Position numbers and translations under genes: made by a program
DNA from: Parvularcula sp. BBD 1991-13
GTDB lineage: Bacteria; Pseudomonadota; Alphaproteobacteria; Caulobacterales; Parvularculaceae
Assembly: GCA_001657385.1 (NCBI GenBank)
Contig: LYSZ01000003.1
Coordinates: 547,341-611,340, forward strand
Length of the DNA stretch: 64,000 nucleotides
Reading direction: 5' to 3'
Notes under the pieces: model-generated
What the model saw: the letters and a program-made list of their open reading frames with translations, nothing else
Told to the model about the DNA's origin: nothing
Databases searched by the model: none
Part shown: one piece after another, positions 1 to 64,000 of the stretch
Layout: each line of letters opens with the position of its first letter
How positions within the stretch are numbered: position 1 is the stretch's first letter

Positions 1-1
1 T

Positions 2-334
2 TTCGTTGCCTTTCACGAGCTGTCGGTCGCTGCGCGCACCGACAAGGACCTCGACAAGATCCTGCGCCCCGCCAAGGAAGCGTTCTACCGCGAATGGTAC
101 CGTCTCGCCGTTGATCTGTTTCCAGAATGGCAGAGCGACAAGGAAAGTTTCGATCTGGCGCTCAATCTCGTGCAATCGACGCTGGAGGGACTTGCGCTCA
201 GCCGCCTGTCGGCGACCCCTGATCCGGATGCGGAGAAAAAACTCTTCGCGTATCTGGAGGAATGCCTGCGCTCGCTGATGCCGACCAGCATGTCGGAATC
301 GACGCGGCCGGTCCTCGCCGAGGCGGCGCGGTAG
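2..334 (+). CDS. TetR-family regulator, C-terminal part (5' end outside window)
   Basis: Open frame running in from the left edge and ending at a TAG at 332-334; about 110 residues are visible. The sequence is helical and charged (FHELSVAARTD near the edge, then FYREWYRLAVDLFPEW and LVQSTLEGLALSRL), which resembles the ligand-binding C-terminal domain of TetR repressors. The DNA-binding N-terminus is missing from the window, so the family call is inferred. A GST-like gene follows 50 bases downstream on the same strand. A perfect palindrome at 1421-1448 in front of the oxygenase gene is a plausible target of this regulator. Confidence 0.6.
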   Translation, partial: FVAFHELSVAARTDKDLDKILRPAKEAFYREWYRLAVDLFPEWQSDKESFDLALNLVQSTLEGLALSRLSATPDPDAEKKLFAYLEECLRSLMPTSMSESTRPVLAEAAR

Positions 335-384
335 ACGCCGCCGTTTCCCCGCCGAGACGCCGTCCCCAATGTCCTAGGTCGTCC

Positions 385-1302
385 ATGTCCGAGATCATCC
401 TTCACCACTTCGACGCCTCGCCCTTTGCGGAAAAAATCCGCAAGATATTCGGCATCAAGAATATCCGTTGGCGGTCGGTCGAGATTCCCATGGTGATGCC
501 CAAACCTGATCTGACGGCGCTCACCGGCGGCTACCGGAAAACGCCGGTGATGCAGATCGGCGCCGACATATACTGCGACACCGCGCTGATCGCGAGAACC
601 ATCGAGGGGCTTCATCCGTACCCGCCGCTGTTCGCCGCCGGCCCGCTCGTCGAAACCGGTCTCCAGCGCTGGAGCGACGCGGCGTTCTTTCCGCCGGGCG
701 CGGGGCTGTCGCTGTACGAGAACGCCGAGCATATCCCGCAAGCCGTTTCAAAGGACCGGGAGGCGTATTTCACCTTTCTCGACTTCGGGCGGTTCGACGA
801 GGACGCGCCGCATTTCCGCAGCCAGTTCCGCGCCCACGCCAGGCTGATCGACGATCAGCTTGCGGACGGACGCGGCTTTCTGCACGGGGCGGCGCCGGCC
901 TGGAGCGATATCGGCGCCTATTTCAATCTCTGGATGGCGCGCGGCAACATCCCCAGCGCGGCGCGCATGCTGGCGGGGCTGGACCGCCTCGCCGCCTGGG
1001 CCGGGCGGATGGACGCTTTCGGCGAGGGCGAGCGCGCGGCAATGTCGTCTGCGCAGGCGCTTGAGATCGCCCGCGCCGCCGCGCCCGCCGAACCGGCGAC
1101 GCCGTCCGCGCCCGACGAAAGCGGCGCCGCGCCGGGGGATGCGGTGACGGCGTGCGCTGACGATCACGGCAAGGACCCGGTGGCCGGCGTCCTGTTGGCG
1201 GTCGACGACAGCGAAATCGTCATTCTCCGCAAGGACCCGCGCGCCGGCGAGGTCGCCGTGCATTTCCCGCGCATCGGCTACCGCCTCGAAAAACGCGGCT
1301 GA
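385..1302 (+). CDS. glutathione S-transferase family protein with C-terminal extension
   Basis: About 305 residues. The N-terminus (MSEIILHHFDASPFAEKIRK) is a thioredoxin-fold GST domain, with the TPV and CDTALI signatures near residues 50-70 that bind the glutathione gamma-glutamyl part. A helical domain covers roughly 90-215. The last 80 residues form an Ala/Pro-rich linker followed by a short beta-like tail (VAGVLLAVDDSEIVILRKD), unusual for a plain GST. The ATG at 385 was chosen because a longer frame from 262 overlaps the preceding TetR gene and adds only low-complexity residues. The substrate cannot be read from the sequence. Confidence 0.8.
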   Translation: MSEIILHHFDASPFAEKIRKIFGIKNIRWRSVEIPMVMPKPDLTALTGGYRKTPVMQIGADIYCDTALIARTIEGLHPYPPLFAAGPLVETGLQRWSDAAFFPPGAGLSLYENAEHIPQAVSKDREAYFTFLDFGRFDEDAPHFRSQFRAHARLIDDQLADGRGFLHGAAPAWSDIGAYFNLWMARGNIPSAARMLAGLDRLAAWAGRMDAFGEGERAAMSSAQALEIARAAAPAEPATPSAPDESGAAPGDAVTACADDHGKDPVAGVLLAVDDSEIVILRKDPRAGEVAVHFPRIGYRLEKRG

Positions 1303-1313
1303 CCCGTCTTGGC

Positions 1314-1388
1314 GCGATGCGGCCCCGCCCGATGCGGTCCCGGCCAATGCAGCAAAGCCTGGCGCAGCAAAGCCCGGGGCGGCCAAGC
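1314..1388. repeat. diverged tandem repeat, period 15, five units
   Basis: Five consecutive 15-base units just after the GST stop codon, non-coding. Unit 1 starts GCGATGCGGCCCCGC and unit 2 CCGATGCGGTCCCGG; units 3 and 4 share GCAGCAAAGC and unit 5 has GCGGCCAAGC at the same phase. Part of a window-wide set of such repeats. Confidence 0.7.
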
Positions 1389-1420
1389 CCCGCGTCGAAA
1401 CCGCCTCGACGGGCGCAAAA

Positions 1421-1448
1421 AAGAAACAAACGTGATTGTTTGTTTCTT
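1421..1448. promoter_or_regulatory. perfect inverted repeat, candidate TetR-type operator
   Basis: Arms AAGAAACAAAC (1421-1431) and GTTTGTTTCTT (1438-1448) are exact reverse complements around a 6-base spacer. The right arm overlaps a TTGACC (1447-1452) that could be a -35 element for the oxygenase gene starting at 1571. The arms are AT-rich in GC-rich surroundings and there is no T-run, so an operator fits better than a terminator. Which protein binds is inference; the TetR gene at the left edge is the nearest candidate. Confidence 0.6.
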
Positions 1449-1570
1449 GACCTCCCTGTGATAGGCTGCGCGTGAAAAAAAGGCTCCGGACGGGGGCGCC
1501 GAAAGAGGACGGGGCGACGCGCCCCTCGCCCGCGACCGACAAGACCTTGGTTTAAAAAAGGGAGACAACC

Positions 1571-2932
1571 ATGGCGGATGGGTTCAAGGCCGAATGGCCG
1601 ATGGATTTGAAAGCGCCCGAAGGCTCGCTCGAAGCAAAACAGCCGCGTCCGGACCTCGGCGCGGACGTCGTCGATCCCTCGCGGTATTATTCGCGCGCCT
1701 TCATGGAAAAGGAATGGGCGCAGCTGTGGCCGCGCGTCTGGCTCCTCGCCGGCGTGACGCCGGACATCAGGGAGCCCGGCGACTTCACCGTTTTCAAACA
1801 CGGCCACGAGGAGTTCATCATCGCGCGGCAGGACGACGGCGGGATCAGGGCGTTCTACAATGTCTGTCCGCACCGCGGCAATCGCGTGTGCCTGACCGAA
1901 CAAGGCAGCGTGCCGGCCTTCACCTGCCCGTTCCATAGCTGGCGCTTCAACTGCGACGGGTCGCTGGCGCAGATCACGGACGAGGAAACCTACGATCCCG
2001 AACTGATCAAGCACCGGCCCGGCCTGACCGAAGTGCGGTGCGATACGATCGGGGGACTGATCTTCATCAACATGGACGGCGCGGCGCCGCCGCTGAAGGA
2101 GTGGATCGGCCTGCCGGAAGGGTACATCGAGAACTACGAAATCGAGAAGATGAACGTCGTCCGGCATGTGCGCAGCGAGTGGAAAGCCAACTGGAAAACC
2201 GGCGTCGACGCATTTTACGAAACCTATCACCTGCCCCATATCCACCCGCAGACGCAGGGCGTCATGGAAGATTTCAGCCAGGTCGACCTTTACCCCAACG
2301 GCTTCAGCCGCATGATCGTGCCGATCGGCGTGAAGTCCCACAGGGTCAAGGATCAGGACAGCATCGATCCGTATCAGGCGCACATGATGATGGAGGCGGG
2401 CATCGACCCGCAGGCTTACAAGGGAACCCCCGCCGGCGTGCGCGCCGCCATCCAGGAGGCCAAACGCGAACGCGCGAAGAAGTTCAACCTCGACTATTAC
2501 GACAGGCTCACCGACGGACAGCTCACCGACAGCTGGGCCACCGGGTTCTTCCCCAACGTCCAGATCGGCATGCATCCTGAAGGCGTCTTCATCATGCGCT
2601 TCGTGCCGCACCCGACGGACCCGGAGCGTTTTTACTACGACAACATGACCATGTTCCGTTACGTGGACGACCCTGGCTATACCGTCCCCGGCTGGATGGG
2701 CCTGCCCGAAGGCATGGACGTCACCGGCGAAATCCGCCCGGAAATCGAACATGTCCCCGCCGACGTGAAGCCCGATCTCGGCGAGGTGCTCGATCAGGAC
2801 GTGGAGCTTGTCTACGCCGTGCAGGAAGGGGTGAAGTCGCGCGGCTTCGCCGGGCCGATCTGGTGCGAGCAAGAAGACCGCCTGCGGCACTTCCACCGCG
2901 AACTCGACCGCTATCTCAACGGCGAAAAGTAA
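1571..2932 (+). CDS. aromatic ring-hydroxylating oxygenase, alpha subunit (Rieske type)
   Basis: 453 residues, the usual size for a terminal oxygenase alpha subunit. The Rieske [2Fe-2S] ligands are C99, H101, C119 and H122 (CPHRGNRVC, then CPFHSW). The catalytic mononuclear iron site is visible as D213, H220 and H225 in DAFYETYHLPHIHP. Such enzymes insert O2 into aromatic or other hydrophobic substrates using electrons from a separate reductase and ferredoxin; none is encoded next to it, so it must borrow them. The start ATG follows AAAAGGGAGACAACC, a good ribosome-binding site. A palindrome at 1421-1448 lies about 120 bases upstream. The substrate is unknown. Confidence 0.9.
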   Translation: MADGFKAEWPMDLKAPEGSLEAKQPRPDLGADVVDPSRYYSRAFMEKEWAQLWPRVWLLAGVTPDIREPGDFTVFKHGHEEFIIARQDDGGIRAFYNVCPHRGNRVCLTEQGSVPAFTCPFHSWRFNCDGSLAQITDEETYDPELIKHRPGLTEVRCDTIGGLIFINMDGAAPPLKEWIGLPEGYIENYEIEKMNVVRHVRSEWKANWKTGVDAFYETYHLPHIHPQTQGVMEDFSQVDLYPNGFSRMIVPIGVKSHRVKDQDSIDPYQAHMMMEAGIDPQAYKGTPAGVRAAIQEAKRERAKKFNLDYYDRLTDGQLTDSWATGFFPNVQIGMHPEGVFIMRFVPHPTDPERFYYDNMTMFRYVDDPGYTVPGWMGLPEGMDVTGEIRPEIEHVPADVKPDLGEVLDQDVELVYAVQEGVKSRGFAGPIWCEQEDRLRHFHRELDRYLNGEK

Positions 2933-2994
2933 TTTCCGCCGCGCCGCCCTCCGGAATGGTGACCCAGAAGAGAGAAATGGTTGCGTCGCCAGCG

Positions 2995-3024
2995 ACGGGG
3001 CGGCGGTCGACGGGGCGGCGGTCA
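2995..3024. repeat. tandem repeat, period 15, two units
   Basis: ACGGGGCGGCGGTCG is followed directly by ACGGGGCGGCGGTCA in the short gap between convergent genes. Non-coding. Confidence 0.7.
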
Positions 3025-3094
3025 GGGCCGGTCGCCCGGCGCATCCGGTTGCCTGACAGGTTGCCGGGCCGGCCCGGCGTGATCGTCCGACGCG

Positions 3095-4072
<978 letters not shown>

Positions 4073-4186
4073 GAACCCGTCCGCCGCCCCTTGAAATGAT
4101 CACCCGCAAAATCGACTCTCGCATACTTTCCTCGCCTGCAACAGAAGGAAAATCAGCAGGATTCTCGCGCCCGGATGAACTCTGGG

Positions 4187-5023
4187 TTATTTTCCGAACA
4201 CGTCCCAGGCGAGCCCGACGGCGGCGAGGAGAACGTATCCGCCAAACAGGCGCGACAACAGGCTTCCGTCCGTGCGGTGGGCGAGACGCGCGCCCAGCGG
4301 CGCGGCGACGCCGGCGGTGAGCGCCATCGCCGCAAAGGCGACGAGGTTGAAATAGCCGATCGAGCCCGGCGGCAGGTCCCCCGCCGCCCGGCCCGACCAC
4401 ATGAAGGCGAGCGCGCCGGGCAAGGCGACCGCGACGCCGAACCCCGCCGAGGTGGCGATCGCCTGGTGAATGGCGCGGCCCGACGCGGTCATGACCATGA
4501 CGCCGAGGGCGCCGCCGCCGATCCCCATCAGGCTGGAGAAAAACCCGGTCGCGGTCCCGAGCGGCCATGTCAGGCGCCGCCGCATCAGGTCGCGGTTGCG
4601 GCGCGCCCCGCCCCCGGGGCCGAGACGGCGGGCGGCGACGTAGAACGCGCCGCCGACGAACACCGCCGTCAACAGCTCGGTCGGGACCCAGCGGGCGAGA
4701 AGGCCGCCGGTCCCGGCCCCGAGGGCGATCCAGGGAACCCACGCCTTCAGGACGCCCATGTCCACATGGCCGGCCCGGCGATGGGCGGCGAGCGCGCGCA
4801 GCGACGTGACGATAATGACGCCGAGCGAGGTGCCGATCGCGGTTTTCAGGCTCGCCTCCTCGCCGACCCCGATCGCCTGAAACACCGCATAGAGCGCCGG
4901 CACCGTGATGATGCCGCCGCCGATGCCGAAAAGACCGCCGGCGAACCCGGAGGCGAACCCGGCGCCCAGCATGGCGGCGATCAGGAACAGGTTGTCGGCG
5001 AAGAACGCCGTCAGGGACGCCAT
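4187..5023 (-). CDS. TauE/SafE-family membrane transporter
   Basis: 278 residues, mostly hydrophobic, about eight membrane spans. Two copies of a glycine-rich signature (GGLFGIGGGIITVPAL near 29-44 and SSLMGIGGGALGVMVM in the second half) mark the internal duplication of this family, formerly DUF81. Members export or import small organic or sulfur anions such as sulfite, sulfoacetate or taurine; the substrate here is unknown. The ATG at 5023 follows a clear GGAGG; a longer frame upstream overlaps dusA and was rejected. It starts 26 bases after dusA, so the two are probably co-transcribed. Confidence 0.88.
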   Translation of the reverse strand: MASLTAFFADNLFLIAAMLGAGFASGFAGGLFGIGGGIITVPALYAVFQAIGVGEEASLKTAIGTSLGVIIVTSLRALAAHRRAGHVDMGVLKAWVPWIALGAGTGGLLARWVPTELLTAVFVGGAFYVAARRLGPGGGARRNRDLMRRRLTWPLGTATGFFSSLMGIGGGALGVMVMTASGRAIHQAIATSAGFGVAVALPGALAFMWSGRAAGDLPPGSIGYFNLVAFAAMALTAGVAAPLGARLAHRTDGSLLSRLFGGYVLLAAVGLAWDVFGK

Positions 5024-5049
5024 GGAAACCTCCGTCGCGAGACCGCCCG

Positions 5050-6063
5050 TCACGCGGGCGCGGGCGCGCCCGCGCCCATGGCGTCGAGCGCCCGGTCGAG
5101 AATATCGCAGCCCGCGCCCGGCGCGTGTTCGGAGAGAAACCGCCGCCATGCGCGCGCGCCGGGCGCGCCATGATAGAGCCCGAGCATGTGCCGCGTCACC
5201 GCATGGGGACGAAAGGCGTTGCTGCGCGACGCCTCGCGCTTGAGATAAACCGACATGGCCGCGACCACCGCCTCGCGGCTCGGCGCTGGCGCGCCGTCGC
5301 CGAACAGGGCGGCGTCGACCCCGGCCAGGAGATAAGGCGCGCCATACGCCGCCCGGCCCAGCATCACGCCGTCGACCATCTCCAGGTGGCGCGCGCCGTC
5401 GCGGACCGTCTCTATGCCGCCGTTCAGTACAATGACGAGATCGGGGCGCAAGGCTTTCAGCCGCCGGACAAGCTCGTAATCGAGCGGCGGAACCGTGCGG
5501 TTTTCCTTCGGGGACAACCCCTGGAGCCACGCCTTGCGGGCGTGCACGATGAAAACGCCGCAGCCCGCCGCCGCCACCGTCTCGACGAAGCCGAACAGGC
5601 TTTCCTCCGGGTCCTGGTCGTCGACGCCGATGCGGCATTTCACCGTCACGGGGACGTCGACGCCCTCGCGCATGGCCGCGACGCAGTCCGCGACCAGCCC
5701 CGGCGTCTTCATCAGGCACGCCCCGAAGGCGCCGGACTGCACCCGGTCGGACGGACATCCCACGTTGAGATTGATCTCGTCATAGCCGAACCCGGCGCCG
5801 ATCCGCGCCGCCTCGGCGAGCTTGGCGGGCGCGGCGCCGCCAAGTTGCAGCGCGACCGGATGCTCGCGCGGATCGTAGCCGAGAAGGCGCGCGCGGTCGC
5901 CGTGGATCGCCGCCTCCGCCGTGATCATCTCGGTGTAGAGCCGCGCGCGCCGGGACAGGAGGCGGTGAAAATACCGGCAATGCCGGTCGGTCCCGTCCAT
6001 CATCGGCGCGACGCAGAACCGGTGACTGTCGCCTGTCGCTGTTTCTTTATGTGAATCAGTCAC
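5050..6063 (-). CDS. dusA: tRNA-dihydrouridine(20/20a) synthase
   Basis: 337 residues. Flavin enzyme that reduces uridine 20/20a in the tRNA D-loop using NADPH. The TIM barrel starts with FCVAPMMDGTDRHCR. The catalytic cysteine is C103 in NLNVGCPSDRVQSG, and the DusA-specific HARKAWLQGLSPKENR stretch is present, which separates it from DusB and DusC. The start appears to be GTG at 6063. It heads a likely operon with tauE and perhaps fabH. Confidence 0.93.
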   Translation of the reverse strand: MTDSHKETATGDSHRFCVAPMMDGTDRHCRYFHRLLSRRARLYTEMITAEAAIHGDRARLLGYDPREHPVALQLGGAAPAKLAEAARIGAGFGYDEINLNVGCPSDRVQSGAFGACLMKTPGLVADCVAAMREGVDVPVTVKCRIGVDDQDPEESLFGFVETVAAAGCGVFIVHARKAWLQGLSPKENRTVPPLDYELVRRLKALRPDLVIVLNGGIETVRDGARHLEMVDGVMLGRAAYGAPYLLAGVDAALFGDGAPAPSREAVVAAMSVYLKREASRSNAFRPHAVTRHMLGLYHGAPGARAWRRFLSEHAPGAGCDILDRALDAMGAGAPAPA

Positions 6064-6376
6064 CTAACCCGCTTTCTTTGCGCCCGGCATCATTCTTTAT
6101 CCAGCGCCTTCGCTAGACGGACGATAAAAAACGGCTCGCGCCTGAAAAACAAGCGTCCTCACCCATGTTCCGACATGACGGAGCGCGTTTACTCCAACTC
6201 TGCCAGCGCCGCTTCCACGGAAGCCGCCAGTTCGTCCAGGGGGCGGGTCATTTTTTCATTCATGAAGATATTCGTATAGGGCCAGGCGTCCTCAAGGCTC
6301 GCATGCGCCATGACAATCCGAAACGCGGGACGCGCCGAGGCCATGCGCGGGGCGGCGGCCGGGACCTTCCCGACCG
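6064..6376. other. gap between dusA and the phosphodiesterase gene
   Basis: About 310 bases between two minus-strand genes. It must hold the dusA promoter (right after 6063) and the 3' end of the phosphodiesterase transcript. The only coding-like signal is the short frame 6189-6344 listed separately. No RNA gene or repeat seen. Confidence 0.4.
6189..6344 (-). CDS. possible small protein, 51 residues
   Basis: A short frame starting MASARPAFRIVMAHASLED and ending VEAALAELE, just downstream of the phosphodiesterase gene. The residues look protein-like (balanced composition, an amphipathic end). The frame continues open upstream into the end of the phosphodiesterase gene, so it could instead be the relic of a longer C-terminus or chance. 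No family recognised and no strong ribosome-binding site. Confidence 0.25.
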   Translation of the reverse strand: MASARPAFRIVMAHASLEDAWPYTNIFMNEKMTRPLDELAASVEAALAELE

Positions 6377-7342
6377 TCAGCGCCGCGTCGTGGCCGCGGC
6401 GCATCGAGGCAGTTTCGCAACGCCCGGCAGGACGGCCGCCACCTCGAAATGGCGGTCGGTCGCGACGAGATGGGCGCCCTTCGTCACCTTCAGATAGAGC
6501 GTGTCGTCCTCCAGAACCCGGATGCGGCTGTCCCATGACCCCGTCCACCATCCAAGCGTTGCAAAAGCCGATTCAACGCCTTCGCCCGCCAGCGCGTCGT
6601 AAAGCGCCGGCCGCGGCGTTTCCGTACCCGTCCAGGCAATCACCTGCGCCGGGTCCACGCCCCCGGCGCGCAGCGTTTCGAGATCCTCAAGGCTTTCAAT
6701 CGGCGTGACGATCATCGCCGCCGGGGCAAGCGCGGCGACGTTCATGGCGTCGTCCAACGAATAGGTCGCGATCACAACCCGTCCGAAAGCGTCGTGCTTG
6801 TCGACCAGGGCCAGTATCTCGTCGAACGTGACCGGGTCCTTGCGGTCGAGCGCGAGAAAGGCGCGTTCCTCGCTCCAGACAAGCGCCTCCTCCAAAGTTG
6901 GTATGCGGAATTCTGTCTCCGCACCCTCGTTATCTTTGAGGCGCAGCGACCGGAGCGCCGCAAAAGATTGCGCCGTCACCGGCCCCCGGCCGGTCGTGGT
7001 GCGATCAAGCGTTTCGTCGTGCATGAGCAGCAAAACGCCGTCTGCGCTTTTTAACACGTCGATTTCCAGCAGCGCCTGCATGCGCGCGGTCGTATGCTCG
7101 AATGTTTCAATGGCGTTTTCCGGATATCCCGGCGCCGCCCCGCCCCGGTGGGCGCTGACGAGAACCGCGCCGGTCTCGCGCAGACAGTCAAAGAACCCCG
7201 GCATGCCGCCTTTCGCGCTGGCGGTCAATGGCGGCGCCAGCGCGCCGCGCTCGCGCGCGCCCTGCTGTTCGAGGGGCGCCGTCGCGCAGGCGGCGAGCCC
7301 CAGGGCCATGAGCGCAACGCCGGTCGGGAAGCGATGTCGCAT
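6377..7342 (-). CDS. glycerophosphodiester phosphodiesterase family lipoprotein
   Basis: 321 residues. The N-terminus (MRHRFPTGVALMALGLAAC) is a lipoprotein signal with lipobox LAAC and lipidated Cys19, so the enzyme is membrane-anchored outside the cytoplasm. The GDPD TIM barrel begins with SAHRGGAAPGYPENAIETFE, holding the catalytic His and the metal-binding Glu, followed by LEIDVLKSADGVLLLMHDETLDRTT. Family members hydrolyse glycerophosphodiesters to glycerol-3-phosphate and an alcohol. It starts 12 bases after the TonB receptor upstream, so receptor and enzyme look like one uptake and processing unit. Confidence 0.88.
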   Translation of the reverse strand: MRHRFPTGVALMALGLAACATAPLEQQGARERGALAPPLTASAKGGMPGFFDCLRETGAVLVSAHRGGAAPGYPENAIETFEHTTARMQALLEIDVLKSADGVLLLMHDETLDRTTTGRGPVTAQSFAALRSLRLKDNEGAETEFRIPTLEEALVWSEERAFLALDRKDPVTFDEILALVDKHDAFGRVVIATYSLDDAMNVAALAPAAMIVTPIESLEDLETLRAGGVDPAQVIAWTGTETPRPALYDALAGEGVESAFATLGWWTGSWDSRIRVLEDDTLYLKVTKGAHLVATDRHFEVAAVLPGVAKLPRCAAATTRR

Positions 7343-7354
7343 TTGTTCTCCTCC

Positions 7355-9307
7355 TCAGTACCGCGCCGTCAGGCGGACCTGGGCGACGCGACCATAAGTC
7401 GAATCGCCCAGCTTTTCTTCGTAGAACTTGTCGGCGATGTTTTGCAGGCTGACCGCCAGGCGCAGGCGGTCGCTGACATCGTAGACGGCGGAGAGGTTGT
7501 AAACGGAGTATCCGGGCATTTCGAACGTACTCGGAAAATCGCTGAAAAATTCGTCGCGCCAGTAGCCGTCCGCCGTCAACGCCAGACCGGGAAAGGGACG
7601 CAGCGTGAGCGCCGCGCTGCCATCGTTTTTCGGGCGGCCGAACAGTTGCCGGTCCGAACTTTCGAGCGCCGCCGTCATATGCGTGTATGCGCCGCGCAGT
7701 TCTATCCAGGGAGCGGGGGAAACGGTGAAATCGACCTCAAGCCCTCGCATCTCCACGGGACTGTCCACATTCTGCGGCGTGGAAATGCCGGTTTGCAGGT
7801 CGAAGACGTTAAAGATCCCGTCTGTCGCCTCGCCGATGTAGTAGGTGAGGCTCCAGGCGGCAAGACCGTTCTCAAGTTGCTGATCGATCCCGAAATCGAC
7901 CATCCAGTTCGATTCCGGCTGTAGATCCGGATTGCCCCGGAAGGTTGCGGAGGAACCGAGAAGCTGGCGCAGCCCCGGAGCTTCGGCGCCCTCCCCGTAG
8001 GAGACGCGCAACTTGCTGTCGACGCCGGCAATGTCGAACGCCTCGGGCAGATTATAGGCGCCGGTGGCGCGAAACGTGAATTCGCCGCCGAATTTTTCGT
8101 TATCGTCATAACGCGCGGCGCCGGACACGAACAGTCCGTCGACGATCTCGACATTGGCCTCGGCAAATCCGGCGGCGTTATGGATGCTGTCGTCAATAAG
8201 CGCGAAGGCGAAGCCTTCCGGCTGTTCGAACACGGCGCTTTCGTCGCGATATTCCGCGCCGGCGATCAGTATCACCCGGTCGACGGGGCGGGCGGTGGCG
8301 AAATAGACGCCCTCGATCGTTCGCCCATCGCTTTCCTGCTCCTGGCCGGGCGCAACAAACCTGCCGTCGAGGTCGACATAGGAAAACTGCGCCGTGTGCT
8401 CCAGGGCGCCGCCGAAGGTGCGCCATACGCCCTTCAGCGCAGCAAAAAGCTGTTCGTTCTCGTTAAAGCCCTCGCTGTCCTGAAACAGGAACCCGGGCAA
8501 GCCGCCCGGGTTGTCAGCAGGCAGAAAATTGGCGTCGATCTCGTTACGCGCGTCGGTGTAACGCACCCAGCCGGAAAGGTCGATGTCGTCGGTCGGGCGA
8601 AATTCCCCCCTGAACTGCATCGTCAGGTTGTCATACCCGTCGCGCTCCACATTGCCGGGCGGGCGGCTGGACAGGGAGATGCCCTCGGTGTCGAAATAGG
8701 AAATGGAACTGGAAAATCCGAAGCGCTCGCCGCCCGCCTGAAGGCCGGCGTTCAGCTCATAGGTTTCGTTGCTGCCATACATCGCCGAACCGCGCGCCTC
8801 AAGCGGGCCCTCGGGACGTTTCGTAACGATATTGATGACGCCCGCGACAGCGTCGGCCCCGTAAATGCCCGACTGCGGGCCGCGCAACACCTCGATGCGG
8901 TCAATGTTGTCCAGCAGCAGGTGATCGATGCCGAACTGGTTGTCGGCTTCGGACGGATTGTTGAGCTTGACGCCGTCGATGAGGACAAGAACGTGCTTGG
9001 ACGTAAAGCCGCGCATGCGCACCTGCGTATTCTGCCCGACGCCGCCGGAACGCGTGATCGTCACCCCCGGCGCGCGCTCAAGCGCGTCGTCAAGGGTCTG
9101 CAACTGCTGCAACTCAATGTCTTCTGCGCTGATGATGCTGATCGCGTCGCCGAGCTGATTGATCGACTGACCGGCGCGCGAGGCGCTGACGACGATCTCG
9201 TCGGCGGCGATGGCTTCGCTGTCCTGTGCGTTTGCCGGCGCTGACGGCGCGGCAAGAAGAACGGCGCTCCCCAAAAGGCATGCGGACGGACGCGGATGAT
9301 TTTTCAT
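7355..9307 (-). CDS. TonB-dependent outer-membrane receptor (BtuB/FepA-like)
   Basis: About 650 residues: signal peptide ending APSAPANA, TonB-box-like ADEIVVSASR, plug domain (LIDGVKLNN, EVLRGPQSGIYGADAVAGVINIVTKR) and a 22-strand barrel ending with an aromatic YGRVAQVRLTARY. The ATG at 9307 is preceded by TTGGGGATCATC with good spacing; the TTG four codons upstream is part of that ribosome-binding site. No cobalamin riboswitch was seen in the leader. Together with the adjacent phosphodiesterase lipoprotein it may import a phosphodiester-containing nutrient; that substrate is inference. Confidence 0.9.
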   Translation of the reverse strand: MKNHPRPSACLLGSAVLLAAPSAPANAQDSEAIAADEIVVSASRAGQSINQLGDAISIISAEDIELQQLQTLDDALERAPGVTITRSGGVGQNTQVRMRGFTSKHVLVLIDGVKLNNPSEADNQFGIDHLLLDNIDRIEVLRGPQSGIYGADAVAGVINIVTKRPEGPLEARGSAMYGSNETYELNAGLQAGGERFGFSSSISYFDTEGISLSSRPPGNVERDGYDNLTMQFRGEFRPTDDIDLSGWVRYTDARNEIDANFLPADNPGGLPGFLFQDSEGFNENEQLFAALKGVWRTFGGALEHTAQFSYVDLDGRFVAPGQEQESDGRTIEGVYFATARPVDRVILIAGAEYRDESAVFEQPEGFAFALIDDSIHNAAGFAEANVEIVDGLFVSGAARYDDNEKFGGEFTFRATGAYNLPEAFDIAGVDSKLRVSYGEGAEAPGLRQLLGSSATFRGNPDLQPESNWMVDFGIDQQLENGLAAWSLTYYIGEATDGIFNVFDLQTGISTPQNVDSPVEMRGLEVDFTVSPAPWIELRGAYTHMTAALESSDRQLFGRPKNDGSAALTLRPFPGLALTADGYWRDEFFSDFPSTFEMPGYSVYNLSAVYDVSDRLRLAVSLQNIADKFYEEKLGDSTYGRVAQVRLTARY

Positions 9308-9484
9308 GATGATCCCCAAGAGTATAATCTACGCAAAATTCGATAGGGATCGGCGATAACGGAGATTTCACGATTTATTGACAGCCGGATGAAACGTACG
9401 CATCAAATCGCATAAACGTCATGAAAGCGTCGCGCAATTTTGATACCGCATTCGCGTTCTGAATGGATCGCCCAGGCCGGAACG

Positions 9485-10102
9485 ATGGCATTGAATGAAC
9501 GACCTTACTGGTCGAAGCTTCTGCGGACGCTGCGTGTTCAAGAAGGCATGACGCAACGCGCGCTCGCCGAACGCCTCGGCGTCAATCAAGCGACGATATC
9601 GAGATGGGAACGCGGCGGCGAAGAACCGTCGCTAAGCCGCCGCCGCCGCATTCGCGACCTTCTGCGAAACAGCAGGGAAAGCGCACAGGACCGACTGCTG
9701 AAAATGCGCGTGCAGTATTCGGCCTGGCCGACATCCCTCGTCAGGCAGGGCGCTGTCTTTATCGCAACCAGTCCCAGTCTCGCCGGCGAGGTCGGGGCGG
9801 ACGGCCTCGATGAAGGGGCCTGCATCTACGGCCGTTTCGGCGCGGAAGCCGACGAGCGCATGGCGCAGTGGGAGCGGGCCGGCATTTTCGCTGGCGAACT
9901 GGCCATGACCATTTCGCTCAACCGGATTATGACGCCTCAGGGCGAGGTGTTCTTTCGGGGTCTCGACACACCGTATAATTCCTCCTCCGGCGAAATCTGG
10001 TGCCTGTGCGAAATCCACCGGCTGACCGAAGAGGAATATGTCGAACAGGAAAAGCAGTTGGGCGGCGTGCTTGTTCCGATCAGTTACGACGCCCTGCATT
10101 AG
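9485..10102 (+). CDS. XRE-family (HTH_3) transcriptional regulator
   Basis: 205 residues. The helix-turn-helix occupies about 12-60 (LRVQEGMTQRALAERLGVNQATISRWERG), a classic Cro/CI type. The remaining 145 residues are not a recognised domain; they look globular and may sense a ligand. The gene is divergent from the TonB receptor, 177 bases between starts, so regulation of the receptor/phosphodiesterase pair is likely. The ATG at 9485 places the HTH at the usual distance; an upstream TTG (9440) adds a non-conserved leader. Confidence 0.85.
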   Translation: MALNERPYWSKLLRTLRVQEGMTQRALAERLGVNQATISRWERGGEEPSLSRRRRIRDLLRNSRESAQDRLLKMRVQYSAWPTSLVRQGAVFIATSPSLAGEVGADGLDEGACIYGRFGAEADERMAQWERAGIFAGELAMTISLNRIMTPQGEVFFRGLDTPYNSSSGEIWCLCEIHRLTEEEYVEQEKQLGGVLVPISYDALH

Positions 10103-10627
10103 GGCTTCTCTCGCGGGAACGCGCGCCGGGCCTGCGCGAACCTCACCAGCGAACGCGAAGAGCCTAGCACCGCCTACGGAATGACTATCTCTCGTCTTGT
10201 CTCGCCGGCGGCGGCGGACAAGCGACAATCGCCGCGCCCCGGTGTTCCCTGCGTCAGTAGAAAGCGTCGGCGTCCGCGGCGCGGCGCAACATCTATATAA
10301 CTGGATTTCCTCTATCTTTCCGCACGCCGGTCGGGATAGTCGACAGTGAGCGAGCGCGGCGCCGGGCCTTCGCGGGCGTCGGTCTTGCCCGGTCTGTGAG
10401 GCCTTTTCCCGATCCTGCGCGCCTGAGCGCAAGGGCGTTGCAGCCCCCGCCGCGCGATCACGCAAGGCGCCGATCCGCCGCGATCGTCAGCTCAGGGAAA
10501 ACCGCGCCGGCGCACAGGCAAAATGTTATTAGAAACGCGCCGCCAAATCGGGCAAGGTCGACGTCGCCACGACAGGGCGGAAATTTGGACCGGCAGGAAT
10601 ACGCCCCGGCAGGAAAGGCGCGGCCCC
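10103..10627. other. 525-base gap, no gene recognised
   Basis: Between the XRE regulator and the antiporter. Both strands contain only shadow-like frames of GC-rich DNA. There is an AT-rich spot (CATCTATATAACTGG near 10290) that could hold a promoter, and a 16-base near-duplication (CCGGCAGGAATACGCC then CCGGCAGGAAAGGCG) just before the antiporter start. Nothing resembling an RNA gene was seen. Confidence 0.4.
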
Positions 10628-11851
10628 TTGATCACCGAACCCCTTATCGTCATCGCCCTGTGCATCGTTTTTTACGGCGCGTTCTCGGCGAAACTCGGAC
10701 GCTCGGTAGTTTCCGCGCCGATGACCTTCATGCTGGCCGGACTGGCCGCCGGCGAGGCGGGCCTCGGGCTCATCGAAGTCGCCATCGACAACGAGGTGCT
10801 GGAAGGTTTCGGCGAGCTGACCCTCGGCCTCATCCTGTTCGCGGACGCGGCCGCCACCAACAGCCGGCGTCTCGCCCATGATTACCGCATCCCGCGCCGG
10901 CTGTTGCTGGTCGGCCTGCCGCTGACGATCGCCTTCGGCGCGCTCATCGCCGTCGGCCTGTTCCCCAATCTCAACTGGCAGGAAGCGGCGCTGATCGCGG
11001 CGATCCTGGCGCCGACGGACGCCGCGCTCGGCTACGCCGTCGTCTCCTCGGAGCATGTGCCGGAGCGCATCCGCCAGAGCGTGCTCGTGGAATCGGGGCT
11101 GAATGACGGTCTCGCCCTGCCCGCGGTGCTGCTGTTCGCCGCGCTCGCCTACAGCGCGATGGAGGGCGAGCCGAGAAGCGCGCAGGACTGGGCCGTGTTC
11201 GCCGGACAGCAGATCGCGGTCGGCGCGGGGCTCGGCGTCCTCCTGGGCGCGGGGCTCGGCAAGCTCGTCCACCATGCGGACGGCAAGGGCTGGATCAGCG
11301 GGAGTTACCGCAACCTCACCTGCATCGGGGTAGCGATCCTGACCTTGTTCTGCGCCCACCTCGTCGGGGGCAACGGCTTTATCGCGACCTTTGTCGGAGG
11401 GCTGACATTCGGGGCGTTCTGTTCGAAACGCTCCGGCGCGCTGACCGGCTTTGTCGAGGAGGAAGGCCAGCTCTTCAGCCTCGTGATCTTTTTCTTTTTC
11501 GGCGCGGCGCTGTTGCCGGCGGCGCTTGCAAACTTCACGCCCTTCTGCGTTCTGTACGCGGTGCTGAGCCTGACGGTCATCCGCATGGCGCCGACGGCGC
11601 TGTCCCTTGTCGGGCTGAAGCTGAAGACCCCGACCAAGGCGTTTATCGGCTGGTTCGGCCCGCGCGGGCTCGCCTCGATCCTGTTCCTGCTGATCGCGGT
11701 CGAACATGACGAGATGGGCCGGCTGACGGAGGTCGAGGCGGTCGTCTACGTCACGGTGTTCCTGAGCGTGATCCTGCACGGAGCGACGGCGGCCCCCCTG
11801 TCGCGCCGCTACGGGCGGAGCGCAGCGGCCGCGGCGGACGGCGAAATCTAG
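10628..11851 (+). CDS. cation:proton antiporter (CPA family)
   Basis: About 407 residues with 11-13 predicted membrane spans. The diagnostic core is APTDAALGYAVVSSEHVPERIR followed by ESGLNDGLALPAVLLF, the ion-binding region of Na+/H+ antiporters (Asp in PTD and Asp in GLNDG). GPRGLASILF near the end is typical of the CPA1 branch. Expected to export Na+ or K+ for H+ at the inner membrane, fitting a marine lifestyle. The start chosen is TTG at 10628, giving LITEPLIVIALC as the first span behind AGGAAAGG; an ATG at 10523 would add 35 unlikely residues. Confidence 0.85.
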   Translation: MITEPLIVIALCIVFYGAFSAKLGRSVVSAPMTFMLAGLAAGEAGLGLIEVAIDNEVLEGFGELTLGLILFADAAATNSRRLAHDYRIPRRLLLVGLPLTIAFGALIAVGLFPNLNWQEAALIAAILAPTDAALGYAVVSSEHVPERIRQSVLVESGLNDGLALPAVLLFAALAYSAMEGEPRSAQDWAVFAGQQIAVGAGLGVLLGAGLGKLVHHADGKGWISGSYRNLTCIGVAILTLFCAHLVGGNGFIATFVGGLTFGAFCSKRSGALTGFVEEEGQLFSLVIFFFFGAALLPAALANFTPFCVLYAVLSLTVIRMAPTALSLVGLKLKTPTKAFIGWFGPRGLASILFLLIAVEHDEMGRLTEVEAVVYVTVFLSVILHGATAAPLSRRYGRSAAAAADGEI

Positions 11852-12070
11852 GGTCCGGACCCGTTAACGCCGCCTGGCTGACGCAGGGCCGGAACGGCGG
11901 CTTACTTGGAGCGGTTCAGACTTTTGGCGGGTCACGCCGCCGCGATGAAAATCGCGCCCGCAACGAGCCCGACCGTTATGCGCCGCTGTCCCGACCGTCG
12001 TGGAAACCTTCTGGCGTCGCTCCCTGAAAATCGATAGGCTCGCCCGGCAGACAAAACAGAGCCGGCGGTA

Positions 12071-13243
12071 ATGCTTAAAATTAGCAGACGCAGCATTATC
12101 GCATCCGGATTAGGTGCGACGCTCGCCGGCTGCGCGAATGCCCCCATCATTGGCGGGCGCACCATCGGTTCAACAAAAGCCTATGGCTTTGGCGCGCTCA
12201 AACCGCTCGATTTGTCGATCGAGAATCTCAGCACGATAACCGTCTGTACCCGCCCTTTTCGCGCGGCGGGCCCGCGGCTTGAGGCCGCGACGGTCAACGG
12301 CAAGACGATCGTCCACAATTACGGCCATGGCGGATCCGGCTGGTCCCTCGCCTGGGGCTATGCCGGGAACGCGCGCGACCTTGTCGCGGCCGGCCGGCCG
12401 AAATCCGTCGCGGTCCTCGGCGCCGGCGCCATCGGGCTGACGACGGCCATCGCCATCGCGGAGACGGGCGCCAAGGTGACCATCTTCGCGCGGGAGCTGC
12501 CGATGGAAAGCCGCTCGGCTCGCGCGACCGGCGTATGGTCGCCCTCCAGCCGCATCGGCCTCGGCGCGGCGGTCAACGCAGACTTCCCGGCCCGATGGGA
12601 GGCGTTGGCCCGTCGATCCTATGCCCGGCATCTCAGTTATGTCGGTCGGGCGGGCGATCCGGTGGAGTTCACGCCTCGGTTCTACGTCAGATCGCAAACC
12701 CGCGAGCCTCCCCTGATCGATCCGCCGGCTGAAGGTGATGATTTTCTCCATCTCGGCCGCAGGCTTCGCGGGATGGAGCCGCCATGGAGCGAGCGAAACG
12801 GCTCTCCCTTTCGCAGCGACGCCGGCGTCAGGGGCGGCCTCGTCATGACATTCAACATCGCCGAATACGCGCGACAGATGACGGACGATTTCCTGGCCGT
12901 GGGCGGGCGGATCGAGCGGGCGGATATCGCCTCGATGGCTGATCTCGCGCGTCTGCCGGGCGACGTGGTTGTGAATTGCGCGGGCTATGACGCCAGAACG
13001 CTTGCGGGCGATACGTCCCTTGTCCCTGTCCGGGGGCAGATCGCCTGGATGCCGCCGCAGACCGATCGTCTTTATGGGGTCTTTTATCGAAATGTAATGG
13101 CGCTGTCCCGCCGCGACGGCCTCCTCATTCAGGAGACGGGCGGTAACGATTATTACGGGTTCGGTGACGGCGATGAAACGCCGGACAAGGACGAATTCCT
13201 CGCAGCGCTGGCGAAGATCGCGCCGATTTTCAACTGGGGGTGA
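12071..13243 (+). CDS. exported FAD-dependent oxidoreductase, circularly permuted D-amino-acid-oxidase type
   Basis: 390 residues. The N-terminus MLKISRRSIIASGLGATLAGC combines a Tat-like SRRSII with a lipobox (Cys21), so it is probably a lipid-anchored periplasmic flavoprotein. The order of D-amino-acid oxidase blocks is rearranged. The block normally at the C-terminus (TRPFRAAGPRLE, then HNYGHGGSGWSLAWG, residues 60-96) comes first. The FAD-binding GAGAIGLTTAIAIAETG (117-133) follows. The protein ends with VVNCAGYDARTLAGD, PVRGQI and the strand that would normally precede the RPxRP block. This reads as a circular permutation. Substrate unknown; an amino acid or amine is plausible. Confidence 0.82.
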   Translation: MLKISRRSIIASGLGATLAGCANAPIIGGRTIGSTKAYGFGALKPLDLSIENLSTITVCTRPFRAAGPRLEAATVNGKTIVHNYGHGGSGWSLAWGYAGNARDLVAAGRPKSVAVLGAGAIGLTTAIAIAETGAKVTIFARELPMESRSARATGVWSPSSRIGLGAAVNADFPARWEALARRSYARHLSYVGRAGDPVEFTPRFYVRSQTREPPLIDPPAEGDDFLHLGRRLRGMEPPWSERNGSPFRSDAGVRGGLVMTFNIAEYARQMTDDFLAVGGRIERADIASMADLARLPGDVVVNCAGYDARTLAGDTSLVPVRGQIAWMPPQTDRLYGVFYRNVMALSRRDGLLIQETGGNDYYGFGDGDETPDKDEFLAALAKIAPIFNWG

Positions 13244-13254
13244 GCGCCCTTGCG

Positions 13255-14094
13255 CTAAACCCGCCGGTAAGCGTCCGCGTCCGCCCGGAACTGGAGAAGA
13301 TCGCCGACGCGCACGATCTCGCCTTCAGCTTCCACCGGATCGGCGACGAGCGGCAGGATGTCCATCGGCATCGGTCCGCCGTTCGCGTCCGTCATCAGGA
13401 GCACGCTTTCGCGCCCGTCCCGCGTCCGCGCCCAGAAGCTCGGAGGTATCCCGCCGCGGATGCAAAGGCTCGCGCACGCCTTGTGCGTCTTGCCGCGGGC
13501 GGGCCGCATGACGCCGAAAAAGCACTTGGAATCCATGATCGCGCCGGAAAGGCGCCGCCGGCCGATGCGCTCGACCGCCGGCGCGGCGAGCGTTGCATCC
13601 GTCGGGGCGGCGGCGCTCGCCGGCGCGAGCCACTGCTCCAGGAGCGGCGGCACTTCGAGCATCCGGCGCTCCTTACGCTGAATGAGCACGCCCGAGGCGG
13701 TGACCGGCGTTCCCGCCGCGCCGGAGAACTCCAGCGCGGAGGTGCACTTGCCCGTCGCCACGACCAGCACCGTGCGCATGCCGAACGGCGCCGACGGATC
13801 GGCCATGCGGATCATGGGATACGGGGCCGTCGCGAGAACGCCCGTCACCTTGTGGGTCGCATTGGTGAGCCACGCGCCCGCGCCGGGGTCGTCAAGCTCG
13901 GCCGCGAGCAGCCAGCCCAGGCCCCCCGCGCCGAGAAGCCCGAGCGGCAGGGCGCCCAGCAGGAAGCGCCGGTCCGCCGCGGGGGCGTCGGCCCAGCCGA
14001 TGAACATCTCGCCCGCGTCGTCCCGGCTCGGATCGAGAACGCCCCCGGATCTGGCAACGGATCTGGCAATGGGCCTGGTCATGGATCTGCTCAT
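13255..14094 (-). CDS. membrane-anchored protein with a novel Cys/His motif
   Basis: 279 residues, not recognised. One membrane span lies at about 43-65 (FLLGALPLGLLGAGGLGWLL). A C-terminal block holds C191, H204, C207 and C211 in DSKCFFGVM, THKACASLC and IRGGIPPSFWAR, a spacing that suggests metal or haem ligation or redox-active cysteines. Its first 16 residues are a fourfold repeat (MSRS, MTRP, IARS, VARS) encoded by a 12-base tandem repeat. The ATG overlaps the stop of the ferric-reductase/Rieske gene by ATGA, so the two are translationally coupled and probably work together. Confidence 0.75.
   Translation of the reverse strand: MSRSMTRPIARSVARSGGVLDPSRDDAGEMFIGWADAPAADRRFLLGALPLGLLGAGGLGWLLAAELDDPGAGAWLTNATHKVTGVLATAPYPMIRMADPSAPFGMRTVLVVATGKCTSALEFSGAAGTPVTASGVLIQRKERRMLEVPPLLEQWLAPASAAAPTDATLAAPAVERIGRRRLSGAIMDSKCFFGVMRPARGKTHKACASLCIRGGIPPSFWARTRDGRESVLLMTDANGGPMPMDILPLVADPVEAEGEIVRVGDLLQFRADADAYRRV
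14047..14094. repeat. tandem repeat, period 12, four units, at the start of a gene
   Basis: Units GGATCTGGCAAC, GGATCTGGCAAT, GGGCCTGGTCAT and GGATCTGCTCAT. On the minus strand they encode MSRS-MTRP-IARS-VARS, the first 16 residues of the Cys/His-motif protein. Confidence 0.8.
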
Positions 14095-15167
14095 GACGCC
14101 GCCTCCGCCGCCAGGGCCGCCGCCGGAATGATCGCCGGCGCGGTTTTCGTTCCAGGCGCGTTCGGTTTCGGATCGATCAGCACCCGCCCTTCCTCGATGC
14201 GCACATTGTAGGTTGCGATTTTCTCGGTAAAGGGCGGCGGCGAAACGCCGTCATCGGGACGGTACTGCCACCCATGCCAGGGACAGGTGATGCAGCCGTC
14301 GACGACGCGCCCTTCGCCCAGCGGGCCGTTCTGGTGGCGGCAGGCGTTGGTGACCGCCGAGATCCTGTCGCCGTAGCGGAACACCGCCACCCGGTCGCCT
14401 TTCGGCAGGGGCGCAATGACGGCGCGCATGTCGGGAATGTCCGAGGGCGCGCAGACATCGATCCAGCCCTTCGCCTTCAGCCCTTTCATGCCGTTGTCCG
14501 CGCCCCACTCCCTCAGCCCCGCAACGATGTGCAGCCCCGACACGCCGATGAACGCGGCCGCGGTGACGACAGGATAAACCATTGACTTTTCCGTCATCAG
14601 CGCGCCCAGCACGATATGCAGCACAAGCAACGCATAGGCCGGATAGACCAGCATGTGCAGCGCCTTCCAGGCGGGGGCGGACAGATTGTTGAGCCAGAAA
14701 TCGTGGCTGGTCGCCGCCATCGCAAACAGGATGACGAACGCGCCGAGCCCCAGAACCTCGAACGGAAAGCCGGGGATCGAATCGTAAAGCGGATTGCTGA
14801 CAAAGATCGAGACCAGGGGATTGAGCGGCCCGCCGCCGTGATACCACAACAACGCAAGGCCGAAATGCGCGGCCGCGACGAAGAACGTCAATACGCCGAG
14901 ATGACGCCTGTTATAGAGCATCGGCCGGAACCGGGGACTGAACCGCGCCAGGGGACCGATGGTCAGCAGCCCCGTCAGCATGGCGAAGGACGCAACGCCC
15001 AGGGCGCGAATCATCAGCACGACAGGGTCCGCCGTGTGGCCGCTCGGATGCACCCGCAGGCCGACGGCGACGAAAACGCCGATGAACAGCGCGACGGCGG
15101 CGAGCACGTAAAGATCGTAGGCGACCTTGTTCCCGTTCCACTGAACGGCCCGGTACTGATGGCCCAT
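14091..15167 (-). CDS. ferric-reductase-like membrane domain fused to a Rieske domain
   Basis: 358 residues. Residues 15-220 form about six membrane helices with candidate haem-b histidines H89, H101, H171 and H184, as in YedZ/ferric reductase-like domains. Residues 235-340 are a Rieske domain with C276, H278, C295 and H298 (CRHQNGPLGEG, then CPWHGW). The fusion would pass electrons between a soluble [2Fe-2S] centre and membrane haem or quinone. It lies in a run of five minus-strand genes with ATGA or TAATG overlaps on both sides. Direction of electron flow and partner enzyme are inference; the neighbouring Rieske-enzyme fusions are the obvious candidates. Confidence 0.85.
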   Translation of the reverse strand: MGHQYRAVQWNGNKVAYDLYVLAAVALFIGVFVAVGLRVHPSGHTADPVVLMIRALGVASFAMLTGLLTIGPLARFSPRFRPMLYNRRHLGVLTFFVAAAHFGLALLWYHGGGPLNPLVSIFVSNPLYDSIPGFPFEVLGLGAFVILFAMAATSHDFWLNNLSAPAWKALHMLVYPAYALLVLHIVLGALMTEKSMVYPVVTAAAFIGVSGLHIVAGLREWGADNGMKGLKAKGWIDVCAPSDIPDMRAVIAPLPKGDRVAVFRYGDRISAVTNACRHQNGPLGEGRVVDGCITCPWHGWQYRPDDGVSPPPFTEKIATYNVRIEEGRVLIDPKPNAPGTKTAPAIIPAAALAAEAAS

Positions 15168-15343
15168 TATCGCTCCCCTTGCGATGCGGCTTCGGCGGCC
15201 TGGATAGCTTCAATCGCCGGCGGCAAATCGTCCGTGTAAGGCGTCGCCGGACGCTGGGTCCAGAACAGGAAACCGGCGGCCGCCGCGACGGGCGCAATGA
15301 TCAGCCAGGCGACGAGATGAATGCGCCGGTGCGGTCTTTTCAT
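15167..15343 (-). CDS. 58-residue single-span membrane protein
   Basis: Starts MKRPHRRIHLVAWLIIAPVA: a basic tip followed by one membrane helix (about 9-27) and a short acidic tail. Its ATG lies in an ATGA overlap with the upstream 104-residue gene, and its stop shares one base with the start of the ferric-reductase/Rieske gene (TAATG). This tight packing is the main evidence that it is real. Small one-span subunits commonly stabilise membrane redox complexes; that role is inferred. It is easily missed because of its length. Confidence 0.65.
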   Translation of the reverse strand: MKRPHRRIHLVAWLIIAPVAAAAGFLFWTQRPATPYTDDLPPAIEAIQAAEAASQGER

Positions 15344-15654
15344 CGTTCGGCGCTCCCGTTCGCGGACGTCTGTTCGCCAGCGCCGCCATCTCCGGGGCCG
15401 CCATTGCCGGACCCATTATTGCCGGGCCCTTCCGCCGGCCGGTTGATCTTTCGCCCGGACAGCCAGCGCCCCAGGACGTAAGGCCACAGCGCCGCACAGC
15501 CCGGAAACACGGCGAGGCGAAAGAAAAACCCGGACCCGGCGGCGGCCGCGTCCAGCCGCGGCGCGCCGAGGGCGAGAAAGGCGAGCGCCACGACCGCGCC
15601 GATCCCGAAATAGATCCCCGCGCCCAGGACGATGGTTTCCGCAAACTGCATCAT
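15340..15654 (-). CDS. 104-residue two-span membrane protein
   Basis: Two hydrophobic helices (about 6-30, IVLGAGIYFGIGAVVALAFLAL, and about 44-64, FFRLAVFPGCAALWPYVLG) followed by a Gly/Asn-rich tail carrying a degenerate five-residue repeat. No family recognised. It lies 24 bases downstream of the glutamate-synthase/Rieske gene and overlaps the 58-residue gene by ATGA, so it belongs to the same operon. Probably a small subunit or assembly factor of the same membrane complex; inference from context only. Confidence 0.7.
   Translation of the reverse strand: MMQFAETIVLGAGIYFGIGAVVALAFLALGAPRLDAAAAGSGFFFRLAVFPGCAALWPYVLGRWLSGRKINRPAEGPGNNGSGNGGPGDGGAGEQTSANGSAER
15382..15426. repeat. tandem repeat, period 15, three units
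   Basis: Units GCCGCCATCTCCGGG, GCCGCCATTGCCGGA and CCCATTATTGCCGGG. Encodes the GNNGS/GNGGP/GDGGA-type tail of the 104-residue membrane protein on the minus strand. Confidence 0.75.
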
Positions 15655-15678
15655 GCGCTCTCCTCCCGGCGGTCCGCC

Positions 15679-17304
15679 TTACCGCTCCGCCCAGCCGACG
15701 CCGCCATAGGCGACGCCCGAGAGCATGGCCATGTCTTCCTTGAACGTCGTCAGGTCGTCGACGGTGAAATCCGACAGGTGACAGCGCCCGCAGGCGCGCG
15801 CCAGCAGCTTCATCAGTTCGGTCGCCGTTTCAAAGAACGTCGCGAGGCGCCGGGCGGCGACGGCGATTTCAAGGCGCGCGCGCAAATTCTCCTTCTGCGT
15901 TGCAATCCCGACGGGACAGTTGTTCGTGTGACAGGCGCGCATGCCGAGGCACCCGATCGCCTGCATCGGCGCGTTGGACAGCGCCACCGCGTCCGCGCCG
16001 AGGGCCATCGCCTTGACATAGTCCGCCGGCTTGCGCAGGCCCCCGGTCGCGATCAGCGAGACGTTGCGCGCGCCGCATCGGTCAAGATGGCGCCGGGCGC
16101 GGGCGAGCGCCGGGATCGTCGGCACCGAGATGTTGTCGCGAAAGATCAGCGGCGCCGCGCCCGTGCCGCCGCCGCGGCCGTCAAGGATAATGTAGTCGAC
16201 GCCGACCTCAAGCGCGGCGTCGATGTCCTTCTCGACATGTTGCGCGGAAAGCTTGAACCCGACCGGGACGCCGCCCGTCCGCTCACGGACTTCCTCGGCG
16301 AAGTCCCTGAAACCGCTCGTGTCCTCCCATTCGGGAAAGCGCGAGGGGGAAATCGCGTCCTCGCCGGGGGCGAGCCCGCGCACCTCGGCGATTTCCTCAT
16401 CGATCTTTGCCCCCGGCAGGTGCCCGCCGGTGCCGGTCTTGGCGCCCTGGCCGCCCTTGAAATGGAACGCGGCCGCTTCGCGCACCTTGTCCCAGGAGAA
16501 CCCGAAACGGGCGGAGGCAAGCTCGTAGAAATAGCGGCTGTTGGCGCGCCGTTCGTCGTCCAGCGATCCGCCCTCGCCGGAGCAGATCCCCGTGCCCGCC
16601 ATCTCCGCGCCCCTGGCGAGGGCGATCTTCGCCTCGCGCGACAGGGCGCCGAAGCTCATGTCGGAGACGAACATCGGAATGTCGAGCCGCAAGGGCTTTC
16701 GCGCGCCGGGGCCGATGACAACATCCGTACCCACCGGTTCGTCATCGAGCAGGGGAACGCGGTGAAGCTGCGCCGTCAGCACCTGGATGTCGTCCCAGCT
16801 CGGCAATTCGTCCCGCGGCACGCCCATGGCCGCCACCACGCCGTGATGGCCGGTCTTGTCGAGACCGTCGCGCGCATAGCCCTGGATCAGTCCGACGAAA
16901 GGTTCCTCCGCTTCCGGATGGGTGTCGGCGTAAAGCCCCTGATACTCGTCGCGCTTGAACGGCTGCGGATGATCGCGCGCCCACGCCTCCACCTCCGCCT
17001 TGTCCACATAGACCGAGCCTTTCTCGATCTTGGCGCTGAATTTCCGCAGGGCTTCGCTGTTGTCGTATTCGCTGACGCCGGTGTCGTAGCGATAGTCCCA
17101 GTTGTGCAGCCCGCATATCAGATTGTGGCCGTCGATATGGCCGTCGGACAACAGCGCGCCCCGGTGAAGACAGCGCCCGTAAAGCACCGACACCTGGTCG
17201 TCGAAGCGCACGACCACCAGGTCGACATCCGCCACCAGCGCGTAGGCGGGCCGGCGATCCTCAAGATCCGCCCATTTCGCAACTTCGACCCAGTTCAGCG
17301 CCAT
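15679..17304 (-). CDS. Rieske domain fused to glutamate-synthase-type FMN domain
   Basis: 541 residues. Residues 1-100 are a Rieske domain (C45, H47, C64, H67 in CLHRGALLSDG and CGLHNWDY). Residues 150-520 match the FMN-binding central domain of glutamate synthase: GEGGSLDDE, KGGQGAKTGTGGHLPG and DGRGGGTGAAP. A 3Fe-4S motif follows at C452, C458 and C463 (CLGMRACHTNNCPVG). The N-terminal glutaminase domain of true GOGAT is absent, so ammonia channelling from glutamine is not expected. It is the first gene of a five-gene operon and is divergent from the Rieske/ThDP enzyme. The function is probably a flavin oxidoreductase using the Rieske centre as electron port; substrate unknown. Confidence 0.87.
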   Translation of the reverse strand: MALNWVEVAKWADLEDRRPAYALVADVDLVVVRFDDQVSVLYGRCLHRGALLSDGHIDGHNLICGLHNWDYRYDTGVSEYDNSEALRKFSAKIEKGSVYVDKAEVEAWARDHPQPFKRDEYQGLYADTHPEAEEPFVGLIQGYARDGLDKTGHHGVVAAMGVPRDELPSWDDIQVLTAQLHRVPLLDDEPVGTDVVIGPGARKPLRLDIPMFVSDMSFGALSREAKIALARGAEMAGTGICSGEGGSLDDERRANSRYFYELASARFGFSWDKVREAAAFHFKGGQGAKTGTGGHLPGAKIDEEIAEVRGLAPGEDAISPSRFPEWEDTSGFRDFAEEVRERTGGVPVGFKLSAQHVEKDIDAALEVGVDYIILDGRGGGTGAAPLIFRDNISVPTIPALARARRHLDRCGARNVSLIATGGLRKPADYVKAMALGADAVALSNAPMQAIGCLGMRACHTNNCPVGIATQKENLRARLEIAVAARRLATFFETATELMKLLARACGRCHLSDFTVDDLTTFKEDMAMLSGVAYGGVGWAER

Positions 17305-17403
17305 CAGCCATTTCTCCCCTAAACCACTCCGAAAGACGTCAAATTGTGATTTGCCTCATCCTATTGAGCGCGCGCACAATCGCAAAATCACGTTTTTCTA
17401 CGT

Positions 17404-17448
17404 GCAAGTGATTAGCAGGCAAGTGACTGGCGGGCGGGTAATCGGCGG
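17404..17448. repeat. tandem repeat, period 15, three units, in a divergent promoter region
   Basis: Units GCAAGTGATTAGCAG, GCAAGTGACTGGCGG and GCGGGTAATCGGCGG between the two Rieske-fusion genes. They could be repeated regulator sites, but the period matches the window-wide repeat class. Confidence 0.7.
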
Positions 17449-17505
17449 GCGATGCAATCGTTTTTTCACAAAATGTTCAAACGCAAGGCGGACGCCGGCG
17501 GAGCG

Positions 17506-17541
17506 CCGGGATCCGCGAAAAACCCCGGTTCCGCGAAAGGA
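17506..17541. repeat. tandem repeat, period 18, two diverged units
   Basis: Two 18-base units sharing CCGCGAAA, immediately before the start of the Rieske/ThDP gene. If the upstream ATG (17452) were used they would encode two GSAK-type repeats. Confidence 0.55.
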
Positions 17542-17550
17542 ACAACGGCA

Positions 17551-19554
17551 ATGAATCAGCACACAGCGGACCATGATAACGCCGGCGCGCTGGAATGGCA
17601 TCGGGTTGCGGATGCGGATCAATTGCCGGAAGGCCGGGTGACGACGGTTACGGCGGGGCGAAAAACCCTCGCCCTCGTCCACTTCGACGGGCGCTACGCC
17701 GCGATGGACAATCGCTGCCCGCACCAGGGCGGCCCGCTCGGCGAGGGCTCGATCGAAAAAGGCGTCGACGGCCAGTGCTGGCTTCGCTGCCCCTGGCATG
17801 GCTGGGACTTCGACCCGCTGACCGGCAAGCCGCCGGGCGGCCACGAGGATACGGGCCAGGAGATGTTTGCGGTGGAGATCCGCGCGGACGGGCTCTATGT
17901 CGGCGTGCCGCCCGAACCGCCCCATCAGCGCACCGCCACGGACGTCATCGCCGAAACCATGGTCAACTGGGGCCTCAAACGGGTCTTCGGCATGGTGGGA
18001 CACTCCAATCTCGGCCTCGCCGACGCCTTCCGCCTCCAGGAAGAGGCCGGCAATCTCTCCTATATCGGCATCCGTCACGAAGGCGCGGCCTCCTTCGCCT
18101 GTTCCGGCTACGCCAAGCTGACCGGCAAGCCAGCCGCGTGCCTGTCCATCGCCGGGCCGGGGGCGACCAACATGATGACGGGCCTGTGGGACGCCAAGGT
18201 CGACCGCGCGCCGGTGATCGCCTGCCCCGGCCAGGTGCAGGTGCAGGTGTTCTCCCCCTTCGCGTTTCAGGACATCGACCTCATGAGCGCTTTCGCGCCG
18301 GTGGGCGCGTTCAACCAGCTTGTTCTGCATGCGACCAATTACGCGGAGATCGCCTCCCTGGCGATGAAAACCGCGATCGTCGAACGCGACGTTTCGGTCC
18401 TGATCTTCCCCGACGACGCCCAGACCCTGCCCGCGCCGGAGATGAAAGCCGGCGCGCCAAACGGCCGCCTCGCCGCCCCGCGCATGACCGCGGCGGAAGA
18501 CGTCGTCGACGCGGCCCTCGACAGGATAAACGCCGCGCGCCGCCCCCTGATCATCGTCGGCTACGGCGCGCGCGAGGCGATGGACGCGGTCGTCGATCTG
18601 GCCGAGGACCTAAACTGTCCCGTGCTCACGACGTTCAAGGCGAAGGGGCAGATCCCCGACACGCACCCCCTCGCCGGGGGCGTCCTCGGCCGCTCGGGCA
18701 CGCCGGTCGCCTCTTGGTTCATGAACGAATGCGATCTTATCATCGCCATCGGCTCATCTTTTTCCCACCATACCGGGATCGAGCCGTCCAAGCCCATCGT
18801 CCAGATCGACATGGACCGGATGCATCTCGGCAAGGGCCATCCCGTCGCGCTGCCGGTCTGGGGCGAGATCGGCGAAACGCTGGCCCTGATGCGGCGCGTC
18901 AAGCGGGGACGCGGCGCCGGCGTCAATCAGCGCAAGGAAATCGCCGAGCGCTGGGCGATCTGGCGCGCGGAGAAGCAGGACCGCCTCGGCGACGACCGCG
19001 GGCGCGGGATCAGCGCCGCGGCGCTGTTCGAGGCGATGACAAGGGTTGTCCCGGCGGACGCGGTCATGCCCGTGGACGTGGGCAACAACACCTACTCTTT
19101 CGGCCGCTATTTCGAGCCCTGCGGCCAGCGCATCCTGATGTCCGGCTATCTCGGCTCCATCGGCTTCGGGTTTCCCGCCGCCATGGGCGCCTGGGCCGCG
19201 ACGCAGGACTTCAAGGAATATCGCGGCCGCAAGGTCGTCTCGGTTTCCGGCGACGGCGGCTTCGGTCAGTATGCGATGGAGTTCACCACTGCGGTTCACT
19301 ACGGCATGGACATCACCCATGTCCTGATGAACAACGCCGAACTCGGAAAAATTTCCAAGGAGCAGCGCGCCGGCGAATGGCCGGTCTGGCAGACCGCGCT
19401 CACCAATCCGGATTTCGCCGAGTTCGCGCGCTCCTGCGGCGGCATGGGCATGCGCGTGACGGACAAGGCGGATCTCGAACGCGCGCTGAAAGAAGCCATC
19501 GCCCATGACGGGCCGGCGCTGGTGGAGGTCGTCACCGACGCCGAACTCGTGTAA
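17551..19554 (+). CDS. Rieske domain fused to a ThDP-dependent (acetolactate-synthase-like) enzyme
   Basis: 667 residues from the ATG at 17551, which follows AAAGGAACAACGGCA; an upstream ATG at 17452 would add a repeat-rich leader and has no ribosome-binding site. The N-terminal Rieske domain has C56, H58, C80 and H83. From about 128 the protein is a full ThDP enzyme of the ALS/pyruvate oxidase type: the activating glutamate is E177 (IGIRHEGAASFACSGYA) and the cofactor motif is GDGGF at 567-571 with NN at 594-595. These enzymes cleave 2-oxo acids or related C-C bonds. A Rieske port suggests electrons from an oxidative decarboxylation are passed on. No sequence-based substrate call is possible. 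Confidence 0.88.
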   Translation: MNQHTADHDNAGALEWHRVADADQLPEGRVTTVTAGRKTLALVHFDGRYAAMDNRCPHQGGPLGEGSIEKGVDGQCWLRCPWHGWDFDPLTGKPPGGHEDTGQEMFAVEIRADGLYVGVPPEPPHQRTATDVIAETMVNWGLKRVFGMVGHSNLGLADAFRLQEEAGNLSYIGIRHEGAASFACSGYAKLTGKPAACLSIAGPGATNMMTGLWDAKVDRAPVIACPGQVQVQVFSPFAFQDIDLMSAFAPVGAFNQLVLHATNYAEIASLAMKTAIVERDVSVLIFPDDAQTLPAPEMKAGAPNGRLAAPRMTAAEDVVDAALDRINAARRPLIIVGYGAREAMDAVVDLAEDLNCPVLTTFKAKGQIPDTHPLAGGVLGRSGTPVASWFMNECDLIIAIGSSFSHHTGIEPSKPIVQIDMDRMHLGKGHPVALPVWGEIGETLALMRRVKRGRGAGVNQRKEIAERWAIWRAEKQDRLGDDRGRGISAAALFEAMTRVVPADAVMPVDVGNNTYSFGRYFEPCGQRILMSGYLGSIGFGFPAAMGAWAATQDFKEYRGRKVVSVSGDGGFGQYAMEFTTAVHYGMDITHVLMNNAELGKISKEQRAGEWPVWQTALTNPDFAEFARSCGGMGMRVTDKADLERALKEAIAHDGPALVEVVTDAELV

Positions 19555-19607
19555 GAGAATCCGGCGCGCCGGACGCGCGGACCTCGCTGCAAGGGACGGA
19601 TCGGATA

Positions 19608-20306
19608 ATGGGCGGAATCATCACAATCACCGTGAATACGGTCAGGATTAAACCAGTCGCCATGGCCATGATCTCTGCCGGCTTTTTCCTGTCTTCATGC
19701 CAGCAGGCCGGCGAGGACGCCGCCACGGCTCCTGAAACGCCGTCCCCGGAAGCCCCGCCTGAAGCGCCGTCTCCCGCTCAGCGCTCGCCGGCGCCGGAAG
19801 ACGTCGCCGCCGCCCGCGCCGCCGCCGTGGCGCTTCGCGACGCCCTCTTCGCCGCGCTGACGGACGCCATGACCGAGGGCGGGATCGAGCGCGCCGTCGC
19901 CGTGTGCAACGAGGCCGCGCCGGAGATCGCGGCCGGGCTTTCCGCCTCCCGCGACATGGAGATCGGCCGCACCGCCCTCCGCGTGCGCAATCCCGACAAC
20001 GCGCCCGACGCGTGGGAGCGCGCGCAGCTGGACGCCTTCGCGGTCCGCCACGAGACGGGCGAGGCGTTCGCCGGGATGGAGCACGCCGAAGTCGTGACGC
20101 AAGACGGAGCGGCGGTCTTTCGCTGGATGAAACCGATCCCCATGGGCGGTCTGTGCGCGGCCTGTCACGGAGAAAACATCGAGCCCGCAACCCTCGCCGC
20201 CATCAGGGCGCTTTACCCGGAGGACGAGGCGACGGGCTTCGCTCCCGGCGCCTTGCGCGGCGCCTTTACGGTGAAAAAGGCTCTGGGTACGCCGTCCTCC
20301 CTATGA
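19608..20306 (+). CDS. haem-binding DUF3365 (Tll0287-like) lipoprotein
   Basis: 232 residues. The N-terminal hydrophobic stretch ends in FFLSSC, a lipobox, followed by a Pro/Glu/Ala-rich linker (about 35-65). The rest matches the DUF3365/Tll0287-like fold, with VCNEAAPEIAAGLS and a single c-type haem site CAACH in the C-terminal half. Such proteins are periplasmic haem or redox sensors. It follows the Rieske/ThDP gene by 54 bases and overlaps the next gene by ATGA. In context it could be an electron acceptor or redox sensor for the Rieske cluster. Ribosome-binding site AAGGGACGG before 19608. Confidence 0.78.
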   Translation: MGGIITITVNTVRIKPVAMAMISAGFFLSSCQQAGEDAATAPETPSPEAPPEAPSPAQRSPAPEDVAAARAAAVALRDALFAALTDAMTEGGIERAVAVCNEAAPEIAAGLSASRDMEIGRTALRVRNPDNAPDAWERAQLDAFAVRHETGEAFAGMEHAEVVTQDGAAVFRWMKPIPMGGLCAACHGENIEPATLAAIRALYPEDEATGFAPGALRGAFTVKKALGTPSSL

Positions 20307-20755
20307 AACCGCTGATTCCGCCGCCGGTCATCGGCCTTCTTGTCGGTCTCGCCATGTGGATTCTGGCGCACAGCGCCGTCGGATTTTCAGTCCGTTTCGC
20401 CGGCCAGGGCTGGGCGGCCTCGGCCCTCGCCGGCGCGGGGCTCGCCATCGACCTTGTCTCCATCGGCGCATTCTTCCGGCGCAAGACGACCGTGAACCCG
20501 CTGACGCCGTCGAAAACCAACGCGCTTGTGGTCGAGGGGCTCTACCGGTTCAGCCGCAACCCGATGTATCTCGGCATGCTGATGATCCTGACGGGCTGGG
20601 GCGTGTGGCTCGGCAATCCCTTGAACCTCGTCTGCCTCGCGCTGTTCGTCTGGGTGCTCAACGAGGTGCAGATCAAGCCGGAGGAGCGGGCGCTGCGGGA
20701 AAAGTTCGGCGCTGATTACGACGCCTACTGCAAGCGCGTTCGGCGCTGGATTTAG
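20303..20755 (+). CDS. isoprenylcysteine carboxyl methyltransferase-like membrane protein
   Basis: 150 residues, four predicted membrane spans. The C-terminal signature GLYRFSRNPMYLGMLMILTGWG, later EVQIKPEERALREKFGADYDAYCKRVRRW, is typical of the ICMT/PEMT family of small membrane methyltransferases that bind S-adenosylmethionine. The natural substrate of bacterial members is mostly unknown. The ATG overlaps the stop of the DUF3365 gene (ATGA), so it is translationally coupled to it; a longer frame starting upstream is only a shadow. Confidence 0.85.
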   Translation: MKPLIPPPVIGLLVGLAMWILAHSAVGFSVRFAGQGWAASALAGAGLAIDLVSIGAFFRRKTTVNPLTPSKTNALVVEGLYRFSRNPMYLGMLMILTGWGVWLGNPLNLVCLALFVWVLNEVQIKPEERALREKFGADYDAYCKRVRRWI

Positions 20756-20766
20756 CGACGCCGGCA

Positions 20767-20875
20767 TTAGAGCGTGTTGCAGCAAGAGCGGATCGCCGGT
20801 TTTGCGGTTCGCGGGCGCGCTCCACTTGAGAATGCAGCGCCACTTGCGAATCGCGTTGACCGCAACCGGCTCTAA
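20767..20875. repeat. REP-like palindromic element
   Basis: A 109-base stretch bounded by TTAGAGC (20767-20773) and GCTCTAA (20869-20875), with further internal complementarity (GCGGTTCGCG against CGCGTTGACCGC). It fills the gap between convergent genes and its right end overlaps the feoB stop codon. This matches the layout of dispersed extragenic palindromes in alphaproteobacteria; other copies were not found in the window. Confidence 0.5.
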
Positions 20876-22698
20876 ACGAACGCCCTCGCGATATGGTAGG
20901 TCAGGCCCGCCGCTGCATAGGCGAGCCCGAACAGATAGGCGAAGGCGAACCCGGTCCAGCGCCAGGAGTTTGTCTCGCGGCGGATCGCGGCCAGCGTCGC
21001 GAAACACTGCGGCGCGAACACGTACCAGGCGAGGAACGCCAGCGCCGTCGGCAGGGTCCATGCCGATTGCAGGACCGCGGCGAGCCCCTCAACGTTGTCT
21101 TCCGCGTTCTGAACCGCATAGACGGTGCCGAGGGCGCTCACCGCCACTTCGCGCGCGGCCATGCCCGGCACCAGCGCGATCGCGATTTCCAGGTTGAAGC
21201 CGATCGGCGCGACAAGCGTTTCGATGACCGCGCCGATGCGCCCGGCGAAGGTCTCGCGCAAGCTCGTCGCCGAGTCCGGATAGCTCGCCAGGAACCACAG
21301 AGCGATCGAGGTCGCGAGAATGATCGTCCCGGCGCGCTTCAGAAAGGCCGAGGCGCGCATCCACAGGCCGATGGCGAAATCGCGCGGATCGGGCGCCTTG
21401 TAAGTGGGCAGCTCCATCAGCAGCGGCTGCGGCGCTCCTTGCGTCACCGTGCGCTTCAGGACATAGGCGACCGTCACGGCGCTGACGATCCCGGCGACGT
21501 AAAGCCCGAACATGACGAGCCCCTGGAGGTTGAACGGCCCGGCCGCCTCGCGCGGGATGAAGGCGGCGATGATCAGCGTATAGACCGGCAGGCGCGCCGA
21601 ACAGGTCATCAGGGGCGCGATGAGGATCGTGGTCAGCCGGTCGCGCTCGCTCTCGATCACCCGCGCGGCCATGATGCCCGGAATGGCGCAGGCGAAACTC
21701 GACAGCAGAGGAATGAACGCGCGGCCGTTCAGCCCCACCCGCATCATCAACTCGTCCATCAGGAACGCCGCCCGCGCCATGTAGCCCGACGCCTCCAGCA
21801 CAAGAATGAAAGCGAACAGGATCAGGATCTGCGGCAGGAAAATGACGACGCTGCCGACCCCGGCGATCACCCCGTCGACCATGAGATCCTGCGCCCACCC
21901 GGCGGGCATGGCGGCGCGCGCCGCCTCGCCCAGCGCCACCGCGCCCGCGTCGATGGCGTCCATCGGCCCGGTCGCCCAGGAAAACACCGCCTGGAACATG
22001 AAGAACAGGATCGCCGCGAGGACCAGCGGGCCGGCCAGCGGATGCAGCACCACCTTGTCGATTTCCTGCGTCGCGCGGTTCATCATCGACTCCGCGACGA
22101 TCGCCTCGTTCGCAATGGCGCGCGCCTCGCGCTGGAGATCCTTCAGGTCCGCGTCCGCGAATGCCGGCGGCGCCGCGGCGGCTTTTCCGCCCAGCGCCGC
22201 GTCGAGACGCTCGATCAGCCCCGCCCGTCCCGCCTTGCGGGTGGCGCGGGTCGGCGCGACGGGAACGCCGAGGCGCGCCTCAAGCCGGGCAACGTCGATT
22301 TCCATCCCGTCGCGCTCGGCGAGATCGATCATGTTCAGGGCAAGGATCATCGGCCGGCCGAGGGCGCGAAGCTGTAAAACCGAGTGCAGATGGGTGCGCA
22401 GATTGGCCGCGTCGATCAGCACCAGCAGCATGTCGGGCGGACTGATCCCGGCGGCCTTGCCGGTGATCGCGTCCACCGCCACGCGTTCGTCCATGGAGCG
22501 CGGGCTGAAGCCGTAAAATCCCGGCAGGTCGATCAGCTCCACCTCGCGGCCGGCGGGCGTGCGAAAGCGCCCGGACCGGGTCTCCACCGTGGCGCCGGGA
22601 TAATTGGCGACCTTGGCGCGCCCGCCGGTCAGGCCGTTGAACAGGGTCGACTTTCCGCAATTGGGCGCGCCCACCAGCGCAAGACGCAACGCAGTCAC
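20872..22698 (-). CDS. feoB: ferrous iron transporter, GTPase permease
   Basis: 608 residues. The N-terminal G domain shows GAPNCGKST (10-18), the switch region NYPGATVE and DLPGFYGF (G3, 57-64), with NMID as G4. The rest is the two-Gate membrane domain that moves Fe2+ across the inner membrane. At 608 residues it is on the short side for FeoB but has all core blocks. The start is GTG at 22698, directly after the feoA stop, so expression depends on feoA translation. A Fur-box-like site lies upstream of feoA. Confidence 0.95.
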   Translation of the reverse strand: MTALRLALVGAPNCGKSTLFNGLTGGRAKVANYPGATVETRSGRFRTPAGREVELIDLPGFYGFSPRSMDERVAVDAITGKAAGISPPDMLLVLIDAANLRTHLHSVLQLRALGRPMILALNMIDLAERDGMEIDVARLEARLGVPVAPTRATRKAGRAGLIERLDAALGGKAAAAPPAFADADLKDLQREARAIANEAIVAESMMNRATQEIDKVVLHPLAGPLVLAAILFFMFQAVFSWATGPMDAIDAGAVALGEAARAAMPAGWAQDLMVDGVIAGVGSVVIFLPQILILFAFILVLEASGYMARAAFLMDELMMRVGLNGRAFIPLLSSFACAIPGIMAARVIESERDRLTTILIAPLMTCSARLPVYTLIIAAFIPREAAGPFNLQGLVMFGLYVAGIVSAVTVAYVLKRTVTQGAPQPLLMELPTYKAPDPRDFAIGLWMRASAFLKRAGTIILATSIALWFLASYPDSATSLRETFAGRIGAVIETLVAPIGFNLEIAIALVPGMAAREVAVSALGTVYAVQNAEDNVEGLAAVLQSAWTLPTALAFLAWYVFAPQCFATLAAIRRETNSWRWTGFAFAYLFGLAYAAAGLTYHIARAFV

Positions 22699-22947
22699 CT
22701 AATTCGTCTCCATCGCCGCGCGCGGCTCCACCGAGATGGCGGCGGCCTCGTCGGCGCGCAGGGCGATCAGCGTACGGTTCAGGCGGACGCACAGGGGTTT
22801 GCGGTTCAGCGGACCCACGTGAACGATTTCGACCTCGTCGCCTTCCGCGAAGCCGACCTCGCGCAGCTTCTGCTCCAGCGTCGGGTCCGCCGCGGCGAGC
22901 CCGCGGACCCGGGCGGCCTTCCCCATGCCGAGATCGCTCAGTCGCAT
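22699..22947 (-). CDS. feoA: ferrous iron transport protein A
   Basis: 82 residues, SH3-like FeoA: MRLSDLGMGKAARVRGL, then LREVGFAEGDEVEIVHVGPLNRKP. FeoA is a cytoplasmic partner that modulates FeoB. The ATG at 22947 was taken because the family begins at MxLSDL; the frame is open further upstream but that part is not protein-like. Immediately followed by feoB. Confidence 0.93.
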   Translation of the reverse strand: MRLSDLGMGKAARVRGLAAADPTLEQKLREVGFAEGDEVEIVHVGPLNRKPLCVRLNRTLIALRADEAAAISVEPRAAMETN

Positions 22948-23257
22948 CGATCGCCTTTCCCAGATGATGGTTCCGGCGGCGTCTTGCTGCGCCGGACTAT
23001 CCTTCTGATTCGTAGCCCGTTTTGGCCTGTCGCCGCGGAGGCCGGAGGCGGTCCGCTGCGTCGTCCATCTAAGAATGAGTTTCAATAACGGATTTTCCCC
23101 GCGGACGCAAAGCCCTCCATGCATTAGGGCCGAAAACGGCCGCTCGCGGGGAAAACACGCGCTGTGGCCTGCGCGCCAGTCGGGTTTATGATAGAGCCGG
23201 TTGAAAGACCTCGCCGCCGCAGGACGGCGCAAAACCGACGACGGGAGACGCCGCCTT
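22948..23257. other. divergent promoter region, feoAB versus cutA
   Basis: About 310 bases with no gene. It must carry the feoAB promoter leftwards and the cutA promoter rightwards. The only site I can point to is a Fur-box-like sequence at 23071-23089. Confidence 0.4.
23071..23089 (-). promoter_or_regulatory. Fur-box-like site upstream of feoAB
   Basis: On the minus strand the 19 bases GTTATTGAAACTCATTCTT match the classical Fur consensus (GATAATGATAATCATTATC) at 13 of 19 positions. It is about 125 bases upstream of feoA. Plausible for iron-regulated feoAB, but alphaproteobacterial Fur, RirA and Irr sites vary, so this is a tentative call. Confidence 0.35.
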
Positions 23258-23641
23258 ATGAAGGATGTTGTTTTTCTCTATGTCACCGCGCCGGACCCGC
23301 ACACGGCCCGCGCCATCGCAGGCAGCCTGATTCGCGAAAAACGCGCGGCCTGCGTGAATATCCTTCCGGAAATCCGCTCGATCTACGAATGGGAGGGGCG
23401 CGTGGAGGAGACGACGGAAACGCCGTTCCTGGTCAAGACCGTCGCGGCCGCCGACGCCGCCGCGCGCATCGCCGACCTGCACCCTTACGACACCCCCTGC
23501 ATCGCCGCGCTCGCCGTCGACCACGCGGCGTCGAGCGCGCGGTTTCTCGACTGGATCGCCGAAGCGGCCTGCGCCGGCGCGCAAGACCCGGCGCGCCCGG
23601 ACGACGTCGCGCAACAACAGACGCACAATGATGTGACCTGA
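23258..23641 (+). CDS. cutA: divalent-cation tolerance protein CutA
   Basis: 127 residues from [13 protein letters not shown]. Trimeric ferredoxin-like fold; conserved blocks are [31 protein letters not shown] and [11 protein letters not shown]. Linked to copper tolerance in E. coli, though the molecular role is unsettled. Start chosen at 23258 behind GGGAGA; upstream codons are not conserved. The last 20 residues (after ARFLDWI) are an unusual Ala/Asp-rich tail. Confidence 0.9.
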
Positions 23642-23708
23642 CCGGCGCGGGCCTTGCCCGCATCCTTGCCGGCCCCTTTATAGTCGAAACAACAATGGAG
23701 ACATGCAC

Positions 23709-24194
23709 ATGACGCAGACCGCCACATTCGCCGCCGGCTGTTTCTGGGGCGTCGAGGAAGCGTTTCGCAATCTGAACGGAGTTCTCGACACGGAAGTCGG
23801 CTATACCGGCGGCCACACGGAAAACCCGACCTATGAGGAAGTCTGCCGCAAGGGCACCGGCCACGCCGAAGCGGTGAAGGTGACGTTCGACCCGGACGCG
23901 GTTTCCTATGACGACCTCCTCGCCGTGTTCTGGAAGATCCACGATCCGACCCAGGTGAACCGTCAGGGTCCGGACCTTGGCGAACAATACCGCACGGCTA
24001 TCTTCACCCATTCCGACGAACAGCGCGACGCCGCCCTCGCCTCGCGCACCGCCGAAGCCAATTCGGACCGGCACGCAAGGCCGATCGCCACCCTGATCGA
24101 ACCGGCGGGCGCGTGGTGGAAGGCCGAGGACTATCACCAGCAGTATTTCGCCAAACGCGGCGGCGGCGCCTGCGCCGTCAATCCGCATTTGTAA
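23709..24194 (+). CDS. msrA: peptide-methionine (S)-S-oxide reductase
   Basis: 161 residues. Catalytic C11 in [12 protein letters not shown]; further MsrA blocks are [51 protein letters not shown] and AEDYHQQYF. Repairs oxidised methionine in proteins with thioredoxin. ATG at 23709 has GGAG eight bases upstream; an in-frame ATG at 23703 lies too close to it. A strong hairpin terminator follows at 24266-24287. Confidence 0.95.
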
Positions 24195-24265
24195 GCTGAG
24201 CCGGCGGCGGTCGGCGACATTCGAGCTTGCCCGGCCGCCCGAACCAACGCCGTTTACGCAAAACG

Positions 24266-24287
24266 ACCGCGACTGGCGCGGTTTTTT
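24266..24287 (+). terminator. rho-independent terminator after msrA
   Basis: Six-base stem ACCGCG (24266-24271) and CGCGGT (24277-24282) around a five-base loop, running straight into TTTTTTC. Located 70 bases after the msrA stop. Confidence 0.8.
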
Positions 24288-24534
24288 CTCGCTCACAGGC
24301 AGTTTTTGAGAACGCGCCCGAAACGGCACAGGAGAGATCCGTAAAAAACACTCATAAGTTGCATAAAAATTATTGCTGCAACCTTTTGTTAAAGGGATCG
24401 CCGTAGCCTTGATCTTGCGATGGCGGCCAAGCCATGTAGCCCCGGGTCCACATATCCCTCACCACGCCAACCCGGGCTTCGCCACGCACCTGACGTCTAG
24501 CGCAATCCGCCCTTACCCGGCGCAGACGCAATAA

Positions 24535-24571
24535 GACGCCGCGGGACGACACGCCATCGTTCCGCGGCGTC
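24535..24571 (-). terminator. hairpin after fecR, probable terminator
   Basis: Perfect ten-base arms GACGCCGCGG (24535-24544) and CCGCGGCGTC (24562-24571). Read leftwards it is followed by TTATTG, a weak T-run, 25 bases after the fecR stop. Confidence 0.65.
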
Positions 24572-24595
24572 CATTTTAACGCGCCGAAACCGGTC

Positions 24596-25606
24596 TTATC
24601 CCTTGCCGCCGGCGCGGATGACGATCGTCTCGGTCGAAATCGCCGCCTCGGCGCCGGCGACGACCTCCACGGACCGCACGAACGCCTCCACATCCGTCAG
24701 GCTGAAGGCGCCGCTGACCTTGTGACGGGCGAGCGCGGGGTCGGCGACAACGATCCTTTTATCCGTGTAACGCTGAAATTCGCGAACGGCGTCGTCGAGC
24801 GCGACGCCGTCGAAGACGACATGCGCGCGCGTCCAGTCGGGAACGCCCTCCATGCCCGGCGGCGCCGGCGCAAACGCCTCGACGCCCCGCGCCGTGACAC
24901 GCAGCCCCTGCCGCGCGGAAACGCTGACCGCCTCAAGCCCGGCCCGTTCGACGCGCACGCGCCCTTCATAAACCTCCAGCACCGGATAGGCGTCCGTATC
25001 GTATACGGAGAAAGCCGTTCCCGTCGCAACGAACCGCACATCCTTCAACGCGACGGAGAGCGGGCGGGCGGGATCCGGCTCGACATCGACGAAGACGCGC
25101 CCGCGCAGCAGGACCACCTCGCGGGCCGCGGCGCCGAAAGCGATCTCGACCCCGCTTTTGGAATCGAGGATCAGGCGGGAATTGTCCGGAAGCTGAATAT
25201 CGTCGATAATCCCGGCGGCGGTCGCATAGGCCGCCTTGTCGACCGGCGGCGCGCCGGCCCCCATATCGAGGAGCGTGGCGACGGCGACGGCGAGCCCCGC
25301 AAGGACCGCCGCCCCGGCGGCGGCAAAGGCCGGACGGCGCGCGGCGGTCCATATTCCCCGCAGCGCCGCCGGCGCCCCGGCAAGAAGGAGCGTTTCGGCG
25401 CGGGACGGGCGCGCGGCGGCCGCAGCCGCCGCGTCCACGAACGCCGACGCCTGCCACATATTGGCGACGGTGTTATAGGCGCGCACATGGCGCGGATCGG
25501 CGTGGAGCCAGCGCTCGAACGCATCGTCCGTCATCAGATCGGGATTGTCCTCGATCTTCATCACCCAGTCGGCGGCGCTTTTGATGATTTCTTCTTCTGA
25601 CGTCAT
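24596..25606 (-). CDS. FecR-family anti-sigma regulator
   Basis: 336 residues. The N-terminal cytoplasmic part has the FecR/DUF4880 signature AADWVMKI...FERWLHADPRHVRAYNTV (11-46). One membrane span lies at about 92-113. The periplasmic FecR domain includes LPDNSRLILDSKSGVEIAF and GRVFVDVEPD, and the STN-like end EFQRYTDKRIVV. It transmits the occupancy of an outer-membrane receptor to its sigma factor. Starts nine bases after the sigma-factor gene. The likely receptor partner is the STN-containing TonB protein at 30333-33197. Confidence 0.88.
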   Translation of the reverse strand: MTSEEEIIKSAADWVMKIEDNPDLMTDDAFERWLHADPRHVRAYNTVANMWQASAFVDAAAAAAARPSRAETLLLAGAPAALRGIWTAARRPAFAAAGAAVLAGLAVAVATLLDMGAGAPPVDKAAYATAAGIIDDIQLPDNSRLILDSKSGVEIAFGAAAREVVLLRGRVFVDVEPDPARPLSVALKDVRFVATGTAFSVYDTDAYPVLEVYEGRVRVERAGLEAVSVSARQGLRVTARGVEAFAPAPPGMEGVPDWTRAHVVFDGVALDDAVREFQRYTDKRIVVADPALARHKVSGAFSLTDVEAFVRSVEVVAGAEAAISTETIVIRAGGKG

Positions 25607-25615
25607 ATCGTCGTT

Positions 25616-26173
25616 TTACTTTTCACGCCCGAACTTGTTATTGAACTTGTTACTGGGCCGGATCTCCGGACGGTCCCTATGCCGGCTTTCGGCCAGCGCC
25701 GCCAGCGCGTCCCGCAGATGGCGGCGCACCAGCGCAATCGTCAGGCCGCACTCGTCGGCGATCTTCTGATACGTGTCTCCTTTGAGCCTGTACCGTAAAA
25801 ATACAGTCTTGGTTAATTCAGGCAGCGCGTCCAGATCCGACAGGGCGCGCGCCAGCGCCTGCCTCGCCTCCATGCGCCGGTCCGGTCCCGGCTCCTCGCC
25901 GGTCAGTTCGGTTCCGACATCGTCATAATCCACGAAAACCGGGGCGATTTTCCGGCGCCGGAAACGGTCTCTGATAAGGTTGACGATGATCGTGCGCAAA
26001 AATGCGAGGTCGTTCTCGATTTTTTCCGTCGATCCGTACCGGTTCAGCCGCACAAAGGCGTCCTGCACGACCTCCTCGGCCTCGTCCGGGCCGGCGCCTT
26101 TCGCCCGCGCGAAAGCCGTCAGCATCCTCGCATGGTCGCGGTAAAGGTGATCGATGCGGTCGTTCGCGTCCAT
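25616..26173 (-). CDS. ECF sigma factor, FecI type
   Basis: 185 residues. Sigma region 2 spans about 8-75 (HLYRDHARMLTAFARAKG, EEVVQDAFVRLNRY, FLRTIIVNLIRDRFRRRK). Region 4 spans about 115-160 (LPELTKTVFLRYRLKGDTYQKIADECGLTIALVRRHLRDAL). The ATG at 26173 gives the normal family length. Gene order is sigma factor then FecR, with 9 bases between. It would drive transcription of the TonB receptor genes upstream in this cluster. Confidence 0.9.
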   Translation of the reverse strand: MDANDRIDHLYRDHARMLTAFARAKGAGPDEAEEVVQDAFVRLNRYGSTEKIENDLAFLRTIIVNLIRDRFRRRKIAPVFVDYDDVGTELTGEEPGPDRRMEARQALARALSDLDALPELTKTVFLRYRLKGDTYQKIADECGLTIALVRRHLRDALAALAESRHRDRPEIRPSNKFNNKFGREK

Positions 26174-26204
26174 AACTGACTTCAGGCCTTCGGACCGGCG
26201 CGGC

Positions 26205-27542
26205 TTAGCGCTTGAACCGGGCCGCCGCGGCGAGGATCGCGTCGGCGGCGCGGGCGAGGTCGTCCGCGCCGTTATAAAGGGCGGGCGTGATCCGCACGCA
26301 GGCGCCGCCGGCGACGCCCGCGCGGTGCACGCTGAAGACGTTGAACTCATCCAGCAGGAAGGCGGCGATCGCTTTGTTGTCCTCGACCGAGGCGCGCCCG
26401 GCGATCCGGAACGAGGTGATCCCGGCATGCAGACGCGCATCCTCGGGGGTCAGAATATCGAGCGCTCCGTCCGCCGCCGCCTCGCGGCAGGCCGACGTCC
26501 ACAGCCCGCGCAGATAGCGAAGCCGGGCTTCTTTCGCCGCGGGCCCCACCGCGTCCTGAAAGGCGAAGGCGTCCGGCACGCTCATGAACGCGGCGAAATT
26601 GCTGGTGCCGGTATGGACGCGGCCCTCAATGCGGTCGGCCTCGTGGTCGGCGGCGGAGATGTTGGGATCGATGTCGGCCAGCCGCGCCTCGGCGATATAC
26701 ATGGCGCCGACGCCGACCGGCGCGCCGATCCACTTGTGCAGGTTGAGCCCGACAAAGTCGGCCCCGATCTCGGGCAGCGTGTAGTCGATCTGCCCCCAGG
26801 CGTGGGCGGCGTCGACAACGACGTCGACGCCCCGCGCGCGCGCAAGCGCCGTGATCTCGGCGACGGGCATGACGAGCCCCGTGCGATGGCTGACATGGGT
26901 CAGCAAGAGCAGCCGCGTGTTCGGGTGATCGTCCAGCGCGGCGCCGTAAAACGCAATCAGGCCCACATGGCTCGCCGGCTCGGGGATCGCCAGGTCGACG
27001 ACCTCGCCGCCATGGCGCCGGGCGAGCCCGCGCATGGTCGCCCGGATCGACCCGTAGTCGAGGTCGGCGATCATCACCGCCTCGCCCGGCTTCAGCCGGT
27101 TGTAACCGCCGATGATGTTCTGCAAGGCTTCGGTGGCGCCGCGGGTCAGCGCGACCTCGCCCGGCTTGACGCCAAGGCGCGCGGCGGTCTCCTCGACGAC
27201 GGCGCGGTGCACGGGCGCATAGGCGCGGCGCGCGAAATAGGAATTCTCCCGGTTCACCCGCCGCGTATGCTCCTGATACGCCTCCAGCACCGGCTGCGCC
27301 ATGACGCCCCAGTTGCCGTTTTCCAGATTCGTGATGCGGTCCGTCATCTCGTACCGGGCCGCGACGCGCGCCCAGTAGGCTTCGTCGTCCGGCGCGGCCG
27401 GCCCGCGCGCCGCCTCCGCCGCGCCTGCCCTGGACGTTTCAGCCCAGGACGCTTCAGTCATGGACGCCCCCATGGACGCCGTGGAAAGCGCCGCGCCCGC
27501 GCGCATAAGGCCCCGCCGCGTCAACCCCGTCCGATCCGTCAT
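26205..27542 (-). CDS. Tat-exported class V aminotransferase-fold PLP enzyme
   Basis: 445 residues from the ATG at 27542. The N-terminus TRRGLMRAGAALSTASMG is a twin-arginine signal, so the enzyme acts in the periplasm. The PLP lysine is K270 (LNLHKWIGAPVG), preceded by VVVDAAHAWG with D244. Overall closest in look to isopenicillin-N-epimerase/cysteine-desulfurase-like proteins. Residues about 25-42 are a repeat-encoded linker. It lies between TonB receptors and the fecI/fecR pair, so it may process an amino-acid or peptide ligand taken up by these receptors (inference). Confidence 0.85.
   Translation of the reverse strand: MTDRTGLTRRGLMRAGAALSTASMGASMTEASWAETSRAGAAEAARGPAAPDDEAYWARVAARYEMTDRITNLENGNWGVMAQPVLEAYQEHTRRVNRENSYFARRAYAPVHRAVVEETAARLGVKPGEVALTRGATEALQNIIGGYNRLKPGEAVMIADLDYGSIRATMRGLARRHGGEVVDLAIPEPASHVGLIAFYGAALDDHPNTRLLLLTHVSHRTGLVMPVAEITALARARGVDVVVDAAHAWGQIDYTLPEIGADFVGLNLHKWIGAPVGVGAMYIAEARLADIDPNISAADHEADRIEGRVHTGTSNFAAFMSVPDAFAFQDAVGPAAKEARLRYLRGLWTSACREAAADGALDILTPEDARLHAGITSFRIAGRASVEDNKAIAAFLLDEFNVFSVHRAGVAGGACVRITPALYNGADDLARAADAILAAAARFKR
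27427..27471. repeat. tandem repeat, period 15, three units
   Basis: Units GCCCTGGACGTTTCA, GCCCAGGACGCTTCA and GTCATGGACGCCCCC. Encodes the linker after the Tat signal of the PLP enzyme. Confidence 0.75.
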
Positions 27543-27705
27543 TCCAAGCCGTCCTTTCCGTCGCCGCAGCGACACTACCTCATAAATGCGCGAAAGGGGC
27601 GCCGAAACCCGCGCCCCTTGTCGCCCCTATTCCTCGCCCGCCGATCGGCCCGGCCCCTGCGCCCGGGGGACGAAAGAGCGCCGGACCGATCCTGCGGGAA
27701 GACGG

Positions 27706-30138
27706 CTACAGATCGAAATCGAGACGGATATAGTAATTGCCGCCGTCGGTGTCGTAAGGCGCGTTGCGCGAATAGATAAGGCCGCGGTTCGCCTGGAAGG
27801 TCGCTTCGTCGGGGAAGTTGTCGAACACGTTTTCCGCCCCGGCGCGCACGGTGATGTAATCCGACACGTCATAAGCGACCGCGAGGTCGACGAAGACTTC
27901 GCCGCCGAAGGACTGGAAGATCACGCCGTCGGCGTTGTCGGAGCGGTCCGTCCACGAACCGTAATAGCGAACCCGTCCGAACAGCTCCAGCGGGCCGAGA
28001 CGGTAGGTCGACGCGAAGTTCGCCGAGTGACGCGGCAGGCGGTCTTCAAGGAGCGTGCTCTGGATCTCGTTGTCCGCCAGCTCGCCGCCGGTGACGTCCG
28101 TGTCGTTGAAGTTATAGGCCGCCGTCAGCGACAGATCGCCCGCGCCCAGACCCGTTCCGTAAGTGACGACGGCGTCGACGCCGCGGGTGCGGGTGTCGAA
28201 ATCGTTCTGATAGAAGCTCACGGTGTTGAAGGTGTTCGCGCCGGGAACGCCCGCCGAGGTGAGCGCGTCGCGCTCGGCGTCGGTGAGCGAGAAGCTCGGC
28301 GAGGAGCCGAACCGATCGGTGATGTTGATCTGGTAGAGATCGACTGTCGCCGTCAGGCCGTAATCGCTCTTGTAGGACAGACCGACCGTGTAGTTCTCGG
28401 ACTCTTCCGGCGAGAGCGCGCTGATCGTCGCGTCGGGACGCGCGTTGATGATTTCCGCCACCGGGCCTTCGGGGGAGAAGCGGCCGCTGGTGAACACTTC
28501 GAGCGTCACCGTATCGAGCCCCTGCCCCGTCGATTCGGAGAAGAGCTGTCCCGGCGTCGGCGCGCGAAAGCCGGTGGACGCTGTCGCGCGCAGCGCAAGG
28601 CTCGGCGTGAAGGCGTAGCGTGTGGAGATCTTGCCGTTCCAGGTTTCGCCGAACTGGCTGAAATCCTCATACCGGCCCGCCAGACCGACCGTCCACTGAT
28701 CCGTTACCGGAACTTCCACGTCGATATAGCCGGCGTAGCTTTCCTGTTCGAACTCCCCGGCCTGCTGCGGATTGAAGCCGCGGAAGCCGTTCGACCCGGT
28801 CGGCAGGCCGTCGACGGCGCCCGGCCCGATGGCGAAGGAAGCGTCGTCGCCTTGAGTGATCTCATAGATTTCCTCGCGGCGCTCGACGCCGAAAGCGACA
28901 TTGACCGGCGCGGCCAGCGCATCGACCGCCCAGCGATAGACGAAGTCGGCGTTGACGTTGAACTCGCGCTGTTCAAGCACGCCCGGGTCGAACGAGGTCG
29001 GGCTGTCCGGTCCAAGTGAGGCGTTGATCGTGTTGAAGATGAAATAGTCGATGGTGTTGCGGCCGCGGCTGACGCTGAGGTCCCAGGTGAATACGCCGTC
29101 GGCGATGGCGCCTTTCACGCCGCCGGAGAGCGAGAGATCCTCGTCCTCCTGACCGAATTGCGGGCTGAAGCCGGCCGGGTAGACATCCGCAAGGTCGAAA
29201 TCCGGAAACGCCGAACTGGCGCCGAAAACGCCGGTGCCCGGACGGCGCCAGTTGAAGTCGGAAACACCCTCGCCCTCGCCATAGGTTCCAAAGAAATAGC
29301 CGTCGACGGTCTCGGAAAATCCGATCTCGGAGTTCCAGGCGAACCGGAAGCCGTCGCGCTCCGGCTGGCCCCAGCGCTGCACCGGGTCGTCGACGTCGAG
29401 ATCGGGATTTTCCTCCTGGAACACGATCGCGTCGGGGCGCTGGCGCGTGCGCGATGTGCGCGCTGCGTCGAAATATTCGAACGTGCCGACGAAAAAGCCG
29501 TTCTCGCCGATGTTGAGGCCGCCTTGCACGCCGGCGCGGTAGTTTTCGCCGTCGCCTTCGTAATACTGGCTGAACTGGCCGAAACCGCGAAAACCCGGCT
29601 CGTCGTCGAGGATGATGTTGATGACGCCGGCGATGGCGTCCGAGCCGTATTGCGCCGAGGCGCCGTCGCGCAGCACCTCGATGCGCTTGATGGCGAAGGA
29701 CGGGATCGTCGCGAGGTCCGGCGACTGGGAGCCGTTGCGGCCAAGCAGCGCGGAGCGATGACGGCGCTTGCCGTTGACGAGCACAAGCGTCTGGTCCGGC
29801 GACAGGCCGCGCAGGGTCGCCGGGCGCACGAAAACGAGACCGTCAGCAAGCGGAAGGCGCTGCACTTTGAACGACGGGACGATCTGCGCGATGGTGTCGA
29901 GCAGATCCTCCGACGTCGTGCCGTCGACAAGCTCGCTGTCAACGACATCGATCGGCGCGAGCGAGTCGAAGGCTGTGCGCGCGGTCTGGCGCGTGCCGGT
30001 GACGATGATCGTGTCGGCGGAAAGCGTCGACGCCGCCGCGGCGTCCATGTCTTCCGCGCTTGCGCCCGCCGTCATCATGACGAGACAGGACGCGCTCGCC
30101 AGCCATGCGCCGGCGGACGGGATTGAGTTCTTGGCCAT
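27706..30138 (-). CDS. TonB-dependent receptor
   Basis: 810 residues: signal peptide ending AGASA, TonB-box-like DTIIVTGTR, plug (LVLVNGKRRHRSALLG, IKRIEVLRDGASAQYGSDAIAGVINIIL), long barrel, terminal Leu after DTDGGNYYIRLDFDL. It lacks an STN domain, so it transports without signalling itself. A clear paralogue of the next gene upstream (shared LAPIDVV/I, NGKRRHRSA and DTDGG blocks). The plug suggests the iron-complex/OMR subfamily, but the ligand cannot be deduced. Ribosome-binding site GGGGAATTCCT before the ATG. Confidence 0.92.
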   Translation of the reverse strand: MAKNSIPSAGAWLASASCLVMMTAGASAEDMDAAAASTLSADTIIVTGTRQTARTAFDSLAPIDVVDSELVDGTTSEDLLDTIAQIVPSFKVQRLPLADGLVFVRPATLRGLSPDQTLVLVNGKRRHRSALLGRNGSQSPDLATIPSFAIKRIEVLRDGASAQYGSDAIAGVINIILDDEPGFRGFGQFSQYYEGDGENYRAGVQGGLNIGENGFFVGTFEYFDAARTSRTRQRPDAIVFQEENPDLDVDDPVQRWGQPERDGFRFAWNSEIGFSETVDGYFFGTYGEGEGVSDFNWRRPGTGVFGASSAFPDFDLADVYPAGFSPQFGQEDEDLSLSGGVKGAIADGVFTWDLSVSRGRNTIDYFIFNTINASLGPDSPTSFDPGVLEQREFNVNADFVYRWAVDALAAPVNVAFGVERREEIYEITQGDDASFAIGPGAVDGLPTGSNGFRGFNPQQAGEFEQESYAGYIDVEVPVTDQWTVGLAGRYEDFSQFGETWNGKISTRYAFTPSLALRATASTGFRAPTPGQLFSESTGQGLDTVTLEVFTSGRFSPEGPVAEIINARPDATISALSPEESENYTVGLSYKSDYGLTATVDLYQINITDRFGSSPSFSLTDAERDALTSAGVPGANTFNTVSFYQNDFDTRTRGVDAVVTYGTGLGAGDLSLTAAYNFNDTDVTGGELADNEIQSTLLEDRLPRHSANFASTYRLGPLELFGRVRYYGSWTDRSDNADGVIFQSFGGEVFVDLAVAYDVSDYITVRAGAENVFDNFPDEATFQANRGLIYSRNAPYDTDGGNYYIRLDFDL

Positions 30139-30332
30139 AGGAATTCCCCATTAATCCTTTGATATGCGCGAAGGCGGACGCCGCCCCGGAATCGCCGGGG
30201 CGCGCATCGCCCTGCATGAGGGGGGACGCGGCGGCCCTCGCATTTTGTGCGGGCGCCGGATCATTTTATGAAAGTTTCACAATCGGCACGGCCAGGGCCG
30301 CATGCGCTGAAACCCCGGCCGCGCGGGGAAAA

Positions 30333-33197
30333 CTAAAACGCGGCGTCGATGCGAACATAGAAAAGCCCGCCGTCGGTGTCGTAGGGGCTGTTGCGCGAAT
30401 AGATGAGGCCGCGATTGGCCTGGCGCCGGGCTTCGTCCGGGTAATTGTCGAAGAGGTTTTCAACGCCGGCGCGCAGGGAGATCTCGTCCGTGACCGCGTA
30501 AACGCCGCCGATATCCACATAAGCCTCCGCGCCGAAGGTCTGAAAATCATCCTCCGATTGCCCGCTTTCGTCGCGATAGGCGCCATAATACCGTATGCGG
30601 CCGAAAACCGAGACGCCGCCCCTGTCGTAGCTCGCCGTCGCGGAGGCGCGGCGCCTGACGAAGGGATTGGTTAAAAGCCGCGGACGCGCCGCATCGCCGA
30701 CATTGTCCGCATCCGTCACCCTGGTGTTGTTGTAGTTATAGGCGCCGACCAGCGACAGGCGGCCCGATCCAAGGTCCCGACGATGCGTCGCGACGACATC
30801 GACGCCGCGGGTCCGGGTGTCGAAAACGTTCTGATTGAAATCGACCTCGCGCACGAAGGACGAAACGCTCGCGTCGATCTGGCGCAGGCGCGCCTGCTCC
30901 GCCGGGGTCAGGAACAGATCGCCGGTCCGTCCGAAGCGGTCCCTGACGTCAATCTGGTAACCGTCGACGGTGAGCGTGAGCTGTCGCCCGGCCCTGAATG
31001 CAAGGCCGGCGGAATAATTCGTCGACTTTTCCGGGCGCAGCGGTTCGATATCCACGTCCGGCCGTTCGTTGAGAATGACGGCGACCGGTCCGACGGGCGA
31101 GAACCGCCCTGAACTCGCATTGTCGAGGGTCGCCGCGTCAAGAAACTGCGACGTGCGCTCGCTGAAAACCTGTCCGGCCGTCGGCGCGCGAAAACCGGTC
31201 GAGACCGTGCCGCGCAGCGCCAGGTCCGGCGTGACGTCGTACCGCATGGAGAGCTTGCCATTGACCGTATCGTCGAACAGCGAATAGTTCTCGTAACGCC
31301 CCGCCAGCGCGACTTTCCAGCGGTCCGTGAGCGCATGCTCGATATCCACATAGGCGGAAACGCTATGCTGGGTGAAGCGTCCCGCCTGTTCATCCGTATA
31401 CCCAGGAAACCCGTTGGAGCCGGAGGGAAGCCCGTCCGCCGCGCCCGGCCCCACCGCGAACGACGCCGGATCGCCGGCGCCGATCTCATAGGTTTCGTTG
31501 CGGAACTCAGCCCCGGCGGCGATGTTGGTCGGGCGGCCGGCCGTCCGGCCGAAGGCGCGCGCCAGGTCGAGATTGACCACCTGTTCGCTCTGCTGCAGGA
31601 CGCCGGGCCGAAACGAGGTCGGGCTTTGCGGCCCGAGCGAGGGATTGACCGTGTCGAAGAAGACGTAATCGATCCGGTTGCGGCCGAAGCCGGCGCTCAG
31701 TTCCCAGCGGAAACCGTCGGCGTGGTCGCCGGCGACGCCGGCGAACGCCGAGACGTCCAGTTCTTCCTGGCCGAATTGCGGCGTGAACCCGGTCGGGTAG
31801 ACGTCCCTGAGATCGAAATCGGGAAACGCGCCGCTGGGCGCGTATGCGCTGGTGGTGTCGGGATTGCGCCAGTTGAAGTCGGAGAGCCCGTCGGTCTCGC
31901 CCAGCGTGCCGAAACTGCGCGCGATGATAGTTGCGGACAGGGGAACGTCCGCATTCCACGCAATGCGCCATCCTTCGCGCGCCGGCTGGCCCCAGTTCTG
32001 CACCGGGTCCGGCACGTCGAGATCGGGATTGGCCGCCTGGAACGCGATGGCGTCCGCGCGCTGGCGCGACCGCGAGGTGCGGTCGTTGTCGAAATATTCG
32101 ACGCTGAACACCCCGAACCCGTCCCGCCCGATCGCCGCGCCGGCCTTGAGCCCGCCGCGCCATGACTGTCCGTCGCCCTTGTAATAGGTCGAATACTGAC
32201 CAAATGCGGAAAAGCCCGGCGCGTCGTCGAGGATGACGTTGATGACGCCGGCGATCGCGTCCGAGCCGTATTGCGCGGCGGCGCCGTCGCGCAAGACTTC
32301 GACCCGCTTGACGGCGTTGATCGGGATCTGCGTGATGTCGACCGCCTGGCCGTTCGACGTCTCCAGAAAAGCGCTCCGGTGGCGGCGTTTGCCGTTGACG
32401 AGCACAAGCGTATGGTCGGCGTTGAGCCCGCGCAGGCTGGCCGGACGATTGAAGATATTGCCGTCATTGAGCGGAAACCGAAAGGCGATGAAGCTCGGCA
32501 GGGTCTGGGAAAGGCTGTCGAGCAGTTCGTCCGAAGCGGTGGAGCGCAGCTCCAGGCTGGAAATCACGTCGATCGGCGCCAGCGACTCGAACGACGTGCG
32601 GTCGCGGACCCGCGTGCCGGTGACGATGATCCGGTTGTGCGCCGCCGCCGCGGCGCCGGCGGGCGCAGACGGCCCCGGGGCCAGAGCGGGCGCAACCGGC
32701 GCGAGGGCGAAGGTGCGCCCGTCAACGGCGACAATGCCGAGGGGCGCATCGCCAAGGGCGGCCTCCAGCGCGGCGCGGGCCGACACCGCGCCGCGCACGC
32801 GCGAACTGCCCAGCGCCTCCACATCGCCGCTCGAAAACAGGACATTGACGTCGAAGCGTCGGGAAATCGCCTTGAGGGAAACCGCTAGCGGCCCGGCCGG
32901 CAGGTCGAAGGCCGCGCCGCGCCTCTCCTGGGAGCTGCCGTCCTTGTTATCCTTCGCCCGCTCCGGGGGGCGCCCAGGACCCGAATCCTGAACAGGGTCT
33001 GCGACAGGATCTGGAAGAGGATTAGAAGCGGCGCCATCACGGGAACCGTCAAGGTAGCCGCCACGGGAGCCATCGGGGCGCGTTGCCGCCGCCGCCGTTT
33101 GGACGCATCCGCAGGCCGCCAGCCCAAGCGCTGAGACAGCGAGTACGGCGCCAGTGAGCGCCCGCTGGAATAGTCTGTCGTCCCGCCTTACCGCCAC
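30333..33197 (-). CDS. TonB-dependent receptor with N-terminal STN signalling domain
   Basis: About 954 residues. After a hydrophobic signal (about 12-40) and a repeat-rich linker, residues 97-168 form a secretin/TonB N-terminal (STN) domain (FDLPAGPLAVSLKAISRRFDVNVLFSS), the part that touches FecR. The plug follows from about 190 (RIIVTGTRVRDR, then EVLRDGAAAQYGSDAIAGVINVIL), then the barrel. This is the FecA-like transducer of the cluster. The start is read as GTG at 33197. The signal contains LAAC, a lipobox-like string; it may be chance. Paralogous to the neighbouring receptor. Confidence 0.9.
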   Translation of the reverse strand: MAVRRDDRLFQRALTGAVLAVSALGLAACGCVQTAAAATRPDGSRGGYLDGSRDGAASNPLPDPVADPVQDSGPGRPPERAKDNKDGSSQERRGAAFDLPAGPLAVSLKAISRRFDVNVLFSSGDVEALGSSRVRGAVSARAALEAALGDAPLGIVAVDGRTFALAPVAPALAPGPSAPAGAAAAAHNRIIVTGTRVRDRTSFESLAPIDVISSLELRSTASDELLDSLSQTLPSFIAFRFPLNDGNIFNRPASLRGLNADHTLVLVNGKRRHRSAFLETSNGQAVDITQIPINAVKRVEVLRDGAAAQYGSDAIAGVINVILDDAPGFSAFGQYSTYYKGDGQSWRGGLKAGAAIGRDGFGVFSVEYFDNDRTSRSRQRADAIAFQAANPDLDVPDPVQNWGQPAREGWRIAWNADVPLSATIIARSFGTLGETDGLSDFNWRNPDTTSAYAPSGAFPDFDLRDVYPTGFTPQFGQEELDVSAFAGVAGDHADGFRWELSAGFGRNRIDYVFFDTVNPSLGPQSPTSFRPGVLQQSEQVVNLDLARAFGRTAGRPTNIAAGAEFRNETYEIGAGDPASFAVGPGAADGLPSGSNGFPGYTDEQAGRFTQHSVSAYVDIEHALTDRWKVALAGRYENYSLFDDTVNGKLSMRYDVTPDLALRGTVSTGFRAPTAGQVFSERTSQFLDAATLDNASSGRFSPVGPVAVILNERPDVDIEPLRPEKSTNYSAGLAFRAGRQLTLTVDGYQIDVRDRFGRTGDLFLTPAEQARLRQIDASVSSFVREVDFNQNVFDTRTRGVDVVATHRRDLGSGRLSLVGAYNYNNTRVTDADNVGDAARPRLLTNPFVRRRASATASYDRGGVSVFGRIRYYGAYRDESGQSEDDFQTFGAEAYVDIGGVYAVTDEISLRAGVENLFDNYPDEARRQANRGLIYSRNSPYDTDGGLFYVRIDAAF
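32987..33022. repeat. tandem repeat, period 12, three units
   Basis: Units CCTGAACAGGGT, CTGCGACAGGAT and CTGGAAGAGGAT, encoding LPDP-VADP-VQDS-type repeats in the linker before the STN domain. Confidence 0.7.
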
Positions 33198-33251
33198 CTT
33201 GGCCCCGCCCTTTAGGGTCGCGGCCGTCTTAGCACCCCGATTTTGTCATTT

Positions 33252-33267
33252 TGTAACATTTTTTACA
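33252..33267. promoter_or_regulatory. short inverted repeat in the receptor leader
   Basis: TGTAA (33252-33256) and TTACA (33263-33267) around six bases, in an AT-rich spot 55 bases upstream of the STN receptor start. Possible operator or part of an ECF promoter; weak evidence. Confidence 0.25.
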
Positions 33268-33414
33268 CGCATGGTACGGGCCCGGGCAGCCGGCTCGCGC
33301 GTCGCGACCCAAAGCCTTCCCGGCCGCGAAACGGCGCCTCGCCGGCGACGTCGGGAACGCATGCAAAGACGGGAGCCGTCGCCCCGGAAGGGTGGTTGCG
33401 CGGGACCCGCATCC

Positions 33415-34179
33415 TTAGCGGTTAATGAGACTCAGCGGACTGCATACCGGCGCGACCGTGCAATAGGTGTCCTGAATCGCCTGTAACGGCTTTACATCCT
33501 TGCAGGCGTTGCTTTTCGGCACGGAAGCGCAGGCAAGGTTCGCACTAGCGAGTTGATTTTGCGTCAAGGCGCAAATCTCGTCCTTGGACGCGGACAGCTC
33601 GGGCGGCTCGCAGGCGCAGATCCTAGCCCAGTATCCAACGGCAAGATCGCAGATCGAATAGCCGCTGCGTTGATTTGAAAGGACGACGTTCTCAAAGAAA
33701 GACGATGTAAACCGCCTCGCCTGCAACACGCCCTCGCTGCTCTTTAGAATGTCGCCGCCCTCTCCGTTCTGAAACTTCAGGGCGAGATTGCTCAGCGCCA
33801 GCACGTTGGGCTCGCTCGCGACAAAACAGATGTCCGGACGGGCGCCGCACAGATCGGCGGCAAAGCCCGCGTCAAGGGTTTCCAGCGCCTGCAACGCTTC
33901 TAGCTGCGCGCCGGTTATGGACGTGAACCGCCCGCCGCCTTGCGCGGCGTCGCCGTTGCGGCGCGACAGTTTGAACTGAACGGACGGCGCCAGCCCGGCA
34001 ACGGGCCGGAAAAAGGCCGAAGCGTCCCCTGAGACAGCATCCCCGGAATCAACGCCCCCGGAATCCACATCTCCGGCAACAGGGCCGGAGATGGCGTCCC
34101 CGTCGGCCAGCCCGGAAGGAACGCCGGCGCAGGCCGTTGCGAGAAAAAATATAAAAATCAATAAAGATCTGAATTTCAT
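33415..34179 (-). CDS. orphan cysteine-rich lipoprotein
   Basis: 254 residues, no family recognised. The signal MKFRSLLIFIFFLATAC has lipobox ATAC. A degenerate five-residue repeat (GDVDSGGVDSGDAVSGD) follows, then a globular part with many cysteines (CGARPDIC, CDLAVGYWARICACE, final CTVAPVC), suggesting disulfides in the periplasm. Base composition is more AT-rich than its neighbours, and an AT-rich promoter precedes it. Could be acquired DNA. Ribosome-binding site GGGGTAG before the ATG. Confidence 0.7.
   Translation of the reverse strand: MKFRSLLIFIFFLATACAGVPSGLADGDAISGPVAGDVDSGGVDSGDAVSGDASAFFRPVAGLAPSVQFKLSRRNGDAAQGGGRFTSITGAQLEALQALETLDAGFAADLCGARPDICFVASEPNVLALSNLALKFQNGEGGDILKSSEGVLQARRFTSSFFENVVLSNQRSGYSICDLAVGYWARICACEPPELSASKDEICALTQNQLASANLACASVPKSNACKDVKPLQAIQDTYCTVAPVCSPLSLINR
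34022..34096. repeat. tandem repeat, period 15, five units
   Basis: Units GCGTCCCCTGAGACA, GCATCCCCGGAATCA, ACGCCCCCGGAATCC, ACATCTCCGGCAACA and GGGCCGGAGATGGCG. Encodes the VDSGG/VDSGD-type spacer after the lipobox of the orphan lipoprotein. Confidence 0.8.
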
Positions 34180-34205
34180 CGAAAACTACCCCATTAACAT
34201 AAATA

Positions 34206-34235
34206 AAGATAAGTTAAAAATAAAAATAAAGTCAA
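34206..34235 (-). promoter_or_regulatory. sigma-70-like promoter in an AT-rich island
   Basis: On the minus strand TTGACT (34230-34235) and TATCTT (34206-34211) are 18 bases apart, about 27 bases ahead of the lipoprotein ATG. The surrounding 34140-34250 is almost pure A/T in a very GC-rich window. Confidence 0.55.
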
Positions 34236-34296
34236 TAAAAATATTGCGCCCGCGCTCTCTTCATATGGGCGCGAGATCGCTTGCCGCCGCGGGACT

Positions 34297-35382
34297 TTAC
34301 CGCGCGCAGGCGTCCCGGCGCGGGGCCGCCGCGCGCGCCGCCGCTGAAGCCGAGGCGAGGATCGGCGGCGCATCGCCCCCGGCGCGCGCCGCGATCCAGT
34401 CGGCGATGTCGCGCCATACGACCGGCCCCTGCAGGTCGCGCAAGAGCAGGTGCCAGCCTTCAGGATACAGACGAACATCCACCCTCCCGCACAGGCGTCC
34501 GCTCGCCTTGCGCATGGTCTTGACGGGAATGACCTCGTCTTTCTCCCCGATCAGGAACAGGATGTCGCCCCCGACCGCATCCGCCTCGCCATAGGCCTCG
34601 CCCATCAGCCGGACGACGCCGAGGATGGCGTCGAGGCGCGTTTCCTTGATGACCAAGGGGTCGGCGGCCATCGCCCGCATCACGGCCATATTGTCCGACG
34701 GCTGACGGCCCGCCCGCTCGCCGGTGAGGGTTTTGCCCGGCGCGATCGTCGCGGCGAGGTTGAGCGACAGGCGATAAGGCAGCGGCAAGGCCGCCCCGCC
34801 CCACACCCCCGGCGCGACCAGGATCAGCCCGTCCGCGCCGAGCGGGGCGTCGCCCTGCGCCTTCATCGCCACCGCCGCGCCCATGCTGTGGCCGAGGACG
34901 AAGAGCGGCAGGCCGGGATGGGCGGCGCGCGCCGCGGCGACGGCCGCGCGCAGGTCCGCCGCGAGGGTCTCAGCCCCCGGCCAGCGGCCCGCCCCGGGGG
35001 AGCGGCCGAAGCCGCGCTGGTCGATGGCGTAGGTCGCGATCGCGGCGTTTTCCGCCCACCACGGCGCCGGCAGGGCGAAGGTCTCGCTGTAGTCGTTCAT
35101 GCCGTGCAGGGCGACCAGAACCGCGCGGGGCTCTTCGGCCATCCAGGTCTCCACCGCGAGCCGCGTTCCGTCGAACGAGGTCAGCCCGTCCGCCTCGTAG
35201 CGCGGCGCGGCGCTGGGCGCGGGGACGTCGGGAAAAGAGACGCAGGCCGACAGGACGAGCGGTAAACAAACGAACGAAAGACGGCCGGAAAGCCGGCCCC
35301 GGCAAGACGCAAGAAAGCCCGGGAAGCCCAGAAAGCACAGCAAGGAACGCAGAAGGGAACGTAAAAACGCCGCGTGACGCAT
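34297..35382 (-). CDS. alpha/beta-hydrolase, lysophospholipase/monoglyceride-lipase type lipoprotein
   Basis: About 361 residues. Hydrolase core: oxyanion HGMNDYSETF, nucleophile serine in LGHSMGAAVAMKAQ, acid region GEKDEVIPVKTM, and catalytic His in YPEGWHLLLRD. A lipobox-like LSAC follows a hydrophobic stretch (LSFVCLPLVLSAC), indicating a membrane-anchored enzyme, although the leader before it is long. The ATG at 35382 is preceded by GAGAG; an ATG at 35409 is the alternative. Probable substrate is a lysolipid or monoacylglycerol. Confidence 0.85.
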   Translation of the reverse strand: MRHAAFLRSLLRSLLCFLGFPGFLASCRGRLSGRLSFVCLPLVLSACVSFPDVPAPSAAPRYEADGLTSFDGTRLAVETWMAEEPRAVLVALHGMNDYSETFALPAPWWAENAAIATYAIDQRGFGRSPGAGRWPGAETLAADLRAAVAAARAAHPGLPLFVLGHSMGAAVAMKAQGDAPLGADGLILVAPGVWGGAALPLPYRLSLNLAATIAPGKTLTGERAGRQPSDNMAVMRAMAADPLVIKETRLDAILGVVRLMGEAYGEADAVGGDILFLIGEKDEVIPVKTMRKASGRLCGRVDVRLYPEGWHLLLRDLQGPVVWRDIADWIAARAGGDAPPILASASAAARAAAPRRDACAR

Positions 35383-35659
35383 AAAACTCTCATAACCCCG
35401 ATGCAGCATGGACGGGCGGGCGCAAGGGAAGGTTCAGGCGGCGAGCCCGGAACCCAGACCTCAGGGTCTCCAGGCCTCAGGGTATAAGGGCTGCGCCGCG
35501 CGGCGCAAATTGATCTTGCGGCGATTATCGCCGACACTTGCGCGCCGGCGGGCGCCTTTCACGCGCCTGAACGCCGGCGGTCCCGAAGCTGACCCGAAAG
35601 CCGGCGCAACGCGCCCGATCGAGACAGCCCCGGGGGAATCGCTCGCAAAGGATAGCTCG

Positions 35660-36298
35660 ATGAAACTGTTCGGATATTGGCGCTCCAGCGCAACCTATCG
35701 CGTCCGCATCGCCCTCGCCCTGAAAGGGATCGACTACGAGTATGAGGCGGTCGACCTCCTCGCCGGCGCCCAGCGCAGCGACGCCTACCTGAAGACCAAT
35801 CCGCTCGGCCTCGTGCCGGCGCTCGAAATCGACGACGGCCCGGCCCTGGTGCAGTCGCTCGCCATCATGGAGTATCTTGAAGAGATCCGCCCCGAGCCCT
35901 CGATCCTGCCCGGCGGCGCCGCCGACCGGGCCGCCGCGCGCGCCATCGCGGCGATGATCGCCTGCGAGGCCCAGCCCTTCATGAATATCGGCACACAGAA
36001 TTATCTCAAAACCGAGCATGGGTTCGACGACGCAGCCATGGTGAAATGGCTCAACCACGCCCCGCGCGACACCATGGCCGCCGTCGAGGCGATGGTCGCC
36101 CGGACCGCGGGCGATTTCTGCGTCGGCGACGCGCCGAGCATCGCAGACTGCTGCCTCGCGCCGCAAATGTTCGCCGCCGCCCGCTTCGGCGTCGAGATCG
36201 CCGATTTCAAGCGCCTGCACGAGATCAACGAACGCTGCCTCGCCCTGCCCGCGTTTGAAAAGGCGCATCCGAAGAACCAGCCCGACGCGCCCGCGTAA
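35660..36298 (+). CDS. maiA: maleylacetoacetate isomerase (zeta-class GST)
   Basis: 212 residues. Starts MKLFGYWRSSATYRVRIAL, the SSxxYRVR signature of zeta GSTs, whose serine activates glutathione. NPLGLVPALEIDDG and LAIMEYLEE complete the thioredoxin fold; a helical domain follows. Isomerises maleylacetoacetate to fumarylacetoacetate in tyrosine breakdown; no other tyrosine-pathway gene is adjacent, so a role on another dicarboxylate is possible. AAGGATAGCTCG gives the ribosome-binding site. Confidence 0.88.
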   Translation: MKLFGYWRSSATYRVRIALALKGIDYEYEAVDLLAGAQRSDAYLKTNPLGLVPALEIDDGPALVQSLAIMEYLEEIRPEPSILPGGAADRAAARAIAAMIACEAQPFMNIGTQNYLKTEHGFDDAAMVKWLNHAPRDTMAAVEAMVARTAGDFCVGDAPSIADCCLAPQMFAAARFGVEIADFKRLHEINERCLALPAFEKAHPKNQPDAPA

Positions 36299-36334
36299 GA
36301 CGCCGCCGCTGGCGGGCGCCGCGGATCGCCCTTA

Positions 36335-37243
36335 TTACGACGCCAGGCGTTTTTGCGGATGAACGCCGTCCACATAGCCCATGAAGGGCGGATGGATGGA
36401 ATAGCCGATCAACTCCCGCGCGCGCCGCGGCAGCCGGGCGGCGGTTTCAGAGGGAACCGCAAGCGTCATGTTTTCAAGCTGGCGCGCCCAGCCGGCGCAG
36501 TATTGCGGCGTGATGATGAGCCGCGGCGCGTCCGACCTGTTCGCGCCGCCGCGGTGCAACAGACCGCCCTTGGCGATCATCAGCGCCCCCGCCGGCATGG
36601 TCGCCTTCACCGCGTCGGGCCGCGCGCCCGGATCGTCGCCGACATCGCGCACGGTCTTGTCGGCGAAACTTGCCTCAAGGCTGCTGGCGACATCGGCGTC
36701 GCTCCAGCGGTGACTGCCGGGAATGACTTCGGTCGCGCCGTTTTCTTCCGTCGTCGCATCAATCGCCCAGAACGCGCTGACGCCGAAAGCACAGCCGCCG
36801 AAAGCACAGCCGCCCCGAGGCGCCGTGATATGGGCGTCGTCGCTGTGCCAGGGCTGCACGGTTTCGCCGGAATGCAGCTTGATCGCGAGGCATGCGGACA
36901 ACAGGCAGGAGGCGCCGAGATCGGCTTCGACAAAGGCGAGCGCCAGCGGGTGAATGGCAAGCTCGGCAAAATGCGGGGATTTCGCCAGCAGCGCATAAAC
37001 GCGGTTGGATTTCAGTCCTTCGAAATCGTTCCGCCCGGAGAGGTTCCGGTCGAATGCCGGCGCCAGCGCCGCCCGGAGGTCGGCGAGCGTCCGGTCGGAC
37101 AGCACCTTGTCGAAAACGATGTAACCGTCCTTGTCGAACTGCGCCCGCCAGTCGGCGAACGACCGGCTCTGAAGCCATGGGGCGAGCGCGCCCTCGTCGC
37201 AAGGCGCCGTTTGGCGGCCGTTTGCAGCGTTTTCCGTCGTCAT
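36335..37243 (-). CDS. phytanoyl-CoA dioxygenase (PhyH) family protein
   Basis: 302 residues. Fe(II)/2-oxoglutarate oxygenase with the facial triad H133, D135 (PWHSDD) and H230 (GGLLHRGG); R241 (APRLIIT) binds 2-oxoglutarate. An in-frame 15-base duplication puts GGCAF twice right after the HxD motif. The gene is divergent from a TetR regulator with a palindrome between the starts, so it is probably repressed by it until a substrate appears. Substrate unknown; PhyH enzymes hydroxylate diverse lipids and small molecules. Confidence 0.87.
   Translation of the reverse strand: MTTENAANGRQTAPCDEGALAPWLQSRSFADWRAQFDKDGYIVFDKVLSDRTLADLRAALAPAFDRNLSGRNDFEGLKSNRVYALLAKSPHFAELAIHPLALAFVEADLGASCLLSACLAIKLHSGETVQPWHSDDAHITAPRGGCAFGGCAFGVSAFWAIDATTEENGATEVIPGSHRWSDADVASSLEASFADKTVRDVGDDPGARPDAVKATMPAGALMIAKGGLLHRGGANRSDAPRLIITPQYCAGWARQLENMTLAVPSETAARLPRRARELIGYSIHPPFMGYVDGVHPQKRLAS
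36783..36812. repeat. perfect in-frame duplication, period 15
   Basis: CCGAAAGCACAGCCG twice in tandem, exact, inside the PhyH gene; encodes GGCAF-GGCAF. Exact identity suggests a recent event. Confidence 0.85.
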
Positions 37244-37285
37244 GGGGCGTCTCCTTCACGATGCCGGCGGAGAGTAGCCGTTTTC

Positions 37286-37298
37286 TGAGTTGAACTCA
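37286..37298. promoter_or_regulatory. palindromic operator between phyH-like gene and TetR gene
   Basis: TGAGTTGAACTCA, a perfect palindrome about a central G, in the 109-base divergent gap. Related half-sites (AACTCAG and AAGCTCA) follow at 37306-37320. Likely autoregulatory site of the TetR protein. Confidence 0.6.
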
Positions 37299-37352
37299 AT
37301 TTAAAAACTCAGTAAGCTCAGGCGGAAAGTCGCGCTGCCCGGAGATCGCCCC

Positions 37353-37973
37353 TTGCCCCGCAAAAACGCCTCTTCCGAGATCATGAAAGCGGCCGAAGCC
37401 TGTCTCATCGCCGGCGCGGGGGATTTCGAAATGAGCGACGTCGCAGCCAGGGCCGGCGTCTCGGAGGGGCTCGCCTACCACTATTTCGGCTCCAAGGCGG
37501 GTCTCCTGTGCGCGCTGGTGGAGGCCTTCTACGACCGCTACTCGGCGGTTGCGAATGAGCGCTACGACGTGGAGATCCCGTGGGCGCTGCGCGAGCATGC
37601 GCGCCTGAAAGCGGTGATCGACTTTCTTTACGGCGACCCGCTGGCCGAGGTCGTTCTCGGCAGGATGGGCCGCACCGCGCAGGTCGCCAAGGTCGAGGCC
37701 GCGCGGCGGCGCGAGATGATCGAACTGGCGGGGCGCAACATCCGCAGCGGCGTCGAGCGCGGCGACATCCCCGCATCGATCGATCCGCAAATCGCCGGCG
37801 CCGCCATCGCCGGCGCCATACGCCAGACCTTCAATTACGTGATGGCCGCGCCGGACCGCCCGGCCCCGGACGTCCTTGCCGAACAGCTCTGGCGCCTGAT
37901 CGCCGGCGCGCTCGACCTGTCGCCGGCGCGCGACGCCGCGTCGCGGGCCGGCCCGTCTGCGCTGGCGCATTGA
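37353..37973 (+). CDS. TetR-family transcriptional regulator
   Basis: 206 residues. N-terminal helix-turn-helix ACLIAGAGDFEMSDVAARAGVSEGLAYHYFGSKAGLL (about 16-52), then a helical ligand domain. Start is TTG at 37353 with GGAGA seven bases before. Divergent from the PhyH oxygenase; the palindrome between them is its likely operator. The ligand is unknown. Confidence 0.88.
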   Translation: MPRKNASSEIMKAAEACLIAGAGDFEMSDVAARAGVSEGLAYHYFGSKAGLLCALVEAFYDRYSAVANERYDVEIPWALREHARLKAVIDFLYGDPLAEVVLGRMGRTAQVAKVEAARRREMIELAGRNIRSGVERGDIPASIDPQIAGAAIAGAIRQTFNYVMAAPDRPAPDVLAEQLWRLIAGALDLSPARDAASRAGPSALAH

Positions 37974-38009
37974 CCGCCAGGGCCCCGTCCCATTAAGTCA
38001 GGAACTCAT

Positions 38010-38549
38010 ATGGAACCTCTGATTTTCGCCATCGGCGACCGTAAGCCCGTCATTCACGAAACCGCCTTCATCGCCCCCGGCGCGGTGATTTGCGGCGATG
38101 TCGAAGTGCATGAAAACGCATCGGTCTGGTATGGCTGCGTGCTGCGCGGCGACACCAACAAGATCGTCGTCGGCAAGGGCTCGAACGTGCAGGACGGCAC
38201 GGTCGTCCATGTGGACGCTCCGCAATGGGGCGGCCTGCCGACGCTGATCGGCGAGAACGCGCTGATCGGCCACAAATGCATGCTGCATGGCTGCTCGATC
38301 ATGGACGGCGGTTTTGTCGGCATGGGCGCGACCATGCTCGACGGCTCGGTGGTGGAAACCGGCGCCATGCTCGCCGCAGGCGCGTTCCTCAGCCCCCGGA
38401 AGACCGTGCTCGCCGGAGAAATGTGGGCGGGCATGCCGGCGAAGAAATTCCGCGATCTGCGCGACGGCGAGGACAAGATGGCGCTCATGGGCGCCGGCCA
38501 CTATGTCGAGGAAGCGCGCGCCCACCGCGCCGCGCTGGAAAAGCGCTAA
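38010..38549 (+). CDS. gamma-carbonic-anhydrase-family hexapeptide protein
   Basis: 179 residues forming a left-handed beta-helix trimer. Metal-site histidines are visible in VVHVDAP and GHKCMLHGC, spaced as in gamma carbonic anhydrases. Typical signatures: SVWYGCVLRGD and VGMGATMLDGSVVETG. Bacterial members (YrdA/PaaY group) bind Zn or Fe, but enzymatic activity is often unproven. Preceded by AGGAACTCAT. Confidence 0.9.
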   Translation: MEPLIFAIGDRKPVIHETAFIAPGAVICGDVEVHENASVWYGCVLRGDTNKIVVGKGSNVQDGTVVHVDAPQWGGLPTLIGENALIGHKCMLHGCSIMDGGFVGMGATMLDGSVVETGAMLAAGAFLSPRKTVLAGEMWAGMPAKKFRDLRDGEDKMALMGAGHYVEEARAHRAALEKR

Positions 38550-38562
38550 AGCCGGCCGGCCC

Positions 38563-38624
38563 CCGCAAACGCCCGGCGCCGCAAACGCCCGGCGCCGCAA
38601 ATCCGGGCGCCGCAAATCCGGGCA
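38563..38624. repeat. tandem repeat, four units of 16, 16, 15 and 15
   Basis: CCGCAAACGCCCGGCG twice, then CCGCAAATCCGGGCG and CCGCAAATCCGGGCA, in the gap after the carbonic-anhydrase-like gene. Non-coding; each pair is nearly perfect. Confidence 0.85.
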
Positions 38625-38750
38625 GCCCATAACGCCTCTTGTCGTTTGCGGATCAGGCCTGTAGGTCTCAACCCTCACGTCAGGAACCAGAACCCGGACC
38701 GGCGCAGAAGCGCGCGAATGGCGAGGGTGCGCTCGCAGCGGGAGGGCGCC

Positions 38751-39746
38751 ATGCTCCGCATCGGGATTCTCGGCGCGGCGAAAATCGCCCCGAAAGCGAT
38801 TATCGCGCCGGCCGCGAAACGCGACGACTGCGTCGCCGCCGCCGTCGCCTCGCGCGACGCCGCCCGGGCCGCGGCCTTCGCCCACGCCCACGGCGTTAAG
38901 GCGATCGAGACCGACTACGGCGCGCTGATCGGGCGCCCGGACATCGACCTTGTCTACAACGCCCTGCCCCCCAGCCGCCACGCCGATCTTTCCATCGCCG
39001 CGCTGAGGGCGGGCAAAGCGGTGTTGTGCGAAAAGCCTTTCGCCATGGACGCCGCCGAGGCCCGCGCCATGACCGAGGCGAGCCGCGAGACCGGCCGCCC
39101 CCTGCTGGAAGCCTTCCACCATCGCTTTCACCCGGCTTTCAGGCGCGTCCTGACGCTGGTCCGCGACGGCGCGATCGGCGCGGTCCGGCGCATTGATGCG
39201 CGCTTCACCGTCCCCATTGCGCACCGGGAAGGAGAGCTTCGCCACACCGCGGCGCTCGGCGGCGGCGCCCTGATGGATCTCGGCTGCTACCCCCTGCACT
39301 GGGCGCGGACGATCGCCGGCGCGGAACCGAGGATCGTCGCCGCCAGCGCCGTCGTCGGCGCGCAGCCGGATGTGGACCTCGCCATGACCGCGACCCTCGA
39401 CTTTCCGACCGGAGCCGAAGCGACGGTCCACTGTTCAATGGAAGACGCCGCGCCCCGCGACGCCGCATTGTTCGTTTACGGAAAGGCGGGCGTTCTGCGC
39501 ATGACCAACCCGGTGCACCCCTCGCATGGTCACGCCATCTCCCTGGAGACGAACGGCGCGGTGAAGATGGAAACGGTCGATGGCGGGCCGACCTACGACT
39601 ATCAACTCGACCACGTGCTCGCCGTGATGGCGGGGCGCGAAACGCCGCTGACCGGCGGCGGCGACGCGGTCGCGAACATGGCCGCCATCGACTCCATTTA
39701 CGAGGCCGCCGGCCTACTCCCCCGCGGATGGCTGCGGGGACGCTGA
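38751..39746 (+). CDS. Gfo/Idh/MocA family NAD(P)-dependent oxidoreductase
   Basis: 331 residues. The Rossmann start MLRIGILGAAKIAPKAI binds the dinucleotide, and LCEKPFAMD is the EKP motif carrying the catalytic Lys. HHRFHP and DLGCYPLHWAR in the C-terminal domain are typical of the dimeric-dihydrodiol/glucose-fructose branch. The ATG at 38751 has GGGAGG six bases upstream. The 3' end overlaps the convergent symporter gene by 33 bases. Substrate probably a sugar or polyol. Confidence 0.9.
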   Translation: MLRIGILGAAKIAPKAIIAPAAKRDDCVAAAVASRDAARAAAFAHAHGVKAIETDYGALIGRPDIDLVYNALPPSRHADLSIAALRAGKAVLCEKPFAMDAAEARAMTEASRETGRPLLEAFHHRFHPAFRRVLTLVRDGAIGAVRRIDARFTVPIAHREGELRHTAALGGGALMDLGCYPLHWARTIAGAEPRIVAASAVVGAQPDVDLAMTATLDFPTGAEATVHCSMEDAAPRDAALFVYGKAGVLRMTNPVHPSHGHAISLETNGAVKMETVDGGPTYDYQLDHVLAVMAGRETPLTGGGDAVANMAAIDSIYEAAGLLPRGWLRGR

Positions 39747-41144
39747 CGGCGCCGGCCGGGGGCGGGAGATCGTCCAGGCGACCGCCAGCCCTGCGAGGAT
39801 GCCGGGCATGCCCTCGTAAACGTCCGCATGCCACCCAAGCAAGCGCCAGCCGAGCGCGACGCCCACGCCGGCGGCCATGGCGAGGATCGCGCCGGCCTCC
39901 GGGATGCGGCGGCCAAGGGCGTAAACGGTCAATAGCGGCGCGAAAGCCGACGCAAGCGTCGACCAGGCGAGGATGACGAGGCTGAAAACGCTCTGGTTTT
40001 CCGTCAGCGCAATGAACAGCGCCAGGAGCGTGACAAGCCCGGTCGCTGTCTTCATCTCCCACGCGGATTCGAACCGCTTCGGCAACAGATCGTGCGTCAG
40101 CGCCGCCGAACAGCTCAGCACGAGGGAATCCGCGGTCGACATCGTCGCCGCGAAAATTCCCGCAAGGATCATCCCGACGAAGACCGCGGGCAACAGTTCA
40201 AGCGCCATGGTCGGCAGCGCGAGTTCGGGATCGCCCGCGCCAAGATCCGGCAGATAAAGCCGCGACAGCATGCCGACGCCAGTGGCCAATGCGTAAAAAA
40301 GCGTGAAATAGCCGTAGTACCACCCGCGCGCGCGCATGATGCGGGACGGGCTGTCGAGGGCCATGAAGCGGACCATCACATGCGGCTGTCCGACGACGGA
40401 GAAACCGGCGAACATCCAGCCCGTCACGAAGAGCGCCACGCCGAGCGCGCCGGGAAACAGAAGGTCGGACGGAAACCAGTCGAGAAAACCGGGGATGGCC
40501 GCCATCTCGTCGAGCGCGCCCCCGACGCCGCCGCGGCCAAGCACGCCCACGGCGAACAACAGCGACATGGCGAAGAGCATCACGAACGACTGGGCGGCGT
40601 CCGTCCAGATCGAGGCGCGAATGCCCCCGGCCGCGCTGTAGGCCAGCACCATCCCCGCGACGACGACGGCGCCGGCACGGGGATTCCAGCCGAGCACGCC
40701 CTGCAGCGCCTTGCCGCCGGCGCTGATCTGGGCGGCGGCGTATGCGCCCAGAAAGACAATCATGATCACCGCCGCGATCCGCCGCCATGTTCTGAATTCC
40801 TCCCCGTTCCAGGTCGCGAGCACGGCCGCGAACGAGGCTTCGTTCGTCCGCCCGGTCGCCTCGCGCAAGCGGCGGTGAATGAACAGGGAAGCGACGAGAT
40901 CGCCGAGAATCCAGCCGGTCATCAGCCAGACCGCGGACAATCCGGCCGCATAGGTGAAGCCGATGACGCCGATGAACATGTAGCCGGAATTGTTGGTCGC
41001 TACGGCGGAAAGGGCCGCGAGCCAGGGCGGCACCTCGCTGCGCGCCAGATAGTAGTCCGTACGCGAATTTTTTGCGCGAAACGCCGAGGCCAGCCCCACG
41101 CCGAGAAAGAGAACCAGGAACGCGACGAAACTCGCAACGATCAC
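39714..41144 (-). CDS. sodium:solute symporter (SSS family, proline-permease-like)
   Basis: 476 residues, about 13 membrane spans. PutP-like blocks include YYLARSEVPPWLAALSAVATNNSGYMFIG, AAGGIRASIWTDAAQSFVM, WYYGYFTLFY and ILAGIFAATMSTADSLVLSCSAALTHDL (sodium-binding region). Imports a small solute with Na+; proline or another osmolyte would fit the ectoine locus nearby, but this is inference. Its ATG overlaps the stop of the TPR-protein gene (ATGA), so the two are translationally coupled. Confidence 0.88.
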   Translation of the reverse strand: MIVASFVAFLVLFLGVGLASAFRAKNSRTDYYLARSEVPPWLAALSAVATNNSGYMFIGVIGFTYAAGLSAVWLMTGWILGDLVASLFIHRRLREATGRTNEASFAAVLATWNGEEFRTWRRIAAVIMIVFLGAYAAAQISAGGKALQGVLGWNPRAGAVVVAGMVLAYSAAGGIRASIWTDAAQSFVMLFAMSLLFAVGVLGRGGVGGALDEMAAIPGFLDWFPSDLLFPGALGVALFVTGWMFAGFSVVGQPHVMVRFMALDSPSRIMRARGWYYGYFTLFYALATGVGMLSRLYLPDLGAGDPELALPTMALELLPAVFVGMILAGIFAATMSTADSLVLSCSAALTHDLLPKRFESAWEMKTATGLVTLLALFIALTENQSVFSLVILAWSTLASAFAPLLTVYALGRRIPEAGAILAMAAGVGVALGWRLLGWHADVYEGMPGILAGLAVAWTISRPRPAPSASPQPSAGE

Positions 41145-42130
41145 GGCGTCAGGTCCTCGCGGTCGATCAGCGCCTTGAAGGCGTCGGCATCCCTGATCGA
41201 GGCGAACGCCGGATCGGTGCTCGCTTGCCGGCGGTAGGTGTCAACCATGCCGATGGCTGTTGCAAGATCGGCGATCGCCTCGTCCACCGCTCCGATAGAG
41301 GTCTGCGCGCAAGCGCGCTGATAGAGCGCATGGGCGTTTTCGCCGTCGATGTCGATCGCGCGGTTGGCGAGGCTGAGCGCCCACTGGGACTGACCCAGTT
41401 GCAGGGCGGCGTCGGCCTTGAACGTCATCGCCTCGGTGTCCTCCGGCCGCATCTTCAGAATGTCGTCGTAAACCGCGATCTTCGCGGCCGGCTCCGTCTC
41501 CTGACTGGCGCGCAGCCACAGGGAGTGAATCTCGTTCGTCTCGTCGATTTCAAGCTGCGCCGCCTTCAGGCGCTTGGATTTTTGTTGCAGCTCTTCCTCG
41601 ATGGCGTCGAGGCGTTCGGCGTATCCCTCGACGAGCGACCCGACCCTCGTCTCGGCGATCTGGCTCACCCGCACGCGAATGTCCCGCAGCGAATTCCAGC
41701 CGAAAAACACAAGCAGGGTCGTCACCGCCGTGATCACGAAAAAGAATAGTTCGACTGCGTGACGGGCGTAGCCGGCGGCGTCCTTGGCGATTTCGTACTC
41801 GCGCTGCACCTGCCGTTCGATGAGATCGGCGCGGGTGCGCTCCACGTCGATGCGCAGTTGCTTGATTTCGTCGAGAAGATAACGCGCCGTAAACGGAGAA
41901 TAAAGCGGCGCGTTTTCGTCCTCGATCGGCGCGTCAACGCCGGCCGCCGGCGCGCGCTCATCCGCAGACGACGGTTCTGACTGCGGTTCTGACTGCGCCT
42001 CGGCGCCCGCCGCACCGCCCGCCGTAAAAGCCGCGCCCAGCCACGCCGCAGCGACCATGACGAGAAGGAGACGCGCCGGCCTCCCCCCTGACAAGTGTTT
42101 GTTCACAAGCAAGCCGCCCCCTGTCCGCAT
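41141..42130 (-). CDS. TPR-containing membrane protein coupled to the symporter
   Basis: 329 residues. N-terminal hydrophobic signal or anchor (about 20-44), then a repeat QSEPQSEP and a charged segment. A membrane helix lies at 126-145 (AVELFFFVITAVTTLLVFFGW). A predicted coiled coil follows at about 147-200 (RLDAIEEELQQKSKRLKAA), then two or three tetratricopeptide-like repeats to about 295. No family name recognised. Gene end overlaps the symporter start by four bases, suggesting a regulatory or scaffolding subunit for that transporter. Confidence 0.75.
   Translation of the reverse strand: MRTGGGLLVNKHLSGGRPARLLLVMVAAAWLGAAFTAGGAAGAEAQSEPQSEPSSADERAPAAGVDAPIEDENAPLYSPFTARYLLDEIKQLRIDVERTRADLIERQVQREYEIAKDAAGYARHAVELFFFVITAVTTLLVFFGWNSLRDIRVRVSQIAETRVGSLVEGYAERLDAIEEELQQKSKRLKAAQLEIDETNEIHSLWLRASQETEPAAKIAVYDDILKMRPEDTEAMTFKADAALQLGQSQWALSLANRAIDIDGENAHALYQRACAQTSIGAVDEAIADLATAIGMVDTYRRQASTDPAFASIRDADAFKALIDREDLTP
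41973..41996. repeat. perfect tandem repeat, period 12, two units
   Basis: GGTTCTGACTGC twice; encodes QSEPQSEP in the TPR membrane protein. Confidence 0.8.
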
Positions 42131-42144
42131 GTTCTTAACGGCCG

Positions 42145-42474
42145 TTACCGCCCGCCGAGCACGGTCCCGTCGGCGAAGTCAAAGACGACGTCGACCTTGG
42201 CGGGCGGGTTGACCGGCGTCAGCTCCTTCATCTCTTCGCTCGACCAGACCGCCGCCACGAAAAGGCGCGCACGGTCGCCGGCGGCGGCGTCATCGCCGGG
42301 CGCCTCGCCCTCATCCGTCTCGCTCTCGAAAACGAAAAGCCCTTTGTCGTTGATGAAAAACGTATGCTCGCCCAGAATACCCTCAAGCTCCTTCTGGACG
42401 TCCTGCGTCTCGTCGACGGCGTTCAGATCAAGCTTGTCCTTGACCTGTGCGGTTTGTTCCGGCGTAAGTTTCAT
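42145..42474 (-). CDS. small acidic protein of unknown function
   Basis: 109 residues from MKLTPEQTAQVKDKLDL, start fixed by a strong GGAGGCGGAGAC. Acidic and soluble, without signal or span; includes LEGILGEHTFFINDKGLFVFE and VDVVFDFADGTVLGG. No family recognised. It is next to the TPR/symporter pair (15 bases ahead of the TPR gene) and could be transcribed with it. Confidence 0.75.
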   Translation of the reverse strand: MKLTPEQTAQVKDKLDLNAVDETQDVQKELEGILGEHTFFINDKGLFVFESETDEGEAPGDDAAAGDRARLFVAAVWSSEEMKELTPVNPPAKVDVVFDFADGTVLGGR

Positions 42475-42523
42475 GTCTCCGCCTCCTTTCGGTAAGCATG
42501 TCGTGTAAGGACGGTCGCGGCGC

Positions 42524-42583
42524 ACTGGCTTTTTGCACATTGGCCTTTTTCGAACCGGTCTTTTGCAAATTGGCCTTTCCGCG
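42524..42583. repeat. tandem repeat, period 15, four units, non-coding
   Basis: Units ACTGGCTTTTTGCAC, ATTGGCCTTTTTCGA, ACCGGTCTTTTGCAA and ATTGGCCTTTCCGCG, in the gap between ask and the small acidic gene. A clear case outside coding DNA. Confidence 0.8.
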
Positions 42584-42584
42584 C

Positions 42585-44048
42585 CTATGCGGCGGCTTTC
42601 TCCGCCGCCTCCGCCGGGGCGAGCGTCGCCCGGTCGATGCTGATAAGCGCGTTATGCAAAACGACCACGGCGCGCTCGTAGTGATCCTGCTCCAGGATGA
42701 ACTGGATGTCCACATTGCGCATGGTCTGGTGCAGGCCGAGCAGCCCCACTTCGGCGTCCGAGAGGGCGCCGACCGCGTTCGCCGTCAGCGCCGGCTTGTT
42801 GAGATCCGTTCCGATCGCGGAAACGATGGCGACCTTGCGTACGCTGATCGACGCCGCGGGGAAACGTTCCTCAAGATCCGCGATCACTCGTTTTACCGCC
42901 TTTAACGAACCGCCGAGATAGTGCGTGATCGCGTTCGCGTTGGAGGACTTGGAAATGATGCTCACCTTGTGACGGTCGAGGGAGCTAAGGATCGCCGCGT
43001 CATATCCCTTGACGCCGACCATGTCCTGTTCAAAGAACTCCAGCGCCAGGACGTCCCGCCGTCCGGTGACGATTTCCGTGCCCGGCGCGTCGGCGACATA
43101 ATCGCCCCGGAACACCGTACCCGGATCGCCGGGATCGAAGGTGTTTTTCACCCTCAACGGAATCTCGGACTGGCGCAGGCCTTTCGCCGCGCGGGGGTGA
43201 ACCGCCTCCATGCCCATATTGGAAAGCTGGTCGGCGACGTCGTAGTTCGTACGGCCGATCTTGCGGACATTGTCTTCGCCGACGATTTTCGGGTCCGCGC
43301 TGGAAAGGTGGAATTCCTTGTGGATCACGGCCTCGACCGCGTTCATGAGAACGGCGATATTGGAGAACGTCACCTCCGTATAGCCACGGTCATAGGCGCG
43401 CATCAGCCCTTCCTGGCAATGGGCGTAGCCGGTGACGATCGGCAGTTCCGCGGAGAGGTCGAGGCCGCCCAGCGCCTGCCGGATGCGCTGCTCAAGCGTC
43501 GGCTGGGTCTCGTCGCGCCAGCCGGTAAGATCGACGAACGTCGCGTTCACGTCGCGCTGGCGCAGCAGCAGCATCGTATTATGCGCGCTATGCGCCTCGC
43601 CGAGACCGGACAGCATCTCGCGCACGGTCATCAGGTGCTCGTCGAGCCGGAAATGACCGTAAGAGCAAAGGCGTTGCAGGTCGAGCAGACAACTTCTCAC
43701 GCCCTCGATCCGCTCCCGGACGAAATTATCCGCCGTCTGCCGGTCGGCGTGATCGCCGAAAATGTCCCTGTTGATCGACTGCATGCGCTCCGCGACGCGG
43801 TTGAGCGCATCGCCCCACGACCAGTCGCCCTCGGCGCTGGCGAACAGGGCGTAGACGCCGGGCTCGCCGGTTTTTTTATGTTCGAGCAGCATGTTGGTGA
43901 CGCCCGCATAGGCGGAGACGACGACGATACGCCGGTAGAAATCGCCTTCGCGACGGCGCAACAGTACGTTTTCGAGGACGGCTTTCGTGTCGGCCATCGA
44001 TGTTCCGCCGATTTTTTCAACAATCAGCGGCGCTTCCTGGTTTTTCAT
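42585..44048 (-). CDS. ask: aspartate kinase of the ectoine operon
   Basis: 487 residues. Starts MKNQEAPLIVEKIGGTSMAD, the KxGGTS ATP-binding signature. The kinase domain covers about 1-300 (RREGDFYRRIVVVSAYAGVTNMLL, VTGYAHCQEGLMRAYDRGYTEVTFSNIA); two ACT domains follow (SIISKSSNANAITHYL, VAIVSAIGTDLNKP). The sequence is the Ask_Ect type, which is insensitive to lysine/threonine feedback and feeds aspartyl phosphate into ectoine. ATG at 44048 with GGAGGCGACCCCC. Separated from ectC by 349 bases. Confidence 0.93.
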   Translation of the reverse strand: MKNQEAPLIVEKIGGTSMADTKAVLENVLLRRREGDFYRRIVVVSAYAGVTNMLLEHKKTGEPGVYALFASAEGDWSWGDALNRVAERMQSINRDIFGDHADRQTADNFVRERIEGVRSCLLDLQRLCSYGHFRLDEHLMTVREMLSGLGEAHSAHNTMLLLRQRDVNATFVDLTGWRDETQPTLEQRIRQALGGLDLSAELPIVTGYAHCQEGLMRAYDRGYTEVTFSNIAVLMNAVEAVIHKEFHLSSADPKIVGEDNVRKIGRTNYDVADQLSNMGMEAVHPRAAKGLRQSEIPLRVKNTFDPGDPGTVFRGDYVADAPGTEIVTGRRDVLALEFFEQDMVGVKGYDAAILSSLDRHKVSIISKSSNANAITHYLGGSLKAVKRVIADLEERFPAASISVRKVAIVSAIGTDLNKPALTANAVGALSDAEVGLLGLHQTMRNVDIQFILEQDHYERAVVVLHNALISIDRATLAPAEAAEKAAA

Positions 44049-44397
44049 GGGGGTCGCCTCCTTAAGCGCCGTTCTGGAACAGCCGGCAATCGGCCGGCAT
44101 GATGGTTTCAGGGCCGCCGCGCGCGGCGACAAACCCGGAATATGAGCTGTTCACCTTACGAGAGGCGCCGGTCCGGCCTGACATTGGATCGCACGGGGCC
44201 GCCCGCCCGGCCGGAGCCCCTCAATCGCATCGGGCGCCGCCTGGCGCGCCGTGTCGCGGCCGGTCATGGCGACGCGGCTCCTCGGGGCGGCCGGCGTCGC
44301 GATCCCGCCGCCGCACGCTCTCATCTGTCCGAGATGCGACATGCCTGCGCCCTCAGGAACGCTTCGCCACAAACATCCGGCGGCGCACGGTCATGGA
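44049..44397. other. 349-base gap between ectC and ask
   Basis: No gene recognised; short frames on both strands look like GC-rich shadows. In many ectoine clusters ask follows ectC closely, so this gap could contain an internal promoter or a lost gene. No repeat or hairpin stood out. Confidence 0.4.
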
Positions 44398-44790
44398 TCA
44401 GGCGGCCTCGTCCGCGGCGGGGTAAGCCCCCGTTTCGTCGTGCACTTCCCGACCGGTAACCGGCGGATTGAACACGCAGGCCATCACCATTTCCGTCTCG
44501 CCCCGGAGAATATGCTTGTCATGCTGATCAAGGGCGTACATGACGCCGGGCCGGATGGCGTGAACCTCTCCCGTGGCGAGATCCTCAATGCTGCCCGTGC
44601 CGGATACGCAGTAGACGGATTCAAGATGGTTCTTGTAATGCATTTCCAGTTCCGCCCCCGCATAAATCGTCGTGATGTGGAAGGAGAAGCCCATCTTGTC
44701 GTCCTTCAGGAGCAGGCGAACGCTGTTCCACCCCTCGGAGTCCACGCGGCGGTCGCCGGCCTTGGCTTCGTTCAAATCGCGTACAATCAT
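44398..44790 (-). CDS. ectC: L-ectoine synthase
   Basis: 130 residues, the standard length. Cupin-fold enzyme: [66 protein letters not shown], and [28 protein letters not shown]. Cyclises N-gamma-acetyl-diaminobutyrate to ectoine; the metal-binding His and Glu residues are in these blocks. Follows ectB by 21 bases. Confidence 0.97.
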
Positions 44791-44811
44791 AATGGTCGCC
44801 TTTCGAAACGC

Positions 44812-46086
44812 TTACGCGGCGGCTTTGACGGAGGCGGAGAACACTTTCGCGACGGCCTCGCTCAGAATGTCGAGCCCGCGCTCGAGCTGCGCCTCGTCGA
44901 TGGTCAGCGGCGCGAGACATTTGACGATCTCGTCGTTCGGTCCGCTCGTCTCGATCACGAGACCGTTGGCGAAGCATTCCTTGATGATCGCCGATGAGGC
45001 TTCGCCGGAACCGACGTCGACGCCGAGCATCATGCCCCGGCCTTTCAGACCGTCGATGTCGTCCTTGTACTCGCGCGCAAGCGCTTCGAAACGCTGCTTG
45101 ATCATGCGCCCCTTGGCGTTGACGGACGCCTCGAATTCGCCGTCGCGCCAGAACGCCTTGAGAGCCGCCGTCGCCGTGACGAAAGCATGGCAGTTGCCGC
45201 GGAACGTGCCGTTGTGCTCGCCCGGCTTCCAGATGTCGAGATCACGGCGGATCAGGGTCAGCGCCATCGGCAGTCCGTAACCGGAAATCGACTTGGCCAG
45301 CGTCACGATATCCGGGTCGATCCCGGCGGGTTCGAAGCTGAAAAACGACCCGGTCCGACCGACGCCCGCCTGGATGTCGTCGACGATCAACAGCGCGCCG
45401 TGCTTGCGGGCGATCCGCTCGATCGCGCGCAGCCAGTCGAAGGACGCGGCGTTAAGGCCGCCCTCGCCCTGCACCGTCTCGACGATGAACGCCGCCGGCG
45501 CGTCGACGCCGCTCGACGGATCGCTGAGCATCTGCTCGATCTGCGCGGCGCTGTCGCCATGCTCGAAATAGCCGTCGTAAGGCATGCGGGTGACGTTGCC
45601 GAGCGGAAGGCCGGCGCCGCCCCGGTGATGCTTGTTGCCGGTGAGCGCGAGCGCGCCGAGCGTGCAGCCGTGGAAACCGTTGGTGAAGGCGATGACATTG
45701 GTGCGCCCGGTGACCTTGCGCGCCACCTTCACGGCGGCTTCGACGGCGTTGGCGCCGGTCGGACCCGGAAACTGCACCACGTAGTCGAGATCGCGCGGCT
45801 TCAGCACCGTCGCCTCGAACTCTTCAAGGAAGTCCGCTTTCGCGTCCGTTTCCATGTCGAGGCTGTGCGTGACGCCGTCAGAGTCGATGTACGCCGCGAG
45901 CGCCGCTTTCAGCACCGGGTGGTTGTGACCGTAATTCAGCGACGAGCAACCGGACAGGAAGTCGATGTACTCGCGCCCCTGTTCGTCGGTCAGGGTCGCG
46001 CCCTGCGCCTTCACGAACTTCACCGGGAAGCTGCGCGCATAGGAGCGCACGCCGGATTCGCGACGTTCGAAAACGTTTCGGTTCAT
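44812..46086 (-). CDS. ectB: diaminobutyrate-2-oxoglutarate aminotransferase
   Basis: 424 residues from MNRNVFERRESGVRSYARSFP, which lines up with the start of known EctB proteins; an upstream in-frame ATG at 46119 is the alternative. PLP class III aminotransferase: FTNGFHGCTLGALALTGN, VQGEGGLN, LIVDDIQAGVGRTGSFFSFE, and the lysine in VTLAKSISGYGLPM. Converts aspartate semialdehyde to L-2,4-diaminobutyrate, the first committed ectoine step. Confidence 0.96.
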   Translation of the reverse strand: MNRNVFERRESGVRSYARSFPVKFVKAQGATLTDEQGREYIDFLSGCSSLNYGHNHPVLKAALAAYIDSDGVTHSLDMETDAKADFLEEFEATVLKPRDLDYVVQFPGPTGANAVEAAVKVARKVTGRTNVIAFTNGFHGCTLGALALTGNKHHRGGAGLPLGNVTRMPYDGYFEHGDSAAQIEQMLSDPSSGVDAPAAFIVETVQGEGGLNAASFDWLRAIERIARKHGALLIVDDIQAGVGRTGSFFSFEPAGIDPDIVTLAKSISGYGLPMALTLIRRDLDIWKPGEHNGTFRGNCHAFVTATAALKAFWRDGEFEASVNAKGRMIKQRFEALAREYKDDIDGLKGRGMMLGVDVGSGEASSAIIKECFANGLVIETSGPNDEIVKCLAPLTIDEAQLERGLDILSEAVAKVFSASVKAAA

Positions 46087-46175
46087 CTTGGTTCTTCCCA
46101 TCATGGTTTGCGTCGTCATGGACTTGGACCTCTTGTTGTTGAGCATTCGTTTTGTTGGAGAACGGACAACCCGCG

Positions 46176-46763
46176 TCAGAATTGGTTCCCGGCGAAAGCG
46201 CCGAACGGGCCGATGGCGACAAGATGTTCCGTCTCGTGACGGCCGCCGAGATGACGGTCCCTGTCGAACCAGGCTTCGCTGGCGAAGGGGGCGTCGCGGC
46301 GCCTTGCGACCGACCGGAACAGGGCCCACGAGGCTTCGTTGTCCGGCGTGATGGTGGTCTTGATCCCGGTCACGCCGCGCGTCGCGTCGCGGGACAGTAG
46401 GGCGTCGATCATGGCGCGTCCCAGCCCCATGCCGCGGGCGCGTTCATGCACCGCGACTTGCCAGATAAAAAGCGTTTCGCGCTCGGCGGGCGGGCGATAG
46501 GCGGAAATCCATCCGGCCGCCTCGCCATCCGCCTCCGCGAGGATGCAGGTGTCGGCGAAATGCGTGCACTGCAAAAGATTGCAGTAAAGCGAGTTCTGAT
46601 CCAGCGGCGGACACTCGGCGATCAATGCATGAACCGTCGCGCCGTCTTCCGCCGCCGGAACGCGGTAGACAATCTTCGGGGTGGAAGCCGGCTTCGGGGT
46701 GGAAGCCGGGGTCGGATCCGCAGCCGCCGCCGAATCAGCGTGGTCGAATGTCGTACCAGCCAT
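46176..46763 (-). CDS. ectA: L-2,4-diaminobutyrate N-gamma-acetyltransferase
   Basis: 195 residues. GNAT fold with acetyl-CoA motif VAVHERARGMGLGRAMIDALL; substrate blocks CPPLDQNSLYCNLLQCTHFADTC and ETEHLV match EctA. The first 30 residues are non-conserved and contain a perfect duplication PASTPK-PASTPK. First gene of the ectABC operon. A promoter with TTGACA and an internal palindrome lies just upstream. Confidence 0.95.
   Translation of the reverse strand: MAGTTFDHADSAAAADPTPASTPKPASTPKIVYRVPAAEDGATVHALIAECPPLDQNSLYCNLLQCTHFADTCILAEADGEAAGWISAYRPPAERETLFIWQVAVHERARGMGLGRAMIDALLSRDATRGVTGIKTTITPDNEASWALFRSVARRRDAPFASEAWFDRDRHLGGRHETEHLVAIGPFGAFAGNQF
46674..46709. repeat. perfect tandem repeat, period 18, two units
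   Basis: An 18-base unit (CTTCGGGGTGGAAGCCGG) twice, exact; encodes PASTPK twice in the EctA N-terminus. Confidence 0.85.
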
Positions 46764-46795
46764 ATGGATTTTGCCGCCTCAATTACGAGGTCATG

Positions 46796-46823
46796 CATTT
46801 AGCTTCGCTAATCAAATTGTCAA
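46796..46823 (-). promoter_or_regulatory. ectABC promoter with embedded operator
   Basis: On the minus strand a perfect TTGACA (46818-46823) and a TAAATG (46796-46801) are 16 bases apart. The palindrome TTAGC (46799-46803) and GCTAA (46807-46811) lies across the spacer and -10, a good place for repression. A similar motif precedes the regulator gene. Confidence 0.6.
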
Positions 46824-46958
46824 CCTTCAAGATCCTCGACGGAATGCCAGGTGCGTGATTTTCAATCTGTTTTTTCTACAATTCATTGTTTTTTTTGAAA
46901 AAATAAAATAGCAGAAAATTCTAACACCTGGCGGCAAGCGGAGCGCGTCAAATTTTAT

Positions 46959-46972
46959 TTAGCTTTTTCTAA
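46959..46972. promoter_or_regulatory. second EctR-type operator, before ectR
   Basis: TTAGC (46959-46963), then six bases from TTAG, then CTAA (46969-46972), preceded by TATT to give TATTTAG. It resembles the half-site seen in the ectA promoter and, from memory, the TATTTAGT half of the EctR1 site described in methylotrophs. Confidence 0.45.
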
Positions 46973-47025
46973 CCATAAGGCGTATGCGGTGTCTCGCCCC
47001 TTGCGGCAAGGGAAATCTCACTGAA

Positions 47026-47526
47026 ATGATGGAGATTATGGACGATCGTTCTGAAATCGCGCTGGTCGCGCTAAGGAGAATTCTGCGCGCAACGGAGATC
47101 AACGCCCGGGCCCTCGCGCGGGAGGCTGGGCTGACCCCCTCGCAGCACATCATCCTGCAGCTGATCGACACCCTGCCCTCGCCGACGCCCAGCGCGGTGG
47201 CGAAGGAAGCCTCGATCACGCAGGCGACCGTGACGTCCCTTATCGACAAGCTGGAGCGGCAGGGCTTTGTCGAACGGCGCCGGGACGATATCGACCGCCG
47301 GCGGGTGATTGTCGACGTCACCGACAAGGGCGCGCATGCGTTGCGCGACGCGCCCGACATCCTTCAGGACCGCTTTCGCGGGCGCTTCGCCAGGCTCGAC
47401 GCCTGGGAACAGTCCATGATCATCACGGTGCTGGAACGCATCGCGTCGATTCTCGATGCGGAGGATATCGACGCCGCGCCGGTTCTCGATATCGGCGCCA
47501 TCGACAAGCCCATCGCAAAAGGCTGA
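47026..47526 (+). CDS. ectR: MarR-family regulator of ectoine genes
   Basis: About 166 residues. Winged helix: ALAREAGLTPSQHIILQLI, AVAKEASITQATVTSLIDKLERQGFVERRRDDIDRRRVIVDVTDKG (MarR signature with the DxRRxxV wing). Divergent from ectABC-ask and thus the expected EctR1-type repressor that is released at high salt. Start at 47026 behind AAGGGA; other in-frame ATGs lie at 46984, 47029 and 47038. Candidate operators lie on both sides of the divergent gap. Confidence 0.88.
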   Translation: MMEIMDDRSEIALVALRRILRATEINARALAREAGLTPSQHIILQLIDTLPSPTPSAVAKEASITQATVTSLIDKLERQGFVERRRDDIDRRRVIVDVTDKGAHALRDAPDILQDRFRGRFARLDAWEQSMIITVLERIASILDAEDIDAAPVLDIGAIDKPIAKG

Positions 47527-47599
47527 CGGCGCGTTCCCGGCAAGGGTAATCCGGGCGCCGTCACCATGACGCGCGGGATGGGAGCGCCGATGGCGGGGG

Positions 47600-47660
47600 G
47601 CAGACGGCGGGTGCGCAGACAGCGCGCGCGCAGACGGGGGCGCGCGCAGACAGCCGCGTC
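47600..47660. repeat. tandem repeat, period 15-16, four units, non-coding
   Basis: Units starting GCAGACGGCGGGTGC, GCAGACAGCGCGCGC, GCAGACGGGGGCGCGC and GCAGACAGCCGCG between ectR and the ArsR gene. Confidence 0.75.
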
Positions 47661-47723
47661 GAGCGTTCCCGCATGAAGACCGGCGGCTTGATTCCGTCCG
47701 CCCGATCCTTTACATGCGGTTTC

Positions 47724-48065
47724 ATGAATGTAAGCGATCTTGAGGACTCGGCGGCCGAGGCGGCGGGCTTCCTGCGCACCCTCGCCAATGAAAAACGCCT
47801 GATGATCGTCTGCCAGCTGGTCGACGGCGAGAAAAACGTCGGCGAGCTTTGCGACGCCCTGAGCGTGCGCCAGAGCACGGTCTCGCAACAGCTCGCTCTG
47901 CTCCGGGCCGAGGGCGTGGTCAGGTCGCGCAAGGAAGCGCAGACGGTTTTTTATTCGCTTGCGAACGAAAATGCGCGCCGGCTGGTCGGCCTGCTTTACG
48001 AGCTGTTCTGCAACGCCGCCCATGCGGGAAAGACCGCGGATGAAGACCGCCGGCCCCTTGCCTAG
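47724..48065 (+). CDS. ArsR-family persulfide sensor (SqrR/BigR type)
   Basis: 113 residues. Winged helix typical of ArsR: FLRTLANEKRLMIVCQLVDGEKNVGELCDAL, VRQSTVSQQLALLRAEGVVRSRKEAQTVFYSLA. The two cysteines that define SqrR/BigR, C30 (MIVCQL) and C96 (YELFC), are both present, and no metal-site set is seen; in that family they form a polysulfide bridge on sulfide exposure and release DNA. A matching ATTC-N8-GAAT site lies directly downstream in front of the DUF2892/RND operon. Start taken at 47724. Confidence 0.85.
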   Translation: MNVSDLEDSAAEAAGFLRTLANEKRLMIVCQLVDGEKNVGELCDALSVRQSTVSQQLALLRAEGVVRSRKEAQTVFYSLANENARRLVGLLYELFCNAAHAGKTADEDRRPLA

Positions 48066-48085
48066 GAAAAAAATTTGTCCTATAT

Positions 48086-48101
48086 ATTCAAATAACGGAA
48101 T
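48086..48101. promoter_or_regulatory. SqrR/BigR-type operator
   Basis: ATTC (48086-48089), eight bases, GAAT (48098-48101): exactly the ATTC-N8-GAAT motif reported for SqrR. The palindrome extends to TATATTC and GAATATA. Lies between the sensor gene and the DUF2892 gene. Confidence 0.65.
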
Positions 48102-48166
48102 ATACAGATTAAAGAATAGTAACCGGTCCATCGGCCGGCTCAGGACGCTCCGGAAAGGAAGCCGCC

Positions 48167-48370
48167 ATGAACATCGACCGCGCCGTTTTCGCCTTCGCGG
48201 GGTTCGTCATTCTTCTCAGTCTCGCCATGTCGCGCCTGCATGCCGAAGCCTGGCTTCTGCTCACCGCGTTTGTCGGCCTCAACATGTTTCAGGCCGCGTT
48301 CACCGGCTTCTGTCCGCTGGCGAAGATATTGAAAAGGCTCGGGCTCAGGGCCGGCCGCGCCTTTTCTTGA
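48167..48370 (+). CDS. DUF2892 (YgaP-like transmembrane) protein
   Basis: 67 residues with two membrane helices; [22 protein letters not shown] is the family hallmark, including the conserved Cys. DUF2892 proteins are often next to rhodaneses and sulfide-oxidising enzymes and are frequent SqrR/BigR targets. Gene follows the sensor and its operator; the RND gene begins 52 bases downstream. Confidence 0.88.
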
Positions 48371-48422
48371 CCCCGTCCGGGCCGCCGCCGTCCCCGTCTC
48401 AGCCTCCCAGGAAGCCGCCGCC

Positions 48423-51212
48423 ATGAAAGCAATCGTCGCCGCCTCGATGCGCCGCCCCTGCCTGGTTCTGTGGGCGGGCGGACTGTTCAGCGCGGTTCTC
48501 ATCGCCCTTGTCGCCGCGCCGACGCTGGCGCCCGGTGCCTTCGCCTTTCTTCAGCCGCTGAAAATCGATACGGACCCGGAGAACATGCTGGCGGAAAGCG
48601 AGCCGGTCCGCGTCTATCACAACGCCATGAAGGCGGAATTCGGCCTCCACGATCTCATCGTCGTCGGCGTCGTCGCCCCGGACAACGCCCCAGAAGGCGC
48701 CCCAGAAGGCGCCCCGGAGGGCGTATTCACGCCGGAGATCCTCGGCGACGTCCACGCCCTCGCCGAGTTCGCCAAGACCCTGCGATGGCGCGACGGGGAG
48801 GAGACGCGCGGCGTGATCGCGGTCGACATCATCGCCCCGTCCACGGTCGATTCCATCGACCAGGCGGGCCTCGGCGCCGTCAGCTTCTCCTGGCTCATGC
48901 CGGCGCCGCCGCAAACCGCCGAGGACGCGCGGGCCGTTCGCGCCAGGGCGCAGAAGATCCCGACGCTGAACGGAACCCTCGTTTCCGACGACGGCCGCGC
49001 CATCGCCCTTTATATTCCGATTACGTCCAAGGATGTGAGCTACCGCGTCGCCAGCGCGCTCCGGGCAAAGATCGCCGAGCTGGCCGCAGGCGCAGGCGCC
49101 GAAAGGGCGACGTACCACATCACCGGGCTGCCCGTCGCCCAGGACCAGTTCGGCGTTGAAATGTTCCGGCAGATGGCGATTTCCGCGCCGGCGGCGATGG
49201 CGCTGATCTTTTTTCTCATGTGGGCGTTCTTCCGCAATCTGAACCTCATTGTCTCGCCCATGATCGTCGCCATGGTTTCGGTCGTCGGCGCCATGGGCGC
49301 GCTCATCGTCACGGGTCAGACGGTTCACATCATGAGTTCCATGATCCCGATTTTCGTCATGCCCATCGCCGTCCTCGACGGCGTGCATATCCTGTCGGAC
49401 TTTTATGATCGGTACCCGCAGTTTCGCGACCGTCGGGAAACCCTGCGCTGCGTCATGGACGAGTTGTGGCGCCCGATGCTGTTCACCACGGTAACGACCT
49501 GCGCCGGTTTCGGCTCGCTCGCGCTGACGCCGATCCCGCCGGTCCAGGTGTTCGGCGTTTTCGTCGCCCTTGGCGTTTTTCTCGCCTGGCTGTTCACCGT
49601 CACGCTGATCCCCGCTTACGTGATGCTGATGCCCGAGCGCGCGTTCGCCGGCTTCGGCCTCGCCGCCGCGGGCGACAGGGAGCCGCATGAAACCGCATTT
49701 TCGACCCTGCTGCGCGGCGTCGGCGCAATGGCGACGTCGGCCGCGAAGCCCGCGCTAGGGGTTTTCCTGATCGCCGCGGCCGTCGCCGTCTACGGCGTCA
49801 GCCGGATCGAGATCAATGACAATCCGGTGAAATGGTTCTCCCCTGAACACGATATTCGCGTCGCCGACCGCGCGCTGAACGAACGTTTCGCCGGAACCTA
49901 CATGGCCTATCTGACGCTGACCCCGCCGCAGGGGGCCCTTGAAACAACGCCGGAGGAAGCCGCGCAGCGGCTCGTCGAGCGGCTTTGCGGCGACGCGCCC
50001 TGCGCGCGGACCCTCGGCAGGCGGGTCGCGGACGCCTTCGACGCCATGCGCGCCGACACGGTGCGCGCGGCGCAAACCGGCGACGCCTTCATCGCCGCCC
50101 TGGCGGAGAAAATCGCCGCCGCCCAGGCCGCAGCGGTCGACGACGACGCATGGGCGGCGTGGGACGCGGCGGCGGCGGCGCTCGGCGCCCTCGCCCAGGA
50201 GCGCGAAATCTTCAAGCGGCCGGACGTCCTTCGATATGTCGCGGACCTTCAGGAACACCTCCGGGCAAGCGGGCTGGTCGGCAAGTCCAACGCCCTGCCC
50301 GATATCGTCAAGACCGTTCACCGCGAACTTCTTCTGGGGGCGGAGGAAGAATTCCGCATCCCCGATACGTCCGCGGCAGTGGCGCAAACCCTGCTTTCCT
50401 TCGAGAACAGCCACCGGCCGCAGGATCTTTACAAGCTCGTCACGCCCGACTTCACGAAAGCCAATCTCTGGCTGCAGTTGAAGAGCGGCGACAACAAGGA
50501 CATGAACGCGCTCGCCGAGGCCGTCGCCGCATATATGGCCGACAACCCGGCGCCGACGGCGCTGGAACATGACTGGTTCGGCCTTACCTACATCAACACC
50601 GTGTGGCAGGACCGGATGGTCTGGGGCATGGCGCGCTCGTTCGCCGGGTCGTTCCTGGCGGTCCTGGTGCTGATGACCCTTCTCTTCCGCTCTTTCGCCT
50701 GGGGGCTTCTGTCCATGGCGCCGCTGACCGTCACGATCCTGATGATCTACGGCCTGATCGGCCTGATCGGCAAGGACTACGACATGCCGATCGCGGTACT
50801 CTCATCGCTCAGCCTCGGCCTGGCGGTCGATTACGCCATCCACTTCAACGCCCGCGCCCGCGAAGCGTTCGCGCGGCTCGGCGACTGGAAGCAGACCGCG
50901 CGCGCGGTTTTCGGCGAGCCGGCGCGCGCCATCGCGCGCAACGTCATCGTCATCGGCGCGGGCTTCATGCCGCTACTGCTGGCGCCGCTGGTCCCGTACC
51001 AGACGGTCGGCGCATTCATCTCCGCCATCCTCGTGCTGGCCGGACTGTCGACGCTGATCGCGCTGCCGGCCGTCATCACGCTTTTCGAGGGGGCGTTTTT
51101 CCGCCCCGCAAATTCTTCGAACGCAAATTCTTCGGCCGTCAATTCTGCGACCGCCGCCGCTTCGCCTGGCGCGCGCGGCGAGGCCGATCCGTCAGAAAGG
51201 AGCGCATCATGA
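48423..51212 (+). CDS. RND-superfamily exporter (MMPL/SSD type)
   Basis: 929 residues with 12 predicted membrane spans in two halves, each with a large periplasmic loop. Features include FGLHDLIVVGVV in loop one, and GFGSLALTPIPPVQVFGVFVALGVFLAWLFT and MPIAVLSSLSLGLAVDYAIHFNAR in the membrane parts. It resembles lipid/hopanoid-type RND exporters (HpnN, MmpL) more than drug pumps. Two tandem repeats are inside it: APEG three times near residue 90 and an NSS-type repeat near the C-terminus. The stop overlaps the next start (ATGA). Confidence 0.87.
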   Translation: MKAIVAASMRRPCLVLWAGGLFSAVLIALVAAPTLAPGAFAFLQPLKIDTDPENMLAESEPVRVYHNAMKAEFGLHDLIVVGVVAPDNAPEGAPEGAPEGVFTPEILGDVHALAEFAKTLRWRDGEETRGVIAVDIIAPSTVDSIDQAGLGAVSFSWLMPAPPQTAEDARAVRARAQKIPTLNGTLVSDDGRAIALYIPITSKDVSYRVASALRAKIAELAAGAGAERATYHITGLPVAQDQFGVEMFRQMAISAPAAMALIFFLMWAFFRNLNLIVSPMIVAMVSVVGAMGALIVTGQTVHIMSSMIPIFVMPIAVLDGVHILSDFYDRYPQFRDRRETLRCVMDELWRPMLFTTVTTCAGFGSLALTPIPPVQVFGVFVALGVFLAWLFTVTLIPAYVMLMPERAFAGFGLAAAGDREPHETAFSTLLRGVGAMATSAAKPALGVFLIAAAVAVYGVSRIEINDNPVKWFSPEHDIRVADRALNERFAGTYMAYLTLTPPQGALETTPEEAAQRLVERLCGDAPCARTLGRRVADAFDAMRADTVRAAQTGDAFIAALAEKIAAAQAAAVDDDAWAAWDAAAAALGALAQEREIFKRPDVLRYVADLQEHLRASGLVGKSNALPDIVKTVHRELLLGAEEEFRIPDTSAAVAQTLLSFENSHRPQDLYKLVTPDFTKANLWLQLKSGDNKDMNALAEAVAAYMADNPAPTALEHDWFGLTYINTVWQDRMVWGMARSFAGSFLAVLVLMTLLFRSFAWGLLSMAPLTVTILMIYGLIGLIGKDYDMPIAVLSSLSLGLAVDYAIHFNARAREAFARLGDWKQTARAVFGEPARAIARNVIVIGAGFMPLLLAPLVPYQTVGAFISAILVLAGLSTLIALPAVITLFEGAFFRPANSSNANSSAVNSATAAASPGARGEADPSERSAS
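48687..48722. repeat. tandem repeat, period 12, three units
   Basis: GCCCCAGAAGGC twice, then GCCCCGGAGGGC; encodes APEG-APEG-APEG in the first loop of the RND protein. Confidence 0.85.
51108..51152. repeat. tandem repeat, period 15, three units
   Basis: GCAAATTCTTCGAAC, GCAAATTCTTCGGCC and GTCAATTCTGCGACC near the 3' end of the RND gene. Confidence 0.8.
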
Positions 51213-52024
51213 TCGCCATACTGAAATCCGCCGCCGCAGCGGGCCTCGCCCTGGCGGCCGTCGCGTCGGCCCACGCGGCGCCGGTCGCCGAAGAACCGCC
51301 GACCGCCCAGGAGATCGCCGAGCGCGCCTCCGCCGCAGCCTATTATCAAGGCGCCGACGGAAAAGCGGCGGTTTCCATGGAAATCGAGGACAGCCAGGGC
51401 CGCACCCGCAGACGCGCCTTCACCATTCTGCGTACGGACATCGGCGACGAAGACAACGGCGAGCAGCGTTTCTACGTCCTGTTCTCGCGCCCGGCCGACG
51501 TCAGGGACACCGCCTTCATGGTCTGGAAGCACAACGACCGCGACGACGACCGCTGGCTCTACCTTCCAGCGCTTGACCTTGTCAAACGGATCGCCGCCAG
51601 CGACGAACGCACCAGCTTTGTCGGATCGCATTTCTTCTACGAAGACGTGTCAGGCCGCGGACCGTCGGAGGACGAGCACGCGCTTGCCGAGACCACGGAG
51701 CTTTATTACGTCCTCGACTCAACGCCGAAAGATCCCGGTGCGGTCGAGTTCGCGCGCTACCGCAATTATATCCACAAGGAAACGTTCATTCCTGTCCAAA
51801 CGGAATATTTCGACGCCGCCGGGGAAGTTTACCGCACCTATCGCGCGACCCGCGTCGAGACGATCGAGGGCAAGCCGACGGTTGTGGCGTCCGAAATCGC
51901 CGATGCGCGGATCGGCGGCAAGACGACGCTGTCCTACACTTCGGTGGATTACGACATCGGCCTGCCGGAAGATATTTATACGGAGCGCTATCTGCGCACG
52001 CCGCCGCGCCGCCATCTGCGCTGA
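51209..52024 (+). CDS. LolA-like outer-membrane lipoprotein-sorting protein
   Basis: 271 residues. Signal peptide ending ASAHA, then the LolA-like half-barrel (QGRTRRRAFTILRTD, RFYVLFSRPADVRDTAFMVWKHNDRDDDRWLYLPALDLVKRIAASDERTSFVGSHFFYEDV). Proteins of this type accompany MMPL/RND exporters and are thought to ferry lipids across the periplasm. Coupled to the RND gene by ATGA. Confidence 0.87.
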   Translation: MIAILKSAAAAGLALAAVASAHAAPVAEEPPTAQEIAERASAAAYYQGADGKAAVSMEIEDSQGRTRRRAFTILRTDIGDEDNGEQRFYVLFSRPADVRDTAFMVWKHNDRDDDRWLYLPALDLVKRIAASDERTSFVGSHFFYEDVSGRGPSEDEHALAETTELYYVLDSTPKDPGAVEFARYRNYIHKETFIPVQTEYFDAAGEVYRTYRATRVETIEGKPTVVASEIADARIGGKTTLSYTSVDYDIGLPEDIYTERYLRTPPRRHLR

Positions 52025-52054
52025 CGCCCCGGCCGGCCGAAGGAAGCGCCAGCA

Positions 52055-53446
52055 ATGCGATCCCGGATCATCGCCGCCGTCATCCTCGCCCTCACCCTCG
52101 CGCTTGCGGCACAGGCCCGCGCCCAGGCGCCGGCCCTGCCCGAGGGGCTGGGCGCGGAAAAACAGGAGCCGCCCGCCCTTCCCGCCGGGCTCGGCGTCGA
52201 AGCGCGGCCGAAGGATGCGCCGCCCCCGGACGACCCCCGACGGCGCTCGCCGGCGTTGCTCAGCGGCTTTGTCGAGGCGCGCGCCGGCCTGCGGGTGCGG
52301 GACGACCCCGCGCAGAAACAGGCCTCCATCGGCGAGATCCGCGCCCAGGCGCAAGGGACATGGGAGGCCGGTCCGGCCGTCGTCAACCTGACCGCCGACT
52401 TCATTTTCGATCCCGTGGAGGAGGCGTATGCGGTCGACCTGGAGAGCGGACGCGGGGCGGTCGATCTTCGCGAGGCGAATGTGGTGCTGCGCCCCCTCGA
52501 CTTTCTCGACCTCAAGGCCGGGCGGCAGATCCTGACCTGGGGCGCGGGAGACCTGGTGTTCATCAACGATCTGTTCCCCAAGGATTTCCGGTCCTTTTTC
52601 ATCGGCCGGGACGACGAGTATCTCAAGGCGCCGTCGGATGCGCTGCGCGCGTCGGTCTTCACCGACCTTGTCAATATCGACCTTGTCTACACGCCGCGGT
52701 TCGACGCGGACCGGTTCGTCAGCGGCGAGCGCCTGTCTTACTTCAATCCCCTCCTGGGACGGACGGCGGGGCGCGACGCGGTCATCGTCCCCCTCGCGCC
52801 CGACGACTGGTTCGCGGACGACGAAATCGCCCTGCGCGCCTCGCGTAATGTCGGCGCTTATGAACTCGCGGCCTACGCCTATTCCGGATACTGGAAAGGC
52901 CCGCTCGGCCTCTCGCCCGAGGGGCGCTTTGTCTTCCCCGATCTCTCCGTATACGGCGCCAGTCTTCGCGGGCCGGCGGCGGGCGGCGTCGCGTCGCTGG
53001 AGGTCGGCTATTACGACAGCCGGGAGGACCGCGCCGGGTCGAATCCGCTCCTGCCGAACAGCGAATTTCGCTACCTTCTTGGATATGAGCGCGAGGCGGC
53101 GGCGAACCTGACCGTCGGCGTTCAGTATTACGCGGAACGGCGCGAGGATATCGACGCGGCGCGCGCCGCCCTGCCCGACGGGGGGCGCCGCCCCGACCAG
53201 ACACGGCATGTCCTGACGCTGCGCCTGACAAGGCTGGCGGTGAACCAGACCCTGACGCTGAACCTGTTCAACTTCTGGTCCCCGAACGAAGGGGACGGCT
53301 ACGCCCGCGGGCGCGCCGGCTACAAGCTCAATGATGACTGGCTCGTCGAGGGGGGCTTCAACGTGTTTTACGGCGAGCGGTCGGATTTCTTCGGCCAGTT
53401 CCAGGACAACTCGAACGTCTTCCTCGGCCTGCGCCGCTCGTTCTGA
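52055..53446 (+). CDS. outer-membrane beta-barrel protein (DUF1302-like)
   Basis: 463 residues. Signal peptide ending QARAQ, a short repeated leader (PALPEGLGAE, then PALPAGLGVEA), then alternating beta-strands through to a terminal Phe (VFLGLRRSF), the signature recognised by the BAM machinery. Last gene of the exporter operon; RND pump, LolA-like shuttle and barrel together look like an envelope export line for a lipid. The DUF1302 resemblance is tentative. Confidence 0.8.
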   Translation: MRSRIIAAVILALTLALAAQARAQAPALPEGLGAEKQEPPALPAGLGVEARPKDAPPPDDPRRRSPALLSGFVEARAGLRVRDDPAQKQASIGEIRAQAQGTWEAGPAVVNLTADFIFDPVEEAYAVDLESGRGAVDLREANVVLRPLDFLDLKAGRQILTWGAGDLVFINDLFPKDFRSFFIGRDDEYLKAPSDALRASVFTDLVNIDLVYTPRFDADRFVSGERLSYFNPLLGRTAGRDAVIVPLAPDDWFADDEIALRASRNVGAYELAAYAYSGYWKGPLGLSPEGRFVFPDLSVYGASLRGPAAGGVASLEVGYYDSREDRAGSNPLLPNSEFRYLLGYEREAAANLTVGVQYYAERREDIDAARAALPDGGRRPDQTRHVLTLRLTRLAVNQTLTLNLFNFWSPNEGDGYARGRAGYKLNDDWLVEGGFNVFYGERSDFFGQFQDNSNVFLGLRRSF

Positions 53447-53551
53447 AGGCGGCGCGAGACGAGGAGGGTTCGAAGCCTCGGGATGTCAGGCAAGGATAGG
53501 AAAAGGCGTAAACGCCATTAACAAAAACAAAGCCTTAGCAGCGCCTTTGGC

Positions 53552-53627
53552 TGGCAGGGGCGGAGGGACTCGAACCCCCGGCCCTCGGTTTTGGAGACCG
53601 ATGCTCTACCAACTGAGCTACACCCCT
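53552..53627 (-). tRNA. tRNA-Trp (anticodon CCA)
   Basis: 76-base cloverleaf on the minus strand, from AGGGGTGTAGCTCAG at 53627 to an encoded CCA at 53552. Acceptor stem AGGGGTG pairs with CGCCCCT (G-U in place). The anticodon loop CTCCAAA gives CCA for tryptophan, and the T arm has GGTTCGAGTC. A short hairpin GGCG/CGCC followed by TTTT at 53501-53516 may end it. Confidence 0.95.
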
Positions 53628-53665
53628 AGGCCAGAGCACAGGAATAAGGCCGCCAGCCGCCGCTT

Positions 53666-54850
53666 TCAAGCGGAAACCGGCCGTTTCTCGGCGATCCAGT
53701 CCAAAATCGCCTCGGCGGCGACGTCTTCGGCCGGCGGGCCGCCGACGCCCAGCCGCTCCAGCGCCGGCGCGAACGCCGCCAGTTGCGCCTCGCGGGCCGG
53801 CCCGCCGTCCAGCAGGGGGCCGAGGGCGGCCGCCAGCGCCCCGGGCGTGCAGTCTTTCTGGAGGAATTCCGGAATCACCTCGCGCTCCGCCGCGATATTC
53901 ACCATGCACACGTAAGGCGTGGTGATGACGCTGCGAATCCACATCTCGGTCAGCGGCCCGACCCGGTAGCCGACGACCATCGGCGCGCCGCAGATCGCCA
54001 GTTCCGTCGTCACGGTCCCCGAGGCGGCAAGCGCCGCGTCCGCCGCCGAAAACGCCTCGAACCGGTCCTCCGCCCGCGTCAGGACCGGCGCGCCGGGCCA
54101 GCCCTCGACCGCCGGACGGACAATCGCCTCCACCCCCGGCGCGACGCCGACGCAAACGCGCAAGGAAGGCCGGTCCCTGATCAGACGCCGGATCGTCTCG
54201 CCGAAAACGGCCGTGAGCCGGCGCGCCTCGTCGCGGCGACTTCCCGGCAACACCGCAAGCAAGGGCGCATCGCCGACGCCGTGGCGCATGCGGAAGGCGG
54301 CGCCGTCGCCGGCGCGGTCCCGGGCGGCCTGAAAGGCGGAATTGCCGACGAACCGGGTTTCGACGCCGACCCGTTCGAACCACGGCGTTTCGAAATCGAA
54401 CAGGGTCAGCACGCCGTCGAACAGCGCGGCGAGGGTTTCGGCCCGCTCCGGCCGAGAGCCCCAGACCTGGGGCGCCACATATTTGATCAGCGCCGTCGCG
54501 GGCGCCGCCGCCCTGATGCGTCTGGCGGCGAGGCGTGAAAAGGTCCAACTGTCGATCAGCACGGCGCCGGCCGCATGATGATCGCGCGCCGCGCGGGCAA
54601 GGGCGTCAGCGCCCCCAAGCGCCGCCGGAAGCGCTTTCAGCGCGCCGGCGGGGCCGATGACGGCGAACGGATCGGTGGGAAAAAGGCTATCCAGTCCTTC
54701 GCGCGCCATCATGGGACCGCCGCAGCCGACAAAGGAAATGTCCGGCGCGCGGGCTTTCAGCGCGCGCATGAGCGCCGCGCCGAGAACGTCGCCGGACGCT
54801 TCCACGGCGCTGACGACGAGGACCGTGGAGCGGGGGACGCCCGCACTCAC
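53666..54850 (-). CDS. lpxB: lipid-A-disaccharide synthase
   Basis: 394 residues. GT-B glycosyltransferase joining UDP-2,3-diacylglucosamine and lipid X. Blocks: VVSAVEASGDVLGAALMRAL, GCGGPMMAREGL, LIKYVAPQVWGSRPERAETL, FVGNSAF, LAVLPGSRRDEARRL, AASGTVTTELAICGAPMVVGYR and TTPYVCMVNI. Start is GTG at 54850, in a GTGA overlap with lpxI. Final gene of the envelope operon. Confidence 0.95.
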   Translation of the reverse strand: MSAGVPRSTVLVVSAVEASGDVLGAALMRALKARAPDISFVGCGGPMMAREGLDSLFPTDPFAVIGPAGALKALPAALGGADALARAARDHHAAGAVLIDSWTFSRLAARRIRAAAPATALIKYVAPQVWGSRPERAETLAALFDGVLTLFDFETPWFERVGVETRFVGNSAFQAARDRAGDGAAFRMRHGVGDAPLLAVLPGSRRDEARRLTAVFGETIRRLIRDRPSLRVCVGVAPGVEAIVRPAVEGWPGAPVLTRAEDRFEAFSAADAALAASGTVTTELAICGAPMVVGYRVGPLTEMWIRSVITTPYVCMVNIAAEREVIPEFLQKDCTPGALAAALGPLLDGGPAREAQLAAFAPALERLGVGGPPAEDVAAEAILDWIAEKRPVSA

Positions 54851-55794
54851 GGGGCGCGACGTTCCTTTGACGGAGGATTGCCGGCGCGCGCTTCGGCGGC
54901 GGTAAATCCGTAGACGAACAGCCCCGCGCCGTCGGCGAGTCTGACCACTTCGTCGCGGTCGATGACAATGGCGACGCCGGCCTCCACGGCCACGCCGCGC
55001 AGGCCCGCCGCCAGCGCGCGGCGAATGGTTTCCGGACCGATCACCGGCAGGTCGATGCGCAGTTCCTGGCCGGGCTTGGGACGTTTCATCAGCACGCCGC
55101 ACGGCGTCGCATCGGCCTGCGCTGCGTCGGTTTGCGCTACATCGGCGGGCGCCGCATCGGCCGGCGCCGTCTTGTCCGGCAAGGTCCCCGCCCGCACCGC
55201 CGCGCAGCGGTCCAGCATGGCGTCCGTGCCTTCCGCCGCCTCGATCGCGAGCGCATGGCCGGCCGCGACGACAGCGGCCTGACCGACATCGAAGGGGCCG
55301 AGCGCCTCGATAATCTGCGCCGCCTTGCGCATGTCGCGCAAATCGTCCTCACCCGGAGCGTGCGCGCCCATCGCGCCTTGCGCGGCGACCACGTCCCCGG
55401 CGACCTCTTCCGCGCCGATCACGAACATGCCTTCCGCCTCGACGGTTTCAACCAGCGCGCTCAACAAGGCGCCGTCCCCGCGCGCCGCGGCGGCGATCAC
55501 TTTCGGCAACAGGGCCGCGCCGCGCCAGTCGACCTTGAGCGACTTGAAGTCCGGCCGCCGCACGACGCCGGCGAAGACGACCGCATCGCATTCCTGTTCC
55601 TTGAGGAGGCGCAGGATGCGGCCCGCCTCGCCCATGGCGCATTCCTCGCCGGGCCACGCCGCAAGCGCCGGGTCCGCCGCGCCCGCAAGGCGGATGACGT
55701 AGATCCCCTCGCCCCGCGCGCGCGCCGCCGCCGCCGCGCGAAGCGGCAGGGCCCCGCCCCCGGCGATCATCCCGAGCCTGTTCCAGCGCGCCAC
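54847..55794 (-). CDS. lpxI: UDP-2,3-diacylglucosamine diphosphatase LpxI
   Basis: 315 residues. Alphaproteobacterial replacement for LpxH: starts GMIAGGGALPLRAA, with FAGVVRRPDFKSLKVDWRG, GEDDLRDMRKAAQIIEALGPFDVGQAAVV and EGTDAMLDRCAAVR conserved. An extra segment of 20 residues encoded by a 60-base tandem repeat (PADA/TDA/QADA-like) is inserted near residue 210. One base separates it from lpxA upstream; GTGA overlap with lpxB. Confidence 0.95.
   Translation of the reverse strand: MARWNRLGMIAGGGALPLRAAAAARARGEGIYVIRLAGAADPALAAWPGEECAMGEAGRILRLLKEQECDAVVFAGVVRRPDFKSLKVDWRGAALLPKVIAAAARGDGALLSALVETVEAEGMFVIGAEEVAGDVVAAQGAMGAHAPGEDDLRDMRKAAQIIEALGPFDVGQAAVVAAGHALAIEAAEGTDAMLDRCAAVRAGTLPDKTAPADAAPADVAQTDAAQADATPCGVLMKRPKPGQELRIDLPVIGPETIRRALAAGLRGVAVEAGVAIVIDRDEVVRLADGAGLFVYGFTAAEARAGNPPSKERRAP
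55109..55168. repeat. tandem repeat, period 15, four units, inside lpxI
   Basis: Units GCATCGGCCTGCGCT, GCGTCGGTTTGCGCT, ACATCGGCGGGCGCC and GCATCGGCCGGCGCC. In-frame insertion of four five-residue repeats in the LpxI mid-region. Confidence 0.85.
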
Positions 55795-55795
55795 C

Positions 55796-56587
55796 CTATT
55801 TCGTCCGCGCGGGCATCATCAGAGACCGCGCCGCGGTCTCGTCGATAAAGGCGATGATGCGCATGGCTTCCTCGCTGTGGGCGAACGCTTCGCGCACACG
55901 CTCGACCCGGTCCTTGAAGGCGCCGTCGCCGTGGAACAGCCCCCTGTAGGCGCTGCGCAACAGGTGAATGCTGTCCCGCGACATGCCCCGCCGCTTCATG
56001 CCGATCAGGTTGAGCCCGGTCAGCCGCGCATGATTGCCCATGACTGATGCATACGGAATAATATCGCTGGTGACGGCGGCGCAGCCGCCGACAAAGGCAA
56101 AAGAACCGATGCGCGTGCGCTGGTGGACGGCGCTCAGCCCGCCCATGAAGACATGGTCGCCGAGAACGACATGCCCGCCGATGCATGCGCCGTTGGCGAA
56201 GATGGCGTGATCGCCCACCTGGCAGTCATGGGCGACGTGGGAGCCGGTCATGAACAGGCCGTTCCGCCCGACGCGGGTTACGCCGCCGCCCTCAAGCGTG
56301 CCGCAGTTCATCGTGACGTGCTCGCGGATGACATTGCCCGCGCCGATGATCAGCTTAGTTTCTTCGCCGCGATAGGCGACATGCTGCGGCGGACCGCCAA
56401 GCGCCGCGAAGGGATAGACGACGACGCCGTCTCCGATCTCGGTGTCGCCGGATGCGACCACGTGGGAATGCAGGATGCAGCGGTCGCCGACGCGCACATT
56501 GGCGCCGATATGGCAATAGGGACCGACAGAAACGTCACGGCCGATCCGCGCGCCCTCCTCGATAATGGCTGTGTGATGTATCTCCAT
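55796..56587 (-). CDS. lpxA: UDP-N-acetylglucosamine acyltransferase
   Basis: 263 residues from MEIHHTAIIEEGARIGRDVSVGPY. Left-handed beta-helix with repeated hexapeptides; catalytic His in MTGSHVAHDCQVG, substrate block GGPPQHVAYRGEETKLIIG and C-terminal helices. Adds the first acyl chain in lipid A synthesis. ATG at 56587; a TTG two codons earlier is less likely. Confidence 0.96.
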   Translation of the reverse strand: MEIHHTAIIEEGARIGRDVSVGPYCHIGANVRVGDRCILHSHVVASGDTEIGDGVVVYPFAALGGPPQHVAYRGEETKLIIGAGNVIREHVTMNCGTLEGGGVTRVGRNGLFMTGSHVAHDCQVGDHAIFANGACIGGHVVLGDHVFMGGLSAVHQRTRIGSFAFVGGCAAVTSDIIPYASVMGNHARLTGLNLIGMKRRGMSRDSIHLLRSAYRGLFHGDGAFKDRVERVREAFAHSEEAMRIIAFIDETAARSLMMPARTK

Positions 56588-56613
56588 GTTCAAGGCCCGG
56601 CTTCAGCTGTCGA

Positions 56614-57078
56614 CTAAACGCCGGCGGCGAGCATGGCGGAATAATGGGCTTCGGCGACCTTCTTGCCGTCGACCGTCGCCTCGCCGGAAAAGCGCCATAC
56701 GGGCGGGCGGCGCTGGATGGTTTTCACGGCGATGCGAAGCTGGTCGCCGGGTACGACCGGGCGACGGAAACGCGCCCTGTCGACGCCCATGAAGAGAACG
56801 ACCTTGCCTTCCACGTCCAGCTCTTCCGTATAGGACGTATAAGCGGCGGCGGACTGCGCCATCGCCTCGATGATGAGGACGCCCGGCATGACCGGCTTTT
56901 GCGGAAAGTGTCCCTGGAAAAACGGCTCGCCGTAGCTGACGTTCTTGATGCCCACGGCGCCTTCGCCCGGCGCGATGTCCACGAGGCGATCGACAAGGAG
57001 CATCGGGAAGCGGTGCGGCAGGAGCTGCATCAACTCGTCGACTTCCAAAACGGTTTTGCCGGGTTCAAGTCTGTTCAT
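56614..57078 (-). CDS. fabZ: 3-hydroxyacyl-[ACP] dehydratase FabZ
   Basis: 154 residues. Hot-dog fold; catalytic His and Glu in [20 protein letters not shown] and [12 protein letters not shown]. Supplies unsaturated/saturated intermediates in fatty acid elongation and balances lipid A flux. ATG overlaps the lpxD stop by four bases. Confidence 0.96.
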
Positions 57079-58142
57079 GTCTTACCTGTTTTTTTTCCCT
57101 TGGCGATCTTGGCCAGCAGGGCCGTTTCCTTCAGCCAGTCTCTTGCGGGGCGCGCCGGCCGGCCGCCCCATTTTTCCCCTGCGGGCGCATCGCGCATCAG
57201 GCCCGCCCCCGCGGCGATCTGCGCTCCGTCCCCGACGGTCAGGTGATCGGCGAGGCCGACCTGGCCGCCCATGAAGACGTCGTCGCCGATGATGCAGCTT
57301 CCCGAGATCCCGGTTTGCGCCGCCAGCACGCAGCGCCGGCCCATCCTCACGTTGTGACCGATTTGCACAAGGTTGTCGATCTTGCAGCCCTCGCCGATCA
57401 CCGTATCGCCCAGGGCGCCGCGGTCGATCGTCGTGTTGGCCCCGATTTCCACATTGTCGCCGATGACGACGCGGCCGAGCTGCGGCACACGCTCCAGGCC
57501 CTCAGGGCCCGGCTCGAAGCCGAAACCCGCCTGGCCGATCCGCGCGCCGCTCAGGATGACGACATTGGCGCCGACAAGGGCATGGGTCAGAACGGCGCCC
57601 GCCTCGACCACGGCGCCGGCGCCGATAACGACGCCCGGTCCGATCACGGCGAACGGTCCGATCCGCGCGCCGGCGCCGATTTCGGCGTCCTCGGCGATGA
57701 CGGCGGTTTCGTGAATGCGCACGCCACGGTCAAGCGCCGCCGCGCCGGTTTTTGCGTCCGCCGTCAGTTCGGCCGTCAGCATCCGCGGACGGTAAAGCCA
57801 CGCGGCGAGCCTGGCGAAGGCAAGGCGCGGCGAGGCCGCCACCGCGACCGCGCCGCCTCCGCCCCCGTCCCAACCATCGTCACGGTCGCCGTCACAAGCG
57901 CCGAGCGCATCGGCGCCCGCCGGCGAGACGATGCAAAGGCCGTAGCCGCGCGGCGCGCGCGCAGGGTCCGCAGGCGGCCTCGCGAGATAGATCGCCGCGT
58001 CCGTCAGGTCCGCTTCGTCATGCGCCGCGACGCGGGCGATGCGCGCCGCCGGATCGCCGGCGCGCAACTGCGCGCCGCAAACGTCGAGCGCGTCCTCGAT
58101 CCGGAGGGGGGGCAGCGTTTCAAAGAATCTCGGGTCCGGCAC
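57075..58142 (-). CDS. lpxD: UDP-3-O-acylglucosamine N-acyltransferase
   Basis: 355 residues. N-terminal uridine-binding domain, then the hexapeptide beta-helix; catalytic His in [38 protein letters not shown] typical of LpxD. N-acylates the glucosamine in lipid A synthesis. Start GTG at 58142. A Gly/Asp-rich stretch (near residue 88) interrupts the first domain. Confidence 0.95.
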
Positions 58143-58257
58143 GACAAAACCGTTTGAATTTCAAGCCTCGGATGGGGCGGGCGGCCCAAACAAAAGCGGC
58201 CGGCGTTTACCGCCAGCCGCCTCAATACCTCGTTCGACAATCGAAGTAAGCTAAATT

Positions 58258-58893
58258 CTAGTTATTCTGCGCCTGGGCGGCGGCCGCCTCGCGCAACTGT
58301 TTTTCAATCTCGGCGAGGGAGATTTTCTGCACTTCGACCTTGTCCATTTTCTTGTCGAGGCGGGAAATCACTTCCTGGGTGATGTCGGTTTCCGGCGCGG
58401 CGTACATGACCGCCGACCGGTCGAGCAGGATGGTCGCGCCGCGCTTGTCGACGATCTCCTTCAGGATCGGCTGGCTTTCCCGCAGCACCTTCGCCTGGGC
58501 GTTCTGCACCGCGGCGGAGAACGCCTGCTCCATGATCTGCGCGCGCTGCGGCAGGCCGACCTGCTGGCGCATGGCCAGTTCCTGTTCGGTCTTCTGGCGC
58601 ACCTCGTCTGACATGAGGGAGGCGTTTTTCTGATAGTTTTCAATGTCCTTGCGCAGCTTTTCCGCCTCGGCCTCCAGCTCCTTGGCGACGCTGTCGCGGA
58701 CCGTTTCAGCCTGGCCGGGGATCGTCTTGCCGGCCTTGGACTGGGAAATCAACTCGGCGCGGTTGACGATCAGAATGACCGGCGCCTTGCCGTCGCGCTG
58801 GGCCTCGGCCTTGCCGCCGAGCAGCGCGCCGCCGGCGATCCCGGCCAGCAGCATGGCCGTCGCGCCGGCAAGAAGTGAAACCTGTTTCTTCAT
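58258..58893 (-). CDS. OmpH/Skp-family periplasmic chaperone
   Basis: 211 residues. Signal peptide ending GKAEA, then a long charged coiled coil (about 60-140: AKELEAEAEKLRKDIENYQKNASLMSDEVRQKTEQEL), as in Skp tentacles. Carries unfolded outer-membrane proteins to BamA, whose gene is immediately upstream. Followed by a 115-base gap before lpxD. Confidence 0.92.
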   Translation of the reverse strand: MKKQVSLLAGATAMLLAGIAGGALLGGKAEAQRDGKAPVILIVNRAELISQSKAGKTIPGQAETVRDSVAKELEAEAEKLRKDIENYQKNASLMSDEVRQKTEQELAMRQQVGLPQRAQIMEQAFSAAVQNAQAKVLRESQPILKEIVDKRGATILLDRSAVMYAAPETDITQEVISRLDKKMDKVEVQKISLAEIEKQLREAAAAQAQNN

Positions 58894-58932
58894 GGCAATC
58901 CTCGTACTTTCCGGAAGCTTTTTCAGACAATC

Positions 58933-61584
58933 CTAAAAATTCGTTCCCGCGCTGAACCGAAACCCTTCGGTCTGATCATAGTCTTCTTTCATGAAAACTT
59001 CAGCAAAATCAAACCGGACAGGGCCGAAAGGCGAGTTCCAGCTGACCGACACGCCGGCGCTCGCCCGCAGGGAGAAAGCGTCCTGAACCGGCAATATATC
59101 AGGCTCGCCGTTTCCATCAAAATCGAGATTGAACAGCGACCCGCCCTCGATGAACCGGTCGGCGAATTGCGGATCGTTGAGGAGTTTGGCGCTGTCATCA
59201 AGCAGCCCGACCGCGCCGAAATCGCTGAACAGAGACACCTGAATGCCGTACTCCGCCGGCAGCGGCGTGGGGATCAGGATCTCCGCCGTGCCGATCGCAT
59301 AGGCGTTGCCGCCAAGCGACTGGCCGTCGAGCCGGCCGTCATTATTGCGGAACTGGATGTAGCGGGGCCCGACGCCGGCGACCTCGAACCCGCGGAAGCT
59401 TGACGCGCCCTCGAAGAAGCGGTCCGACAGCCGCACCTCGTCGCCGGCGTAGCCGTCGATCCAGCCGGCGCGGCCGCGCAGGGATCCCACGAACCCGGCG
59501 ATCAGCGGGCGGTAATAGGCCGCGCTTGTCTCGGCCTGGTAATAGTTCACGTCGCCGCCGACGCCGGCGACGCTGAGCGAACCGGACCACCGCCAGCCGC
59601 GGCGCGGCCGGATCGGGTCGTCGAGCCGGTTGAACGACAGGCTGGTCCCGACAAGCGACGTCAGGAACTCCCCTTCGGATTCGCATGTCGGGGTCACGGA
59701 CTGAACGACGAAATCGCACAGATTCGCCCGGACGTTCAGAAAGTCCTCGCCGTTGTCGGTGAACGGGGTCACGCTCGTCGGCGACGCGCCGGGCACGAGA
59801 AGGCTGAGCGGATCTTCCGTCGCCGCGATGACCTCCTCGTCGAACAGGTCGATCTCCACATCGTCATAGGTGAGCAGGTAATTGATCCCCCCGCGGCCGA
59901 ATTCCGACACCTGGAAGCCGGCGTTGAGGCCGATGCCGAAGCGGTCGCGGACGAAGCCCGATTCGCGAAAGTCCGTTCGCTGATTGAAAATCGATCCGCC
60001 CGCGGCGAGGTTGCGGTCGAGAAAATATGGCTGCGTGAAACGCAGGTCCACCTGGCGGGTCCGCGAACTCGCCTGCACCCGGAAACGCAGGAACTGGCCG
60101 CGGCCCATGAGATTGCGCTCCTCGATCGAGAGATCGACGATGAAGTTCTCCGTCGACGATACGCCGACGCCGACGCTGAAGGACCCGGTGGATTGCTCCT
60201 GCACGCTGACGTCGAGCACGGTGCGGTCCGGCGCCGAACCCGCCTGCTCCTCGATCGTCACGTCCTGGAAGTAACCGAGAGAGCGCACCCGCGCGCGCGA
60301 GCGGTCGACTAGCACCCGGTTGAAGGCGTCGCCCTCTGCGAGGCGGATCTCCCGGCGGATGACCTTGTCGAGGGTGCGCACATTGCCCTTGATGTTGATG
60401 CGCTCGACATAAACGCGCGGACCTTCGTTGACCTCGAAAGTGATGTCGATGGTCTTGGTGGCGGCGTGGCGGGTCAGGCGCGGGTTCACCTCCACGAACG
60501 CATAGCCGGTGGCGCCGGTGGCGAAAGTGATCGATTCCACCGCCTTTTCCATTTTCTCGCCATCGAAGATCTCGCCCGAGCGGATCGGCACGAAACGCTC
60601 CAGCACCTCGTTGTCGAGTTTGGCGAGCGTCGTCTTCACCCGCACTTCGCCGACGGTGTATTGCGGCCCCTCGTCGACGGTGAAGGTGATGAAGAAGTCC
60701 TTGCGGTCCGGCGTCAGCTCCGCCGTCGCGGACGTCACGGAAAAGTCGGCGTAGCCGTTGCGGCCGTAATGCTGGCGCAGGAGTTCGCGTTCGAATTCCA
60801 GCCGGTCCGGATCGTAATTGTCGTTGCTGGTGAAGAACCGCCACCAGCGGCTCTCCTTGGTCAGGACGACGCCGCGAAGCTGATTGTCCGTGAACACCTC
60901 ATTGCCGACGAAATTCACCTTGGCGATGCCGGTGCGCGGACCTTCGTCGACCTCGTAGATCACGTCCACCCGGTTTTGCGGCAAGGGCGTCACCTTCGGC
61001 GTCACCGTCGCGGCGAACCGCCCCTTGGCGCGGTAGAGCTCGATCATTCTTTGTACGTCGGACTGCACCTTGGCGCGGGTGTAGATCGCCCGCGGCGCGA
61101 GCTGGATCTCCTCGGTGATGGCGTCGTCCTTGAGCCGGCGGTTGCCTTCGAAGATCACCCGGTTGACGATCGGGTTTTCCTGCACCGCAACGACAAGCGT
61201 GCCGTTCTGCTGCATCTCCACTTTGACGTCGGAGAAAAGGCCGGTGTTGAACAGGGTCTTCAGCGTCAGGTCCAGGAGTTCCTGCTCGGCCGGCATGCCG
61301 GGCTGGATCGGCAGGTACGAGCCGACGGTCTCCGCCTCGATGCGCTGGTTGCCGGTGACGGCGATGCCCTGGATGATCGGGGCCGGCTGATCCGCGAAAA
61401 GAACATTGCCGAGGTCGTTTTCCGGCGCCACCTGCGGGCTGGCGATCGACGCGCCCTGTCCTTGCGCCGGCCCCTGAGACTGTCCTTGAGCCAGGGCGCT
61501 TTGCGCGAAGCATGACGACAGAACCGCCGCCGCGACAACCAAGAAAAACCGTTGCACGCGCCCCCCCACCGAATTGAAACCCAT
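58933..61584 (-). CDS. bamA: outer-membrane protein assembly factor BamA
   Basis: 883 residues. Signal peptide to about 33, a Gln/Gly-rich spacer, five POTRA domains (about 70-450), then a 16-strand Omp85 barrel ending FRFSAGTNF with the C-terminal Phe. Central component that inserts barrels into the outer membrane. The gene order rseP-bamA-ompH-lpxD is the usual one. Confidence 0.96.
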   Translation of the reverse strand: MGFNSVGGRVQRFFLVVAAAVLSSCFAQSALAQGQSQGPAQGQGASIASPQVAPENDLGNVLFADQPAPIIQGIAVTGNQRIEAETVGSYLPIQPGMPAEQELLDLTLKTLFNTGLFSDVKVEMQQNGTLVVAVQENPIVNRVIFEGNRRLKDDAITEEIQLAPRAIYTRAKVQSDVQRMIELYRAKGRFAATVTPKVTPLPQNRVDVIYEVDEGPRTGIAKVNFVGNEVFTDNQLRGVVLTKESRWWRFFTSNDNYDPDRLEFERELLRQHYGRNGYADFSVTSATAELTPDRKDFFITFTVDEGPQYTVGEVRVKTTLAKLDNEVLERFVPIRSGEIFDGEKMEKAVESITFATGATGYAFVEVNPRLTRHAATKTIDITFEVNEGPRVYVERINIKGNVRTLDKVIRREIRLAEGDAFNRVLVDRSRARVRSLGYFQDVTIEEQAGSAPDRTVLDVSVQEQSTGSFSVGVGVSSTENFIVDLSIEERNLMGRGQFLRFRVQASSRTRQVDLRFTQPYFLDRNLAAGGSIFNQRTDFRESGFVRDRFGIGLNAGFQVSEFGRGGINYLLTYDDVEIDLFDEEVIAATEDPLSLLVPGASPTSVTPFTDNGEDFLNVRANLCDFVVQSVTPTCESEGEFLTSLVGTSLSFNRLDDPIRPRRGWRWSGSLSVAGVGGDVNYYQAETSAAYYRPLIAGFVGSLRGRAGWIDGYAGDEVRLSDRFFEGASSFRGFEVAGVGPRYIQFRNNDGRLDGQSLGGNAYAIGTAEILIPTPLPAEYGIQVSLFSDFGAVGLLDDSAKLLNDPQFADRFIEGGSLFNLDFDGNGEPDILPVQDAFSLRASAGVSVSWNSPFGPVRFDFAEVFMKEDYDQTEGFRFSAGTNF

Positions 61585-61593
61585 GCCGACGCC

Positions 61594-62835
61594 CTAGCTT
61601 ATTGATGTGAGCAGATTGCTGATGTCGTTCCAGGTCACGAAGATCATTAGCGAGGCCAACAAGACAATACCTACCCTGAACCCGATCGCCTGCGCGCGCT
61701 CCCCCAATGGTTTGCCGGCGATCGCTTCATAGGCGTAATACATTAGATGGCCGCCGTCGAGAACCGGCACCGGCAAAAGATTCAGAAACCCGATGGAGAC
61801 CGACACCAGCGCGGCGAGCGAGATGAAATCGACAAGGCTGACGCGCAGCATGGTCCACAGGCCGGGCGCATCGTCTGCGCCCGTCGCATCGAAGCCGGAC
61901 ATCACCGACTGGCCTGCGTATTGCGCCATTTTCACCGGCCCGCCAAGCTGGTCGGCGTTTTCCTGGCCGAGGATGATGCGGCCGATGAACTGGACCGTGA
62001 GCCTGAGGATGCGGCCGAGTTCGCCGACGCCCTCGGCGAACGCTTCAATCAAATTATATTTCCTGAAGTTATAATTGTCAGGGTCGGCCGCGATGCCGAG
62101 CATCCAGCTTTCGACCATGTTGCCGTAGCGGTCCTCCCGTTCGGTGCGCCGGGGCGTCAGTTCGACCGGCACTTCCTCGCCGCCGCGCTCGACGACAAGG
62201 CGCAGCGGCGCGCCGCCGCTGGAAAGAACCTGGTCCTGCAACTGCCGGAACTGCTGCACGGGCTGTCCGTTCATGGAAATGATCCGGTCGCCAACCATCA
62301 GCCCCGCTTCCTCGGCGGCGGAATCCTCAAAAACCGAGCCCACCGCCGGCGCCACGTCGACGCGCCCGAGGGTCGCGAACATGACGGTGAAAATCGCCAC
62401 CGCCAGCGCGAAATTGGCGAACGGGCCGGCGGCGACGATCAGCGCGCGGGCCCAGACAGGCTTGAAATGGAAGCAGACCTTGCGCTCCTCCGCCGTCATG
62501 CCCTCGGCGACTTCCTCCTCGTGGCCGGGGCTTGGAAACTGGGTCGTCGCCGGTCCCCGCTGCGCCTGGGGGGCGGCCTGGGAAGCCGGGTTCAGGTCGC
62601 CGAAAAACTTCACATAGCCGCCGAGCGGCCAACGCGCGACGCGCCATTCCGTGCCCTTACGATCCGTCCACCGCAAAAGCGGCTTGCCGAAGCCGATGGA
62701 GAACACCTCGACCCGAACGCCGAGCAGTCTGGCTACGGAAAAATGACCGTATTCATGGATAAAGACGATGATCGTCAGCAGCGCCACGAAAGAGACGATC
62801 GTGACCGGCAGTATAATCAATGTTTCGAGCGGCAT
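61594..62835 (-). CDS. rseP: RIP site-2 metalloprotease RseP
   Basis: 413 residues. Zinc motif HEYGH (H27, E28, H31) in the first membrane helix, one PDZ domain (about 166-210, VGDRIISMNGQPV), and the third ligand region NLLPVPVLDGGHLM. Cleaves membrane anti-sigma factors and signal-peptide remnants. The segment PASQAAPQAQRG near residue 85 is a low-complexity insertion. Nine bases separate it from bamA. Confidence 0.95.
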   Translation of the reverse strand: MPLETLIILPVTIVSFVALLTIIVFIHEYGHFSVARLLGVRVEVFSIGFGKPLLRWTDRKGTEWRVARWPLGGYVKFFGDLNPASQAAPQAQRGPATTQFPSPGHEEEVAEGMTAEERKVCFHFKPVWARALIVAAGPFANFALAVAIFTVMFATLGRVDVAPAVGSVFEDSAAEEAGLMVGDRIISMNGQPVQQFRQLQDQVLSSGGAPLRLVVERGGEEVPVELTPRRTEREDRYGNMVESWMLGIAADPDNYNFRKYNLIEAFAEGVGELGRILRLTVQFIGRIILGQENADQLGGPVKMAQYAGQSVMSGFDATGADDAPGLWTMLRVSLVDFISLAALVSVSIGFLNLLPVPVLDGGHLMYYAYEAIAGKPLGERAQAIGFRVGIVLLASLMIFVTWNDISNLLTSIS

Positions 62836-62883
62836 GCCTTGAACCGTTGCCTGTTGTCGATGCGGGGTCCCGGAAAAGAGGGC

Positions 62884-64000
62884 CTAGGCGGCGGCGCGGG
62901 CGGCGACGCACTCCCGCGCCATTTGGCGCGCGATCGCGTCCGCGTCAATCGCCTCTTCCAGCGTCGAGAGGGACGCCGATCTGTTTCGCCGGCCGGTCAT
63001 TTCCAAAACCTGCTCGGTTATAGCAGCGATATCAAGAAATTTTATGGCGCCGTCGAGAAAGGCCGCGACGGCGATCTCGTTGGCGGCGTTGAGCGCCGCA
63101 GGCATCACGCCGCCGGCGGCGATCGCCTCGCGCGCCAGGCGAAGCGCGGAAAATCTTTCAATATCAGGATCTTCGAACGTCAATGTCGCAACCTGCGCAA
63201 GGTTGAGTCTGGCGCTCGGGCTTTCCATGCGGTCGGGCCAGGCGAGCGTCGAGGCGATGGGCGTCCTCATGTCCGGCGCGCCGAGCTGGGCGAGGACGGA
63301 GCCGTCCACATATTCCACCATGGAATGAATGACCGACTGCGGATGCACCAGGATTTCGATACGGTCATGGCCGACGGGGAAAATGTGCGCCGCCTCGATC
63401 AACTCAAGCCCCTTGTTCATCATGGTCGCGCTGTCGACGGAAATCTTCGCGCCCATGGACCAGTTGGGATGGGCGACCGCCTGCGCCGGCGTCGCCGCGG
63501 CCATTTCATCCTTTGTCCATGTCCTGAAAGGACCGCCGGAAGCCGTTAAAATCAAACGGGAAATGCGCTGCGGTCTTTCGAAGTCGAAAACCTGAAAAAT
63601 CGCATTATGCTCGCTGTCCACCGGGAGCAGCGCGCCCCCCGCCTTCGCCACCGCCGCGGTGACGACGTCGCCGGCGCAGACCAGGCATTCCTTGTTGGCG
63701 AGGGCGATGTCGGCGCCCCGCTCGGCGGCCTTGAGGGTGGGTTTCAGCCCCGCCGCGCCGACGATCGCCGCCATCACCCAGTCCGCGTCGCGGCTCGCCG
63801 CTTCCTCAATGGCGGCGGGACCGGCGCCGGTTTCGATGTCGAGCCCGGCGAGCGCGGCGCGCAGATCCTCGCCGAGCCCCTCATCGGCGACGGCGACGAA
63901 TTCCGGGCGGAACCGGCGCGCCTGCTCGCCCAGCATCTCCACGTTGCGATTCGCCGTCAGGGCGACGACCTCGTGGCCGGCGCCGCCATTCGCGGACGCG
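62884..64000 (-). CDS. dxr: 1-deoxy-D-xylulose 5-phosphate reductoisomerase (N-terminus outside window)
   Basis: About 372 C-terminal residues; the gene runs off the right edge, where [16 protein letters not shown] continues the NADPH-binding domain. Catalytic/metal region: [54 protein letters not shown] and [22 protein letters not shown]. Second step of the MEP isoprenoid pathway. First visible gene of the envelope operon, 48 bases ahead of rseP. Confidence 0.95.

Follow-up and report, generated by a model that had tools for sequence, protein, structure and literature searches.

The locus analysed here raises the question of why three enzymes built on unrelated scaffolds should each carry a Rieske domain and lie in one gene cluster. 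In the preliminary description, an oxidation module was proposed in which a ThDP enzyme and an FMN enzyme deliver electrons through Rieske centres to a membrane haem protein. The following features were considered in the window, which is the whole analysed stretch of 64,000 nucleotides:

10523..11851, plus strand: NhaP-type Na+/H+ antiporter (PF00999, 133.6 bits), recurrent but optional
13255..14094, minus strand: CysHis, one N-terminal transmembrane helix and a Cys/His motif
14091..15167, minus strand: FRD_R, ferric-reductase-type membrane protein with six helices and a C-terminal Rieske domain
15167..15343, minus strand: sm58, small protein with a single predicted transmembrane helix
15340..15654, minus strand: sm104, small protein of 104 aa with two predicted transmembrane helices
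15679..17304, minus strand: GltS_R, N-terminal Rieske domain and glutamate-synthase FMN domain with three 3Fe-4S cysteines
17342..17392, strand unassigned: conserved element with an imperfect inverted repeat in the divergent intergenic region, TTGTGATTTGC at 17344-17354
17452..19554, plus strand (alternative start 17551): ThDP_R, N-terminal Rieske domain and pyruvate-oxidase-like ThDP enzyme

The minus-strand genes had been described as overlapping by ATGA or TAATG. This holds for the junctions at 14091-14094 and 15340-15343 (four-base ATGA overlaps) and at 15167 (one-base TAATG overlap), but sm104 and GltS_R are separated by a gap of 24 bases. CysHis, both small membrane proteins, a CAACH lipoprotein and an ICMT/PEMT-like protein are all present as described, the lipoprotein being Tll0287-like (PF11845, 75.7 bits, Pfam). 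However, neither the gene of the Tll0287-like lipoprotein nor the ICMT-like and DAO genes had a match in 80 loci harboring ThDP_R or in a further 25 loci, 20 of which came from near relatives; all three were dropped as members of the module. The NhaP-type antiporter, a recurrent neighbour that had been overlooked, was found in 22 of the 80 ThDP_R loci (within the retrieved flanks) and in 11 of 20 loci of relatives. In the intergenic element, TGATTTGC was invariant across the window and 11 aligned loci of the same genus, while the right half was kept only in part. The element was not seen in locus L043 of another genus, and the typed pattern had one exact match in the genome.

Rieske domains were detected in all three enzymes by Pfam (PF00355, cut-off 20.3), with 54.1 bits for FRD_R, 48.8 bits for GltS_R and 64.7 bits for ThDP_R. 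The ligand positions proposed earlier proved correct for FRD_R (C276/H278/C295/H298) and GltS_R (C45/H47/C64/H67), and for ThDP_R (C56/H58/C80/H83) when numbered from the ATG at 17551. The true start of ThDP_R may instead be 17452; for its conservation analysis residue 1 was set at 17536. The ligands were invariant in 55/55 aligned rows of FRD_R and 101/101 rows of ThDP_R, a few of the rows in these alignments being the same genome retrieved twice. In GltS_R the first two ligands were present in 50/51 rows (one row is incomplete there) and the last two in 51/51. It had been considered that the domains might be remnants lacking a cluster, but their ligands are intact in the alignments. Ferredoxin-type Rieske domains lack the disulfide cysteines of bc1-type domains. 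A second cysteine in the ligand loop was not found in any of the 101 ThDP_R, 51 GltS_R or 55 FRD_R rows, and by this general rule all three domains, with their CxH...CxxH ligands, are of the ferredoxin type. A tree of the Rieske domains was rough and is given little weight.

ThDP_R harbors all three ThDP domains (PF02776/PF00205/PF02775). C61/H63/C85/H88, E182, F244, Q245, D573, G574, K605 and E609 were invariant in 101/101 rows, so that the catalytic glutamate and the GDG motif of pyruvate oxidases are present. Its best solved relative is E. coli PoxB (E 1.4e-86), followed by acetolactate synthases. Against the pyruvate oxidase equivalog NF006377 it scored 367.6 bits, about half of the cut-off of 742. 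GltS_R resembles glutamate synthases in its FMN domain (PF01645, 302 bits, Pfam) and its 3Fe-4S cysteines. C452/C458/C463 as well as E244, K289 and R309 were invariant in 51/51 rows, and ferredoxin-dependent glutamate synthase is among its closest solved relatives. An amidotransferase (glutamine amidotransferase) domain was not found in GltS_R by Pfam. Two of its three nearest Rieske-less relatives were inspected, and both (L153, L155) carry two CDGSH motifs at the place of the Rieske domain; therefore, that position is one for a one-electron carrier.

FRD_R belongs to the ferric-reductase-domain superfamily (PF01794, 48.7 bits, cut-off 28), and its predicted structure combines the STEAP/NOX membrane fold with a Rieske ferredoxin fold. 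In the model the Rieske domain (235-320) occupies the site of the FAD/NADPH domain of NOX. An FAD- or NADPH-binding C-terminal domain was found neither by Pfam nor in the model, so FRD_R falls outside the NOX and long ferric reductases. R87, H101, H171 and H184 were invariant in 55/55 rows; assigned by spacing rather than by residue-level structural alignment, they correspond to an arginine in place of the first haem histidine and to histidines in TM3 and TM5, as in YedZ/STEAP. Because the spacing fits this arginine-type signature, a two-haem NOX-like ligation was dropped, and FRD_R may carry one haem or more. Model and predicted topology thus support the identification of FRD_R as a ferric-reductase-type membrane protein whose Rieske domain lies on the predicted cytosolic side. 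With NCBIfam NF003831 (MsrQ) it scored 42.9 bits, below the cut-off of 130, and no MsrP was recognised when 20 recurrent neighbour clusters were inspected by eye.

CysHis, which had no match in Pfam or NCBIfam and is predicted to be extracytoplasmic, occurs in the identical 39 of 80 ThDP_R loci as FRD_R. Its motif D188, C191, M196, P198, H204, C207, C211 was kept in 55/55 rows and K190 in 53/55; its C-terminal domain is also found as small proteins, in three stretches near SCO1/SenC. Of the small membrane proteins, sm104 was present in 37 of the 80 loci, whereas sm58 was matched in 8 of them and in 13 of 20 loci of relatives, its position being taken by a 53-aa gene in three Rhizobium plasmids.

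A lack of joint conservation elsewhere had been named as grounds for rejecting the module, but the gene set recurs across genera and classes. GltS_R was found in 50 and FRD_R in 39 of the 80 ThDP_R loci, in several gene orders, and ThDP_R and GltS_R occur together on two of four haloarchaeal plasmids. Among 230 genomes of the class, 11 encode ThDP_R, 13 FRD_R and 7 GltS_R, and six hold all three (Fisher p: ThDP_R/FRD_R 3.6e-6, ThDP_R/GltS_R 1.6e-8, FRD_R/GltS_R 6.1e-8). When the window genome was left out and each pair from the same genus was reduced to one genome, the values were 3.1e-3, 1.1e-4 and 2.4e-4, respectively. In 40 genomes picked for ThDP_R, many of them MAGs and at least two also in the class sample, GltS_R was present in 30, FRD_R in 23 and all three genes in 20. 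Much of the association lies inside Alphaproteobacteria, and shared ancestry may be a partial cause. Protein distances correlated in Mantel tests (r 0.63-0.92), but vertical descent yields such correlations too, so they were not counted towards an interaction.

Taken together, we consider it plausible, at slightly less than even confidence, that the three genes form a recombining module in which electrons from the oxidation of 2-oxo acids and amino acids pass singly, independently of NAD(P)H, through Rieske centres to a membrane haem. In the cytosol, ThDP_R would gain electron pairs from oxidative decarboxylation of a pyruvate-like 2-oxo acid, and GltS_R from oxidation of a glutamate-like amino acid or imine via FMN and 3Fe-4S. 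Each would hand them one by one to its own fused, low-potential Rieske domain and from there to that of FRD_R, placed as in the model. The haem(s) of FRD_R would then conduct them through the membrane, where quinone, O2, a metal or an oxidised periplasmic target would accept them; CysHis and the small transmembrane proteins would be additional subunits. Direction of flow and Rieske-Rieske contact are what we infer, and the direction could be the reverse. The chain proposed earlier is in part borne out by gene association, ligands and the fold of FRD_R, but an obligate chain is not: 7 of the 13 FRD_R-bearing class genomes lack ThDP_R, one of them (G275) showing no Rieske proteins other than FRD_R and one in a 195-aa frame; in Rhizobium plasmids the FRD_R operon adjoins a Rieske-less ThDP enzyme; and 10 of the 40 ThDP_R genomes have GltS_R without FRD_R. 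Where FRD_R is absent from such genomes, another acceptor would therefore be needed.

These exceptions would also fit separate, co-regulated enzymes, with ThDP_R and GltS_R using general ferredoxins or reductases and FRD_R, CysHis and sm104 forming an independent reductase, all in one stress regulon that also includes the antiporter and, at certain loci, a pair of ECF sigma and anti-sigma factors. Operons in which sm104 adjoins FRD_R, together with CysHis, exist without ThDP_R, and ThDP_R lacks both partners in 7 of the 40 genomes. Genes for an ECF sigma factor and for a zf-HC2 anti-sigma factor each occur in 10 of 91 clustered loci, and merA, arsenic-resistance or peroxiredoxin genes lie near two of the four haloarchaeal loci. 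However, no stress family was prominent among 137 flanking ORFs (largest counts 6), all three genes carry the Rieske fusion, and six of seven GltS_R genomes in the class sample hold the complete set, which leaves separate enzymes doubtful.

Ferredoxin-dependent glutamate synthase operates reductively. By analogy, electrons might flow from the quinol pool or periplasm through FRD_R and its Rieske domain to GltS_R for a reductive synthesis, e.g. reductive amination, with ThDP_R being non-oxidative; the retained 3Fe-4S ligands and the nearest solved relatives of GltS_R agree with this. We regard it as unlikely, since GltS_R has no detected amidotransferase domain, the best solved relative of ThDP_R is an oxidase, and within the FRD family, according to PMC3591440, the FRE and NOX proteins transfer electrons in the outward direction. 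That the genes degrade one nutrient (amino acid to 2-oxo acid by GltS_R, oxidative decarboxylation by ThDP_R, and FRD_R into respiration) is improbable: the enzyme types would suit consecutive compounds, and FRD_R operons lie near a Rieske-less ThDP enzyme, OpgC and TPR genes in three Rhizobium plasmids, where they adjoin the ThDP enzyme, and two other genomes (with a CoA-transferase in the plasmids and L136), but the genes that recur around the three-enzyme cluster included none recognisable as an uptake system or as part of a pathway.

In favour of the oxidative module, in one genome FRD_R is followed by another fusion, of Rieske and FMN reductase (G273). A bolder and more tentative proposal is that exchangeable cytosolic dehydrogenases with unrelated folds (ThDP, GltS-type FMN, FMN reductase) have each acquired a Rieske domain and dock with these Rieske plugs on a Rieske-capped NOX-like haem protein. 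Electrons from 2-oxo acids and amino acids would then cross the membrane with no need for NAD(P)H, complex I or lipoate-dependent dehydrogenases, and cells might resort to this route in emergencies such as oxidative or metal stress. A description of the system was not found in the full-text literature among the matches listed, most subscription papers being outside its scope, nor in the available portions of PMC3174974, PMC5859297, PMC8097209, PMC3591440, PMC5676040 and PMC8238504. The recurrence of the cluster in several arrangements in other bacteria, and of part of it in haloarchaea, suggests a not yet described route by which electrons reach the membrane from metabolism. If the proposed chain operates, ferric-reductase/NOX-type membrane proteins would have a further feed in addition to quinols and NAD(P)H/flavin domains, and pyruvate dehydrogenase a Rieske-linked alternative. 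The proposal also offers a testable function for conserved proteins whose labels in public records go no further than 'Rieske', 'thiamine pyrophosphate-binding', 'glutamate synthase-related' or 'hypothetical'.

Compared with known systems, FRD_R shares PF01794 and the STEAP/NOX membrane fold with MsrQ/YedZ, STEAP and NOX, but has a Rieske domain instead of the FAD/NADPH domain of NOX. Its R87/H101/H171/H184 spacing equals that of the YedZ/STEAP signature in PMC3591440, which already draws an FRD plus Rieske architecture (M4). ThDP_R resembles PoxB in its three ThDP domains and the retained Glu, Phe-Gln and GDG, but differs in the fused Rieske domain and in the invariant K605, where PoxB has Phe in the alignment. 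With ferredoxin- and NADPH-dependent glutamate synthases GltS_R shares the FMN domain and three 3Fe-4S cysteines; unlike them it has no detected amidotransferase domain and carries its electron carrier fused in cis. A parallel in architecture is Type 5 CDGSH, a fusion class of tandem CDGSH and glutamate-synthase FMN domain described in PMC3174974, in which the same kind of FMN domain follows an N-terminal [2Fe-2S] carrier. The FMN domain of the CDGSH relatives is 69-70% identical to that of GltS_R from Labrenzia. GltS_R, in which Pfam found no CDGSH motif, differs from this class in that a Rieske domain replaces the two CDGSH motifs and in its location within a redox cluster.

The Rieske complement of the genome (4.24 Mb in 36 contigs) was analyzed together with the gene content of the cluster. 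Nine Rieske matches were found, seven of which lie within 523,969-565,169 of contig 4, and three of these are the fusion proteins encoded in the cluster:

17452 or 17551-19554, plus strand: ThDP_R, a pyruvate-oxidase-like enzyme with an N-terminal Rieske domain and three ThDP-enzyme domains
15679-17304, minus strand: GltS_R, with an N-terminal Rieske domain, then a glutamate-synthase FMN domain
14091-15167, minus strand: FRD_R, a ferric-reductase membrane domain with a Rieske domain at the C-terminus
between FRD_R and GltS_R: sm58 and sm104, small membrane proteins of 58 and 104 aa
after FRD_R: CysHis, a Cys/His-motif protein of 279 aa

A basic amphipathic start of the ThDP_R frame is possible in the window and in several near relatives and impossible in others. 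Four more Rieske proteins (frames of 206, 415, 469 and 458 aa) are encoded up to about 40 kb upstream, at 523969-549324 of contig 4 (window 1739-1984 and upstream of the window), and three of them match ring-hydroxylating oxygenase subunits in size. Beyond the cluster, FeoB- and FeoA-like iron transport genes were recognized by eye on the minus strand (20872-23232).

The Rieske ligands had been placed correctly in all three proteins by the preliminary description, and alignments of the proteins encoded at the retrieved loci, among which a few genomes are present twice, indicate that the domains are not decayed. All four ligands were invariant in ThDP_R (101/101 rows), FRD_R (55/55) and the 51 rows of GltS_R, one of which is truncated and lacks the first two. 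No second cysteine was present in the Rieske loops of the aligned members, a feature of the ferredoxin type, not of the bc1 type. Also kept were the catalytic Glu, the Phe-Gln and the GDG motif of ThDP_R, the three 3Fe-4S cysteines of GltS_R with E244, K289 and R309, whose roles are known from glutamate synthase, and R87, H89, H101, H155, H171 and H184 of FRD_R (55/55 rows; H213 in 54). In a tree of 34 Rieske domains those of GltS_R were separate from those of FRD_R and ThDP_R, with long branches and unsettled bootstrap values.

At ≥60% identity, ThDP_R was detected in 16 of 27 other genomes of the genus, in 2 of 8 of the same family and in 1 of 24 of the same order. The next-best matches reached at most 33% and started no earlier than residue 96, past the Rieske ligands. 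Nine of 20 stretches from relatives (L024-L043) contained all seven genes, including that of the antiporter NhaP, while in the others parts were missing or contig ends intervened, and L040 had ThDP_R alone. Scanning genome_contigs with a ThDP_R alignment yielded at least 574 relatives; the loci of the best 80 harbored, within at most 10 kb of ThDP_R, GltS_R (50), FRD_R (39), CysHis (the same 39), sm104 (37), NhaP (22) and sm58 (8), which are lower bounds because many contigs are short. The fusions are found together elsewhere, which the preliminary description had named as a check; the CAACH lipoprotein (Tll0287) and ICMT-like protein that it had counted as companions, as well as DAO, recurred in none of these 80 loci. 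The arrangement in Marinicaulis and Henriciella is CysHis-FRD_R-sm58-sm104-GltS_R, with ThDP_R divergent from it; in several roseobacters the order is GltS_R-sm104-FRD_R-CysHis-(small TM protein)-ThDP_R, and in Roseibium/Labrenzia it is NhaP-GltS_R-ThDP_R-sm104-FRD_R-CysHis. Linkage that survives such rearrangement speaks for a common function.

Among 230 genomes drawn from the class, the window genome included, ThDP_R occurred in 11, FRD_R in 13, Rieske-fused GltS_R in 7 and all three in 6; the seventh GltS_R genome is 67% complete. Pairwise co-occurrence was significant (Fisher tests, p 3.6e-6 to 1.6e-8), also after the window genome and one member of each same-genus pair were dropped (p 3.1e-3 to 1.1e-4). 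Since the genes are at least 17 kb apart or on separate contigs in four of these six genomes, which represent two genera, co-occurrence exceeds mere close linkage. A second sample of 40 genomes was selected for ThDP_R; it represents 40 of the 80 loci and shares at least two genomes with the class sample. It contained GltS_R in 30, FRD_R in 23 and all three in 20, with GltS_R without FRD_R in 10, the reverse in 3 and neither in 7. ThDP_R was also found on four haloarchaeal plasmids (58-61% identity), two of which add GltS_R (61%), and on one actinobacterial plasmid (53%).

CysHis had no match in Pfam and NCBIfam scans and no convincing one in a fold search; a single N-terminal TM segment and a beta-rich two-part domain are predicted. 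Its C-terminal domain also occurs as small proteins, with N-termini signal-like by eye, in seven class genomes, near SCO1/SenC copper chaperone genes in three of seven stretches (L149:7104-7526, L151:7428-7898, L152:7552-8070), which may point to a periplasmic function involving metals or thiols.

The divergent intergenic region harbors an element (17342-17392) that appears to be specific to this locus; its left half does not vary between the window and 11 loci from the same genus. Clustering of recurrent neighbors over 91 loci yielded a DUF5996-like protein (17; weak, below cut-off), a small TM protein (14), an ECF sigma factor and a zf-HC2 anti-sigma factor (10 each) and DUF1622 (8).

Further Rieske fusions were observed. 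At L132:5204-7381, FRD_R is followed by a Rieske and FMN-reductase fusion, a fourth Rieske-bearing scaffold; a homologue (70%) lies behind a formate dehydrogenase gene on a Methylocystis plasmid. The protein encoded at L191:1450-3087 is about 540 aa long and has a Rieske domain at its N-terminus, with Pfam matching nothing else in it. The FRD_R operon also has OpgC, TPR and acetolactate-synthase-like ThDP genes in its vicinity (L193-L195, L136, L137; only ThDP and OpgC in L086), an apparent second partner set, and sigma-70-family, DUF1109 and chlorite-dismutase-family genes are annotated near it on a Rhizobium plasmid (L194:9906-11656).

We read the cluster as a redox module: two cytosolic oxidizing enzymes, ThDP_R and GltS_R, would release single electrons that pass through their fused low-potential Rieske domains to the Rieske-capped membrane haem protein FRD_R. 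The ligands, conservation, association and predicted fold are established by the analysis, whereas the cofactors, substrates, electron direction, contacts and acceptor of the module are inferred. The strongest evidence against a fixed chain is that FRD_R also occurs without its partners, and ThDP_R with GltS_R without FRD_R.

No account of the whole module was found in the literature searched; single parts are already published, namely FRD with Rieske (PMC3591440) and CDGSH with GltS, the latter termed type 5 CISD (PMC3174974). Three class genomes encode a Rieske-less GltS that is closely related to GltS_R (FMN domain 69-70% identical), and both proteins inspected (L153, L155) carry two N-terminal CDGSH motifs. 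Type 5 CISD has two CDGSH motifs where GltS_R has its Rieske domain, joined to a related FMN domain, and the presence of two unrelated [2Fe-2S] carriers at one site suggests that the GltS-type FMN enzyme requires a one-electron partner.
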